From NCBI GenBank assembly GCA_005116965.1, contig SWDG01000023.1, positions 219,999 through 271,230 on the forward strand: 51,232 nucleotides of DNA, in the 5' to 3' direction. Shown here piece by piece: positions 1 to 51,232 of the stretch. The first letter of the stretch is position 1. Every line of letters starts with the position of its first letter. Made by a program: the position numbers and the translations under genes. The notes under the pieces are model-generated. The model was not told the origin of the DNA, did not search any database, and saw only the letters and a list, made by a program, of their open reading frames with translations. This DNA comes from Nitrospira sp. Lineage in GTDB: Bacteria; Nitrospirota; Nitrospiria; Nitrospirales; Nitrospiraceae.

Positions 1-201
1 GCCCTTCCCCTCGTAAATCGCCTTGCCTTTGGCAAGACTCTCGGGACTGGACGCGACCGGATTCTTCACGGCTTTGGCATCGGCCATCTGATCCGGCGGA
101 ACGCGAGGCTTCAACGGCTCTCTTTCTTCAGCCCCAACGACTGAGACCGAGAGAAACATCACTGCTGCAGCGATACCTAAAAACTTGGACAGATACCCCA
201 T
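1..201 (-). CDS. Exported protein, probable c-type cytochrome, 3' part outside window
   Basis: Partial gene running off the left edge; 67 codons are visible. The ATG at 201-199 is preceded by GGAGGACGTGTA, a strong ribosome site. Residues 1-24 form a signal peptide (basic start MGYLSKFLG, hydrophobic AAAVMFLSVSVVGA). The mature part is Pro- and charge-rich and ends at the edge with LAKGKAIYEGKG. That phrase normally stands just before the CxxCH haem site of small class I cytochromes c, so a periplasmic electron carrier is likely. The haem motif itself lies outside the window, so this is inference. No partner gene is visible. Confidence 0.7.
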   Translation of the reverse strand, partial: MGYLSKFLGIAAAVMFLSVSVVGAEEREPLKPRVPPDQMADAKAVKNPVASSPESLAKGKAIYEGKG

Positions 202-583
202 TACACGTCCTCCTTTGTGTTGGACCCACCGAGCTGGAGTGACACCCCAGACTGCCGACTCGTCTTCGTAATTTTCAAGAGCCAGTTAAACGCTCGAACT
301 ATACCAATGCCCTTGAATTTCTGTCAAGAAAACATCTCCCTCTCCGTCACTCATCTCCTCTTCTTACCTGGAGGAAGATCAAACCTCATGCCAACATGAA
401 CTCAAATACGAGACAGGAAATGTCGGCATTTATGCGGTTCACTGTAAGCTCATTCCATATTCTTCGCGAATTCGTGGCACCTTTGCGCCTCACCTACGCC
501 TCCATGCCTCATCGACATCGGTGACAGCACAAGCGTGCTTTACTAAGTGGAAACAGAAATGAAGAAAGAGGTGAGACGCAGGG
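202..583. other. Intergenic region, no gene seen
   Basis: This 382-base stretch lies downstream of rodZ and upstream of the cytochrome-like gene, both on the minus strand, so it should hold the end of the rodZ transcript and the promoter of the left-edge gene. The only structure I see is a small inverted repeat, AGCAC and GTGCT around a 4-base loop at 526-539, without a convincing T run. The short open frame at 217-399 has no coding character. Confidence 0.5.
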
Positions 584-1504
584 CTACCGTTTTAATACGA
601 TGTCCCGAGCGACTTTGCCGCTTGGACCGAAGGGCTTTTGAGGTTTGCCGTTTAGTTCGGCCTTGACTCCCCCTGCGTTCCCAAGGGTCAAGATGAATTG
701 GTCCTGTCCCTTCCAGTGGGCTTTTTCGCCGGGCCGGAGCAACGACTCTTGAGGACTCCCGTTATCAATCTGCACAACGACCCAGCTCAACTCCGTCGCT
801 TCCAAGTCTAATGCCAGCTGGCCGTCCACAACACTCTCCGTTGCGTTCAACGCTATTCCAGCTAACGGGCCATCGCTTCCGGGAGAGGCCGTCAGAACTG
901 TTTCCGGCTCTGATCTTGAGGCTCCGCTAGCAGATGTGACAGGTTCCTGTCTTGGCAGGGTGTCAATTGTTGTCTTTGGGGCTCCGGCAGGCATCTCGGT
1001 CTGTTTCGAAACCTCGGCGGGACGTTCGGGCTCACGGGCCGTTGAGGCCGGAATTTCTTTCGCCGATTGCGTCGTGCGTTTCGTCGCCGAACCTTGCTCA
1101 GCAGCCCCACGCCGAAAGACCGATGATTGCTCTCGGCTGAGGAGAAAAATCAGCGTCAGGACGGCGATACTGATCGCAATCGTCACGGCTTTCCGATTGG
1201 ACTGGCGTTTCCGATCTTCTTCAATCTGTCGCACCTTGAGCCGCTCACGCTCATCCTGTTTTTCGTAAAAAGAGCCGGCTGATTGGATAAAGCGATGAAT
1301 CGCATCTTCCTCATCCAAGCCCAGCGATCGAGCGTAGGAACGGACAAACCCCTTCGCAAAGACTTGGTCTGGCAACTTGGCGAAATTCCCATCCTCGAGT
1401 GCCTTGACGAAATCCGTGCGAATGCGGGTTTTCGAGGCCACCTCGTCAACCGTCAACCCTTTCGTCTCTCGGACTTGCTTGAAAAATTCGCCAACCGACT
1501 CCAT
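584..1504 (-). CDS. rodZ: RodZ-like helix-turn-helix membrane protein
   Basis: 306 residues. The N-terminus (about 1-70) is a HTH_25/Xre-type fold with the family signature VGEFFKQVRETKGLTVDEVA and later FAKGFVRSYARSLGLD. A charged linker is followed by one membrane helix (about 105-123, AISIAVLTLIFLL). A Ser/Thr/Pro/Glu-rich periplasmic linker leads to a C-terminal beta domain of the DUF4115 type (LEATELSWVVVQIDNG, RPGEKAHWKGQDQFILTLGN). This is the RodZ architecture: a MreB-associated cell-shape factor spanning the inner membrane. The ATG has TAGGAG just upstream. It is the last gene of the long minus-strand run, 7 bases after the TPR lipoprotein gene, which suits an envelope-maintenance operon. 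Confidence 0.85.
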   Translation of the reverse strand: MESVGEFFKQVRETKGLTVDEVASKTRIRTDFVKALEDGNFAKLPDQVFAKGFVRSYARSLGLDEEDAIHRFIQSAGSFYEKQDERERLKVRQIEEDRKRQSNRKAVTIAISIAVLTLIFLLSREQSSVFRRGAAEQGSATKRTTQSAKEIPASTAREPERPAEVSKQTEMPAGAPKTTIDTLPRQEPVTSASGASRSEPETVLTASPGSDGPLAGIALNATESVVDGQLALDLEATELSWVVVQIDNGSPQESLLRPGEKAHWKGQDQFILTLGNAGGVKAELNGKPQKPFGPSGKVARDIVLKR

Positions 1505-1511
1505 AAGTCTC

Positions 1512-2195
1512 CTACTTCACTCGCGTCAAGAGGTCCGCCGCCGCCGCCGCCAGTTCTCCACCACTCTTATCCAAGGTTGCTACTTTCTTGAGAATGTCAC
1601 GGGCTCTGGTCGTATAGCCCATTTTATAGTACACCCGACCGAGCTCAAGGTGAGTCATCGCAGGCGGGACACTTGGAGGACTCGCAGAGACGGCGTCTTC
1701 CAACGCCTCCATCGAGCCCTGAAGATCGCCCTGGTGAGCCAGTGCGCGGCCGAGATGAAACCGAGCGAGGTCGGGTGTGGGATAAAGAGGATTCGCCAGG
1801 GCCTGCCGGTAGGATTGAATCGCTTCGTCCCACCGATCCTGATTGGCCAACACTTGTCCCAGATACGTATGCGCTTCCGAATAGGTTTCATCGGCTTTAA
1901 TCGCCGCGCGAAATTGCTCTTCCGCGTAGGACAGCTTGCCTTGCAGCGCATACACGTGTCCTAGAGCGTACCGTGCCTCTTTATTAGCCGGATTCAACTG
2001 GACGGACTGCTGGAATGAGACGAAGGCCTTTTGACGATCTCCCGGGAGGCTCGCAACACCCTCTTGATAATGCCCTTGCGATTTTTGTATCAGGTCTTTG
2101 TCGGTCGCACACCCTCCCAATACACTGAGGAGACCGACGCAGACCAGCAAGCGATGCTCTTGCCGTCGACCGAAGATCCAATCGCATCTGATCAT
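1512..2195 (-). CDS. TPR lipoprotein, PilF/PilW-like
   Basis: 227 residues. A basic N-terminus and hydrophobic stretch end in the lipobox LSVLGGC, so the protein is probably lipid-anchored. The rest is tandem tetratricopeptide repeats (ARYALGHVYALQGKLSYAEE, AHTYLGQVLANQDRWDEAI, ARFHLGRALAHQGDLQGSM, HLELGRVYYKMGYTTRARDI). PilF/PilW-type proteins of this shape help pilotin or secretin assembly, but many unrelated TPR lipoproteins look the same, so only the architecture is firm. Its ATG overlaps the stop of the PfkB gene as ATGA (2192-2195), showing translational coupling. No pilus genes are in the window. Confidence 0.8.
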   Translation of the reverse strand: MIRCDWIFGRRQEHRLLVCVGLLSVLGGCATDKDLIQKSQGHYQEGVASLPGDRQKAFVSFQQSVQLNPANKEARYALGHVYALQGKLSYAEEQFRAAIKADETYSEAHTYLGQVLANQDRWDEAIQSYRQALANPLYPTPDLARFHLGRALAHQGDLQGSMEALEDAVSASPPSVPPAMTHLELGRVYYKMGYTTRARDILKKVATLDKSGGELAAAAADLLTRVK

Positions 2196-3106
2196 CGAAC
2201 ATCCTCAAAATGCGTGAGGCGCTTAAACTCGGCGAACCGAGCCTGAATCTCTTTGTAATCCAGGATTCGCAATCGGTCAAGACTAAAGGATTCTACGGTA
2301 AAGGACGCCATCACGCTCCCAAAGATGATGGCTTGTCGCATGGCCTCCGGAGACCGGTTTCCCGTCGCCGCCAAATAGCCCAAAAATCCCCCGGCAAAGG
2401 TATCTCCGGCGCCGGTCGGATCCCGTACGTCTTCGAGCGGGAAAGCCGGCGCGCCGAAAATCTGTTGGCCATTGAACATCAGCACGCCATACTCGCCCCG
2501 CTTGACGATGAGATGCTTGGGCCCTCGGGAAAGCACGAGCTTCGCCACTTTCATCAGATTGGAATCCTGGCCCAATGCGCGCGCCTCACCGTCGTTGATG
2601 ATCAGCACATCCACCTTCTCCAACACCTTCCAGAGCGCATCGCGCTGGCCGTTGATCCAGAAATTCATGGTATCGCAGGCTACCAACGCAGGACGTTTCA
2701 CCTTGTGCAACACGTCGAGCTGAAGCTCCGGATGGATATTCCCCAGGAACAGCACGTCCGGCGCAAGATAGGCTTCAGGAATCTGAGGACGAAACGTTTC
2801 AAACACGTTGAGCTGCGTGTCCAAGGTATGAGCTTCGTTCAGCTGATGCGTATATTCCCCCTTCCAACGAAAGGTTGCCCCTGGGCGCCGTTCAAGACCC
2901 GTGAGATCAATCCCACGGCTTTTCAGAAACGCGATATGCTGTTGGGGAAAATCCTCTCCGACGACGGCAATCAGTGCGACGGACGTAAAGAAGCTGGCCG
3001 CCGTTGAGAAATAGGTGGCCGACCCCCCAAGAATCTCGGTTCCTTCGCCGAACGGAGTTTTGACCGTATCAAGCGCGACTGATCCCACGACTAACAGCTT
3101 CCCCAT
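2192..3106 (-). CDS. PfkB-family sugar or nucleoside kinase
   Basis: 304 residues. N-terminal ribokinase-type signature (LLVVGSVALDTVKTPFGEGT, then GGSATYFSTAASFF) and the C-terminal PfkB signature DPTGAGDTFAGGFLGYLA near residue 235, with the catalytic Asp of GAGD. These show an ATP-dependent kinase of the ribokinase/adenosine kinase fold. The substrate cannot be read from sequence. The gene starts 2 bases after mtnP stops, so a role in salvage of ribose or nucleosides from the methylthioadenosine pathway is a fair inference, not proof. It is coupled by ATGA overlap to the downstream TPR gene. Confidence 0.85.
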   Translation of the reverse strand: MGKLLVVGSVALDTVKTPFGEGTEILGGSATYFSTAASFFTSVALIAVVGEDFPQQHIAFLKSRGIDLTGLERRPGATFRWKGEYTHQLNEAHTLDTQLNVFETFRPQIPEAYLAPDVLFLGNIHPELQLDVLHKVKRPALVACDTMNFWINGQRDALWKVLEKVDVLIINDGEARALGQDSNLMKVAKLVLSRGPKHLIVKRGEYGVLMFNGQQIFGAPAFPLEDVRDPTGAGDTFAGGFLGYLAATGNRSPEAMRQAIIFGSVMASFTVESFSLDRLRILDYKEIQARFAEFKRLTHFEDVR

Positions 3107-3108
3107 GA

Positions 3109-4008
3109 CTAACGAACTCCTTTCTTTAGTGACAGCGCACGGTCAATGAGCAGGGAGAGTTTCTTCCTGGCAACTGAAGAAATTCGGTTCGGCGCCGTCA
3201 GAATGGCATTATCTAATGCCCGATGACAAGGGCACTCGACAGGGTTGGTGAATGCGGGCATCACCGCACGCAATATCTGTTTGGCCAACACGACGTTCCG
3301 ATGGAGCGTCCCCAACACCGCTTCCACGGTGACCGCCTCTTCCGTCTCATGCCAACAATCATAGTCGGTCACCAGCGCCAAGGTCGCGTAACAGAGCTCC
3401 GCCTCACGGGCCAATTTTGCTTCCGGCATATTGGTCATTCCGATTACATCGACGCCCCATTGCCGATAGAGCTGTGATTCAGCTTTTGTTGAAAACTGCG
3501 GACCTTCCATGCAGAGATAGGTCCCACCGCGATGAAGATTGGCGCCGACGTTTTCTCCAGCCGCAAGAAGAGCCTGTCTCAATTCGGCACAGATCGGCTC
3601 ACCGAAAGCGACATGCGCCACGATTCCGTTGTCAAAGAATGTCGAGACACGCCGCTTGGTCAGGTCGATAAACTGGTCTGGGACAGCAACGTCGCCAGGC
3701 TGAATCGATTCCTTCATGCTGCCGACCGCGCTGACCGAAATCACATGGGACACCCCCAGAGACTTGAGCGCGAAAATGTTCGCACGGTAGTTGATCCCGC
3801 TCGGATTCAGCACATGTCCGCGCCCATGCCGTGAAAGAAAGGCAACTCGAATCCCTTCAAGCGACCCCACAGTAATTGCATCGGACGGCGCTCCGAAAGG
3901 CGTACGAACTCGGATTGACCGAGCGGAGGTGAGCCCTTCAATATCATAGAGCCCGCTGCCTCCGATCACCCCAACAGTCACCCGCTTATCCTGTCTTTTT
4001 GTCTTCAT
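3109..4008 (-). CDS. mtnP: S-methyl-5'-thioadenosine phosphorylase
   Basis: 299 residues, about the usual size. It carries the phosphorylase signatures GVIGGSGLYDIEGL near the N-terminus, SRHGRGHVLNPSGINYRANI (phosphate and substrate loop) and GMTNMPEAKLAREAELCYA, typical of MTAP-type purine nucleoside phosphorylases. It cleaves methylthioadenosine with phosphate to adenine and methylthioribose-1-phosphate, recycling the by-product of polyamine synthesis and other SAM-dependent reactions. A few members act on inosine or adenosine instead. It sits between miaA and the PfkB kinase in the same transcript direction. Confidence 0.92.
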   Translation of the reverse strand: MKTKRQDKRVTVGVIGGSGLYDIEGLTSARSIRVRTPFGAPSDAITVGSLEGIRVAFLSRHGRGHVLNPSGINYRANIFALKSLGVSHVISVSAVGSMKESIQPGDVAVPDQFIDLTKRRVSTFFDNGIVAHVAFGEPICAELRQALLAAGENVGANLHRGGTYLCMEGPQFSTKAESQLYRQWGVDVIGMTNMPEAKLAREAELCYATLALVTDYDCWHETEEAVTVEAVLGTLHRNVVLAKQILRAVMPAFTNPVECPCHRALDNAILTAPNRISSVARKKLSLLIDRALSLKKGVR

Positions 4009-4021
4009 AGAGATCCTTTTG

Positions 4022-5029
4022 CTAAGAGGCTGGCGGCACTGCAGTAAGCGATTTCTGTTGTCCCAGTGCGCACATAAATTGCTCGATGCGTGCGATCACT
4101 CGTTCCGCCGTCCGCTCATAGGGCTCATTGTCCTCGATCGACAGCCACGCCACTCCCACTTCGCTTCGAAACCAAGTCATCTGCCGTTTCGCAAAACGTC
4201 TCGTATCACGCTTGAACCGACGCACCATTTCGGCGTAATCACACTCATTCGCTAAATAGGCTCCGATCTGGCGATAACCAAGACCTTTCATCGAAGCGAG
4301 CTCGCGCCCATATCCCCGATCAAGCAATGCGCGAGTCTCTTCTACCATTCCGTGAGTCAGCTGCCAATCAATTCGTTCCTCAATCCGCCGATACAGAGTC
4401 TCTTTCCTTCGCTCAAGACCTATCAGAAGGGTGGAAAACGAAGCCTCCTGAAACCCGTGTTCCGCTTGCACAATCGACAGGGGGCGGCCCGATAGCCGAT
4501 AGACTTCTATCGCCCGCATGACCTTGGATTCATCGTTCGGGTGTAATCGTGCTGCCGTTTCAGGGTCAATGCGCATCAGCTCTGCATAGAGACCGTCTCG
4601 CCCCCGCTCGTCTCTCAATTTCTTGAGGTCTGCTCTTACCTGAAGATCGGCCTGGGGCGCTGGACACAACCCCCGCACCAAGGCTCGAATATACAACCCC
4701 GTGCCTCCCACAACGAAGGGCAACCGCCCCGCACTATATAAACGTTCGATTTCTACCATCGCGACCCGCCGATACCAACCAACGTTGAACGTTTCGCTGG
4801 GGTCGACCACATCAATCAGTCGGTGCGGCACATCCCGACGCTCCTCCACAGTCGGTTTATCCGTTCCGATGTCCATCCCTCGATACACCTGACGAGAATC
4901 TGCCGTCAGTATCTCGGTATTGAACTGTTTGGCCACCAATAATGCAACCCGACTCTTTCCAACGGCTGTTGGCCCCAGGAGCACAACCAAGGGACGGTGA
5001 TGACGCACACCTTCTGATAGCATGTTCAC
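4022..5029 (-). CDS. miaA: tRNA dimethylallyltransferase
   Basis: 335 residues. Walker A GPTAVGKSRVALLVA close to the N-terminus, then ILTADSRQVYRGMDIGTDKP, the tRNA/DMAPP-binding signature with catalytic Asp, and VVGGTGLYIRALVRGL. MiaA prenylates A37 next to the anticodon of tRNAs that read codons starting with U. It ends 14 bases before mtnP. In many bacteria miaA follows mutL, as here; 78 bases separate them. The C-terminal half has the expected helical swivel region (RRFAKRQMTWFRSE). No odd features. Confidence 0.95.
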   Translation of the reverse strand: MNMLSEGVRHHRPLVVLLGPTAVGKSRVALLVAKQFNTEILTADSRQVYRGMDIGTDKPTVEERRDVPHRLIDVVDPSETFNVGWYRRVAMVEIERLYSAGRLPFVVGGTGLYIRALVRGLCPAPQADLQVRADLKKLRDERGRDGLYAELMRIDPETAARLHPNDESKVMRAIEVYRLSGRPLSIVQAEHGFQEASFSTLLIGLERRKETLYRRIEERIDWQLTHGMVEETRALLDRGYGRELASMKGLGYRQIGAYLANECDYAEMVRRFKRDTRRFAKRQMTWFRSEVGVAWLSIEDNEPYERTAERVIARIEQFMCALGQQKSLTAVPPAS

Positions 5030-5107
5030 GTCAGCGCTGTTGAAACAGAGTTGTCATAAGCACCGCGCGCGCGACCACTGTCGGTCGCCGCTTCCGCGCA
5101 ATACGGC

Positions 5108-6880
5108 CTACCAGCCGGCTCGTCCAAACATTTTCTCGAGGTCTGTGATGCTGAGTCGGAAGGACGTTCTCCGCCCGTGCGGGCAAGTCGTGATCTCCCC
5201 TTCAGTACGCCAGTCCTCAATCAGGACCTTGATTTCTTCCGATTTCATCGAGCGCCCGGCCCGAACCGCGCCGTGGCACGCCAAGGAGGCCAGGACCGAT
5301 CGCACGCGTGCCTCCAGACTGGGAGCACTGTCCCATTGCGTGAGGTCATCCAAAAGATCCTGCAGAAACGTGGTTGGATCGATCTTGCCGAGACCGACGG
5401 GAATCGCCCTGATCAGCACAGTTGAGGAACCAAAAGGTTCAATGTCCACTCCCAACCGCTCCAAGTCATGTTGGTAACGCTGAAGCACTGCTGTTTGAAG
5501 TGGCGGCAGTTCGACTGGATCAGGGATCAGTAAAGGCTGGGCCTGAATACCACGGGTCGTCCATGCGCGATACAGTCGCTCAAACAGGACCCGCTCATGA
5601 GCCGTGTGTTGATCAATCACCGTCAGATCGCCCCCAACTTGAGCGATAAGGAACGTCCGATTGATCTGCCCCAGTGCCATCACCTCAGCTGAAGGCACTC
5701 GCGCGTAAGGCTCCGCCGCTTCGCTCACCAACGGCAATTGGGTTGCAAGGCCGGGCTGCAGGATCGTCAATTTCGTGTCATCGGATCCCGCGGTGGGGAG
5801 AGTTGTCACGATGGAACCCAAGATTCGTCGCACGGAGGACTCTACGAACGGAGCCTTCCCAAGCTCATCGGTCTTTCCGCCGCTCAAAGCTTGGCGGACC
5901 GCTCGCCGTACGAGTTGGTGAATCATTTCGCTGTCAGAAAATCTCACTTCACGTTTAGTTGGATGGACATTGACATCGAGACGGTCCGGGTCAATGTCCA
6001 GAAACAGCACGAATCGCGGGTAACTCCCCTTGGCAAGAAACGCCCCATACCCTTCTCCCACGGCATGAGACACGGCGACGTTGCGCACGGGACGACGGTT
6101 CACAAACAACTCTTGCGGGATGCGAGCAGGCTTTGCATGGACCGCATCCACAATGTACCCGCTGAGTTGGGCCCCAGGGACCGAAGCCTTGATCCGGAGA
6201 CTGTGGTCGAGAAAAGTGCGCCGATAGACCTGGGCGATCCGATCGTCATCTGACGAAGTGGACGGGTAGTTGAGAATCTCCTCGCCATTGTGCGTCAAGC
6301 GGAAATGAATGGACGGCCAGGCGAGCGATGCCTGCTGGACGACCCGACTGATATGCGAGAACTCCGTGATGGTCGACTTCAGAAATTTCTTCCGAGCCGG
6401 CTGATTGTGGAACAGGTCTGCGACTTCGATGCGTGTTCCCCGGACCGGAGGAGCATCGGCGATCCTCCCGATCGTTCCCCCAACAACTTCCAATTCAGTC
6501 CCCACTTCGGCAAAACGAGTCGCCGTCATCAGCCGAACATGGGCCACCGCGGCAATGCTCGGCAGCGCTTCGCCTCGAAACCCCATTGTTCGAATGGACC
6601 AGAGATCCTGATCGGATCGGAGCTTGCTCGTAGCATGCCGCTGAAACGCGAGTGCGGCGTCTTCCTGACTCATACCCTCCCCGTCATCGGTCACCCGAAT
6701 CAAGGAAAGTCCTCCGTCCTTCACATCGATCGTGATGGACCGACTTCCCGCATCGACGCTGTTTTCGAGGAGCTCCTTGACAACCGCCGCCGGACGTTCG
6801 ACCACCTCTCCAGCGGCAATGCGACCGATGACCTCTTCTGGAAGAATACAGATCCGACCACTGCCGTCGGTTTTCAGCAC
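5108..6880 (-). CDS. mutL: DNA mismatch repair protein MutL, endonuclease-type
   Basis: 590 residues from the GTG at 6880-6878, chosen because AAGGAG lies 9 bases upstream and the family start (ICILPEEVIGRIAAGEVVERP) follows at once. A frame open to 7009 would add 43 unlikely residues and overlap cpoB. GHKL ATPase motifs are clear: ELLENSVDAG, DDGEGM and GFRGEALPSIAAVAHV. The C-terminal domain has DQHTAHERVLFE, a form of the metal-binding DQHAx2Ex4E motif with Thr for Ala, plus ACHGAVRAG and CPHGRRTSF. These indicate a MutL with its own nicking activity, as in bacteria without MutH. It follows cpoB by 64 bases. Confidence 0.95.
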   Translation of the reverse strand: MLKTDGSGRICILPEEVIGRIAAGEVVERPAAVVKELLENSVDAGSRSITIDVKDGGLSLIRVTDDGEGMSQEDAALAFQRHATSKLRSDQDLWSIRTMGFRGEALPSIAAVAHVRLMTATRFAEVGTELEVVGGTIGRIADAPPVRGTRIEVADLFHNQPARKKFLKSTITEFSHISRVVQQASLAWPSIHFRLTHNGEEILNYPSTSSDDDRIAQVYRRTFLDHSLRIKASVPGAQLSGYIVDAVHAKPARIPQELFVNRRPVRNVAVSHAVGEGYGAFLAKGSYPRFVLFLDIDPDRLDVNVHPTKREVRFSDSEMIHQLVRRAVRQALSGGKTDELGKAPFVESSVRRILGSIVTTLPTAGSDDTKLTILQPGLATQLPLVSEAAEPYARVPSAEVMALGQINRTFLIAQVGGDLTVIDQHTAHERVLFERLYRAWTTRGIQAQPLLIPDPVELPPLQTAVLQRYQHDLERLGVDIEPFGSSTVLIRAIPVGLGKIDPTTFLQDLLDDLTQWDSAPSLEARVRSVLASLACHGAVRAGRSMKSEEIKVLIEDWRTEGEITTCPHGRRTSFRLSITDLEKMFGRAGW

Positions 6881-6944
6881 GACACGATGCTCCTTATGAG
6901 TGAGCGGGCGGTGATGAGGCGGGGACGTCGCGGCACGGCAACGA

Positions 6945-7706
6945 TCATCGGATTTCGGCCAACTTATGCTTTGCCAGCTTTGATTCGTCCGATGAGGGGA
7001 ACTCTTCAAGCACTCGCTTCAGATTCTTTCTTGACCGAGGGAGATCACCGGTCTCAGCCGTCGCCAAACCCAGCTTATACAACGCCGCGGGCACCTTTTC
7101 GTTCCCTGGATATTCCGCCACAAGAGAGTCGAACGTGTGGATGGCCCGTCCATAGTCTTTCAAGTTGTAATACGACTCTCCCAACCAATAGTGAGCATTC
7201 GGAGTCAGCGACGTACCGGGAAAATCCTTAATGAACCGTTGGAACCCTGCGACCGCAAGGTCGTATTTCCCATTGAGATAATCATTATAAGCCAGATTGA
7301 AGGCGGATGTCGGCGTGATTCCGGACACTGTCCCCGTCGGCTCGGCAGATTGCGTCTGTTTGAGCGGCCTAGCAGCGCGTGGCTCAGTTGGGGAATCCAC
7401 CTTGGCAGATGCCTGGCTGGCAACCTCTTCCAGCTTTGCCAATCGACTTTCAAGTTTTTGAAAGCGAGCTGCCAGGTCATCGAATCGCAACTTCGCTGGA
7501 TCCGTCTCCTTGCTCCTCTCGACGGCATCCAATCGACGCATCGCGCTATCCACGCGTTGATGATCCTGATCCTGCGTTCGCGAGATCGTCGAAAGCTGAT
7601 TGCGCATTTCCATAAAATCAGCATGCTTGGCACAGCCGGCGAGCACGACCGTCGATGCCAATACTCCCCATGCCGCAGAACGGAACACAAGTGTACGGAC
7701 ACACAT
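6945..7706 (-). CDS. cpoB: Tol-Pal accessory protein CpoB (YbgF)
   Basis: 253 residues. The ATG at 7706-7704 is preceded by AAGGAGGTG and starts 4 bases after the upstream stop; the frame is open further, but that start is weaker. A lipobox (VVLAGCAKH) suggests a lipid anchor, whereas E. coli CpoB is soluble and periplasmic. A coiled coil of about 90 residues (SRTQDQDHQRVDSAMRRLDA and FQKLESRLAKLEEVA) is followed by three TPR-like units (FNLAYNDYLNGKYDLAVAGF, AHYWLGESYYNLKDYGRAIH, ALYKLGLATAETGDLPRSRK). CpoB links Tol-Pal constriction to peptidoglycan synthesis. It is the second of two adjacent genes with this plan. Confidence 0.88.
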   Translation of the reverse strand: MCVRTLVFRSAAWGVLASTVVLAGCAKHADFMEMRNQLSTISRTQDQDHQRVDSAMRRLDAVERSKETDPAKLRFDDLAARFQKLESRLAKLEEVASQASAKVDSPTEPRAARPLKQTQSAEPTGTVSGITPTSAFNLAYNDYLNGKYDLAVAGFQRFIKDFPGTSLTPNAHYWLGESYYNLKDYGRAIHTFDSLVAEYPGNEKVPAALYKLGLATAETGDLPRSRKNLKRVLEEFPSSDESKLAKHKLAEIR

Positions 7707-7710
7707 GTTG

Positions 7711-9111
7711 CTACCGCACCTCCTTGAGTTGCACCAGTTTATCCGAAGCCTTTCCCGCCTCAACCGTTTTCGGGTAGAGTGTGACGACCTGCTTGAATGC
7801 GGACGACGCTCGCCTCTTATCTTTTAGTGCCAAATACGCATACCCTTTCTTCAAGATTGCAGCGGGGACCTTTTCGCTACCAGGATAGTCGATCTCCACT
7901 TTATCGTAGGCATCGATCGCTCGTTGAAACTCTTTCTTGCCGAAATGCGACTCTCCCAGCCAAAAGCGGGCATTCGGCGCAAGAGTGGAGTTTGGATACT
8001 CATCAAGAAATCCGGTGAATCCTTGCCGAGCGCCTTCCAAATCCCCATCCCGAAAAAACCCTAACACCCGCTCATAACGCACCCGATCAGGTGGATCGGC
8101 GCTGGCCTGAGCTGGTTCAAACTTTGGTACTTCTTGAGGAGGAACAATCGTTGTCGAACCACCCGTCGTCTCTGACCCAGCAGACAACTTTGAGGCGTCC
8201 CCTCCATCCATGATGGGCTCATTGGGGCCTAGCGCGGAGTGGGGCACTGGCTTGTGAACCTGCTGAAGAAGAGCAGGCTTATTGGATACGTGCTCAAGAG
8301 TTTTCGCCAAGACATCGATTCGTCCGTCCTGATCATCCAGACGAGCCGTGACCTTTTTCCCAACAGCTTCAAGCGCCTTTGTGAGGGAGACCATACTTCG
8401 GTTAACATCCTCCGCATGAGTCGCAGTCGCTTTTGAATCGCCATCGATTCTCGACGTCAGGTGCTTGGTAAGCTGCTCATGATCGCCCACGCGATCATGT
8501 AGTCCGGTCAGCGCCTCTCGAAACCCCGTCAGCGCCTGATTGAACTGCGTGAACTTTTGAGAGATCTGTTCAATCTTATTCTGGTGCTCAGCCAACTCTT
8601 TTTGATGCCCTTCCAGCTTGACATCGACGCGTTTTGTTAACCCCTCGTTCGTGCGCTGGACGACATCAATGACCTCTTTTTTCAACGCCTCCATAGCCTT
8701 CGATAGTTCATCAAGCCGAGCCGATACCTTCACATCCTGCGTCTCGAAGCTCTTCTGCATCCACAGATACCGTGTGCTGCTGTCGGCTTCGAGCTTGGCC
8801 GCCAATTGTTCCAGCTTTTTAGTCTGCTGCTCCAACTGGGCTGACCGATGCTTGAAATCCTCCTGTTTGCCCTGGAGCTCTCGTGCCTGGTGCAGAGCCT
8901 TTTCCAGTTCTCCCCGCAACTGCGGCAGTTCCTGTTCGCGTAAGGTTGAAAGTTCCTGGCTCTGCCTGGCTCTGGTCTGGGACAGCTGCTGCTGAAGATC
9001 TTTTTCCGCTTTTTTCAGGTCAGACTGCTGCGCGACACACCCAGGAAGAATGAGACCGCCGACGGCAATACTGAGGAGCACACCATGCGCCGTTCGTAGT
9101 TGAAACATCAT
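7711..9111 (-). CDS. Long coiled-coil lipoprotein with CpoB/YbgF-type TPR tail
   Basis: 466 residues. Signal peptide with lipobox LILPGC (about residues 20-25). The middle, about residues 28-290, is rich in Glu, Lys, Gln and Leu with heptad character (KKAEKDLQQQLSQTRARQSQ, LEQQTKKLEQLAAKLEADSS), a long coiled coil. A Pro/Ser/Thr linker leads to a C-terminal TPR block closely like that of the next gene (NARFWLGESHFGKKEFQRAI, AAILKKGYAYLALKDKRRAS). So it is a stretched CpoB paralogue, probably anchored in a membrane and reaching across the periplasm. It lies between pal and cpoB. Its partner and exact job are unknown. Confidence 0.82.
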   Translation of the reverse strand: MMFQLRTAHGVLLSIAVGGLILPGCVAQQSDLKKAEKDLQQQLSQTRARQSQELSTLREQELPQLRGELEKALHQARELQGKQEDFKHRSAQLEQQTKKLEQLAAKLEADSSTRYLWMQKSFETQDVKVSARLDELSKAMEALKKEVIDVVQRTNEGLTKRVDVKLEGHQKELAEHQNKIEQISQKFTQFNQALTGFREALTGLHDRVGDHEQLTKHLTSRIDGDSKATATHAEDVNRSMVSLTKALEAVGKKVTARLDDQDGRIDVLAKTLEHVSNKPALLQQVHKPVPHSALGPNEPIMDGGDASKLSAGSETTGGSTTIVPPQEVPKFEPAQASADPPDRVRYERVLGFFRDGDLEGARQGFTGFLDEYPNSTLAPNARFWLGESHFGKKEFQRAIDAYDKVEIDYPGSEKVPAAILKKGYAYLALKDKRRASSAFKQVVTLYPKTVEAGKASDKLVQLKEVR

Positions 9112-9175
9112 GTTCTGAGATCCAAACGACCACCTACGATCAGGGCACGTTCAGGCAAGCGGCACGATCAGCTCA

Positions 9176-9889
9176 CTACCTTCCTGTCTTGACAGCGAGA
9201 TGTCCTCGGCGATTCTGCGAGTAACACGATTCCGTATGTTCTGTGCAGAACGGCCGTTCTTTGCCGTAAGAGACGACCGACAAATACGTGGGAGCCACTC
9301 CCAGCTCGACGAGATAATTCCGAACGGCCTTCGCGCGCTTCTCACCCAGCACCAAATTGTACGCTGAGGTGCCGCGCTCATCACAATGGCCTTCGATTTT
9401 GAGCTGTGCGGTTGGATTCGATCTGGCCCATTCCGCATCACCGGCCAGGGCATGACGTCCTTCATCGGTGACTGAAAAACTGTCGTACGCGAAAAAAACA
9501 TCCCGAAGTCCGGCAGCTACCGAAGCCACCTGCTCCGCGCGAATTTCAGCCAACTGGCGGGCGACCGCGCCGGAATCTGCTTTGGCAACCATCGCGTTGG
9601 CATGGCCGATACCGCCTGGACTCCCTGTATTACCGGCATGTCCACCCAACCGTTCTTCCGAAGGATTGCGATCCAACCCCCGTAAGTTGTTCGACTCATT
9701 ACGCCCAGAGAACGACGTATCGGGAAAACTTGAACCCGTTCCGTCTTTGCTTCCCCCTCCCTTGGCCGTCTCGTCTTGTAACGCCTGCATATCGCCCCCA
9801 GATCGAACCGCCTTCTTCGAACACGCTGGCATTCCTAGTACGATAACACCAAGAATCAACGGCAGATAGCTGACTGGTATTTTTTTCAT
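9176..9889 (-). CDS. pal: Peptidoglycan-associated lipoprotein Pal
   Basis: 237 residues. Lipobox near residue 23 (LGMPACSKK). A low-complexity Gly/Ser/Asn linker (about 30-110) is longer than in E. coli Pal. The OmpA-like C-terminal domain has the fingerprint VFFAYDSFSVTDEGRHAL, KIEGHCDERGTSAYNLVLGE with the diaminopimelate-binding Asp and Arg region (KRAKAVRNYL), and LSVVSYGKERPFC. Pal tethers the outer membrane to peptidoglycan and binds TolB. It is placed right after tolB in the conserved tolQRAB-pal order. Confidence 0.95.
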   Translation of the reverse strand: MKKIPVSYLPLILGVIVLGMPACSKKAVRSGGDMQALQDETAKGGGSKDGTGSSFPDTSFSGRNESNNLRGLDRNPSEERLGGHAGNTGSPGGIGHANAMVAKADSGAVARQLAEIRAEQVASVAAGLRDVFFAYDSFSVTDEGRHALAGDAEWARSNPTAQLKIEGHCDERGTSAYNLVLGEKRAKAVRNYLVELGVAPTYLSVVSYGKERPFCTEHTESCYSQNRRGHLAVKTGR

Positions 9890-9968
9890 TGGATTCCTTC
9901 CCTCCTATGCAATACCGTCTCTTTTTCTTACAACCTAGGACGATTGCCGTCAATGCCTTCCTGGAAAT

Positions 9969-11309
9969 TTACGAGGCAGGGGACCAGGACGGCGCGCTAT
10001 TATGAGTGCCGGTGAACGTAATGCGCTCAAGGTCTTTACCGTCCGCATCAATCATGTAAATCTGACTCTTCCCTTCCACCGTCGAGCTGAACACGAGGTG
10101 CCGTCCATCTGGAGACCAGGACGGAGAATCATCCACGCCCAGTCCTGTCGTTAATTGCAGACGTTTCTGACCATCGGGAGTGATCACACACAGTTTGTAC
10201 TCTTTTTTGGGAGTCCGGCACACGTAGGCAATCCAATTTCCTCGAGGAGACCAGGCCGGCGCTGCATTATAGTCTCCTTCGAACGTCAATCGACGCACAT
10301 TGGATCCATCCGCACTCATGAGAAAAATTTGTGGTCCACCGCTCCGATCGGACGTAAAGACGAGCTCCCTGCCCGAGGGCGACCACGAGGGCGACAAATC
10401 CCCGGCCGCATGCGTCGTCAATCGTTGAACGGCTTTCGTCTTAGTATCCAACCGGTATAATTCGGCATTTCCCTCATGGCTTGATGAGTAGGCCAGCGAA
10501 TTCCCATCGGGAGAGAACACCGGAGTGATGTTCAACCCCCCTTGCGCGACAAGTGTCCACCGCTTTCCCGTGGCCAGCTCAATCATGTCGATATCCTGAG
10601 TGTTCCGATTACGGTATGTCGTGAAGACCAGAAATCGGCGATCCGGCGACCAGCGCGGCATCAGATTCAAGAACCCATCGGCCGTCAGCTGACGCGGATC
10701 ATATCCATCGTAATCCATCACGAATAATTCACGAGCCGTCCCCAATTCCGAGACATAGGCGATCTTCGTCCGGGCGATTCCCGGCTCGCCCGTATAGCGA
10801 AAGACCAACTCATCGGCAAAACGATGGGCCATGAGGCGGGCGACCGACGCCGAACCGACATAGCGTTTCCCCCCCACGACTTCATTGTTTCCGGCGTCAT
10901 ACACATAGCCATCCATACTGAGATCAGCATCCTTGTTCCCACTCTTCATCCCCGCCTGACCCCACACAATGACTGACACTCCATTCTCGGCGGCTTGCTT
11001 GAAGGAGGGATCAGGCTCCGCCCCGAGATGACCGACCTTCATGCCAAGACTCGGCAAATCGACAAGCGCAAAGACCAGCGAGCGCCGCACGTCCGCCTTC
11101 AGCACGTCTTCGATGCGCGTGCCCAGCTTCACACGTGCCTCAGGTGACTCCGATCCACCTAGGTTTTCAATCCCGGCGATTCCAAGTGGAATCTTCTGAA
11201 AATCCTGTCTGGTGGCTTCAAGAAAGACATCGGCGGCACCGGATTCAATGATCCACGCCACGCCGATCGATACACACAGGCTGATGAACACAACAACTCG
11301 AAACGCCAT
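9969..11309 (-). CDS. tolB: Tol-Pal periplasmic protein TolB
   Basis: 446 residues. Signal peptide at the N-terminus (VVFISLCVSIGVAWIIESGA). An alpha/beta N-terminal domain (about 30-200) precedes a six-bladed beta-propeller built of WSPDG-type repeats (MPRWSPDRRFLVFTTYRN, FSPDGNSLAYSSSHEGNAEL, SWSPSGRELVFTSDRSG, AWSPRGNWIAYVC, SWSPDGRHLVFSS, SAPSWSPAS). TolB binds Pal and moves when TolA pulls. The gene starts 3 bases after the tolA stop. The length matches the family. Confidence 0.95.
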   Translation of the reverse strand: MAFRVVVFISLCVSIGVAWIIESGAADVFLEATRQDFQKIPLGIAGIENLGGSESPEARVKLGTRIEDVLKADVRRSLVFALVDLPSLGMKVGHLGAEPDPSFKQAAENGVSVIVWGQAGMKSGNKDADLSMDGYVYDAGNNEVVGGKRYVGSASVARLMAHRFADELVFRYTGEPGIARTKIAYVSELGTARELFVMDYDGYDPRQLTADGFLNLMPRWSPDRRFLVFTTYRNRNTQDIDMIELATGKRWTLVAQGGLNITPVFSPDGNSLAYSSSHEGNAELYRLDTKTKAVQRLTTHAAGDLSPSWSPSGRELVFTSDRSGGPQIFLMSADGSNVRRLTFEGDYNAAPAWSPRGNWIAYVCRTPKKEYKLCVITPDGQKRLQLTTGLGVDDSPSWSPDGRHLVFSSTVEGKSQIYMIDADGKDLERITFTGTHNSAPSWSPAS

Positions 11310-11312
11310 GAT

Positions 11313-12392
11313 TTATCCTTGCGGCTCTCCGACGGTAAAGGTGAAGTGAGCATCAAAATACAGATCCGTGATATCAGCTGGAAATACCGGCAATGGGTTT
11401 GCACTAAGCACAGCCCGTTTCCCGGCCAAATCATAGTACTCGTTTCCGGACGATTGCTCGATCGCCACACCGGTGACCGATCCGTTTTTATGAAGTCTGA
11501 ACTGTACGACCACGACGTAAGCATGGCTGGTCAGATCCATAGGCGGAGCACTCCAAGAATTGCTGATTCGTTGTCGCACAAGCGCAAGATACGCATTGGA
11601 TCCCGGAGCCATCCCTGGAACCTTCAATGTGGTGTCGATAGCCTTGGCGCTCTGTATCTTCGCTTCAAGCTGAGGCACAGGCTTTGACGGCACGTCTACT
11701 GGTGGTGCTACTTTAGGCACCTCAAGCGTCTTGATCTTCTTCAATTCCTCGTCCAATTCCTTCGCCACATCCTCCGTCAAGGATGAGGACTGAGCAGAAG
11801 CAACCAGTTTTTTTTGCGTTGCCTCCTTTGTTTCCGTCACAACCGGTACATCTGGCAGCTTCATCACCGGTGATTTTCTCGGCTTGTCCTCCGGGCTGAT
11901 GTCGCCGTGCTTTGGAGCATCCGGAGGCAACTCAATATCTTTCATAATATCGCGCATGAGATCATTCGACGGTTTGGCTGGAGCCACCGGAGGAGGAACA
12001 GGTGCTGCCGCCACCGGCGGAAGGGACACGGGTGCCGCTTTCACGGAAGGAGCAGATTTAGGCTGTTCAATGAGTTTGGGACGCTCAAGAGCTTTGGATT
12101 GCTCGATAGGCTTCGTCTGCTGTACCGGCTTGGGCTGTTCGACCTCTTTCTTAATCGGCTGACTTTTCTGAGGGTCAACGGCTTTCTCCTGAAGCGTCGG
12201 CAGACTCGCAAGGGAAATCTCAATCGACGTCAGAGGCCGTTCGCCATGTCGTGGCAGTCGAACCCAACCCACCATTGCCAGGATGCCAATATGCAGGACC
12301 AGAGAAACGATGACAGCAAAGCCCAAGCGACGAGTCAGCGTCGCCTGCCATTCATCATCCGAAACCATGCCGGCTGATGCCCAAGCCTGCAC
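11313..12392 (-). CDS. tolA: TolA/TonB-type energy transducer
   Basis: About 359 residues from the GTG at 12392-12390, preferred because AAGG lies just upstream and it begins 17 bases after tolR stops. An upstream GTG at 12443 (376 residues) would overlap tolR, and an ATG at 12368 is also possible. One N-terminal membrane helix (LGFAVIVSLVLHIGILAMVGW) is followed by a long Lys/Pro/Gln/Glu-rich periplasmic stalk with quasi-repeats around the phrase IEQPK. The C-terminal domain is TonB/TolA-like (QRISNSWSAPP, VVVQFRLHKNGSVTGVAIEQ). It couples the TolQ-TolR proton motor to TolB and Pal. Confidence 0.87.
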   Translation of the reverse strand: MQAWASAGMVSDDEWQATLTRRLGFAVIVSLVLHIGILAMVGWVRLPRHGERPLTSIEISLASLPTLQEKAVDPQKSQPIKKEVEQPKPVQQTKPIEQSKALERPKLIEQPKSAPSVKAAPVSLPPVAAAPVPPPVAPAKPSNDLMRDIMKDIELPPDAPKHGDISPEDKPRKSPVMKLPDVPVVTETKEATQKKLVASAQSSSLTEDVAKELDEELKKIKTLEVPKVAPPVDVPSKPVPQLEAKIQSAKAIDTTLKVPGMAPGSNAYLALVRQRISNSWSAPPMDLTSHAYVVVVQFRLHKNGSVTGVAIEQSSGNEYYDLAGKRAVLSANPLPVFPADITDLYFDAHFTFTVGEPQG

Positions 12393-12408
12393 CGTGGACC
12401 TTATCCTA

Positions 12409-12849
12409 CTAATTGTGTTGGGATGACGTACCCTCACTGACACGTTCAGGTCCCGTGGGGTCAGTCACCATGCCAAGCTTCTCGATGCCGGCTTGTTTGA
12501 CTCCATCCATCACCTGAACCACAATTCCGTATGGCACGTCCCGGTCAGCGCGTAAATACACCGACACATCGGCATGCTCTGCTTTCATCATGCGCAGCTT
12601 TCGCTCTAACTGAGCGACGCTCACCGGATCCTTGTCGAGGTACAGGCGTTGATCCTTTTCGATCGTCAGCACCGCTCGGATCTCCGGCTTGATCGTGTTC
12701 GACGCGGAAGTCGGCAACTTGATGTCCATGCCTCGATAGAGCATCGGCGCCGTGACCATAAAGATCACCAGAAGCACCAATACCACGTCCACGAGTGGAA
12801 TTACGTTGATTTCGGCTAAGAATCGTCGCTGCCTCGTCTCAAACATCAT
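12409..12849 (-). CDS. tolR: TolR/ExbD-family motor protein
   Basis: 146 residues. Short cytoplasmic start, then a membrane helix [20 protein letters not shown] holding the conserved Asp that carries protons, followed by a periplasmic domain ([40 protein letters not shown]). ATG overlaps the tolQ stop as ATGA (12846-12849). Length is close to E. coli TolR. TolR and ExbD cannot be told apart by motif alone; the tolB and pal neighbours decide for TolR. Confidence 0.93.
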
Positions 12850-13547
12850 CCCTTCGCTCCGACGGAGACCGGAGCGACGGGTCTCGTTTGGGCTGGAATC
12901 AAAGCCAGGAGCTCCACCACAACCGAATCCATATGCATGGCGGCACGTCTGATGCGTACGAGAAAATAATTATAGGCAATGACGGCTGGAATGGCGGCAA
13001 ACAATCCGGCTGCGGTCGCGATCAAGGCTTCGGAAACGCCGGGAGCCACCGCCGCAATACTGGCTGTCCCTTGGGTGCCAATTTCCCGGAATGAATCGAT
13101 GATGCCCATCACCGTTCCCAGGAGGCCCACGAACGGGCAGATATTTCCGGTCGTCGCAAGAAACGGAAGAAACGATTCCAACTTGGCGATTTGCCCCTGC
13201 GCAAGATGGGCCGCCGTCCGCTCCATCACATGTCGATCATACGCGACGGAACCGTTTTCATTCCTCTCGGTGGGGAGGTAGCCGATCCGTTGAATCACGG
13301 CATGAAAGATCTTTGCGCAGGGACTCCCTATCGTCTGTTGCGCATGCCGAGTCACGTCCTCCACATCTCTGGCCCGCAGCAACAAGGTCATGAAATGACG
13401 ATCCTTTGCATCAGCGGTGCGAAACACGGCCAACTTGTAGAAGATGATGGCCCAGGACGCAACGGAAAAGCAGACCAAGAGCACGAGGACCACCTTGGAT
13501 ACGATCCCGAGCGACAGAATAACTCCCAGTGGTCCGGTTTGAAACAT
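12846..13547 (-). CDS. tolQ: TolQ/ExbB-family motor protein
   Basis: 233 residues with three membrane helices: [20 protein letters not shown] near the N-terminus, then a pair around [20 protein letters not shown] and [20 protein letters not shown]. The stretch [17 protein letters not shown] is the MotA/TolQ/ExbB signature. TolQ forms the pentamer around the TolR dimer and uses proton flow to drive TolA. It is the first gene of the long minus-strand run; its start lies about 73 bases from the tRNA-Asp gene, so a promoter should fall in that gap or upstream of it. Confidence 0.94.
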
Positions 13548-13620
13548 ACGAGTCTCTACTCTCCCTCCTCAGCGCTCACGATTTCTTGGCAAAGTGGATT
13601 GTACCAAACTCTGAAGAAAA

Positions 13621-13698
13621 TGGCGGGGCCGACGGGATTTGAACCCGCGACCTCCAGATTGACAATCTGGCGTCCTAACCAGGCTGAACGACGGCCCC
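13621..13698 (-). tRNA. tRNA-Asp (GTC)
   Basis: On the minus strand the acceptor stem pairs GGGGCCG with CGGCCCC. The anticodon stem CCAGA/TCTGG encloses the loop TTGTCAA, giving anticodon GTC. The T arm is GCGGG-TTCAAAT-CCCGT. Discriminator G and an encoded CCA end follow. Confidence 0.97.
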
Positions 13699-13829
13699 GC
13701 AAAGTCTATCGATGGCAGAACAACAGCACGACAAGACGAAATCGGTGGTCGCCGATCAATTCCTGCGCAAGGAACAGATCCTCCGCCCAGCAAGCACACA
13801 TCCTCGCTCTGCGTACCACCACTCCTACA

Positions 13830-13905
13830 TGGTAGGCGGAACAGGGATTGAACCTGTGACCTCTGCCTTGTAAGGGCAGCGCTCTCCCAACTGAGCTATC
13901 CGCCC
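13830..13905 (-). tRNA. tRNA-Val (TAC)
   Basis: On the minus strand the acceptor stem pairs GGGCGGA with TCCGCCT. The D arm is GCTCAGTTGGGAGAGC. The anticodon stem CTGCC/GGCAG encloses CTTACAA, giving anticodon TAC. The T arm is ACAGG-TTCAATC-CCTGT. Discriminator A and an encoded CCA follow. It lies 131 bases upstream of tRNA-Asp in the same direction and may be co-transcribed with it. Confidence 0.97.
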
Positions 13906-14004
13906 GATTTTCCTGGCAACCGATGCGGAGGGTATCAAGTCCATGATTCCTTGTCAACGGGTTCACCTACCGTTCATTCAACCTCACACCATGCTGATTC
14001 TTAG

Positions 14005-14961
14005 CTATTTGCGCTTCGTAGAAGTTTCCACACCTGGCCGTCGTCGACCGCGCTGTCGCGGAAAGTATCGGCGATGGACGTGCCGTAACCGGCTACCTTC
14101 CACATGCGTATAGATTTGAGTCGTCGCGATGTCTGCATGCCCCAACAGGGATTGCACGACTCGCAAATCGGCTCCCCCCTCCAGCAAATGCGTGGCAAAA
14201 GAATGCCGCAGCATGTGCGGAGAAATCGATTTGGAAATACCAGCGCGTCGGGCTCGCTGCAGAAGCAGCTTCCAAAATGCCTGCCTCGTCAGTCCTCGCC
14301 CTCGTCGGCTGATGAACAAGACACGGGACGATCGCCCTTTGAGTAGAACGGGTCTCACATGTTCCACGTAATCAACCAGCATCTTGACCGCAGTCTGTCC
14401 AATCGGAACGACTCGCTCCTTGGCACCTTTTCCTACGACTCGCACACAGCCCAGATTCACATCGATCTGCGACAGACTGAGCCCAACAAGCTCTGACACA
14501 CGAAGACCCGCCGCATACAGCAATTCCAGCATCACGCGGTCGCGTTGATCCTCGGCACGACCACGAGCCGGCAGCTCCAGCAGCGCCGTTATTTCCTGGT
14601 GTGTCAGCGTCTTCGGTAATCGAACCGGCCGATGCGCCGCCGTCATATCACGGAGAGGGCTGGTCTCCACGAAGTGTTCCCGAACCAGAAAGCGATACCA
14701 CCCTCGCATCGCGGAGAGGAGGCGAGCAATCGATGAAGCCGCGAGGGCCTCGTGTTTGAGGGTTGCGAGAAAGGACCGGATCGTATGCGGTGGAACGGAG
14801 TCTCCGATACTGAGTCGATGCGGCAGCAAGTATCGCTGCAAACGTAAAAGATCTCGCCGGTAGGACTCCAGCGTATTAGTGGCCAATCCACCTTCAATCC
14901 GCAGCTCACGGAGATACCGTTCAAGCAGAGGATCCAGCAATGGTGCCGTTGGTTCAGCCAT
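14005..14961 (-). CDS. xerD: Tyrosine recombinase XerC/XerD
   Basis: About 318 residues from the ATG at 14961; a TTG at 14988 would add 9 residues. The N-terminal SAM-like core-binding domain starts at LLERYLRELRIEGGLATNTL. Catalytic residues are all visible: Arg in YAAGLRVSELVGL, Lys in GKGAKERVVPI, His-x-x-Arg in SPHMLRHSFATHLL, a second His in LLGHADIATTQ and the Tyr nucleophile in IYTHV. The length and short N-terminal arm match chromosome-dimer resolvases, not phage integrases. XerC versus XerD cannot be settled here; the XerD symbol is my best guess. No dif-like site was recognised. Confidence 0.88.
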   Translation of the reverse strand: MAEPTAPLLDPLLERYLRELRIEGGLATNTLESYRRDLLRLQRYLLPHRLSIGDSVPPHTIRSFLATLKHEALAASSIARLLSAMRGWYRFLVREHFVETSPLRDMTAAHRPVRLPKTLTHQEITALLELPARGRAEDQRDRVMLELLYAAGLRVSELVGLSLSQIDVNLGCVRVVGKGAKERVVPIGQTAVKMLVDYVEHVRPVLLKGRSSRVLFISRRGRGLTRQAFWKLLLQRARRAGISKSISPHMLRHSFATHLLEGGADLRVVQSLLGHADIATTQIYTHVEGSRLRHVHRRYFPRQRGRRRPGVETSTKRK

Positions 14962-15086
14962 GGCGGTCGATGGATGGACTATAGCCAACTCGTTTCATCA
15001 GTACAATGATGCCACCGTACTTCTCCTTGACAGGTCGCACCCTTTCCGATACTAGTCTGCCTACGGCCTACCGCCGATCGAACGTA

Positions 15087-17063
15087 ATGCTCACCTACTC
15101 GTATAAACCCTCTTCCAGCTCTGCATGGCCGCCACTGATGGTCGCAATGACTCTTGTGCTGACGCTCGGCGTCGGCCTCATGTCGACTCAACCGGGCGGA
15201 GCAGAGGCGGCAGATCCCGTCAAGATCCTTCCGCCAAACCCACCGGTCTTGAACCAGGCCAAGCACTTGATCGAGAAAGGGGATCCGGAATCCGCAGCCA
15301 CAGTCTTGCGTCGATTCTTGACCACCACTCCACCAGCTGAATACCTCGATGATACCTACCTACTGCTGGGCGCCGCGCTCTATGGAATGAAGGACTATGG
15401 AGAGGCGATCCGCTCTCTGAACCAACTTCAGACGGAGTTTCCCGAATCCGACCTCGTGGATCGAGGCAAGCTCATATTGGCCCGCATCCATGCCGCGATG
15501 GGCAATATCGACTTGGCATTGCCGTTGCTGACACAAGTACGGACAACGGCACTCGACGACGCCACAAAACGCGAGGCACAGCAGCTGACTGCCGAGGCAT
15601 TCGCCCAAAAGAAAGACTATGTCCGAGCCATCCATACCTTACTGGAAGGCATGGCCGGCAGCACCGACACGCAGATGGCGGAGACCCGGGAGCAGATTCG
15701 TCAATTCATCACCGAAAAGCTGGACAAAAAAGGGCTGACCCGAGTGCGGGATGCCTATCTTCGTTCCTATCCCGGCGACCTTGCCTCCCTCCGACTGATC
15801 GACTACTACATTGTCCGAGGCGAAGACCACTTGGCGGAACGAGAGACCCGGCATTTTCTCGCTGCGTTTCCTGCGCACCCCTCCGTCCCGAAAGCCAGTG
15901 AATCACTGGAACTCATCAAGTCAAGGTTGAAAGCCAACCAATATTTTATCGCAGCCGTCCTTCCGTTATCAGGCCCCTTGTCCACCTTCGCCAATGACGT
16001 CCTAGAGGGCATTCAGTTGGCAGTGGAACGGTCCCATGAGCAGCCTGGCACCCCATCTGTTGGATTGATCGTGAAGGATCATGATGCCGATCGGCAAGGC
16101 TTTTTGGACGATCTCTCGACGCTACTTCATGACGACCGTCCACTCGTCGTCATTGGCCCAATGCTGTCAAAAAACCTTCCGGTCATGGCCGAAATGGCGC
16201 AAAAAACCAGGATCCCCTTGATTACACCGGCAGCGACGCTCCCCAATGTCCGTCGGTTGGGCAGTTACCTCTTCAGCACGTCGTTGACCTACGCCATGCA
16301 AGCGGAGCGCATCGCGACCTACGCCGCAAAACAGCAGGACTATCGACGATTCTGCATTCTCCACCCCGACACCGTCTATGGGCGAGAACTGGCCCGGCTC
16401 TTTGCGCAAGAGGTGCGCCGATTCGACGGCGAAATTATTGCGGTGGAAGCCTTTAAGGAAGGCGAAACGGATTTTGGTCCGCAGATCCAACGGCTCAAAG
16501 CCGAAGACCTGAAAAAGTATGGGCTGGCAGTTCCAGTTGAAATACCACGACAACCCGGTAAGCCCCTCAGTCGAAACGAAAAGCGCGTCCTCTACACGCC
16601 AGGGTTTGACGCGATCTTCATCCCAAGTCGCTCACACGAGATCGGCCTCCTCGCCGCACAGCTGGCGTTTCATGACATCAAAGCCCCGCTGCTGGGTGCC
16701 AATGGCTGGAACTCGCAAGACTTTGCCCGCACCGCCGATCGGACCGTCGACGGTGCAACATTCGTCGACGGCTTCTTCGTCGACAGCCCGAATCCCGCCG
16801 TGCAGGAGTTCGTGCAGCGGTACCATAAGCGCTTTCAGTCCACCCCCTCGCTCTTCACCGTGCAAGGATATGACGCCGCCAGAGTCGCCATTGAAGGCGT
16901 CCGCCACGGAGCAACCTCCGGCGAAGCGCTCCACGACTTCCTCATGACGCAGCGCAACCTACCGACACTCGCCGGACCAGCCAGTTTTGGACAGGATGGC
17001 ACCCTGCACCGCCCACTCTTTCTTCTACAGGTGAAACAGGGTAAGTTTGTGCAATTAGATTAG
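15087..17063 (+). CDS. TPR and periplasmic-binding-protein fusion, LpoA-like
   Basis: About 658 residues from the ATG at 15087; an ATG at 15006 would add 27 residues and lengthen the leader. Neither has a strong ribosome site. A hydrophobic export segment (MVAMTLVLTLGVGLM) ends near AEAADP. Residues up to about 250 are TPR-like helices (AKHLIEKGDPESAATVLRRF, LLGAALYGMKDYGEAIRSLN). The C-terminal 380 residues are a type 1 periplasmic-binding fold (AAVLPLSGPLSTFANDVLEG, VVIGPMLSKNLPVMAEMAQK, FCILHPDTVYGRELARLFAQ). The same two-part plan occurs in LpoA, which activates penicillin-binding protein 1A. ABC substrate binding is the alternative, but no permease genes are near. Confidence 0.82.
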   Translation: MLTYSYKPSSSSAWPPLMVAMTLVLTLGVGLMSTQPGGAEAADPVKILPPNPPVLNQAKHLIEKGDPESAATVLRRFLTTTPPAEYLDDTYLLLGAALYGMKDYGEAIRSLNQLQTEFPESDLVDRGKLILARIHAAMGNIDLALPLLTQVRTTALDDATKREAQQLTAEAFAQKKDYVRAIHTLLEGMAGSTDTQMAETREQIRQFITEKLDKKGLTRVRDAYLRSYPGDLASLRLIDYYIVRGEDHLAERETRHFLAAFPAHPSVPKASESLELIKSRLKANQYFIAAVLPLSGPLSTFANDVLEGIQLAVERSHEQPGTPSVGLIVKDHDADRQGFLDDLSTLLHDDRPLVVIGPMLSKNLPVMAEMAQKTRIPLITPAATLPNVRRLGSYLFSTSLTYAMQAERIATYAAKQQDYRRFCILHPDTVYGRELARLFAQEVRRFDGEIIAVEAFKEGETDFGPQIQRLKAEDLKKYGLAVPVEIPRQPGKPLSRNEKRVLYTPGFDAIFIPSRSHEIGLLAAQLAFHDIKAPLLGANGWNSQDFARTADRTVDGATFVDGFFVDSPNPAVQEFVQRYHKRFQSTPSLFTVQGYDAARVAIEGVRHGATSGEALHDFLMTQRNLPTLAGPASFGQDGTLHRPLFLLQVKQGKFVQLD

Positions 17064-17099
17064 CCAGGCTATTCGAACTGGGACGAGAACTAACCACAC

Positions 17100-17840
17100 A
17101 TGAATTCCCTCTCACAGATTCTTCACACGATCTCCTATATGGGGCTCCCCCTGTTATTCGCGATGGTCCTCCATGAATATGCGCATGGCTGGATGGCGGA
17201 GAAATGCGGGGATTCGACGGCAAAACATGAAGGACGGCTCACCATCAATCCACTGGCTCATATCGATCCATTCGGCACGGTCATCTTGCCGCTCATCTGT
17301 TTGATATTGCCCGGGAGCTTTCTGTTGGGCTGGGCCAAGCCGGTTCCGATTGACCCTCGAAATATGCACCAGCCTCGACGCGACATGGCACTTGTGGCAG
17401 CGGCCGGCCCTGGGATGAATCTGCTGCTCGCCGTTGCAAGTGCCGTGCTCTTAGCGCTGATCTTGACGTTCGAGCCGACCTTGTCTCCTCGCAACACCAT
17501 CGAGGCTGAAGAGTCCTCAGGCCTTCTCGCGACCATGTTGTTTCGTCCAATCGCCGTCATGGCGCTCTATTCCGTGATGATCAACGTGTTTCTCGCGCTG
17601 TTCAACCTGCTTCCGATCCCCCCGCTCGACGGCGGTCGGATCCTGACGGCGCTGCTGCCGCCAAAACCAGCAATGACACTCGCGCGATTGGAACCCTATG
17701 GCATGCTCATCCTGGTGGGACTCATCGTATTCGACAAAGAACTAGGCATTATCCACATGATCACCGGAACCTTTGCCAAGGGACTGTCCGGAACAATCTT
17801 GTCAACCGCACTCGGTCTCCGTCCAGGAGTCGCAGAATGA
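17100..17840 (+). CDS. Site-2 protease family (M50) membrane metalloprotease
   Basis: 246 residues, almost entirely membrane helices. The zinc motif HEYAHGW (HExxH form) lies near residue 22, and the third ligand region NLLPIPPLDGGRIL near residue 170. There is no PDZ domain, so it belongs to the short M50B group rather than RseP itself. Such proteins cut membrane proteins within the bilayer; the substrate is unknown. It overlaps trpS as ATGA (17837-17840), so the two are translationally coupled, a pairing known from several bacterial phyla. Confidence 0.9.
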   Translation: MNSLSQILHTISYMGLPLLFAMVLHEYAHGWMAEKCGDSTAKHEGRLTINPLAHIDPFGTVILPLICLILPGSFLLGWAKPVPIDPRNMHQPRRDMALVAAAGPGMNLLLAVASAVLLALILTFEPTLSPRNTIEAEESSGLLATMLFRPIAVMALYSVMINVFLALFNLLPIPPLDGGRILTALLPPKPAMTLARLEPYGMLILVGLIVFDKELGIIHMITGTFAKGLSGTILSTALGLRPGVAE

Positions 17841-18829
17841 CCACACCTCGCAGACGAGTCCTCAGCGGCATGCAGCCCAGTGGCCTCATGCATCTCGGCA
17901 ACTATCTTGGTGCCTTAGAAAACTGGAAGGCCTTGCAAGAACAGTATGACTGCTATTTCTTCGTCGCCGACTGGCACGCGTTGTCGACGAACTATGCCGA
18001 CACAAGTCGCATTCGTACCTTTGTGCAGGAGATGCTGATCGATTGGCTGGCCGGCGGTATTGACCCGGAACGGTCTACAATCTTTATCCAGTCGCGGATT
18101 CCGGAACATGCGATCCTGCATCTCTTACTCTCGATGATGACGCCTGTCTCGTGGCTGGAACGCAACCCGACCTACAAGGAGAAACAGGAGGAGATCAAAG
18201 AGAAAGACCTCACGACCTACGGCTTTCTCGGGTACCCAGTCCTCCAGGCCGCCGATATCCTCTTGTACAAACCTGATTTTGTACCAGTGGGTAAAGATCA
18301 ACTTCCCCATCTTGAGCTGACGAGGGAGCTCGCCCGGCGATTCAACGATATCTACAAAAAAGCGGTCTTTCCCGAGCCGAAGGAACACCTGACTAAGTTT
18401 CCCAAGGTGCTTGGCACCGATGGCCGCAAGATGAGTAAGAGTTACAACAATACGGTTAACCTCTCGGATACCGAACCGGTCGTTCGGCAGAAGCTCAAGA
18501 CCATGGTCACCGACCCAGCCCGTGTGAGACGGACCGACCCTGGCAATCCCGACCTCTGTCCTGTCTACGAATTCCACAACATCTACTCTCCACAAGCGGT
18601 CAAAGACCAAGTCAACACAGACTGCCGATCCGCTGCCATCGGCTGTATCGACTGCAAAAAACTCGTGGCGGATAGGATCATAGACCAGCTGGCACCGATC
18701 TGGGACAAGCGCGCCAAGCTCACGCAAGAACCTTCGCGCGTTGACGAGATCGTGGAGTTCGGCAGCAAACGAGCGGCTGCGGTCGCCAGTGCAACACTGC
18801 GCGAAGTAAACGAGGCCATGAAGATCTGA
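17837..18829 (+). CDS. trpS: Tryptophanyl-tRNA synthetase
   Basis: 330 residues, the usual class Ic length. HIGH-like motif SGLMHLGNYLGA at the N-terminus and KMSKS motif in GRKMSKSYNNTVNL near residue 200. Other family blocks: PVGKDQLPHLELTRELARRF and GCIDCKKLVADRI near the C-terminus. It charges tRNA-Trp in the cytoplasm. A diverged fragment of a second copy of its C-terminal region lies about 750 bases downstream at 19576-19650. Confidence 0.96.
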   Translation: MTTPRRRVLSGMQPSGLMHLGNYLGALENWKALQEQYDCYFFVADWHALSTNYADTSRIRTFVQEMLIDWLAGGIDPERSTIFIQSRIPEHAILHLLLSMMTPVSWLERNPTYKEKQEEIKEKDLTTYGFLGYPVLQAADILLYKPDFVPVGKDQLPHLELTRELARRFNDIYKKAVFPEPKEHLTKFPKVLGTDGRKMSKSYNNTVNLSDTEPVVRQKLKTMVTDPARVRRTDPGNPDLCPVYEFHNIYSPQAVKDQVNTDCRSAAIGCIDCKKLVADRIIDQLAPIWDKRAKLTQEPSRVDEIVEFGSKRAAAVASATLREVNEAMKI

Positions 18830-18941
18830 CCCGATTTCTCCCCTTGATGCGTCTCCTGCAAGATTTGCGAATCCGCTAGAAGAACCAGCTGGTCAGTGGA
18901 AGAATGCCTCGCAGGAGATCTATCAGCGAGGAGAGATCGCT

Positions 18942-19364
18942 ATGAAACACCGGGCCGGCCAATTACGATTTGGAAGTATCCCTCTGCTCTTAGGACTGGT
19001 CTCGCTCTCTGGATGTGGCACCTGGTGGCACGGCGACCATCAGTCCGTCACCATCTTCACGACACCCCTCAATGCTCATGTCATGGTTGATGACCGCGTC
19101 CAACTGCTGACACCGGGAACCGTCTCTCTCAACCGGAAAGAGAACCACCAGGCGGTCATTACCAAAGACGGGTATGAACCAAAAACGATGGCCCTGACGC
19201 GAACCTGGTCTTGGTGGGTGATTGGCGATATCTTCGGCTGTGCCATCATCTTCTACCACGCCTGCATTTCAACCGACAAAGATAACGGTGGCTACTACAC
19301 CTTCGACGACAAGGTCTACGTGACGTTGGAACAGAAGTCCGGCCCGACACCCTTCGACCAGTAA
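18942..19364 (+). CDS. Small lipoprotein with PEGA-like domain
   Basis: 140 residues. Start ATG 18942 with GAGGAGAG upstream. Lipobox LVSLSGC with Cys25. The mature part begins with a PEGA-like beta segment (VTIFTTPLNAHVMVDDRVQL, then TPGTVSLNRKENHQAVITKD), in which a surface beta domain repeats a value-substitution phrase. A hydrophobic stretch (WWVIGDIFGCAIIFYHACIS) with two Cys follows, then a short beta tail. Function unknown. It is transcribed in the trpS direction, 112 bases downstream of it. Confidence 0.75.
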   Translation: MKHRAGQLRFGSIPLLLGLVSLSGCGTWWHGDHQSVTIFTTPLNAHVMVDDRVQLLTPGTVSLNRKENHQAVITKDGYEPKTMALTRTWSWWVIGDIFGCAIIFYHACISTDKDNGGYYTFDDKVYVTLEQKSGPTPFDQ

Positions 19365-19575
19365 TCAGCGCTAGAGAGTAGACAGCGCAAACACGCGGCA
19401 CCGACACATCGTTAACTGTGGTCATTGAGGACGCACTCCGCCAGATCTTGTCACGCAGAACTGCCAAACAACCGCGTAACATCGTGAAGCTGACCACTGT
19501 TTCCGGTCGAGGCGTCCTCCCAGGCGTTGACCTGGACGATTCCGCATCCCTCCTCGCCCATATGGAATGTCCCTT

Positions 19576-19650
19576 GGCCGCATCGATTGCAAGAAACTGA
19601 TAGCCAACCGGATAGCCGAACAGCTGACGCCGATGTGGGAAGCCCGCTCG
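19576..19650 (+). pseudogene. Fragment of a second, diverged trpS
   Basis: The frame reads GRIDCKKLIANRIAEQLTPM then WEARS. It aligns without gaps to GCIDCKKLVADRIIDQLAPI WDKRA of the intact trpS at 18641-18715, with 15 of 25 residues identical. No start, catalytic motifs or stop belong to it, and similarity stops on both sides. The divergence means it is not a fresh duplication; it is either an old one or the leftover of a second trpS type. Confidence 0.75.
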
Positions 19651-19659
19651 TCGGAGCCT

Positions 19660-19674
19660 GGGTGTCTGACACCC
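19660..19674. repeat. REP-like extragenic palindrome
   Basis: GGGTGTCTGACACCC is a perfect inverted repeat of 7 bases around a central T. A related half site, GGTGTCTGTCCC, follows about 17 bases later. Palindromes of this GTGTCTGACAC type are familiar from REP elements moved by RAYT transposases in several phyla; no transposase is near. It borders the trpS fragment. Confidence 0.45.
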
Positions 19675-19725
19675 TTCCCCGCGCTGCGCGTGGTGTCTGT
19701 CCCCGTCTGACGTCCGATAGCGCTG

Positions 19726-20256
19726 TTATGCGGCAAGTTGCTGGAGCAACAACAAGCCTTCATTCCATTCCCCAAGCGCGCTTTCTGAATTGATGTGGCC
19801 GGCTGGCCCAATATCTACAAAGCGACTCCCCCAAGCAGCCGCCGCAGATCTTGCAAACTCTACACTCCCATAGGAATCGTTGGTGCTTGCCACAACGATG
19901 CTCGAGAATGGAAGCGGCTTCAGTGGCAATGGTGAAAACCCGATGGCTTCTCTTGGGAAATTCGGTCCATCGGGGTTCGGTGGGGCGACCAACAATGCGC
20001 CTTGTATTCTGAGATGTGTATTCGCCGCCCAATGTGCGACGAGCAGGCAGGCCAGACTATGCGCAACCAGCACGACTTTGCCGCCAACGTGCGCAACTGT
20101 TTGCTCCAGAAGATCCAGCCACTCGCTGCAAACAGGATGATCCCAATCACGCTGCTGCACGCGCACAAACGAAGGGTTGGCTTGTTCCCACAGGCTTTGC
20201 CAATGTTCAGGACCGGAGTTGCCGATGCCGGGAAGAATGAGAACTGTTGAGTTCAT
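19726..20256 (-). CDS. RBBP9/YdeN-family serine hydrolase
   Basis: 176 residues, the usual size of this short alpha/beta hydrolase family. N-terminal LILPGIGNSGPEHWQSLWE, the nucleophile elbow VAHSLACLL (GxSxG-like with Ala for Gly, common in the family) and a C-terminal His in GPAGHINSESALGEWNEGLL. The likely catalytic set is Ser, Asp (near ASTNDSYGSVEFA) and His. Substrates are unknown; family members are small esterase-like enzymes. It stands alone between decayed DNA and an unknown gene. Confidence 0.85.
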   Translation of the reverse strand: MNSTVLILPGIGNSGPEHWQSLWEQANPSFVRVQQRDWDHPVCSEWLDLLEQTVAHVGGKVVLVAHSLACLLVAHWAANTHLRIQGALLVAPPNPDGPNFPREAIGFSPLPLKPLPFSSIVVASTNDSYGSVEFARSAAAAWGSRFVDIGPAGHINSESALGEWNEGLLLLQQLAA

Positions 20257-20397
20257 GGCTTCCGTTTCACAAATTAGAAGTCAGAGCGCAATTTCAGCAG
20301 GGTGACCAGCCCGTTTCGGACCCCCTGCGTTTCCCCTTTCAGTCGCCGCCCGACTTGGTTGCCAATTTCTTCTTGTAACGCAATTGTTCTCTGACCG

Positions 20398-21309
20398 CTA
20401 TTTCTTGGTGGCAGCTTCGCTGAGATCGCCTGTCACCGCGAAGGCGTGTGGACCGCTCCGCGCCACGTCGGCACGTAGCGCCCGAAAGACTTCAGAGCCC
20501 GCAAGACGCGGGAGGTCCGCCTCCAGTCGTGCTCGCAACTTGGCCTTCTGGCGGGCCGACTGAGATGCTAACGCCTCGGCGCCGCGCTTGGCGCGCTGGT
20601 TCATATACTGCTGAAGGCCAATCGGGCGGTAATAGTCGTGGTTCGCGCTCAGCACCCCTTGAGCCACAGACAGCCTGGATGCTCGCCAACGTGCCTGCGC
20701 CTCGACGACTACATGCCCTACGAGCAAGATGCGACACAGCTTGGCGTAAACCAAGACCTCCTTGTCCCCAGAGATAACTTCTGCGTCGGCTGAACTAAGG
20801 AGGTACCGGCTGAGGAACGGCGACACGTCTGGGCCAACGTTCGGTGGCACAACGTCGAGAGGTATTGCATGGACTTCGAATCGACCTGGATGCCGAACCT
20901 TGCCCAGCAAGAAGGCTCGCCATGTCTGAGCCGCTACGCCCGCCAATCGAGCTTGCTCCGGAGTAAGTCGGCCACGACCGTGCTCAAGGGATTCGACTAG
21001 CACCCTCCACATAACTGAGGACGCGAACTTGAGCCCCCACGTGCCATACGTGAAAGAGTCGCTCTCGTTTCGGTGAAGGGGAAGAAACAGTAGCTCTGCG
21101 AACTTGCCTTCCCACGGGGAGAAGACTTGTTCACAGTTCGAACAGAGGAAGGGCATCGTCGGAGCGTCCTGTCTGCGACGATTGGGCGTCGTCAGATCCC
21201 GCAGTCCGCGCGTTGGCGATGTCTCCAGTAGCCACTTCGACACAAATCGCGGAATGATATGACTGTCTCGAAGAGGGCGATCTTGTTGACACAGGCGACA
21301 GAAGTCCAT
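20398..21309 (-). CDS. Unknown Cys/His-rich protein, HNH- or treble-clef-like N-terminus
   Basis: About 303 residues from the ATG at 21309; a TTG at 21333 would add 8. I do not recognise a named family. The first 60 residues hold a zinc-site pattern: CRLCQQDRPLRDSHIIPRF, then about 35 residues later CSNC. The order CxxC, D-S-H-I-I-P, CxxC resembles HNH/treble-clef nuclease-like folds, but the usual distal HNH residues are not clear. The remainder is mostly helical with a basic C-terminal coil (SARQKAKLRARLEADL). It sits in an accessory stretch close to a toxin-antitoxin pair. A nuclease role is possible but unproven. Confidence 0.65.
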   Translation of the reverse strand: MDFCRLCQQDRPLRDSHIIPRFVSKWLLETSPTRGLRDLTTPNRRRQDAPTMPFLCSNCEQVFSPWEGKFAELLFLPLHRNESDSFTYGTWGLKFASSVMWRVLVESLEHGRGRLTPEQARLAGVAAQTWRAFLLGKVRHPGRFEVHAIPLDVVPPNVGPDVSPFLSRYLLSSADAEVISGDKEVLVYAKLCRILLVGHVVVEAQARWRASRLSVAQGVLSANHDYYRPIGLQQYMNQRAKRGAEALASQSARQKAKLRARLEADLPRLAGSEVFRALRADVARSGPHAFAVTGDLSEAATKK

Positions 21310-21643
21310 GGCCTGACACGTATTTACACTCAACCATTAAGTGCGCCACAGGCCACCGGTGCAACATAGCACGGCAAGCTCAGCAACCTATTGGAAGAGG
21401 ACTCTACCGAAAAGTTGGATGGTTATCAAACAACACTATCCGAGGCACCCCGAAGATAGGCTATGACTCCCGCAGGCTATCCGACGATCAGCCCATAGAA
21501 TATCAGGCTAACCACGTTGAGTCAGAAGTGGTTGGCTGAGCTATCTGTCAGCTGCCCGCCTTGGTGTAGAACTTGGGCAATTCTCTGTATTTTTGGGAAA
21601 ACCAGAGGGACCTGCCCCCTCAAACCCTCCTTTGATTCTCCGG
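21310..21643. other. Intergenic region with a probable terminator
   Basis: 334 bases between the Cys/His-rich gene and the toxin gene, both minus strand. It should hold the promoter of the former and the terminator of the toxin-antitoxin transcript (21596-21621). No gene is recognisable. Confidence 0.5.
21596..21621 (-). terminator. Candidate terminator of the toxin-antitoxin pair
   Basis: On the minus strand GAGGG (21621-21617) pairs with CCCTC (21609-21605) around a 7-base loop and is followed by TGGTTTTCCC. It lies 22 bases past the toxin stop. The stem is short and the T run only four, so moderate support. Confidence 0.45.
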
Positions 21644-21937
21644 TTACTCCCGGCTAACCCAATACATCGGTCGGCGCTTCAGGTTCATGACCGCAAGCAC
21701 CCGCACTTTGTCTGCCTTGATGGAATAGAGAAGCGCGTAGGGAAATCGGAGCACGAGGCGGCGACGGATCGTCGCAGTGATCAGCGGAGCGGCTTCAGGG
21801 AACGTCACAATGGCTTGCGTACAACGCTCGACTTCATCAAGAAACGCGGCTCCGAGTCCCGGACTTTCCGACTCGTAGTACTGGGCGACTTCGTTCAACT
21901 CACGGCGGGCTAATCGATGATAGGAGACTCGCTCCAT
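21644..21937 (-). CDS. RelE/ParE-family toxin
   Basis: 97 residues, typical size. The start VSYHRLARRELNEVAQYYES and the end RFPYALLYSIKADKVRVLAV are the RelE/ParE fold signature (helical hairpin then beta sheet with conserved Arg and Tyr). ParE-type members poison gyrase and RelE-type members cut mRNA on the ribosome; the partner type here fits the ParE-like branch. The ATG lies directly after the antitoxin stop with no gap, so the two are coupled. Confidence 0.9.
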   Translation of the reverse strand: MERVSYHRLARRELNEVAQYYESESPGLGAAFLDEVERCTQAIVTFPEAAPLITATIRRRLVLRFPYALLYSIKADKVRVLAVMNLKRRPMYWVSRE

Positions 21938-22162
21938 TCACTTCAGCTTGGCCCGCGCTTCGCGGAATACATCCTTCGCGGAATCGCCGGAGTCTGGGTG
22001 GGCATCCATCTCCACGTCTCTGCGCTGAGCCTCCTCAGCCCAAAGTCGGGCATTTTCCTCTTCGGAAAGATTTTCCAAACTCTCCAACAGCTTTCCCGCC
22101 AATCTGGCCCTCGACTTTGGGTCAAGCTTCAATGCCTCGGCTTCAAGTTCCTTGATACTCAT
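21938..22162 (-). CDS. Addiction-module antitoxin (TIGR02574 type)
   Basis: 74 residues. MSIKELEAEALKLDPKSRAR followed by LAGKLLESLE is the family start, with an acidic helical remainder and a C-terminal tail that should bind the toxin. Family members are small proteins always coded next to a RelE/ParE toxin. It comes first in the pair, the normal order, and probably represses its own promoter together with the toxin. Confidence 0.88.
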   Translation of the reverse strand: MSIKELEAEALKLDPKSRARLAGKLLESLENLSEEENARLWAEEAQRRDVEMDAHPDSGDSAKDVFREARAKLK

Positions 22163-22221
22163 GGGCGCATTCTACTCCAAACCGGAATTTTGAGCCAACC
22201 GGAAAAAGAAAGAAGGATGGC

Positions 22222-22866
22222 TTACCTGCGCCTGGCGATCACGTTGATCCACCTCCCCTTCCGTTCTTGATTACTTACCACACGCGACGACAGCACCTGC
22301 CAGTCCGCACGGTGAAGCGTCTTGGCCAGTTCGTCCTTCTTCCAGCGCGCGAAGTACCGGCCCGGCATCCAGCCCTTCGTCAACATACCGCTCTTCATTC
22401 CATATGTCAGCGTAGCGGCCAGCGTTGCCCCCGGCTTGGCGAGCAGGCGGAGCGCCCTCAACAGGCGAGTCGCTTCTGTTTTGGGAAGATGGATCAAGGA
22501 GACCGCAGCCCAGACGCCGTCGAAACTCGCGGCTCGGAACAGCAGCTCACGTATATCGGCGCGTACGAGGGGAAACGACGGAATCGCCTCGCGTGCAACA
22601 CGGAGGAATGCCGCCGTCAGATCCATCCTCACGACTCGATATCCCTCGCGCCGCAATACCTGCGCGTCCTGCCCGCCGCCGCATCCAAGATCGACCACCA
22701 CCGCTCCGCGCGAGAGACAGGCCATCCACTCCTTCTGCAAAGCGGAAGACCACTTGCGCCGAGCCGTCCATCGTTTGGGAAAAGTCGACGCGCCTTCTTC
22801 ATAGACCTTGATGGTCGGCGCGACAATGTGACTTGTGGTATGGTGCTGAGGTTTGTGGAGGGTCAT
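22222..22866 (-). CDS. Class I SAM-dependent methyltransferase
   Basis: 214 residues. Motif I is VVVDLGCGGGQDAQVL, followed by the acidic end of strand 2 (RVVRMDLTAAFLRVAREAIP), a motif II-like LVRADIRELLFRAASFDGVW and IHLPKTEATRLLRALRLL. This is the Methyltransf_11/25 type. The substrate is not predictable; similar proteins act on small molecules. The ATG at 22866 has no clear ribosome site and faces the next gene's ATG only 4 bases away, so a downstream start is possible. Confidence 0.82.
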   Translation of the reverse strand: MTLHKPQHHTTSHIVAPTIKVYEEGASTFPKRWTARRKWSSALQKEWMACLSRGAVVVDLGCGGGQDAQVLRREGYRVVRMDLTAAFLRVAREAIPSFPLVRADIRELLFRAASFDGVWAAVSLIHLPKTEATRLLRALRLLAKPGATLAATLTYGMKSGMLTKGWMPGRYFARWKKDELAKTLHRADWQVLSSRVVSNQERKGRWINVIARRR

Positions 22867-22870
22867 TCAG

Positions 22871-23191
22871 ATGACGACACGCATAGGTCAGTACTGGTTG
22901 AGTGCTTCCGCTCTGCTCATTAGTTCACTCCTCACCACTTCAGTTTCGGCGGCGGCTGATCCGCCCTGCGACAAGTATCCGACCGCCAAACAATCACGAT
23001 GTACCGAGATCTGGAAAGAACTCTACAAGGAAGACGGACCGACCATCGCCCAATTTGGACTCGATCAGCAAAAACGGCGCGATGAAGGGAAGATCAACGC
23101 GCAGCAACATCTCGCCGAGAATATGACCTTTATCAAACAATCCACCGACAAGCGAATCGAGCGCCTCAATGAGCGTATGACCAGAGAGTAG
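22871..23191 (+). CDS. Small exported protein of unknown function
   Basis: 106 residues from the ATG at 22871, chosen because GGAGG stands 9 bases upstream; the frame is open from 22853. Signal peptide YWLSASALLISSLLTTSVSA with cleavage near AAADP. The mature part is charged and helical with two Cys (CDKYPTAKQSRC), ending in a short coiled coil. No family recognised. It converges on the MBL gene with only 3 bases between stops. Confidence 0.7.
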   Translation: MTTRIGQYWLSASALLISSLLTTSVSAAADPPCDKYPTAKQSRCTEIWKELYKEDGPTIAQFGLDQQKRRDEGKINAQQHLAENMTFIKQSTDKRIERLNERMTRE

Positions 23192-23194
23192 CTG

Positions 23195-23833
23195 TTACAC
23201 GCGGACAAATTGATTCGATTCTTTTTCGGCACCAATCTCAGTATCAGGCCCGTGACCGGTCACAACTGTCGTAGCTTCATCAAGGGTGTAGAGTCGCTCA
23301 CGAATCGACTTCTCGATGGTCTCAAAGTTGCCGCCCCATAAGTCGGTCCGACCGATGCTGCCCCGGAAGAGCGTGTCCCCGGCCAACAGAAGTTGGTCAT
23401 TCGGCACATGAAAGCTCATCGAGCCAGGGGTATGGCCTGGTGTATGGAGCGCCACGATCAGCACCTGCCCCAGCATCACCTTTTCTTCATCCGTAAGCCA
23501 ATGGTCAGGAGCCAGCGCCGGCACATATGAGACTCCAAAAACCCGACATTGAAGTTCGAGATTGTTCCACAGTTGGAGATCGTCCTGATGCAGACAAATC
23601 GTCGCACCGGTCGCCCTCTTGATCTCGCTGGACGCCAGAAAGTGATCGAGATGGGCATGCGTATGCAAGATATGGCTGACGGTGAGACCTAGTTGCTGCA
23701 CTTCCTGGAGAATTCGCTCCGGTGCACCGCCGGGATCGATAATGACCGCTTGCTTCGTGACCGGATCACCGATGATCGAGCAGTTACAGCCGAGGGGTGG
23801 GACCGAGAAGGTCTTCCGGATCAAGGCAGTCAT
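23195..23833 (-). CDS. MBL-fold metallohydrolase, glyoxalase II-like
   Basis: 212 residues. Metal motif HTHAHLDHFLAS (HxHxDH) near residue 57, further ligands in LHTPGHTPGSMSFH and in GDTLFRGSIGRTD, and a final His in VTGHGPDTEIGAE. Start CNCSIIGDPVTKQAVIIDPG is typical of YcbL/GloB-type hydrolases. Such enzymes cut thioesters such as S-lactoylglutathione or act as sulfur dioxygenase relatives. No partner in the neighbourhood points to a substrate. Confidence 0.9.
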   Translation of the reverse strand: MTALIRKTFSVPPLGCNCSIIGDPVTKQAVIIDPGGAPERILQEVQQLGLTVSHILHTHAHLDHFLASSEIKRATGATICLHQDDLQLWNNLELQCRVFGVSYVPALAPDHWLTDEEKVMLGQVLIVALHTPGHTPGSMSFHVPNDQLLLAGDTLFRGSIGRTDLWGGNFETIEKSIRERLYTLDEATTVVTGHGPDTEIGAEKESNQFVRV

Positions 23834-24212
23834 GATACGGGCATGCTACAGTCCAACAAGCTGGAAGCGCAAGCGAGCAGGCCATGGATCCACCATGGTT
23901 AGTGGGGCCAAGACACCGCCCTGTATTCCAATAGGACCAATTGGATCTGAGACGTGGGAAATTCGCCCTCAATGATCCGGTCGTACGGACCATAATCCTC
24001 CCGTTATAGGACTCAGAACAGTCTGCTCTCGTTCCATCACCGTCGACAACCGCGTGAAAAGCAAGGGCAACAACGACAGGATGCGTGCGACCGTGGCGTT
24101 CACCCGAACAGCATGTCGGTGAGTCGTTGGAACGGCCACATAATCTGATATCACATGGACAAGTTCATCAGAAGTGTAGATAATCCACCTAGTAAATTGG
24201 GAGGACGCTCGC
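23834..24212. other. Divergent intergenic region, no gene seen
   Basis: 379 bases between the divergent MBL and coiled-coil lipoprotein genes. It should carry promoters for both. I see no convincing open frame, repeat or strong hairpin. Confidence 0.5.
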
Positions 24213-24923
24213 GTGCGCAACGAAACGCTACTTGTTCGATGGTCATTACAGGTCGGGTCTCTCTTGGTCTTGGCAGCCGTTGGATGTACACCGGATGAAA
24301 GCCCATTCCGCGCCGAAAACGAAGTACTCAAGAGACAGGTCATCAAACAAGAGTCCCTCCTGAGCTCTTTACAGGATGGGAGCAAGGTCATGCAGCAGCA
24401 AATCGATCTGCTCAATCAAGAAATCCGGGACGCCAAGAGCACAACGGAAGCGGCGAAGGCGGAGGCCAAACACCAAGCTGAGCAACTGGAACTGCAGCTG
24501 GCTGAGACCAAGCGAATGATTGCCACTCAGATGACGGAATCCCTCAAAGTCGAGGAGAAAGGTGCCCAGTCCGATACACTCCCTCGGCCTATGCCGACCG
24601 TGGCCAAAGTCGTTGAAGACGCACTGGCACGTAACGGATACCACTTGAAGGTCAGCGTCAAGACCGATCAACGGGCCGTCTATGTGACGGAGCGCAAAAT
24701 CTCCAATCCAGCCTCGCTCGAAGTGACAGGCTCACGAAATCAATACCTCATTTCTCTTCAAGCGCTTCCTGACAGCCTGACAAAGCTCGGCGTGAAGGCG
24801 GAATTCGAACGAGTCGCACAGGGGGGGCGCATCTTAACCGTGAGCCACGAAGAAACGAGCGAAATCGAACGCCGCCTCATCAACGAAATCAACAAGGCAC
24901 TCGAAAGTCCAGCCAAGACATAA
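24213..24923 (+). CDS. Coiled-coil lipoprotein of unknown function
   Basis: 236 residues from a GTG with GGGAGGA 9 bases upstream. Signal peptide with lipobox LAAVGC. Residues about 35-115 form a coiled coil (EVLKRQVIKQESLLSSLQDG, EAAKAEAKHQAEQLELQLAE). The C-terminal 110 residues are a mixed alpha/beta domain (VVEDALARNGYHLKVSVKTD, GVKAEFERVAQGGRILTVSH). No family recognised. It is transcribed towards the AAA+ gene, 75 bases away, but a separate transcript is equally possible. Confidence 0.75.
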   Translation: MRNETLLVRWSLQVGSLLVLAAVGCTPDESPFRAENEVLKRQVIKQESLLSSLQDGSKVMQQQIDLLNQEIRDAKSTTEAAKAEAKHQAEQLELQLAETKRMIATQMTESLKVEEKGAQSDTLPRPMPTVAKVVEDALARNGYHLKVSVKTDQRAVYVTERKISNPASLEVTGSRNQYLISLQALPDSLTKLGVKAEFERVAQGGRILTVSHEETSEIERRLINEINKALESPAKT

Positions 24924-24998
24924 GCCTTCGACAAGCGCCAGGTCACAATCATCCGTTTTCTTGGTCAGACCCAAACCTCGTGCTAGCATTGCCCTCCG

Positions 24999-26558
24999 AT
25001 GGCTCTGTCGACCAGCGTGCACGATCTCCGTACTCTCATTCGCTCCTCCCATCCTCTCGTCGTCATTGAAACGGTGGAGGAGGAGCGGGTCCTGGCACTC
25101 CTGCAATCGGTCACGGCGCAGGAGCGCATGCCACTTTTCGAGTGGTCCATCACGAGAGGGCTCACCCGCGCCGATGAGGGCGCAACCCTCAGTAAGATGA
25201 CCGCAACCCCCTTGGCGGTCCTCCAGCACCTTCATGGGTTGACTGTGGAAGCGGTGTTTTGGCTCAAGGATCTCGGACCGCACCTGCAAGATCCCGCTGT
25301 CTGCCGACAGCTTCGAGAGGTGTCAGCTCTCTACAGCCGATCACGAGCCACCTGCGTGCTGACCGGTCAGCCGATCTCACTCCCAATGGACCTGGACAAA
25401 ATCGCGGTGCGACTCGAGCTGAAACTGCCGGATCGAGACGAACTTCACTCCATGCTACGGGGCCTGCTCCAATCGCTGAGATCTCGAACGCCCGCTCGCC
25501 CACGCTCGACAACGCTTGTGCACAGTATGCTCACCTCGATCAGCGAGACCAAGGCAGCCGACAACGGCCCCACAACCCAGGCGTCCGATGCGATCCTCCG
25601 CGCCTTACAGGGGATGACGCTCCATCAAGCTCGTCAGGTCATGGCCCAATGCATCGTGGAACACGGCTCTCTCTCTCCCGGGGATGTTCAAACCATCCTG
25701 CAACGTAAGGTGCAGGCGATCAAGGACGGCGGCCTCTTGGAATACTATCCCGTGGAGGACAATCAGTTTGAGTTGGGAGGCTTCACCAATCTGAAGTCCT
25801 GGCTGGATCGCGCCCAAGTCGGGTTTACCGCCGAAGCCAAAGCGCTCAATCTCACCCCGCCTCGCGGCATTATGTTGGTGGGGGTGCCGGGTTGCGGTAA
25901 GTCGCTCGCCGCCAAGGCAATCGCACGGGAATGGAAACTTCCGCTTTTAAAACTCGATGCCGGCCGGTTATTCGACAAGTTCGTCGGCGAATCGGAAAAG
26001 AATTTCCGCAAGGCGATTGAGATGGCGGAATCCTTGTCCCCGATTGTCCTCTGGATCGATGAAATCGAGAAAGCGATGGTCGCAGGCGGAGGAAGCGGCG
26101 ACGCCGATGCAGGGTTGAGTCGCCGACTCTTCGGCGCCTTTCTCACGTGGCTGCAGGAAAAAAAGCAGGACGTATTCGTCGTCGCCACAGCCAACAATCT
26201 GTCGTCATTGCCGCCCGAACTCCTGCGCAAAGGGCGATTCGATGAGATCTTTTTCGTCGATCTGCCAGACCATATCGAACGGGAATCCATTTGGAAGATT
26301 CACCTGAGCCTCCGGAAGCAGGACAGCAAGACGTTCGACCTGAGCAAGATCGTCAGCGCAAGCGACGGCTTCAGCGGCTCGGAAATCGAACAGGCGGTGG
26401 TCACGGCCCTCTATCGAGCGCTGCATCAAAAAACTCCGCTCACGACCGACCTGCTCATCGAAGAATTGACCCAGACGGTTCCGCTTTCAGTCACCCGGCG
26501 TGAAGACATCGATGCGCTTCGGCAGACAGCCCAAGGCCGATTTGTGAACGTGCGGTAA
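24999..26558 (+). CDS. AAA+ ATPase, Ycf46-like
   Basis: 519 residues. The N-terminal half (to about 250) is a Ycf46-type regulatory region (LVVIETVEEERVLALLQSVT, CVLTGQPISLPMDLDKIAVR). The ATPase core has Walker A GVPGCGKSLAAKAIA near 295, the second-region phrase FDKFVGESEKNFRKAIEMAE, Walker B IVLWIDEIEKA near 350, sensor 1 VVATANNLSSLP and arginine fingers in LLRKGRFDEIFFVDLP. FtsH/Cdc48-like core without protease or membrane parts. Ycf46 proteins are linked to photosynthesis control in cyanobacteria; the role elsewhere is unknown. It ends 6 bases before the NlpC-like lipoprotein gene, so the two should be co-translated. Confidence 0.9.
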   Translation: MALSTSVHDLRTLIRSSHPLVVIETVEEERVLALLQSVTAQERMPLFEWSITRGLTRADEGATLSKMTATPLAVLQHLHGLTVEAVFWLKDLGPHLQDPAVCRQLREVSALYSRSRATCVLTGQPISLPMDLDKIAVRLELKLPDRDELHSMLRGLLQSLRSRTPARPRSTTLVHSMLTSISETKAADNGPTTQASDAILRALQGMTLHQARQVMAQCIVEHGSLSPGDVQTILQRKVQAIKDGGLLEYYPVEDNQFELGGFTNLKSWLDRAQVGFTAEAKALNLTPPRGIMLVGVPGCGKSLAAKAIAREWKLPLLKLDAGRLFDKFVGESEKNFRKAIEMAESLSPIVLWIDEIEKAMVAGGGSGDADAGLSRRLFGAFLTWLQEKKQDVFVVATANNLSSLPPELLRKGRFDEIFFVDLPDHIERESIWKIHLSLRKQDSKTFDLSKIVSASDGFSGSEIEQAVVTALYRALHQKTPLTTDLLIEELTQTVPLSVTRREDIDALRQTAQGRFVNVR

Positions 26559-26564
26559 CCACCG

Positions 26565-27392
26565 ATGCCATTCGTCCTAATCATAGCTGTTCTTGCGATC
26601 ACGACTCTCGTGGGCTGCACCCAGCCGCCTCAGACACTGAAGCGAGCAATCATTGCGCCCTCACTCTCAGCAAACAAGATGGAACCTCGTGATGTCCCGG
26701 CATTGCCACAGCCTGATCCCAGATCAGGCCCAGGGAGTCGCCCAACATCCTTCATGACATCGCGCCCCAGCCGATTAGCCATCGTCGAGTCTGCGGCACG
26801 GCTCGTCGGAGCGCGGGCAATTGCAAGCCAGGGCAAGCGGATCGCCTACGACTGTGCGGGGGTGACACGTGCCATCTTCCTGGAGCACGGGATCGATCTG
26901 TATCGTGGAGCCTTCAATGATCCAAAAGGGAACGGCGTTCGACTCATTCACAACCATGTGCGTCAACACGGCACTCTTCATCGAGGATCGAATGTCAGCC
27001 CAGGCGATCTCGTGTTTTTCGATAATACATGGGATTTCAACGGGGATGGGAAGTTGAACGACCCTCTGACTCATGTGGGAGTCGTCGAACGGCTGGAAGA
27101 AGATGGCACTGTGATCTTCATCAGCCGCGTCGCCAACGCCATCGAGCGCTACCGTATGAACCTAGACCAGCCGCATGTCCATAAAACCGCCCAAGGCCTG
27201 GTACTCAACGACTATATCCGGCGCAAACACCCAACCGATCCGGAGAACGCAGCCCGTCTGACCGGTGAACTATTTTCGTTCTACGGGAACCTTCTCAGCC
27301 CGCAGAAACATATGTCTTCGGAAGGAACGGGTGTTCAGAATCAGAACCAGCGGCAGGCTGCTATCTCCCTGTCCTCAGAATTACCCGAATAA
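26565..27392 (+). CDS. NlpC/P60-like peptidase lipoprotein
   Basis: 275 residues. Signal peptide with lipobox TTLVGC near residue 18. A Pro-rich linker precedes an NlpC/P60 (C40)-like domain: Cys in IAYDCAGVTRAIFLEHGIDL, a flat loop GDLVFFDNTWDFNGDGKLND, then the His in DPLTHVGVVERLEEDGTVIF. NGDGKLND looks like an EF-hand-type calcium loop inserted before the catalytic His. Family members cleave peptidoglycan stem peptides. The third catalytic residue is not certain. Coupled tightly to the AAA+ gene upstream. Confidence 0.8.
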   Translation: MPFVLIIAVLAITTLVGCTQPPQTLKRAIIAPSLSANKMEPRDVPALPQPDPRSGPGSRPTSFMTSRPSRLAIVESAARLVGARAIASQGKRIAYDCAGVTRAIFLEHGIDLYRGAFNDPKGNGVRLIHNHVRQHGTLHRGSNVSPGDLVFFDNTWDFNGDGKLNDPLTHVGVVERLEEDGTVIFISRVANAIERYRMNLDQPHVHKTAQGLVLNDYIRRKHPTDPENAARLTGELFSFYGNLLSPQKHMSSEGTGVQNQNQRQAAISLSSELPE

Positions 27393-27599
27393 TGACGCTG
27401 ACTTCTGGCACGCCACAGAGCCTACTCAGCTCGAATGATAGCGATGAATATCTGATCCCAACAAACCCATCGCCAGGCCCCCTGTTACGACTACAGAACA
27501 GACCGTTGATCTCCGATAAGAGCATATAACGTGATTGACTCTTCACACATGAAGGCCCCTGAGTCCCTATTTTCTCATTGACCTGTTAGGATTATTCAT

Positions 27600-28031
27600 A
27601 TGGCTCTCTCATCGAAACAGACACAGATTCGAGAAACCAACCCGCTCAGGAGAACCTTGGCGGATGTTCGGTACGGACTCTTAGGGTTGCATAAGGCCCT
27701 GATCGTCGCCGAACAGCTGACTTATGAGCGCATTTACGGTCGAGTGGACAGCACCGGCCAACTCTTACAGTTAGTGATGAACGACCCGTGGTTTACCTGG
27801 CTGCATCCGCTTTCCAACATGGTGGTCCGTATCGATGAATTGCTCGATGGGAGAGACCAACTGAAGGTCGACGATGTGGCGGTCCTGTTAACCGAGGTGC
27901 GGGCGCTCATTCGCCCCTCGGAACTCGGTGATGGATATGAGCGGAGTTATTATGAGGCGCTGCAGCGCGCCCCCGACGTCGTTCTGGCACACTGCGAAAT
28001 GAAGAAGTTACTGACACTGCCCGCTCTGTAG
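27600..28031 (+). CDS. Unknown soluble protein
   Basis: 143 residues; ATG with TTAGGA 8 bases upstream. No signal peptide or membrane helix. Mostly helical, with LADVRYGLLGLHKALIVAEQ, DPWFTWLHPLSNMVVRIDEL and VDDVAVLLTEVRALIRPSEL. No family recognised. A second small frame follows closely (28060-28362) and may be part of the same operon. Confidence 0.75.
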   Translation: MALSSKQTQIRETNPLRRTLADVRYGLLGLHKALIVAEQLTYERIYGRVDSTGQLLQLVMNDPWFTWLHPLSNMVVRIDELLDGRDQLKVDDVAVLLTEVRALIRPSELGDGYERSYYEALQRAPDVVLAHCEMKKLLTLPAL

Positions 28032-28039
28032 AACGCATT

Positions 28040-28362
28040 ATGTACTACCACGCCTGCTTGTGGTGCAGACCAACCGGCGAGTCCATGGGTTTCAAGAGAG
28101 TCGTGGCCATTGGTTCAGCGATGCGTTGGGGCCGAATGAAACCGTCAAACAACTGCAGGGTCGCGGCCATGTGATCGTTGTGATTACCTCTGAGCGAGCC
28201 CTGGCGTTTTCCGCGTTCACCGGAGATTTCTTTGCCGTGCGCTGGTCGGCACACGAACAGATGCAATCAATCGACCAGACCAACGACGTGACCGTGATTC
28301 GCACCACGACGCGCCAACTGGCTTTTCGCTCGCAAACAGGCGGGTGGACAGAATTAAGATAG
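28040..28362 (+). CDS. Unknown protein, probably frameshifted near its start
   Basis: The clear protein-like frame runs 28060-28362 (100 residues, RRVHGFQESRGHWFSDALGP, VIVVITSERALAFSAFTGDF) but begins at a GTG with no ribosome site. An ATG at 28040 in another frame reads MYYHACL. If one base is added near 28052, the ATG frame becomes MYYHALLVVQTNRRVHGF, a natural start. A single-base loss or a sequence error is therefore likely. The family is unknown; the sequence looks like a cytosolic beta-rich domain. The coordinates given span the ATG to the stop. Confidence 0.55.
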
Positions 28363-28375
28363 GACCGATTCAGTT

Positions 28376-28795
28376 TCACCGATCAGGGTACGCACCTCGC
28401 CGCCACAGATATCCGGCAAAGACCGTCGCACCCAATACAGAGAATAGGAGCAGAACTAGACAGCCGACCGCCAACACGCCTGCCCAGGGAGCCGTATACG
28501 CATGATAGATGACCGACACCGGCTGGTCAGTCATCGGGCTGAAATGCGAAAGCCACCCAAGCCCCAAACCAAGCACTCCGATCATCACCCAGAACCGGGG
28601 GCCGACCAGGCCTGACCTATAGAGCCGCACACCAAGTCCCATCCCACCCAGGATAATGGTTGCCACGCCGATGAACCCCACCGACTGCTCGTCAATCGGC
28701 CAGTGAAAATCTCCTCGGAAGATGTGGTCGACCAGATGCAGCACGTTCAGAATGGCGATAAGACCGAGGAGCTGAAGAAGACGAGAGTTTGGCAT
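28376..28795 (-). CDS. Four-helix membrane protein of unknown function
   Basis: 139 residues with about four membrane helices: LLGLIAILNVLHLVDHIFRG (with a His-rich edge), VGFIGVATIILGGMGLGVRL, FWVMIGVLGLGLGWLSHF and a last one in AVGCLVLLLFSVLGATVFAG. Charged ends and two possible metal-type His (LHLVDHIF, WLSHF) but no recognised family. It is 15 bases after the DUF5069 gene on the same strand and convergent with the previous gene. Confidence 0.75.
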   Translation of the reverse strand: MPNSRLLQLLGLIAILNVLHLVDHIFRGDFHWPIDEQSVGFIGVATIILGGMGLGVRLYRSGLVGPRFWVMIGVLGLGLGWLSHFSPMTDQPVSVIYHAYTAPWAGVLAVGCLVLLLFSVLGATVFAGYLWRRGAYPDR

Positions 28796-28810
28796 GAACA
28801 GATCATAATA

Positions 28811-29248
28811 TCAGAGACGATCTTCATCTAGTTCGATCACATCAACCCATGTCGCTACCGAAGGAAGGGCACCAACCGCCACGCCGCGCTTCGTCGCGAC
28901 GTCTTGAAGTCGGCCTTGGAACCGCTGACGAGCCGCCTCATCTTTTGGGCCGGACGCAAGCAGCCCTTGCGACCATTGCGTAATCTCCTGATCGGTCGGC
29001 TTCCGACCATTCGCCTTTACCCAGGCGAGCAACTCCTCATCCGTCCCACCGGCTAAGACCCGTTGCTCAAACGCCTTTGCATCGATCCCAAGGAAATCGA
29101 CCAGATATTGATCAAACCCAACCGTGATGTAGTTGTAATCTTGAATCTGCCCTTGGCTCCGCAGCCTGATCTTGTCGATAAATCGCCCGAGATGGGCAAT
29201 GCCGCCCAGAAGAACTTTAGGACTGCGGGGAAAAATTTGCCGGTCCAT
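28811..29248 (-). CDS. DUF5069 family protein
   Basis: 145 residues; ATG with AGGAG 9 bases upstream. Family signature near the start (PRSPKVLLGGIAHLGRFIDK) and FDQYLVDFLGIDAKAFEQRV in the middle. Soluble, helical, common in Nitrospira, Verrucomicrobia and Gammaproteobacteria. No biochemical role is known to me. It heads a two-gene unit with the membrane protein downstream. Confidence 0.85.
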   Translation of the reverse strand: MDRQIFPRSPKVLLGGIAHLGRFIDKIRLRSQGQIQDYNYITVGFDQYLVDFLGIDAKAFEQRVLAGGTDEELLAWVKANGRKPTDQEITQWSQGLLASGPKDEAARQRFQGRLQDVATKRGVAVGALPSVATWVDVIELDEDRL

Positions 29249-29397
29249 CGCTCGTTTCTCCTAGTTGAAGATACAACACACAATACAAGCATGAAACCAG
29301 TCGCGTCTAGTAGGAATCAAAGGAAGAGAAATTGTGTGGTCAATGCGTTTAAGTTTCTCCCGGCACTACCGATAGAGGCACTAGCAGTGAGGTGAAC

Positions 29398-29763
29398 ATG
29401 CAGCTCCGATGTAGTCCACGAAAATATGTCCGGTACCCTGCCAGCGTCCAGACCGACAACGGAGCGGGTGAGGGAACTCTCTTTGATATCTCCCCAACGG
29501 GATGCCGCATGCAAAGCAACGCGACCCTGACTCCAGGAAGCTACCTCGCCCTGCACATCAAGGCTCCTGAAACAGACGCTCCGCTTGCCGTCGAACTCTC
29601 CATCGTGCGCTGGCACAAAGACAACCAATTCGGTATCGAGTTTCTTCGGTACGCACAGGGAGTCCGTGAGTACTTCACTGATCTGGTCGAAGGGGGAGAA
29701 GTCTCCGTCGTTTCCAACCAAGTCGATGAAACAGAACTGACCCTCAGCCCGGTCGCCGTCTAA
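29398..29763 (+). CDS. PilZ-domain protein
   Basis: 121 residues from the ATG at 29398, which has GAGG 5 bases upstream; a GTG at 29392 would add two residues. It is a single-domain PilZ: RKYVRYPASVQT at the N-terminus carries the arginine cluster and DISPTGCRM the DxSxxG-type signature, followed by beta strands (YLALHIKAPE, SIVRWHKDNQFGIEFLRY). PilZ proteins bind cyclic di-GMP and relay it to partner proteins. Both binding motifs are slightly atypical (one residue longer spacing), so binding is probable, not certain. Confidence 0.85.
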   Translation: MQLRCSPRKYVRYPASVQTDNGAGEGTLFDISPTGCRMQSNATLTPGSYLALHIKAPETDAPLAVELSIVRWHKDNQFGIEFLRYAQGVREYFTDLVEGGEVSVVSNQVDETELTLSPVAV

Positions 29764-29797
29764 ACGTGGTCTTTCTGGATCTATCCCCTTTAGTCCC

Positions 29798-30286
29798 CTA
29801 CACAGTCTTATTGAGCTTCAAGTCATAGCCACCCTTCACAATTGCTCCGAGCGACCCATCTGCCTTTTGCTCCGTGTACTCGATCTCAATCTTCCCGAAG
29901 CTCAACGACGCCTGATCCGTTGGAATGAGGTCCGATCCGACAGCCCCACCCTGCTGATAGGAAGACACGAGACAGTCGCTGAACGTGATTTTGTAGTACT
30001 CCTGCTGCCCCTCGCCTGCCTTTCTCGCCACGAGTGTCGCATTCTTCAACCGTTCACCAGTGGCACAGGCCTGGAAGAGTTTCGGTGAGGCCTTGCTGAG
30101 CTTCGTCGTAAAATGAAAATCTTGCGCCGAGAACTTACCCCCGCCCCCACCGCCGGCGAAATGCTCACCACCCGTTTGTGTGCCCCCAAACGACCATGAA
30201 TCCAGCTGAATGTCTCCCTTGTGCTTCAAATCATTGCTCTCGCCCTCAATCCCAGCGATCTTCAGGAAATAATCAACAGCCGCCAT
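29798..30286 (-). CDS. hcp: Hcp1-family type VI secretion tube protein
   Basis: 162 residues, the Hcp length. MAAVDYFLKIAGIEGESNDL, then IQLDSWSFGGTQTGG, and DFHFTTKLSKASPKLFQACA are the Hcp1 signature, ending with IEIEYTEQKADGSLGAIVKG. The ATG has GGAGGG upstream. Hcp rings stack into the T6SS tube and also carry cargo, but no other T6SS gene lies here, so this copy is an orphan. The nearest gene on the same strand is the FG-GAP gene, 97 bases upstream across a terminator. Confidence 0.9.
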   Translation of the reverse strand: MAAVDYFLKIAGIEGESNDLKHKGDIQLDSWSFGGTQTGGEHFAGGGGGGKFSAQDFHFTTKLSKASPKLFQACATGERLKNATLVARKAGEGQQEYYKITFSDCLVSSYQQGGAVGSDLIPTDQASLSFGKIEIEYTEQKADGSLGAIVKGGYDLKLNKTV

Positions 30287-30382
30287 GATAGCCCTCCTCT
30301 GGACGTTTGAATGTGGTAGGCGTGAGACAGGCTACGTTCCTGGAGGGAACGCTGTCAATGAGGTGAGGCACTGCACAGGATC

Positions 30383-31477
30383 TCAAATGAGGAGAAAAGA
30401 CCGAGGGCCGTCGCAAAAGCGACGGCCCTCCAAAGTCACGCAACCAGTTATACCCCCATTGGTCCGCTCAAAGACATAGACGGCGCCACTGCTTGAAGCA
30501 CCATCATTCGACTGGTCGCCATTGATGCCCGTGGCGCTGCTATCCTCACCCGCTGCTCCTACCACTAAAGTGTTGCCGCTAAGGGCTACCGCTCCCCCAA
30601 AAAGATCGCCTTCTCCTGTATTCGACGCTTTGAGATACGCCTCCTGCATCCATCCCCCGTCGGTCCTCCTAAAGACATAGACGGCGCCACTGTCAGGTGC
30701 ATCATCGTTCAACTGGTCGCCATTGATACCCGTGGCGCTACTATCCTCAAAAAAAGCTCCCACCACCAAGGTGTCGCCGCTGAGCGCCATCGCATCTCCA
30801 AACTGATCGCCTCCTCCTGTATTCGACGCTTTGATATAGGCCTTCTGGCTCCACATTCCATCGGTCCGCTCAAAGACATAGACGGCGCCACTGCCCTCAG
30901 CACTGTTATTGGACTGGTCACCATTGATGCCCGTGGCGTTGCTGCTCTCAAGATAAGCCGCCACGGTTAAGGTGTCGCCACTGAGCGCCACCGCGGATCC
31001 AAACCGATCACCTTTTTCTGCATTCGACGCTTTGAGATAGGCCTTCTGGCTCCACATTCCATCGGTCCGCTCATAGACATAGACGGCGCCACTGTCATCA
31101 GCGCTGAGATCGGACGGGTGACTACTATCAATGCCTGTAGCCTCTCCAGAAGCCCCCACCACTAAGGTGTCGCCGCTGAGCGCGACCGCGCACCCAAAAG
31201 AATCGTCTCTTTCCGCATTCGACGCTTTAAGGTACGCCTCCTGGCTCCACCCCCCGTCGGTCTTCCTAAAGACATAAACAGCGCCACTGTCAACAAGACT
31301 GTCGCCATCGGCACCTTGAAGAGGTACCCCGACCACCAAGGTATCGCCGCTGAGCGCCACCGCGCGCCCAAAGTCATCGAAGAATCCCGTGTTCGACGCT
31401 TTCACGTAGGCTTCCAGCTCCGCCGCTGCGAACGAAGGAAGTCTGATCATTGAGGGTGTTGTCAATACATGCGTCAT
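30383..31477 (-). CDS. FG-GAP repeat protein, frame doubtful at 3' end
   Basis: About 364 residues from the ATG at 31477, which has GGAGGT 6 bases upstream (an ATG at 31483 is too close to it). Five FG-GAP/beta-propeller units of about 67 residues share AVALSGDTLVVGA followed by SGAVYVFERTDG. No signal peptide is seen, so the protein is unusual among FG-GAP proteins, which are mostly secreted. The last unit is cut after RTNGG, and the remaining residues (CVTLEGRRFCDGPRSFLLI) are coded by a strong terminator hairpin. See the finding on the G5 tract at 30453-30457; the true stop may be at 30448. Confidence 0.75.
   Translation of the reverse strand: MTHVLTTPSMIRLPSFAAAELEAYVKASNTGFFDDFGRAVALSGDTLVVGVPLQGADGDSLVDSGAVYVFRKTDGGWSQEAYLKASNAERDDSFGCAVALSGDTLVVGASGEATGIDSSHPSDLSADDSGAVYVYERTDGMWSQKAYLKASNAEKGDRFGSAVALSGDTLTVAAYLESSNATGINGDQSNNSAEGSGAVYVFERTDGMWSQKAYIKASNTGGGDQFGDAMALSGDTLVVGAFFEDSSATGINGDQLNDDAPDSGAVYVFRRTDGGWMQEAYLKASNTGEGDLFGGAVALSGNTLVVGAAGEDSSATGINGDQSNDGASSSGAVYVFERTNGGITGCVTLEGRRFCDGPRSFLLI
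30403..30430 (-). terminator. Strong rho-independent-type hairpin
   Basis: A perfect 12-base stem, GAGGGCCGTCGC against GCGACGGCCCTC, with a 4-base loop. On the minus strand it is followed by GGTCTTTTCT, a modest T-rich tail. It falls inside the current 3' end of the FG-GAP frame and 117 bases upstream of the hcp start, so it most likely ends the FG-GAP transcript. Confidence 0.8.
30472..31430 (-). repeat. Tandem 201-base repeats inside the FG-GAP gene
   Basis: The phrase AGACATAGACGGCGCCACTG recurs near 30472, 30673, 30874, 31075 and, slightly changed, 31270. The unit is therefore about 201 bases (67 codons), the last one about 195. Near-identity between units suggests recent duplication or gene conversion. 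Confidence 0.85.
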
Positions 31478-31483
31478 CTCCAT

Positions 31484-31919
31484 ACCTCCTGGTTAAAATA
31501 TCCCGCAGACAACGTATGTGCCCACGAGTCTGGGGTGACGGTCAGATCGCACCCCGCAATGTCACCAGCGCAAGTGCACAGATAGTGCCAGTCCCAATGC
31601 GCGCGGACAACCGTACGACAAGATCGGTTTTGCTGTGTATTTTTCAGAGACGACCGGTCACGCTCCTCAAAGGAGACGGCCAGTGATTCCCGTGGGTGGA
31701 TCACATCAGATTCAGTAGGTATCCGTTCAGATACAACTTGGACAGGAACTGAGGTAGCCTAATTTTCTATGAGGAAGAGTTATCAATGAAGTGACTTTCA
31801 CATGGCTGCTCAAAACTGCTCTTCCGCAAGGTTGCAAAAAGCCTGACCCGTGGAACGGTGGAATGAGCACGGTGGGGTTGTCCACCGTGACAGGACCGAA
31901 GTCTGAACAATCTAGCTGT
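31484..31919. other. Intergenic region, one hairpin only
   Basis: 436 bases between the 3' end of gltD and the start of the FG-GAP gene, both minus strand. It should contain the FG-GAP promoter. A hairpin at 31868-31889 lies close to the gltD stop. I see no gene. Confidence 0.5.
31868..31889 (-). terminator. Candidate hairpin after gltD
   Basis: CACGGTGG and CCACCGTG pair perfectly (8 bases) around a 6-base loop, 31 bases past the gltD stop. On the minus strand it is followed by CTCATTCCACC, with no real T run, so it may be a processing or weak termination hairpin. Confidence 0.4.
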
Positions 31920-33356
31920 TTACTTTGAAGACTGCCGTGCCGACTTCCCGGCTTGCAGATACTTATTGATCCCCGTCGCCATGTTGCGCCCTTCGGCGAT
32001 CGCCCAGACGATGAGGGAGGCGCCGCGTTTGGTGTCGCCGCCGGCGAAGACACCGTCGAGGTTGCTCATGAAGTTGTTGTCCACCGAGACTGCGCCGCGG
32101 GCGTCATACTTTACGCCCAGGTTGTCGAGCAGGCCGCTCTTGACGGGACCGGTGAATCCCATGGCCAGCAACACCAGATCAGCGTTTATCTCAAACTCGG
32201 TCCCAGGCATCGGCTCAAACTTGCCGTTTTCAAACTTAACCCGATTGGCATGGAGTTTTGTGACGTGGCCATCGTGGCCGGTAAATTTCGTGGTGGACAC
32301 GCTCCATTGCCGGTCACAGCCTTCTTCATGGGCGTGGGACGTACGCAGTTGCATCGGCCAGAGCGGCCACGGTGTGGATGCAGCCCGCTGCGGTGGCGGT
32401 TCCGGCAGCAACTCAAATTGATGGGCTTCGACGCAGCCTTGGCGGTGCGCGGTGCCGAGACAGTCGGACCCCGTATCGCCGCCGCCGATGATGATCACCC
32501 GCTTGCCCTTTGCCGTGAGCGGTTCATTACTAAACTGAATGCCTGCAGTGCGTTTGTTCTGCTGTGTGAGGTATTCCATCGCGAGATGCACACCCTTCAG
32601 TTCACGTCCTGGGATCGGCAACTCGCGGGCCTGCTCGGCACCCATCGTGAGACCCACCGCATCGAACTGTTGGCGCAACTGTTCGCCGGTGATATCCTTG
32701 CCGACGGCGACGCTGGTTTGAAACTTCACCCCTTCGGCCTTCATCTGTTCCAACCGTCTGTCGATAACCCACTTCTCCATTTTGAAGTCGGGAATGCCGT
32801 AGCGAAGCAGGCCCCCGATCCGATCGGACTTTTCGAAGACCGTCACCTCATGGCCGGCCCGAGCCAGTTGCTGCGCAGCAGCCAACCCCGCCGGACCGGA
32901 ACCGACAATCGCTACGGTCTTGCCGGTTTGCACAACCGGGAGGATCGGTGTCACGAAGCCTTCGTTGAAGCCACGGTCGACGATGTTCCATTCGAGGATG
33001 CGGATGGACACCGGATCTTCGTTGATACCCAGCACACAGGCCCCTTCGCAGGGCGCCGGGCAGAGCCGTCCCGTAAACTCGGGAAAGTTGTTCGTCGTGT
33101 GCAGCGCTTTCAGTGCATCGTTCCAACGTCCGCGATAGACAAGATCGTTCCATTCGGGAATCAAATTCACGACAGGACAACCGGTGTTCCCTTGGCAAAA
33201 CGGCACACCGCAGTCCATGCAGCGCGCACCCTGGGTCTTCAGCTTGTCCTCGGAGATCGGTTCGTACATCTCCTTCCAATCGAGCACACGCAGTTCGATC
33301 GGTTTGCGCTTCGGGCCCTCACGGGCGTACTTTATAAAACCTTTTGGATCACCCAT
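31920..33356 (-). CDS. gltD: Glutamate synthase small subunit
   Basis: 478 residues. N-terminal Fe-S part with CMDCGVPFCQGNTGCPV and CPAPCEGACVLGI, holding the Cys of the two 4Fe-4S clusters. FAD-binding GSGPAGLAAAQQLARAGHEV near 150 and NADPH-binding IIGGGDTGSDCLGTAHRQG near 290; C-terminal FAD block GVFAGGDTKRGASLIVWAIA. It feeds electrons from NADPH to GltB for glutamate formation from glutamine and 2-oxoglutarate. It lies 79 bases downstream of gltB on the same strand. Start ATG has only a weak ribosome site. Confidence 0.96.
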   Translation of the reverse strand: MGDPKGFIKYAREGPKRKPIELRVLDWKEMYEPISEDKLKTQGARCMDCGVPFCQGNTGCPVVNLIPEWNDLVYRGRWNDALKALHTTNNFPEFTGRLCPAPCEGACVLGINEDPVSIRILEWNIVDRGFNEGFVTPILPVVQTGKTVAIVGSGPAGLAAAQQLARAGHEVTVFEKSDRIGGLLRYGIPDFKMEKWVIDRRLEQMKAEGVKFQTSVAVGKDITGEQLRQQFDAVGLTMGAEQARELPIPGRELKGVHLAMEYLTQQNKRTAGIQFSNEPLTAKGKRVIIIGGGDTGSDCLGTAHRQGCVEAHQFELLPEPPPQRAASTPWPLWPMQLRTSHAHEEGCDRQWSVSTTKFTGHDGHVTKLHANRVKFENGKFEPMPGTEFEINADLVLLAMGFTGPVKSGLLDNLGVKYDARGAVSVDNNFMSNLDGVFAGGDTKRGASLIVWAIAEGRNMATGINKYLQAGKSARQSSK

Positions 33357-33435
33357 TTCTTACTCGTTGTTTGTCCTTCGTATCTCGTCGCTCGCACGCG
33401 CTTCACACTTCACAAGCGACGTTTCACGACCTGGC

Positions 33436-36400
33436 TCAATGCACCGCGCTCGCCTTCCGCTTCCGTTCTTCCATCACACGCTTGTAATCGACCGGCATGA
33501 CCTTGACGAACTTCGGCAAGGTGGCCTCGAACGCATCGAGTACATGCTTGGCCTTACGACTCCCCGTATACATAAAATGCTTGGTGATCAACCCGTGGAG
33601 CAGTTGCTTGTCTTCCTTCGTCGTCACCGGCTCCAGTTCGACCATCCCGGTATTACAACGGCTCTGGAATGACCCGGCATCGTCCAGCACGAACGCCACT
33701 CCCCCGGACATGCCTGCCGCGAAGTTCCGGCCGGTCAGGCCGAGCACCACGACCACGCCGCCGGTCATGTACTCACACCCGTGATCGCCCGTCCCTTCGA
33801 CGACGGTCTGCGCCCCGCTGTTGCGCACGGCAAACCGTTCACCCGCCATGCCGTAGAAATAGGCCTCGCCTTGTGTCGCCCCATAGAGCGACGTATTGCC
33901 GATCAAAATCGTCTCTTCCGGATTGTACAAAATGTTCTTGGGCGGGAAGACGATGATCTTGCCTCCAGACAATCCCTTGCCGATATAATCGTTGGACTCC
34001 CCTTCCAGCGTCAGCGTAATGCCTTTCGCGAGGAAGGCCCCGAACGATTGGCCGGCCGAGCCGGTGAATTTGATCGAGATCGTGTCTTCCGGCAATCCAT
34101 CCGGCCCGTACATCTTCGCGATCTTGCTGGAGAGCACCGTGCCGGTCGTCCGGTTGATATTCCTGATTGGAAGATCGAGTGTGACCTTCTCACCCTTCTC
34201 AATGGCAACCTTGCAGAGCTGGACGAGTTGATTGTCGAGAATGTCGGCGAGACCATGGTCCTGCTTCTGTACACAATAGCGCGGCACATTCGCCGGCACA
34301 TCCGGAGCCGTCAGGAGCGGTGTGAGGTCCAGCCCCTTGGCTTTCCAGTGGTCGACAGCGGTCGTGATCCTGAGCTTGTCGACGCAGCCAACCATTTCAT
34401 TGATCGTCCGGAAACCGAGCTTCGCCATCAACTGCCGGGCTTCTTCGGCCACGAAGAACAGGTAATTGACGATATGCTCCGGCTTGCCGTTGAACTTCTT
34501 TCGCAATTCAGGATCTTGTGTTGCGATCCCGACCGGGCAGGTATTCAGATGGCACTTGCGCATCATGATGCAGCCTTCGACAATGAGGGGAGCGGTCGCG
34601 AACCCATATTCTTCCGCACCGAGCAGCGTAGCGATGACCACGTCGCGACCGGTCTTGATCTGACCATCCGTTTCAACACGGATGCGTCCACGAAGATCAT
34701 TGAGGACCAGCGTCTGATGAGTTTCCGCCAGCCCCAGCTCCCAAGGAATTCCGGCATATTTGATCGACGACAATGGTGACGCACCCGTGCCGCCCGAATC
34801 GCCGCTGATGAGCACCTTGTCCGCATGGGCCTTGGCAACACCGGCTGCGACCGTGCCAACGCCGACCTCCGCCACCAGTTTCACGGAGACCCCGGCATCT
34901 GGATTGGAATTCTTGAGGTCGAAGATCAGCTGGGCTAAATCCTCGATCGAATAGATGTCGTGATGCGGCGGCGGCGAAATCAGTTGCACGCCCGGCGTGG
35001 CATACCGGAAGCGCGCGATGTTTTCGTCCACCTTGTGCCCCGGCAATTGACCGCCCTCTCCAGGCTTGGCTCCCTGTGCCATCTTGATCTGCAATTCCCG
35101 CGCGTTCACGAGATAATGCGCCGTGACTCCGAATCGGGCCGATGCCACCTGTTTGATATAGCTGTTCTTTGAATCGCCGTTCGGCAAGGGTTTGAACCGC
35201 TCGGGATCTTCGCCACCTTCCCCAGTGTTGCTCTTGCCGCCGAGCCGGTTCATCGCGATCGCCAGCGTTTCGTGCGCTTCTTTGCTGATCGAGCCGAAGG
35301 ACATCGCGCCGGTGTTGAAGCGCTTCACGATGTCTTTGGCCGGCTCCACTTCCTCAATCGGAATCGGCTGGGGCGCAAACTTGAAATCAAGGAGGCCGCG
35401 CAGGTTCGATCGCCGCTTGCTCTCGTCGTTCACGATCTGCGCGAATTCGGCGTAGGTCTTCGGGTCGTTCGAACGACTGGCATGCTGCAGCTTATAGATC
35501 GTTTCAGGATTCCAGTTATGGTGCTCGCCCTGGATGCGATAGTGGATCTCGCCGCCGAAATCAAGTTGGCGGATCGCCGCCGGCTCATAGGCAGTGCGGT
35601 GTCGGCGTAGCGTTTCTTCACCAACCTCGCGAATGCCGACCCCTTCCACGCGCGACGGGGTCTCGGTAAAGTAGCGATCGATCAGTTCACGACTCAACCC
35701 GATCGCCTCGAAGATCTGCGCCCCGCAGTAGGACTGCACCGTAGAAATCCCCATTTTCGAGAAGATCTTGAGCAGGCCCTTATTGATGGCCTTGATGAAT
35801 TTCCCTTCCGCCGTCTGCGCATCGAGTCCTTCCGGCAGATAGTGGTCGCGCTCCATGTCGACGAGCGACTCGAACACCAGATACGGATTGATGGTCCCGG
35901 CACCATAGCCGAGCAAACAGGCAAACTGATGCACATCGCGAGGCTCGCCCGTTTCGAGAATCAAGCCCACTTCAGTTCGCGTACACTCCCGAACCAGGTG
36001 ATGATGGACGGCGGAGATACCGAGTAAACTCGGGATCGGGGCCCACTGTTCATCAACGCCACGATCACTCAAAATGAGAAACTTGTAGCCTTCCTTAATC
36101 GCCTGCGAGGCTTGCTGGCACAGCTCGTCGACCGCCTCGCCAAGCCCATCGGGCCCTTCGGCGACGCGGAACAACATACGGAGGGTCTTGCTCTTGAAGT
36201 GCGGATCGGAAATGCCTCTGATTTTTTGCAGATCGGCGTTCGTAAGAATCGGCTGCTGCACCTTGATACGGCGGCACGATTCGGGCGATTCATCCATCAA
36301 GTTCGGCTTCGGGCCGATGTTGGTCACGAGCGACATGACCAGCTGTTCGCGGATCGGATCGATGGGGGGATTCGTCACCTGCGCAAAGAGCTGTTTGAAA

Positions 36401-37953
36401 TATTTGAACAGCAGCTGCGGCCGATCGGACAGCACCGCCAACGGGGTATCTGTGCCCATCGACGAGAGGGCTTCTTCGCCCGTCATGATCATCGGCGTGA
36501 TGACCATTTTGAGTTCTTCGACCGTATAGCCGAAGGCTTGCTGCCGCTGGCGGATCGTCGGGTGGTCGGGCTGCGGGACATTCAGCGGCTCCGGCAACTC
36601 ATCCAACGAGACACCGTACTGCATCACCCAACTGCGATAGGGTTTGCGGCCCACGATATCGGCCTTAATCTCTTCATCATCGATGATGCGGCCCTGCACC
36701 GTGTCGACGAGGAACATGCGGCCCGGTTGGAGCCGGCCCTTCATGCGGATCTCTTTTGCGTCAGCCGGCAAGACCCCGGCCTCGGATGCCAGGACCACGA
36801 GACCGTCAGTCGTCACTTGATAACGGCAGGGACGCAGCCCGTTCCGGTCCAACGTCGCACCGATCATCTTGCCGTCGGTAAAACAGACCGCTGCCGGCCC
36901 GTCCCACGGCTCCATCATCGCCGCGTGATACTGGTAAAAGCCCCGACGATCCAAATCCATTTGAGCATTCGCCACCCAGGGCTCTGGAATCAACATCATC
37001 ATGGCATGGGCGAGCGAACGGCCCCCGAGCAGCAGAAATTCGAGGGTATTGTCGAGACAAGCCGAGTCACTTTGATCCTCCGAAACGATCGGGAACAGCT
37101 TCTCCATGTCCTTCCCGAATAGCTCGGAATGAAGACGTCCCTGGCGAGCCTTCATCCAATTGACGTTCCCCTTCAGCGTATTGATCTCTCCGTTGTGGCA
37201 TACATACCGATAGGGATGGGCCCGCGGCCAGGTGGGAAAGGTATTCGTACTGAAGCGTGAGTGCACCAAGGCCAGCGCGCTGACCATCCGTTCATCGGTG
37301 AGGTCTGGGTAGTACGCCGCCATTTGATGCGGCAACAGCAACCCCTTATAGACGATGGTACTGGCCGACAGGCTAGAGACATAGAAGTGTTCCCGCCCTT
37401 GAATAGCCGACTCCGCCACGGCCTTTTCAATCCGCTTGCGAGTCACATACAATTTTCGCTCAAATTGGGCTTCATTGAAGGCATCTCGTGCGATGAAGAT
37501 CTGCCGCATGAATGGCTCGGTCGTGCGCGCTTGCGCGCCGATCCGGTCGCTCTTGACCGGCACATCCCGCCAACCGAGCAAACGCAAGCCTTCTTCCACA
37601 AGAATCTCGGTGAACAGCTTCTCGCACAGTCGTCGAGCCTCTGCAGTAGGCGGGAGAAAAAGCTGGCCCACTCCGTACTCGCCAATATCCGGCAATGACA
37701 CGCCGACATCCCCCGCGACCCGCTTCAGGAATGTGTGCGGGACTTGCAAAAGAATGCCTGCTCCGTCTCCCGTACAGGAATCAGCGCCTTGCGCTCCACG
37801 GTGGGTCAGATTCTCTAAGACTTGAAGCCCTTTACGGACAATGTCATGGGATTTCTTCCCTTTGATATTGACGACAAAACCGATCCCACAGGAGTCCTTC
37901 TCGTGCCGAGGATCATAGAGCCCTTGCTGGCGGGGAAACCCAGGAATATTCAT
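33436..37953 (-). CDS. gltB: Glutamate synthase large subunit
   Basis: 1505 residues, full length. A 21-residue propeptide precedes the catalytic Cys22 (KDSCGIGF) of the class II glutaminase domain. The central domain and the FMN-binding synthase domain follow ([57 protein letters not shown]). The 3Fe-4S Cys lie in [19 protein letters not shown]. The C-terminal GXGXG beta-helix is visible ([28 protein letters not shown]). Works with GltD and glutamine synthetase in ammonium assimilation. An inverted repeat lies about 90 bases upstream of its start. Confidence 0.97.
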
Positions 37954-38044
37954 GTACCTATCTCGTTAAAAGACTGAGAGTTTTTCCTATGTATGGAATG
38001 AAGTACGCGAGAAACCTGGGGTGGGTTGCCCCCTCTAGCGCTCA

Positions 38045-38074
38045 GGGTGAACGTCACCCCATTGTTACGATGGG
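38045..38074. promoter_or_regulatory. Inverted repeat between gltB and the polyprenyl synthase gene
   Basis: GGGTGAACGTCACCC (38045-38059) is a 6-base inverted repeat around ACG. It overlaps a second hairpin, CCCAT and ATGGG (38058-38074). The stretch lies in the 218-base divergent region between the two genes and could be an operator or an mRNA structure. No known regulator consensus was matched. Confidence 0.3.
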
Positions 38075-38171
38075 ACCTTACTGGATGGGTCATTCCTCTG
38101 TCAAGATTGCGGCAGTCTATACCTCTTTCATTTGCTTGACTTTATTTCCTCGGCTGCCATACCATCCGCGC

Positions 38172-39176
38172 ATGGCACAAAGTCCAGCGATCGCAACCCT
38201 GCACAGTATGTCGGATGTGTGGGATGCTTACCGTGGTGAACTGGATGGAGTAGAAGATCGAGTCAGGGGAAACCTCGACTCTAGCGTGACCCTGGTCAAT
38301 ACGGTCGCCGCCCATATCTTGAGCGGTGGCGGCAAACGCATCAGACCCCTCCTGCTCCTCCTGTCGGCTCGCCTCTGCGGCTATCCCGGAGCCGAGCATC
38401 ATCAGCTCGGCAGCATCGTGGAATTCATCCACACCGCAACCCTGTTACACGACGATGTTGTCGATGACGCCGATCTCCGACGAGGCAGAAGAGCCGCGCG
38501 TAAAGTGTGGGGGAACCAGATCAGCATTCTCGTCGGCGACTACCTCTATACGAAGGCCATGTGCAAAGTCGTTGAGTTCCAGAATCAAGGCATCAATGAA
38601 GTTCTGGCCGAGGCCTGCAATAAAATGGCGGAAGGGGAAGTCCTTCAGCTGTACTATAACGGCAATCCCTCAATGCCGGAACTGGAGTATATCAAGATCG
38701 TCGAGCATAAGACCGCCGGCCTCATTGCGGCAGCGTGCCGCATGGGTGCCATTCTGGCCGAGGCATCTGAAACCCAACAGGAGGCGCTGTTTCGCTTCGG
38801 ACAATACCTCGGCATCGCCTTTCAAGTCGCCGACGATACCTTAGACTACATCGCAAACGGCGAGTCGCTCGGCAAAACGATCGGGCAAGATCTCCGGCAG
38901 GGAAAAGCAACGCTGCCGCTGCTGCATCTGTTGCAACAGTGCTCGGAGCAAGACCGCCAAATGATCAAAGACCGAATGGAGACCCGGACGCTCAGCACGT
39001 CCGATCTTGAGCGCATCCTGTTCCTCATGGCCGATTTCGGTTCAATCACCTATGCGATGGATCGCGCGAGCGCCTATATCGCCGCCGCCAAACATGAGCT
39101 TGAACGCTTTGACGATAGTACCGCACGCCGTGCGCTGTCAGTCGCCGCTGATTACATGATTACCCGCGACCGATAG
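38172..39176 (+). CDS. ispB: Polyprenyl diphosphate synthase, octaprenyl type
   Basis: 334 residues from the ATG at 38172; the open frame reaches back to 37989, but that N-terminus has no family likeness, and no start here has a clear ribosome site. First Asp-rich motif LLHDDVVDDADLRRGRRAAR, with GGGKRIRPLLLLLSARLCG before it, and second motif QVADDTLDYIANGESLGKTI. A trans-prenyl chain elongase of the IspB/DdsA type, making the side chain of a respiratory quinone. Chain length cannot be fixed from sequence by eye. Divergent from gltB. Confidence 0.88.
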   Translation: MAQSPAIATLHSMSDVWDAYRGELDGVEDRVRGNLDSSVTLVNTVAAHILSGGGKRIRPLLLLLSARLCGYPGAEHHQLGSIVEFIHTATLLHDDVVDDADLRRGRRAARKVWGNQISILVGDYLYTKAMCKVVEFQNQGINEVLAEACNKMAEGEVLQLYYNGNPSMPELEYIKIVEHKTAGLIAAACRMGAILAEASETQQEALFRFGQYLGIAFQVADDTLDYIANGESLGKTIGQDLRQGKATLPLLHLLQQCSEQDRQMIKDRMETRTLSTSDLERILFLMADFGSITYAMDRASAYIAAAKHELERFDDSTARRALSVAADYMITRDR

Positions 39177-39304
39177 TCGTCTTCCCACCAGCTGGAAGAA
39201 CGCTGGACCGTGAAAGCGGCACAGCGTAGGACGAAAGGACCCACTCTCTCCTGTAACCATCAAACCGTCGTCGCGCTGTCACGACATTAACCAAGGGGTT
39301 GTTC

Positions 39305-40627
39305 ATGTCACAGATTTTCCCATTCCAGGGCATGCTATACGATCAAACGCTCGTGGGTACCATCAAGGATGTGGTCGCCCCGCCGTACGACATTATCGAC
39401 ACGAATGGGCAGAAGCGACTTCACGATCGCCATCCCCACAACATTATCCGAATGGAATTAGGGCTCGACCAGACCGGGGACAGCCCCGCCCAGAACCGAT
39501 ACACCCGCGCAGCGGCAACACTACAGACCTGGCTCAACGAGGGGATCCTGAAGCGCGACGCGCGGCCGGCCGTCTACTATCACACGATTGAATACACCCC
39601 TCTTTATTCAGCTCCCGATGCTCCGAAGAAAGTGCTTCGTGGATTTCTGGCGCTGGCAAAGCTGGAGGCGCTCGACTCCGGACATATCTACCCCCATGAG
39701 AACACACGTGCCGCAGCAAAGACTGATCGCCTGAATCTGATCGAAGCCTGTCGTTCAAACTTCAGCCCGATCTGGTCCCTCTACTCTGATCCGCTCGGTG
39801 CCATCATCCAACTTCTGGACACCGCAACAAAGGGCACGCCGGCGCGCTACGACTTTCAAGACGATGCCGGATGTCGAGAATGCTTGTGGACCGTGACCGA
39901 CGAGACGGTACTGAAACAGGTGACCGATGCGATGCACAGCAAGCCGTTATTCATCGCGGACGGTCACCATCGCTATGAAACGGCGTTGAACTATCAAAAG
40001 CTCCGGCGACAGCAGGCGGGCCCTCAAACAGGGCTGCAACCCTACGACTCGGTGCTCATGCTGCTTACCCCGCTTGAGGATCCAGGATTGACAGTCTTAC
40101 CGACGCACCGCGTTGCGACCACCCCCTTGCCGTCTTCCGACCAGATCAAGACGGTACTGGGCGACATGTTTGAGCTTCGAGATTTCCCCTTTAACGCATC
40201 GACTCAAGATCACACACGCTCACAATTCCTGGCTAGCTTGCGGACTGAGGGAAAGAATGCCCCGGTGTTTGGGCTGACGCGTCAAGGCGACAACCGCTAC
40301 GTCACCCTCACCCTGAAGCCGGCCCATCGACCTTCCATTCAGGCCTCACCTCGAGCCAAACTCGACGTCTCCCTGCTGCAGCAACTGATCGTGACCAAGC
40401 TCTGTCCAACGCAGCAGGAACAAGAAGCCATTCTGTACACCAAAGATGACCATGAAGCCCTGGACTGGGTGGCTAACGGAACAGGGACCGGCGCATTCCT
40501 GCTCAACGCCACGAAGGTCAGTGAAGTGCAAGCGGTCGCAGCTGCGGGGGAGCGGATGCCGCACAAATCGACGTACTTTTACCCGAAGCCGTTGACGGGG
40601 CTCGTCATCAACGTCATGAACGGGTAG
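39305..40627 (+). CDS. DUF1015 family protein
   Basis: 440 residues from the ATG at 39305, which has AAGGGG 6 bases upstream; a TTG at 39299 is less likely. Family blocks: GTIKDVVAPPYDIIDTNGQK at the N-terminus, LFIADGHHRYETALNYQKLR in the middle and a C-terminal domain (LHDRHPHNIIRMELGLDQ near residue 40). Cytoplasmic, widely spread in bacteria and archaea; some members take part in SerR/ParB-like chemistry and serine kinase activity has been reported for relatives, but no function can be assigned here. Confidence 0.9.
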   Translation: MSQIFPFQGMLYDQTLVGTIKDVVAPPYDIIDTNGQKRLHDRHPHNIIRMELGLDQTGDSPAQNRYTRAAATLQTWLNEGILKRDARPAVYYHTIEYTPLYSAPDAPKKVLRGFLALAKLEALDSGHIYPHENTRAAAKTDRLNLIEACRSNFSPIWSLYSDPLGAIIQLLDTATKGTPARYDFQDDAGCRECLWTVTDETVLKQVTDAMHSKPLFIADGHHRYETALNYQKLRRQQAGPQTGLQPYDSVLMLLTPLEDPGLTVLPTHRVATTPLPSSDQIKTVLGDMFELRDFPFNASTQDHTRSQFLASLRTEGKNAPVFGLTRQGDNRYVTLTLKPAHRPSIQASPRAKLDVSLLQQLIVTKLCPTQQEQEAILYTKDDHEALDWVANGTGTGAFLLNATKVSEVQAVAAAGERMPHKSTYFYPKPLTGLVINVMNG

Positions 40628-40722
40628 GTGGAGATGTCTCACGCATCGCCGCTCGTCAATGGCATAACGGCTTCCTGGCCGATTCGGCCCTAGCGGGCGA
40701 CCGAAGACAGAGGATTATTCCG

Positions 40723-42084
40723 ATGAACGCCAAAATTCTTATTGTCGACGATGACCCCGACATCGTCATGATGCTTGAGGACCGGCTCCATGCTTCCGGA
40801 TACGAGACCGTCGCAGCCACCGAGGGACAACAGGCGCTTGACCATATCGTTCACGAGTCTCCCCAGCTGATCCTCCTGGACCTTACCTTGCCCAAAGTAT
40901 CGGGACTTGATGTCCTCAAGCGTCTGTCCCAAATCAAACCGTCTGAAAATATTCCCGTCATCGTCATGACCGCGCATGGTTCTGTTGAAGCCGCAGTGGA
41001 GGCCATGAAGGAAGGGGCGTACGACTTTCTGACCAAACCCCTCGATAAAGACCATCTGTTGATCGTGATTCGCAAAGCCTTGGAGCGAGATGCGCTGCGA
41101 CGCCAGGTCGCCTATCTCCGATCTGAAGTCGACGGCCGTTACGCCTCCATCGTCGGCAACAGCCAGTCCGTCAAGTCTGTCGTAGAAGCGGCACAACGGG
41201 CCGCCAAATCCGATGCGAGCGTATTGCTCCTCGGCGAAAGCGGGACCGGCAAGGAACTCTTCGCTCGCTCGATCCATCAGTGGAGCCATCGGGGTGCCAT
41301 GCCGCTCATCGTCATCAACTGCGTTGCCTTGACGGAGACGTTACTGGAGAATGAACTATTCGGACACGAGCGAGGAGCGTTCACCGGGGCCGACCGACAG
41401 CAGAAGGGCAAACTGGAAATGGCTGACGGGGGTACCGTCTTCCTGGACGAGATCGGAGACATGCCCCTTCCGTTGCAAGCGAAGTTGTTACGTGTCCTGC
41501 AAGACCGTGAGTTTCAGCGTGTTGGCGGCTCCAAGACCGTCTCAGTCAACATTCGTATCATTGCGGCCACGAACAAGGACCTTCGGCAGGCCGTGCGAGC
41601 AGGCCAGTTCCGCGAAGATCTCTATTTTCGACTCAACGTCGTGACCCTGACCCTGCCGCCGCTTCGCGAACGATCAGGGGATGTCCCAGCCCTGGCCCAG
41701 TTCTTTTTGGATCGACATACAAGAGACGCAAAACGACCAGGCATGACGCTAAGTATGGCGGCAATCGAGGCATTGACCCGCTATCTGTGGCCGGGAAATA
41801 TTCGGGAACTGGACAATGTGATCGCGCGCGCCGTCGTCTTGAGCCCGAAAGACACCATTGACCCGGAGATGTTGGCGCTCCTGGCAGATGACACTAGCCC
41901 CTGTCCAGACGAAGACGCTTTTCTCCCATATCTGAACCTGCCTTACCATGAATCGATGGAACACCACAGCCGCTACATCATCGCGCGCGCGATGGAACTG
42001 GCTGAAGGCAATCAGACAAAAGCCGCCGACTCGCTCAAGCTCCAGCGAACCTATCTGGCGCGGTTACTCAAACAGCAAAAATAG
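40723..42084 (+). CDS. Sigma-54-dependent response regulator, NtrC family
   Basis: 453 residues; ATG with AGAGGA upstream. Receiver domain with acidic pocket ILIVDDDPD, phospho-acceptor Asp53 (LILLDLTLPK), Thr83 and Lys105. AAA+ domain with Walker A GESGTGKE (171-178), the sigma-54 contact loop GAFTGA (218-223) and Walker B GGTVFLDEIGD. C-terminal Fis-type HTH (GNQTKAADSLKLQRTYLARL). An activator of sigma-54 promoters. No histidine kinase gene is adjacent, so it is an orphan here. A good sigma-54 site lies at 51071 in this window, but a link is untested. Confidence 0.95.
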   Translation: MNAKILIVDDDPDIVMMLEDRLHASGYETVAATEGQQALDHIVHESPQLILLDLTLPKVSGLDVLKRLSQIKPSENIPVIVMTAHGSVEAAVEAMKEGAYDFLTKPLDKDHLLIVIRKALERDALRRQVAYLRSEVDGRYASIVGNSQSVKSVVEAAQRAAKSDASVLLLGESGTGKELFARSIHQWSHRGAMPLIVINCVALTETLLENELFGHERGAFTGADRQQKGKLEMADGGTVFLDEIGDMPLPLQAKLLRVLQDREFQRVGGSKTVSVNIRIIAATNKDLRQAVRAGQFREDLYFRLNVVTLTLPPLRERSGDVPALAQFFLDRHTRDAKRPGMTLSMAAIEALTRYLWPGNIRELDNVIARAVVLSPKDTIDPEMLALLADDTSPCPDEDAFLPYLNLPYHESMEHHSRYIIARAMELAEGNQTKAADSLKLQRTYLARLLKQQK

Positions 42085-42133
42085 GCGAGACGAGGTGACG
42101 GTCGACGGAGGGTTCCGACCGGGGCAAGGCGGT

Positions 42134-42892
42134 CTAGGTGAGCGGCACGCGCGCTTCGGCAGGCTGACGAGCTTCCAAACGAATCTGTCCCGCTCGGACA
42201 TCCCGCTCCGCCTGCGCATAGCGCTCGGTCGTGCCGATGTCCGACCAATAGCCCTGCAGATCATACCCGAGCACCGACTCTCCTTGCTCGATGGCCCTCA
42301 CATAGGGATCGATGATCGAGGAGGCCACTCCTTTCGGCACCTGCCGGAGCAACCGAGGGTGCAAGATGTGAATCCCGGCGAACATGCGCGACATCGTGGG
42401 AACGGAGTCCGCAAGCCCTTTTCCAGTGATACGTAGAATCTGCCCCTCCTCTCCAACTTCAACCAGCCCCCACCGGGCAGCATCCGAATCTTCCCGGAGC
42501 ACTAAGGTTGCCGCCGCGTTGCTGCTGCGGTGAAAATCACAGAGCGCCTCAAGATCTAACTCTACTAGCGTATCCCCGTTGAGAATCAACACGGGCTCTC
42601 CTGAAAAATGAGGCTCCGCCTGTTTGATTCCCCCGCCGGTGCCCAGAATGACCGGCTCATGCGAATAGATGATCCGCATCCCAAACTTCGAACCCGTGCC
42701 CAAGGCCTGTTCGATCATCGGCCCCAGATGATGCAGGTTAATGACGACTTGATGGAACCCATGTCTCTTCAGCAGCAGGAGGTTCCAGACGATGAGTGGC
42801 ACCCCACCGACCGGCAGCAACGGTTTAGGAATAGTGTACGTCAGCGGTCTCAGGCGAGTGCCAAGACCAGCCGCAAGAATCATGGCCTTCAC
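42134..42892 (-). CDS. Sugar-phosphate nucleotidyltransferase, MurU-like
   Basis: 252 residues from a GTG with GAGGA about 9 bases upstream. N-terminal nucleotide-binding signature MILAAGLGTRLRPLTYTIPK and PVLILNGDTLVELDLEALCD, typical of NTP_transferase enzymes. It could be a mannose-1-phosphate guanylyltransferase, but its size and the adjacent kinase match MurU, which makes UDP-MurNAc from MurNAc-1-phosphate in cell-wall recycling. The gene lies 12 bases after that kinase gene on the same strand. Confidence 0.87.
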   Translation of the reverse strand: MKAMILAAGLGTRLRPLTYTIPKPLLPVGGVPLIVWNLLLLKRHGFHQVVINLHHLGPMIEQALGTGSKFGMRIIYSHEPVILGTGGGIKQAEPHFSGEPVLILNGDTLVELDLEALCDFHRSSNAAATLVLREDSDAARWGLVEVGEEGQILRITGKGLADSVPTMSRMFAGIHILHPRLLRQVPKGVASSIIDPYVRAIEQGESVLGYDLQGYWSDIGTTERYAQAERDVRAGQIRLEARQPAEARVPLT

Positions 42893-42904
42893 ACAATCAG
42901 TCCT

Positions 42905-44008
42905 CTACTGCAATTCAGGCACATACGGTGTGAGGTGCCTTCGGAGTGTATCCAGCTCCGGATATTTTTCAAGATTGCGCCTGACGTAGCTCAAGACGCG
43001 AGGGATATCAGCTAAGAATTTCGAGTTGCCTTTGACCCGATCAATGTAGACAAACCGGCCGGCCGCCTTCAGATTGCGCTGAATACTCGTCAGATCAAAC
43101 AGCCGTCGAAACGCGGCACGATTGGTCCAGACGAAGCGCTGTTCAGCCAGCTGATCGAGGTAGTACCCCACCAAATCGTCAACAAGGGCTTCATCGAGTC
43201 GAATGTAGGCATCCCGTAAGAGTGAGGCCAGATCGTAGGTTGCCGGTCCCATCAACGCATCCTGGAAGTCGATCACGCCGAGCCGCAACCCATCAACCAT
43301 CAAATTGCGAGAGTGATAATCACGATGCGTAAAGACGCGCGGTTGCCCGGCGAGGAGTTCCGCGATTCCTTCGAACTCCCGTCTGATTGCCGTGGCGTCC
43401 TTCTCAGGCAACGGGCTGCCGCGACGCGCCACAATTCCATACTCAAGGAAATGATCGAACTCCCACATCAGCAAGGGCACATCGAAACTGCGGTGAAACG
43501 CCAGGCACCCAGGATCAGCCGGTGTCGTGGCGTTGACCTGCATCTGCACCAGGATATTGATGGCCTGTTTGTACCGTGACTCCACGCTCGGCGCATCCGC
43601 CTGACTGACGGCCTCCGCCAAGGTCACATCTCCGAAATCTTCCAGATAGAGCAGCCCTGCGGATTGATCATAGTAGTGGAGTACAGGCACCGGCACCTTT
43701 GCTTTAGCCAGATGCGACATGATGTTGATGAACGGCAGTTCAGCGATCTGATGAATACCCCCACTGACCGCCTCTTCAGACTGTTTGAAACCTTCAGGCT
43801 CAGCCAACTGCATCACGATCACAGCATGTGGTGGCCCGCCGGAAACGGTGGCTCGATAGTAGCGCCGATTGGAGGCATCGCCAGCCAATGGCGACAGCGC
43901 CTTTAAGACGAGGCCGGGAGAAAGACGAGTCTCAACCGCCTGCGCGATGAGAGTTTGATCGGGAGGAGACAGGGGAATGAGGGGAGGAAGAGAATTCACA
44001 GTAGACAT
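42905..44008 (-). CDS. Phosphotransferase, AmgK-like amino-sugar kinase
   Basis: About 367 residues from the ATG at 44008; the frame is open to 44101, but the extra N-terminus is Arg-rich and unlike the family. APH-type kinase fold: HRDYHSRNLMVDGLRLGVID holds the catalytic Asp (HxDxxxxN) and the Mg-binding DFQD follows directly. The family also contains antibiotic kinases, but the pairing with a MurU-like gene points to AmgK, which phosphorylates MurNAc and GlcNAc at C1. No resistance role is implied by context. Confidence 0.85.
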   Translation of the reverse strand: MSTVNSLPPLIPLSPPDQTLIAQAVETRLSPGLVLKALSPLAGDASNRRYYRATVSGGPPHAVIVMQLAEPEGFKQSEEAVSGGIHQIAELPFINIMSHLAKAKVPVPVLHYYDQSAGLLYLEDFGDVTLAEAVSQADAPSVESRYKQAINILVQMQVNATTPADPGCLAFHRSFDVPLLMWEFDHFLEYGIVARRGSPLPEKDATAIRREFEGIAELLAGQPRVFTHRDYHSRNLMVDGLRLGVIDFQDALMGPATYDLASLLRDAYIRLDEALVDDLVGYYLDQLAEQRFVWTNRAAFRRLFDLTSIQRNLKAAGRFVYIDRVKGNSKFLADIPRVLSYVRRNLEKYPELDTLRRHLTPYVPELQ

Positions 44009-44237
44009 ACGAGTCGTATTATAACCACGAGGTCTCCGCTTGTCACGAAGACCACCGGAAAACACCTGAGAAGATCGACTGCGCGCACAGAGAACCGGCA
44101 AGGAGTTTCCCGCTCAAGATCACAAGCATTTATTCTGGGCTGCCACCCACCCCGGAGCCTCTGCGTCCTAATCACGCCGTTTCTCGCCGTTGCCCGTGGC
44201 GATGCCCACACAGGTCTAGATCTTGACGCGTGAAATA

Positions 44238-44684
44238 CTACGGAAGGATGACGCCACTCTTGGGCACGAGTTCTTCATCCTTACACACAAGAGGAGCAGT
44301 CCCAGCCATCCCCTTGCACAAATGGGCCAGCGCACCCTGTGCCCGCAAACGGGCGTCCTTGTGATACCCGGACTCGCCAGCCTCAACCGCTTCCTCCAGT
44401 TTGACGATGGCTTCTTTGGGCGCCCCGGTCTGCCGTGCCTGATCCAATGCCGCCTTGAGTTTCACCGTAGCCTTCCGATGCTGCCGGTAATCAGCGCCCC
44501 AGAACCTACCCGTCCACTCCGGCTGCTCATAGGCAGTCGATCGTTTCCCGTTGCCGGGATACGGACTCAAGTCCTTGACGGCCTCCGTGGTCAGGGTAAT
44601 GACCTCGTCGTCTGCCGCGCAGACCGGCACGAAACTTCCCAACAGCATGACGACCAATGGGATAGCCCATAAACATGATCTCAT
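44238..44684 (-). CDS. Small exported protein of unknown function
   Basis: 148 residues from the ATG at 44684, which has GGAGGAG just upstream; the frame is open to 44714. Signal peptide MRSCLWAIPLVVMLLGSFVP with cleavage near VCAADDE. Mature part has helical, Lys/Glu-rich segments (HRKATVKLKAALDQARQTGA, KEAIVKLEEAVEAGESGYHK), resembling SmbP/histidine-rich small metal-protein style only loosely. No family assigned. It stands alone between the AmgK-like gene and the chemotaxis receptor remnant. Confidence 0.75.
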   Translation of the reverse strand: MRSCLWAIPLVVMLLGSFVPVCAADDEVITLTTEAVKDLSPYPGNGKRSTAYEQPEWTGRFWGADYRQHRKATVKLKAALDQARQTGAPKEAIVKLEEAVEAGESGYHKDARLRAQGALAHLCKGMAGTAPLVCKDEELVPKSGVILP

Positions 44685-44815
44685 GATCTCCTCCGCCACA
44701 TCATGATGTGCCAAGGCAGCACGATACTGGATAACGTTGTAGACCGAGGAAGCGAGGTCGGGGGCAAGAGGATTGATGGCTTCATCCAGATTCGTACCGC
44801 CCTCTCACCCGACCG

Positions 44816-45150
44816 TTAGAACTCCTCGAATTCGGCCTCCTTGGCCCGATAATTCTTGCCGGTGCCCGTCGTGACAGCTGCCAGGTTCCTGATCTCGTCT
44901 GACGCCGTATGCCTAGCTTCCCTTACCGGTCTCTTCGCCGCCGCTTTGGAACCATTGCTATGAGTGGTCGACTTAATCGCCGAGTGCGAGACCGGCTGGC
45001 TGTTGAGCTGCTTGATCTTGAAAGCCTCCATCTGCTGCATCAGTTCCTTGGCCTGCTCCTTCATCGACTGCGCCGCCGGATGGCGCCCGTGAAGGCAAAT
45101 CCCATCATGAGTTTCGTCACGGTCTTTTGATTGCCAAACCACGTCACCAT
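44816..45150 (-). pseudogene. Methyl-accepting chemotaxis protein remnant, internal deletion
   Basis: An ATG at 45150 with GGAGGG upstream starts MVTWFGNQKTVTKLMMGFAF, the usual MCP N-terminus running into the first membrane helix, but the frame stops at 45061 after 29 residues. The C-terminal tail in another frame (ending at 44816) reads SMKEQAKELMQQMEAFKI, typical of MCP ends just after the signalling helix, then an extension ending in EFEEF. Between them the sensor, second membrane helix, HAMP and signalling domains are missing. So a receptor gene of normally about 1.6 kb is reduced to 335 bases. The frame of the tail lies off the N-terminal frame by one base. Confidence 0.8.
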
Positions 45151-45683
45151 GCTCCCTCCATAATTTGAGTCGACCACTCAAACCGATACCGTCGCTCGGC
45201 ACAACAGCGTAGCGCCGTCAGATGAGACACCGGGGAATCCCGCCCCTCAATCTATGTCCACACCCACACACTCAACAGCAAAATAAAAGACGCCGTCCCG
45301 ATGCCTTCTCACGAAAGCCAGGACTGCGCCTTCCACTCGCAGGTCTTGCTCCTGCTCGTTCAGGTGGTTTGAGCCGGCCGCTTAAACCGATAGGGATTGC
45401 CTTGCCTGATATTCAATCGGCAGAACATGGGATAACTTAAGTGAGGGAAACCCATGCACGCGACAAACCACGGAATGGTGTCGGAGATAACGCTAGCCCG
45501 TATGCCTCATGACGGTTTGTGCCCGTTGGATAAGCTCAAGGTCCCGAGCGCCGGCTAGTGGCCCACCTACAGCGATTGACGGATGAACCTGAAAGCAGCC
45601 GTGAGTCTCGCAGACGCTCAATTTCCCTAGCCTGCGAGGCTTCTCATCTCCAGCTCTCTCATCCTCGCTCAGGCTGACGGTGT
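45151..45683. other. Intergenic region with one tiny possible ORF
   Basis: 533 bases between the receptor remnant and the VanZ-like gene. I see no recognisable gene. A 34-codon frame at 45454-45558 (plus strand) has GAGGG 6 bases upstream of its ATG, reading MHATNHGMVSEITLARMPHD; it has no known family and may be chance. The remainder is non-coding. Confidence 0.45.
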
Positions 45684-46100
45684 CTATGACGTCTTATGCG
45701 GAGAGAAGCGTACCGGCTTTGCGCGCGCGACAGTAGCCTGCATGATTCGGCTGAGTCCTACCGCACCTAGTGTGGCTCCGACCGTATCGGCCAGCCAATC
45801 GAGCCAATTCGAATCTCGAAATGGAACGAACGCCTGGTGAACCTCATCGCTTACCCCATACAAGGAGGCCAGAAGGATGGCTGCCGGAATCGCTTGTTGT
45901 CTCCACACATCATGCCCACCTCGACAAAGAGCCCGGTAGCACAGCGCACCGAATACCGCATACTCGACGGCATGCAAGACTTTATCACTGAAATGCGTAA
46001 CGAACGGCACATGCTCTTCCGGATGAGCCTGCGCGGATAAATAAAAAATAATCCCAGCGTATCCGCACACCGGCCCCCAATACCGAAGAAAGGTCACCAT
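45684..46100 (-). CDS. VanZ-like family membrane protein
   Basis: 138 residues with about four membrane helices. Family signature: YLSAQAHPEEHVPFVTHFSD, then KVLHAVEYAVFGALCYRALC and LLASLYGVSDEVHQAFVPFR, ending DSNWLDWLADTVGATLGAVG. VanZ relatives are small membrane proteins of uncertain role, sometimes linked to envelope stress or antibiotic tolerance. It is divergent from the GH57 gene (99 bases), which may share its promoter region. Confidence 0.88.
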   Translation of the reverse strand: MVTFLRYWGPVCGYAGIIFYLSAQAHPEEHVPFVTHFSDKVLHAVEYAVFGALCYRALCRGGHDVWRQQAIPAAILLASLYGVSDEVHQAFVPFRDSNWLDWLADTVGATLGAVGLSRIMQATVARAKPVRFSPHKTS

Positions 46101-46199
46101 CTCAACTCCTCATGCGAGATTCCATCACAAATCCGTCTGCGGATTGCATGCTCATACCCCCTATGACATACTCGCCAAGATGAAAGGGAATCGGCATCA

Positions 46200-48401
46200 A
46201 TGAAGCATGTCCACGTATGTTTTCTGTGGCATATGCACCAGCCCTATTACACCGATCCGGTGGCCGGATCGGCCAGCATGCCATGGGTGCGCCTGCATGC
46301 GACCAAGGCCTATTACGATATGGCCTATCTGTTGGAGAAATTCCCCGGTGTCAGCGCTACGTTCAATTTTACGCCGTCCCTCCTCTTGCAGTTACAAGAG
46401 ATCGGCAGCGGAAAAATCCTCGATCTGTTTCTCGAATATGCCCAACGCCCAGCGGCCAACCTCACCCTTGAAGAAAAAGCCTTTCTGGTCCGTCATTTCT
46501 TTTCAGCTAACTGGGCAACGATGGTGCGCCCCTATCCACGATACCATGAGTTGCTGGTGAAACGCGGACTGGACGTCCCGGGGCATGATCTCCACCGCGT
46601 CGCCCGTCAATTCTCCACACAAGAGCTACTAGACCTTCAAGTCTGGCACAACCTCGCCTGGTTCGGATACGGCACCGTTCAACAATATCCTCGTCTGGCT
46701 GCGCTGCGCCAGAAAAATCGCAGCTTCACCGAGGAGGACAAGCAGGAAGTGTTGGAGTTGCAACGAATGGCCGTGCGAGAAATCGTCCCGCTATACCGAC
46801 GACTCTTGGAGCGGGAGCAAGTCGAACTGACGACGACACCCTTCTATCATCCGATTCTTCCACTGGTGATCGACACCGATATCAACCGGCGGGCCAGGCC
46901 GGACCTTCCCTTGCCCGCTCGTTTTCATGCTCCGGAAGATGCCGCAGCCCAACTGCAGCAGGCCGTCGCATTTCATCAGTCCACTTTCGGCCAGGCTCCG
47001 ACCGGCTTGTGGCCGTCCGAGGGATCGGTGTGTCCCGAGATGCTTCCTCTGATCCATCAGACCGGCCTTCGCTGGTTTGCCACAGACGAGGGCATCCTCG
47101 CACGCTCCCTGGGAATGTGCGGCCGCCCATGGCATCGGCAAGCCGCGCTCTATCAACCCTATCGCATCGGTGAACCTGAACATGCATTGACCGTACTGTT
47201 CCGTGACCGCGAGATCTCCGACGCATTCGGATTCGTCTACCACAAGACGACGCCCGAATCCGCCGCTGAGGATGTCCTGCGGCGTCTGCGGGGCATTGTC
47301 CACGATACACCGCAAGAGAAGATTATCATTCCCATCATCCTGGACGGTGAAAATCCGTGGGAACACTATCACGACGGCGGGGAGCAGTTCCTGTCTCTCC
47401 TGTACGAAGCCTTCACCAACCACGAACTGGATCACAACGGACAGGTCCTGGTCCAGGCCTCCAGCATGTCGGATGCGATGACTGCCGTGCAACCCACACA
47501 ACAGCTGCCCTGCCTGCATTCAGGCTCCTGGATCAATTCTGACTACAAGATCTGGATCGGGCACTACGAAGACAATCGCGGGTGGGATCTCCTCGGTCAT
47601 ACCCGTACACAGCTGGTGAATCTCGCACAGAGTCTTCCGCCTGACCGTGCACACGCGGCATGGCAAGAACTCTACGCCGCCGAAGGGAGCGACTGGTTCT
47701 GGTGGTACGGCGATGATTTCGATACCGACTTTAAACCCGAATTCGACCGCCTCTTCCGCACCCATCTTCGGAATGTCTGGACGCATATGGGCATCCCGCC
47801 CCCCGATCAACTGAATACTCCGATCTGCACGAGGGCCATCGCCTCCGAATCCGATTCAGTCCAACAGCCGCTCGTCCTGCTGAATCCCACAATCGACGGC
47901 ATCGTGACCGACTTTTTCGAATGGCGTGGCGCCGGAAACATCAACACCCAGCCCCCGCTTGGAGCCATGTGGAAAGCCGATGGACTCTTCACGGCGATCC
48001 AATTCGGTTGGACCTCACATCAGCTCGTGATGAGATTCGACCCAGACGACACGAGTACGACACGACAAGGCCTCGACGTTGATATTCGGTTGCAAGGGCC
48101 TCAATGTACTTTTCGGCTGACATTTGCTCTGACCTCGCCAGGCCCGGAGGCGTTTCTCTTGTCTCGCCAAACCCAGGCAGATGCCTGGGAAGAGATCGGC
48201 TCCTATCGGTCAATCAAGGCCCACGCCATTCTGGAGTTGGCCGTCCCTTGGAAAGAGCTGTGCCTGGAACAAGGACATACGATCCAGATGTCGATCATCG
48301 TGCGAGAACACGGCCTCGAAGTCGCTCGCTATCCTGGCCATCATCCGGCTGTCCTGACCGTACCTGGGCCGGAATTTGAGGCCGAACTGTGGAGAGTGTG
48401 A
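46200..48401 (+). CDS. Glycoside hydrolase family 57 enzyme
   Basis: 733 residues. N-terminal GH57 motif CFLWHMHQPYY, then the catalytic Glu274 in TGLWPSEGSVCPEMLPL, WFATDEGILARS and a probable acid/base Asp in FRDREISDAFGFVYHKTT (about 334-350). Later LDGENPWEHYHDGGEQFLSL. The C-terminal 170 residues are a beta-rich accessory domain. GH57 enzymes act on alpha-glucans such as glycogen (amylase, branching or 4-alpha-glucanotransferase types); the exact activity needs assay. It precedes a GalT-like gene by 16 bases. Confidence 0.92.
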   Translation: MKHVHVCFLWHMHQPYYTDPVAGSASMPWVRLHATKAYYDMAYLLEKFPGVSATFNFTPSLLLQLQEIGSGKILDLFLEYAQRPAANLTLEEKAFLVRHFFSANWATMVRPYPRYHELLVKRGLDVPGHDLHRVARQFSTQELLDLQVWHNLAWFGYGTVQQYPRLAALRQKNRSFTEEDKQEVLELQRMAVREIVPLYRRLLEREQVELTTTPFYHPILPLVIDTDINRRARPDLPLPARFHAPEDAAAQLQQAVAFHQSTFGQAPTGLWPSEGSVCPEMLPLIHQTGLRWFATDEGILARSLGMCGRPWHRQAALYQPYRIGEPEHALTVLFRDREISDAFGFVYHKTTPESAAEDVLRRLRGIVHDTPQEKIIIPIILDGENPWEHYHDGGEQFLSLLYEAFTNHELDHNGQVLVQASSMSDAMTAVQPTQQLPCLHSGSWINSDYKIWIGHYEDNRGWDLLGHTRTQLVNLAQSLPPDRAHAAWQELYAAEGSDWFWWYGDDFDTDFKPEFDRLFRTHLRNVWTHMGIPPPDQLNTPICTRAIASESDSVQQPLVLLNPTIDGIVTDFFEWRGAGNINTQPPLGAMWKADGLFTAIQFGWTSHQLVMRFDPDDTSTTRQGLDVDIRLQGPQCTFRLTFALTSPGPEAFLLSRQTQADAWEEIGSYRSIKAHAILELAVPWKELCLEQGHTIQMSIIVREHGLEVARYPGHHPAVLTVPGPEFEAELWRV

Positions 48402-48417
48402 TCATGGAGGAGAAGAG

Positions 48418-49422
48418 ATGCCAGATCTAAGACGTGACCCCGTTGTGGGCCGCTGGGTGATTATTTCCACTGAGCGCAGGGGTCGTCCACACGACTTTAT
48501 CAACCTCCAACCTGCCCGACCGATTTCGACGACCCTCTGTCCGTTTTGTCCGGGACAGGAACGGCTCACGCCGAAAGAAATCATGGCCTATCGGCCGCAA
48601 CCGGGCGGACCCAATTCTCCCAATTGGACCGTACGCGTCGTCCCGAATAAATTTCCTGCGCTGCAAGTTGAAGGTGACATGGGTCGCGAGGGGATCGGGC
48701 TCTACGACCGCATGAACGGCGTGGGCGCCCATGAAGTCATCATCGAAACACCCACCCATGTCGAGGGCCTCGCCGATCTTCCGATCAAGAAGATCGAGGA
48801 CGTGCTGTGGGCCTATCGAGACCGGATGATCGACCTTCGAAAAGACATTCGATTCCGCTATATTCTCATTTTCAAGAACCACGGCGCGTCCGCCGGCGCC
48901 ACCCTGGAACACAGTCATTCTCAACTCATCGCCCTGCCGATCGTCCCGACCAACGTGCAGGAGGAGCTGGACGGATGCCGCACGCACTATCAGCAGAAAG
49001 AGCGTTGCATCTACTGCGATATCCTCCGGCAGGATCTCTCGGAAGGAGATCGCATCGTCGCCGAGAATCCGGAGTTCCTCTGCGTCACACCCTTCGCGCC
49101 ACGATTTCCGTTCGAAATGTGGATCCTTCCCAAGCGTCATGCGGCGTATTTTGAGGAAAGCCAGAAATCGCAGTTCGAGTTTCTGGCCCCGATCCTTTCG
49201 GAGTCGTTGCGCCGTATGGACAAAGTGCTCGCTCGCCCCTCATACAACTTCATCCTCCACAGTTCTCCCCTTCATGAGAAAACCGGCGAGTACTACCATT
49301 GGCACCTGGAGATTATCCCCAAACTGACGCAAGTGGCCGGCTTCGAATGGGGCACCGGCTTCTACATCAATCCGGTGTCACCGGAAGAAGCCGCGACGTT
49401 CCTTCGCGAAGCAGGAGTCTAA
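48418..49422 (+). CDS. galT: Galactose-1-phosphate uridylyltransferase-like protein
   Basis: 334 residues from the ATG at 48418, with GGAGGAG upstream; the open frame reaches back into the GH57 gene. MPDLRRDPVVGRWVIISTER is the family start. Zinc ligands in CPFCPG and CIYCDIL. The nucleotidyl-transfer His lies in EHSHSQLIALPIVP, a variant of HPHGQ with Ser for both Pro and Gly. Such variants include ADP-glucose or sugar-1-phosphate transferases, so a role on glucose-1-phosphate from glycogen is plausible given the GH57 neighbour. The stop and the next gene's GTG are adjacent. Confidence 0.88.
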   Translation: MPDLRRDPVVGRWVIISTERRGRPHDFINLQPARPISTTLCPFCPGQERLTPKEIMAYRPQPGGPNSPNWTVRVVPNKFPALQVEGDMGREGIGLYDRMNGVGAHEVIIETPTHVEGLADLPIKKIEDVLWAYRDRMIDLRKDIRFRYILIFKNHGASAGATLEHSHSQLIALPIVPTNVQEELDGCRTHYQQKERCIYCDILRQDLSEGDRIVAENPEFLCVTPFAPRFPFEMWILPKRHAAYFEESQKSQFEFLAPILSESLRRMDKVLARPSYNFILHSSPLHEKTGEYYHWHLEIIPKLTQVAGFEWGTGFYINPVSPEEAATFLREAGV

Positions 49423-50805
49423 GTGCCGGCCCGCTTTCGCATCGAAGATCCCACGCTTGCGGGAGCACTGCGCAAAATTGAGCAACTCGTTCGCCGCGCC
49501 GGTGGAAGAACATGGCTGGTCGGCGGCTCAGTCCGTGATCTCGTGCTCGGTCAACAGCCACGGGATTTGGACCTCGAAGTGACGGGTCTGCCGCCCGGCC
49601 AAGTCCATGCACTGCTGACTGAGCACTTCTCTGTGCAATTCGTTGGAAAAACATTCGCGGTCTTCAAGCTGCAAGGCCTGCCGATCGATGTGTCCATTCC
49701 CTCCCGCATGCGCACTGACGACACCTCCCTCCCCGGCGTGCTGAGACAAGCCGACCCCAACATGCCGATTGATGAGGCGTTGGCACGACGAGACTTCACC
49801 ATCAACGCAATGGCCTGGGATCCCGACACCATGGAGCTTCGCGATCCCTTCAACGGTCGCGACGACCTCGATGCACGGATCTTGCGCCACGCGTCGAACC
49901 GATTCGCCGAAGATCCTCTACGCGTCTTGCGTGGCATGCAGCTGACCGCCCGTTTTGAGCTCACGGTCGCGCCGGAAACCGTGGCCCTGTGCCAGACACT
50001 TTCCCAGGAAGATCACCCAAGCGAGCGTCTGTGGGAAGAATGGAAGAAGCTGCTCCTGCAAGGACGCAAGCCATCGCTGGGATTGCAGTTCTTACGTCAC
50101 TGCGGCTGGCTCCGTTTCTATCCGGAGCTCGCAGCCCTTGAAGGCTGTCCACAAGATCCCATCTGGCACCCAGAAGGCGACGTCTGGATCCACACACTCC
50201 ACTGCCTAGACTGGTTCGCTATGGAGCGCACCGGTGATGAGCCGGATGACCTGGCCGTTGGGTTGGGTGTCCTCTGCCACGACTTCGGCAAACCAGCCAC
50301 GACCAAAGAAGAATATGGACACGTCACCTCGCGAGGACATGAATCGGAAGGGGCAGGCCCGACACAACGTTTTCTTGAGCGATTGACCAACCAGCACAGC
50401 CTGATCGAGGAGGTGGTCCCACTGGTATGTTGCCATCTTCGTCCTCGTGCCCTGCATGACGCCAACGCTTCGGACAGCGCAGTCCGCCGATTGGCAAGGC
50501 ACGTCAAGCGCATCGACCGATTGGTGCGTGTGGCGAGGGCTGATCACGCAGGACGCCCGCCGAAACAGTTTGATGGATTTCCCGCCGGTGAGTGGCTGTT
50601 GGCCAAAGCACGCCAGCTGGAAGTGGACCGTCAGACGCCTTCTCCCATTATCATGGGCCGTCACTTGTTGGAATTGGGAATCCAGCCGGGTCCTGACATG
50701 GGCCGACTGCTTGATGACTGTTATGAGGCTCAGCTTGATGGAGAGTTTGGAACACTCGAAGATGGCTTGATCTACGCGAAGAACAAACACTCCGCGCTGT
50801 GCTAG
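49423..50805 (+). CDS. CCA-adding enzyme or poly(A) polymerase family with HD domain
   Basis: 460 residues from a GTG directly after the galT stop. Class II nucleotidyltransferase signature TWLVGGSVRDLVLGQQPRDL with DLDLEV, then DEALARRDFTINAMAWDPDT and the RNA-binding neck ARILRHASNRFAEDPLRVLR. A C-terminal HD domain (LGVLCHDFGKPATTKEEYGH) indicates phosphohydrolase activity, as in E. coli-type CCA enzymes. It either adds CCA to tRNAs or, as A-adding member, works with a CC-adding partner elsewhere; the encoded CCA ends of the two tRNAs here suggest a repair role. Confidence 0.88.
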   Translation: MPARFRIEDPTLAGALRKIEQLVRRAGGRTWLVGGSVRDLVLGQQPRDLDLEVTGLPPGQVHALLTEHFSVQFVGKTFAVFKLQGLPIDVSIPSRMRTDDTSLPGVLRQADPNMPIDEALARRDFTINAMAWDPDTMELRDPFNGRDDLDARILRHASNRFAEDPLRVLRGMQLTARFELTVAPETVALCQTLSQEDHPSERLWEEWKKLLLQGRKPSLGLQFLRHCGWLRFYPELAALEGCPQDPIWHPEGDVWIHTLHCLDWFAMERTGDEPDDLAVGLGVLCHDFGKPATTKEEYGHVTSRGHESEGAGPTQRFLERLTNQHSLIEEVVPLVCCHLRPRALHDANASDSAVRRLARHVKRIDRLVRVARADHAGRPPKQFDGFPAGEWLLAKARQLEVDRQTPSPIIMGRHLLELGIQPGPDMGRLLDDCYEAQLDGEFGTLEDGLIYAKNKHSALC

Positions 50806-51154
50806 TCGACAGCCTTGGTCCTGGAATCTCGAATTCTCACACCTATTCCCCTGAATACCTCGTCCACCTCAAGATGCTTTTCCAAGGATGAGGACTCGCG
50901 AAACGCGCAGCCCATCATGCATGTTCGCGAGCGGGATGAGGCAGTTTAGTCGTACACAAACTATTCCGCTACAGTCATCTGCAGGGAAAATCATTCGAGT
51001 GTTCATGAAAAAGTTTTCTAACTCACTGATTCATCACTACTCTTGGTCTCATGTGGGAGGTAACCAGGAACGGCACTACCTTTGCTCCATACCTTCACAA
51101 GTGCCAAATGAACGGCACACATATCTTCTACTTTCTTAATAGGAGGTTCTTATA
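50806..51154. other. Promoter region of the last gene
   Basis: 349 bases between the nucleotidyltransferase gene and the small exported protein gene, both plus strand. It holds the sigma-54 site at 51071-51086. No gene is recognisable; the frame at 50888-51139 lacks coding character. Confidence 0.55.
51071..51086 (+). promoter_or_regulatory. Candidate sigma-54 promoter
   Basis: CGGCACTACCTTTGCT matches the -24/-12 consensus TGGCAC-N5-TTGCW in all but the first base, with GG and GC exactly 10 bases apart. Transcription would begin near 51097 and leave a leader of about 58 bases before the ATG at 51155. Confidence 0.6.
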
Positions 51155-51232
51155 ATGAAGAGCATGTTGATGGCAATCATGGCAGTGGCAGTGGCAGTGA
51201 CGTTCAGCGCCCCGGCGTTCGCGGGGGATAGC
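51155..51232 (+). CDS. Small exported protein, 3' part outside window
   Basis: 26 codons are visible. The ATG is preceded by AGGAGG 8 bases upstream, a strong ribosome site. MKSMLMAIMAVAVAVTFSAP followed by AFAGDS is a clean signal peptide with a cleavage site after AFA. The mature protein starts at the window edge, so no function can be given. A sigma-54 promoter match upstream hints at regulation by an NtrC-type activator. Confidence 0.75.
   Translation, partial: MKSMLMAIMAVAVAVTFSAPAFAGDS

Follow-up and report, generated by a model that had tools for sequence, protein, structure and literature searches.

Between the genes of a VanZ-like protein and an APH-family kinase in a Nitrospira genome lie, on the minus strand, the two ends of a methyl-accepting chemotaxis protein (MCP) gene in different reading frames. 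Has a chemoreceptor truly been lost here, by what kind of event, and what did the loss leave behind? The window, that is, the whole stretch of 51,232 nt that was analysed, is G000:C5:219999-271230 in a source assembly of 3.73 Mb and 27 contigs. It was compared with the genomes of Nitrospira sp. RSF5 (G087, contig SWDO01000018.1) and Nitrospira sp. ACE_NIT9 (G004), among others. The pieces of the locus are the following.

42905-44101 (as the listed ORF), minus strand: APH-family kinase, the left neighbour (amgK in the initial annotation), with PF01636 on 42905-44062
44238-44714, minus strand: ORF of 158 aa with a signal-peptide-like start by eye, 98% to RSF5, no Pfam match
44754-45078, minus strand: 325 nt present in the window and missing from RSF5, in which tail and spacer were removed by a separate deletion
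44816-45078, minus strand: 3' piece of the putative MCP pseudogene (signalling-region end, linker and C-terminal EFEEF; stop at 44818-44816)
45079-45150, minus strand: 5' piece of the putative MCP pseudogene, 24 codons, which agree with the beginning of the RSF5 receptor gene at 72/72 nt
45152-45159, minus strand: ribosome-binding site GGAGGGAG, read from the sequence
45164-45184, minus strand: second palindrome GGTTTGAGTGGTCGACTCAAA, 5' of the ribosome site
45684-46100, minus strand: VanZ-like protein, the right neighbour, with PF04892

On the minus strand, GGAGGGAGC-ATG (ATG at 45150-45148) opens MVTWFGNQKTVTKLMMGFAFTGAI, and a second frame reads AAQSMKEQAKELMQQMEAFKI...EAEFEEF over 86 codons and a stop (45076-44816; the listed open frame is 44816-45202, 128 aa). 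As the head is identical to the RSF5 gene start throughout and the tail query matches 34 of the 79 genomes of the genus, its own included, these ends are not chance resemblances, and the claim of the initial annotation that start and tail are both kept in different frames holds. FEEF is the end of 18 of the 30 receptor frames listed. In its own assembly, the joined stretch has one other match at E ≤ 0.001 (65 nt of the tail, 86%) and its head has none, while a PF00015 (MCPsignal) search of the genome yielded hits on contigs C3 and C12 only and none at the window locus. The N-terminal transmembrane and sensing region is reduced to 24 codons, the remainder being present in RSF5 only. The locus thus has homologous ends in the right order, a missing middle and a broken frame. 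Head and tail in the window, like the 4HB-HAMP-PAS part in RSF5, resemble 4HB_MCP_1 MCPs (PF12729, PF00672, PAS, PF00015); unlike these, the window copy is a pseudogene without the sensing and signalling domains.

Gene order in RSF5 is that of the window, with which it aligns at 97.3% DNA identity over 42906-44753 and 96.7% over 45079-50514. Between the aligned blocks, the 325 nt of tail and spacer are found in the window only and 1,382 nt of receptor body (L124:7459-8840) in RSF5 only; the two do not align. The RSF5 piece matched 4HB_MCP_1, HAMP, PAS and HAMP_2 in Pfam, and MCPsignal was not matched. The RSF5 receptor is itself broken: it is frameshifted into two frames, and its own deletion, which runs into the 158-aa ORF, removed the signalling domain and the tail. 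Since each genome keeps what the other lost, head, body and tail were all present in their ancestor; the two deletions arose independently of each other, after the split. The loss can accordingly be called recent, as had been proposed, for RSF5 retains in place the body deleted from the window, and the window retains the tail deleted from RSF5.

Comparison with RSF5 places the join at 45079/45078, within the range of 45076-45085 suggested earlier. The coding sequence lost would come to about 2 kb, counting the 1,382 nt seen in RSF5 and a signalling domain of about 200 codons read from a paralogue, in agreement with the claim of more than 1 kb. As for the proposed single internal deletion, an internal deletion fits the RSF5 comparison, and its having been one event is presumed. 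One detail had to be given up. GGCGC occurs twice at the join (45088-45068) and had been offered as the microhomology of the deletion; such a deletion leaves one copy, and both remain in the window. The RSF5 head continues GGCGCCATC-ATGG where the window reads GGCGCCATC-CGGCGGCGCAG, and an intact tail reads, for example, ACC-TCG-GCG-GCG-CAG-TCG-ATG (L079). When intact tails and the RSF5 head were compared, the homology at the join was 0-1 nt, with the ancestral tail taken from paralogues.

The third species with a receptor remnant at this site, ACE_NIT9, shares about 75% DNA identity with the window species. One of its contigs carries vanZ, a leader (described below), the tail only and the start of the 158-aa ORF, where the contig ends; another has the last third of the 158-aa ORF at its end, with the kinase adjoining. 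The assembly is fragmented; both pieces end inside the 158-aa ORF and may adjoin there. The short form in ACE_NIT9 has no head and a left break unlike that of the window, so that, in the genomes compared, the short form is not conserved as a pair of genes. The full-length orthologue that had been expected in place was not found in the 40 further neighbourhoods described below, and RSF5 and ACE_NIT9 carry other deletions. Provided that the three are one orthologous gene, a single receptor would seem to have been lost on three independent occasions. That each of the three species has its own deletion suggests that the receptor was no longer needed, and not that a short product was being preserved; relaxed selection would then be the cause of decay.

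The main caution on the deletion is that this assembly breaks at receptor genes. A receptor on contig C4 near 189.8 kb contains a 100-N run at ~190282-190381, a 100-N run also splits CheA near residue 116, and contig C3 ends within two receptors, one of which has a 1-nt deletion near the tail. The PF00015 receptor count of the genome (two) is therefore too low. MCP domains are repetitive, and these breaks lend some substance to the idea that a full receptor is still in the genome and that its repetitive middle was skipped by the assembler. We nevertheless consider such a collapse very unlikely. The window contains no N and the join is seamless; the lost part includes the 4HB sensing region, whereas the other observed breaks lie in PAS and signalling regions; the 0-1 nt common to head and tail is too little for a false overlap; and RSF5 and ACE_NIT9 are damaged otherwise at the same locus. 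Contig C3 was also considered as the missing body of this receptor and rejected, as it has only 65 nt of tail in common with the window and then continues into a tail of its own. Both runs on C4, in the receptor (L228:3283-3382) and in cheA (L228:74-173), are exactly 100 N long and may be scaffold gaps or withheld stretches; C3 might fill the receptor gap.

Two further damaged receptors of the same genome are the following.

L192:6657-7200 (G000:C4:180656-181199): second gutted chemoreceptor, with its own leader copy
L232:5994-7901 (G000:C12:205993-207900): receptor interrupted by a TAA in frame; in RSF5 the corresponding gene is open over 636 aa

The first was gutted in like manner, with 93 head residues (96% to a receptor in G098) and 25 tail residues in another frame. 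That all receptors of the genome are dead was considered and dropped, because the two C3 receptors run off opposite ends of their contig and the C4 receptor at 189.8 kb holds the 100 N. General motility loss was ruled out: MotA, MotB, FliC and FliD are full length and 98.5-100% to RSF5, and the genome has six CheW-domain and two flagellin-domain hits, numbers shared by many relatives. With flagellar genes that look intact beside it, a receptor lost on three separate occasions would be a small, clean example of repeated receptor loss.

How the receptor came to lie at this site was assessed from the genus. The vanZ gene is present in 73 of 79 genomes, and 40 of its neighbourhoods were examined besides those of the window, RSF5 and ACE_NIT9, so that 43 of the 73 were covered. 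In 37 of the 40, vanZ and kinase adjoin without a receptor, with -22 to 288 nt between the matches. The contig of G022 stops 486 nt past vanZ, and G027 and G062 carry other genes and no receptor match after vanZ. The receptor is thus not a general resident of the vanZ-kinase site: among the species examined, the receptor unit and the 158-aa ORF stand between vanZ and kinase in three only, which makes the unit either a patchy addition or the remainder after many clean losses. We regard it as possible, though rather less than probable, that the genus had receptor and 158-aa ORF from its ancestor and that other lineages lost them cleanly, as opposed to insertion in a few lineages. The same gene order in a species as distant as ACE_NIT9 speaks for ancestral presence. 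Against it, the 37 neighbourhoods are without trace of the unit, including those of G065 and G098, whose vanZ is closer to that of the window than is that of ACE_NIT9, and many clean losses would be needed. In G027 (L039) and G062 (L235), a non-kinase gene follows vanZ and the ORFs there are related, which suggests a shared rearrangement.

The 158-aa ORF was detected in 6 of 146 genomes, the three within the genus being the window genome, RSF5 and ACE_NIT9; the matches beyond it are distant and come from three more genera in the family. Compared with ACE_NIT9, its last 54 residues are 89% identical and its first ~45 residues 52-56%, the corresponding values for the neighbours being 65% (vanZ) and 74% (kinase).

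The deletion itself would be ordinary gene decay, and the lasting interest of the locus lies in the leader RNA that it exposed. The leader was first found since DNA 5' of the dead receptor matched sites 5' of receptors in other species. Its parts in the window are as follows.

45415-45440, minus strand: sigma28-like promoter TTAAG-N15-CCGATT, read from the sequence against the consensus
45324-45387, minus strand: predicted leader RNA core, a 5' hairpin (P0) and then a hairpin (P1/P2) with conserved AGGAGNNAGNCC; 74.1 bits with covariance model R1, a score that is not independent, as this copy is among the sequences used to build R1
45280-45332, minus strand: terminator-like hairpin and T-rich run, the 5' arm overlapping the P1 3' arm

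The sigma28 consensus has a TAAA-like -35 and a CCGAT -10 element about 15 nt apart. A sigma28-like promoter with a spacing of N15-16 precedes 32 of the 36 leader copies in the genus (29 found by script, three by eye); three of the remaining four have a variant -10 and one has no promoter. The pattern was loose and chosen after viewing the copies, which makes these counts a description more than a test.

Aligned without the model (alignments A1 and A3), 18 copies form P0 and then a hairpin with invariant AGGAGNNAGNCC. RNAalifold predicted 17 pairs on A1, nine of them with double changes. In A3, 87.7% of the cells of the named structure are paired, and 9 of 19 pairs have changed on both sides, as compared with 4.2 ± 1.4 after shuffling and 2-6 when the structure was slid; the A3 value was reached in 1 of 500 shuffles, to be read as support and not as a probability, as the rows are related by descent. 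In A4 (36 copies, 33 distinct), an alignment made to fit the model, double changes are found in 11 pairs, as compared with 5.4 when shuffled; for further pair types, 19 of 500 shuffles attained the observed count. From A4 alone, RNAalifold predicted eight pairs of P1/P2 and not P0. With compensatory changes beyond chance in these alignments, the leader qualifies as a predicted structured RNA.

A lenient script assigned the GGC in the 3' arm of P1 to an alternative hairpin, with five or more T in 10 nt after it, in 26 of 37 copies (the 36 genus copies and one from G200); such a terminator-like hairpin was seen by eye in four more, and seven have none. The minimum-energy fold of the window leader (-50.6 kcal/mol, z -3.44) contains P0, P2 and the terminator, but not P1. 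The overlap of P1 and terminator is, as modelled, an attenuator geometry with predicted competition between the two.

The stretch 45440-44816 (minus strand) is very probably what remains of a transcription unit for a chemoreceptor, now dead. Its sigma28-like promoter, of the flagellar type, would have given a structured leader RNA, followed by the ribosome site and the receptor start. The intact receptor would have been 4HB-HAMP-PAS-HAMP-MCPsignal, and an internal deletion of about 2 kb would have left 24 and the last 86 codons in differing frames. It is hardly credible that the short form is instead functional, either through its tail peptide as a decoy, the EFEEF end resembling a CheR-docking pentapeptide, or as a unit maintained for the sake of the leader RNA. 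In the window and ACE_NIT9 the tail frame is open, so that a translated tail peptide is conceivable, and the leader persists in all three species with the dead receptor; but the left breaks differ and RSF5 has no tail. Moreover, two of the 64 nt of the leader core differ between window and RSF5, each of the window changes disrupting a conserved pair. This fits leader decay after receptor loss, though two changes are few. Judged from its sequence, the window receptor is a true and recent pseudogene.

Model R1, built from 18 copies, detected 36 copies in 30 of the 79 genus genomes, 18 of them new. In a draw of 395 genomes from the phylum (the genus included), 24 matched, all of them genus members except G200. 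This genome, of the same family as Nitrospira, has an R1 match at E = 9e-4; the copy has a promoter and a terminator-like hairpin and lies 5' of an MCP match. The filters of the genus and phylum searches were stricter and lose weak matches, so these counts are minima.

Downstream of the 36 genus copies on the same strand, we found an MCP gene in 27 cases, a gene of the DUF3391-HD_5 type in six and neither within 1.2 kb in three; the query proteins were Pfam-checked or listed with PF00015. Dead receptors follow four of the 27 MCP-linked leaders, namely those of the window, the gutted receptor on C4, RSF5 and ACE_NIT9. For the 18 copies outside the model, the counts were 13 (MCP), three (DUF3391-HD_5 type) and two (neither), and one of the latter two precedes a Crp-family gene. 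The leaders before DUF3391-HD_5 type genes give a hint of a c-di-GMP link. They are L205, L204, L059, L196, L198 and L207, from six genomes, and two of the genes were Pfam-checked.

No Rfam family accounts for the leader. In the window and six other loci, no leader family reached its Rfam gathering cut-off and the only match that did was a tRNA elsewhere; the best match below the cut-off was Cyano-2 (25.2 of 40 bits, E 0.013). A literature search of partial coverage, which is no proof that the RNA is unpublished, found no leader RNA for Nitrospira or chemotaxis among the entries listed, and a term search of the main text of a 2010 survey (PMC2864571) found mention of neither chemotaxis nor Nitrospir-. 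The leader appears to be a cis-regulatory RNA of an undescribed kind. Like attenuating leaders and riboswitches, it is a folded element after a promoter, here 5' of receptor and HD-domain genes, with a terminator-like hairpin that shares a strand with the closing stem; unlike them, it reaches no Rfam cut-off and was found, in these searches, almost only within one genus. C-di-GMP riboswitches often sit 5' of MCP genes. We think it probable that the leader represents an undescribed Nitrospira RNA class, in which a sigma28-driven two-hairpin RNA with a competing terminator would set the expression level of genes for chemoreceptors and HD-domain (c-di-GMP phosphodiesterase-like) proteins, and might be a riboswitch for a motility-linked signal. 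As a candidate new class of cis-regulatory RNA in nitrifiers, it would, if true, tie the flagellar sigma factor to chemoreceptor control after initiation, and the 36 copies, the model and the contexts offer a starting point for identifying its signal.

A trans-acting, sigma28-dependent small RNA that survives receptor loss, in place of a cis leader, seems unlikely to us. It would explain the promoter that the element has to itself and the terminator-like hairpin of most copies, as well as the 3 of 36 copies with neither type of gene after them. Such RNAs exist: PMC10578931 describes the sigma28-dependent, UTR-derived small RNAs UhpU, MotR, FliX and FlgO of E. coli, where, as here, the flagellar sigma factor drives a short RNA. 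In contrast to these, the Nitrospira element lies 5' of chemoreceptor genes; the comparison between them was made through Rfam only. The position of 27 of 36 copies 5' of a same-strand MCP gene, and of six before one family of HD-domain genes, argues for a cis-acting leader, as do the seven copies without a clear terminator that have nevertheless kept a receptor.

Some smaller features of the leader region were also observed. In the leader copy on C4, an otherwise nearly invariant pair has changed from G-C to A-U on both sides (2 of 33 rows). Relative to RSF5, 45416-45683 contains 15 gap positions. Window positions 45489-45553, a stretch of ~60 nt lying 5' of the leader, have 77-85% matches in G071, G086, G031, G022 and G002, with no recognised receptor after them among the ORFs listed, and may be a small interspersed repeat. 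The palindrome at 45164-45184 resembles P0, and it could pair with the P0 halves in the transcript.
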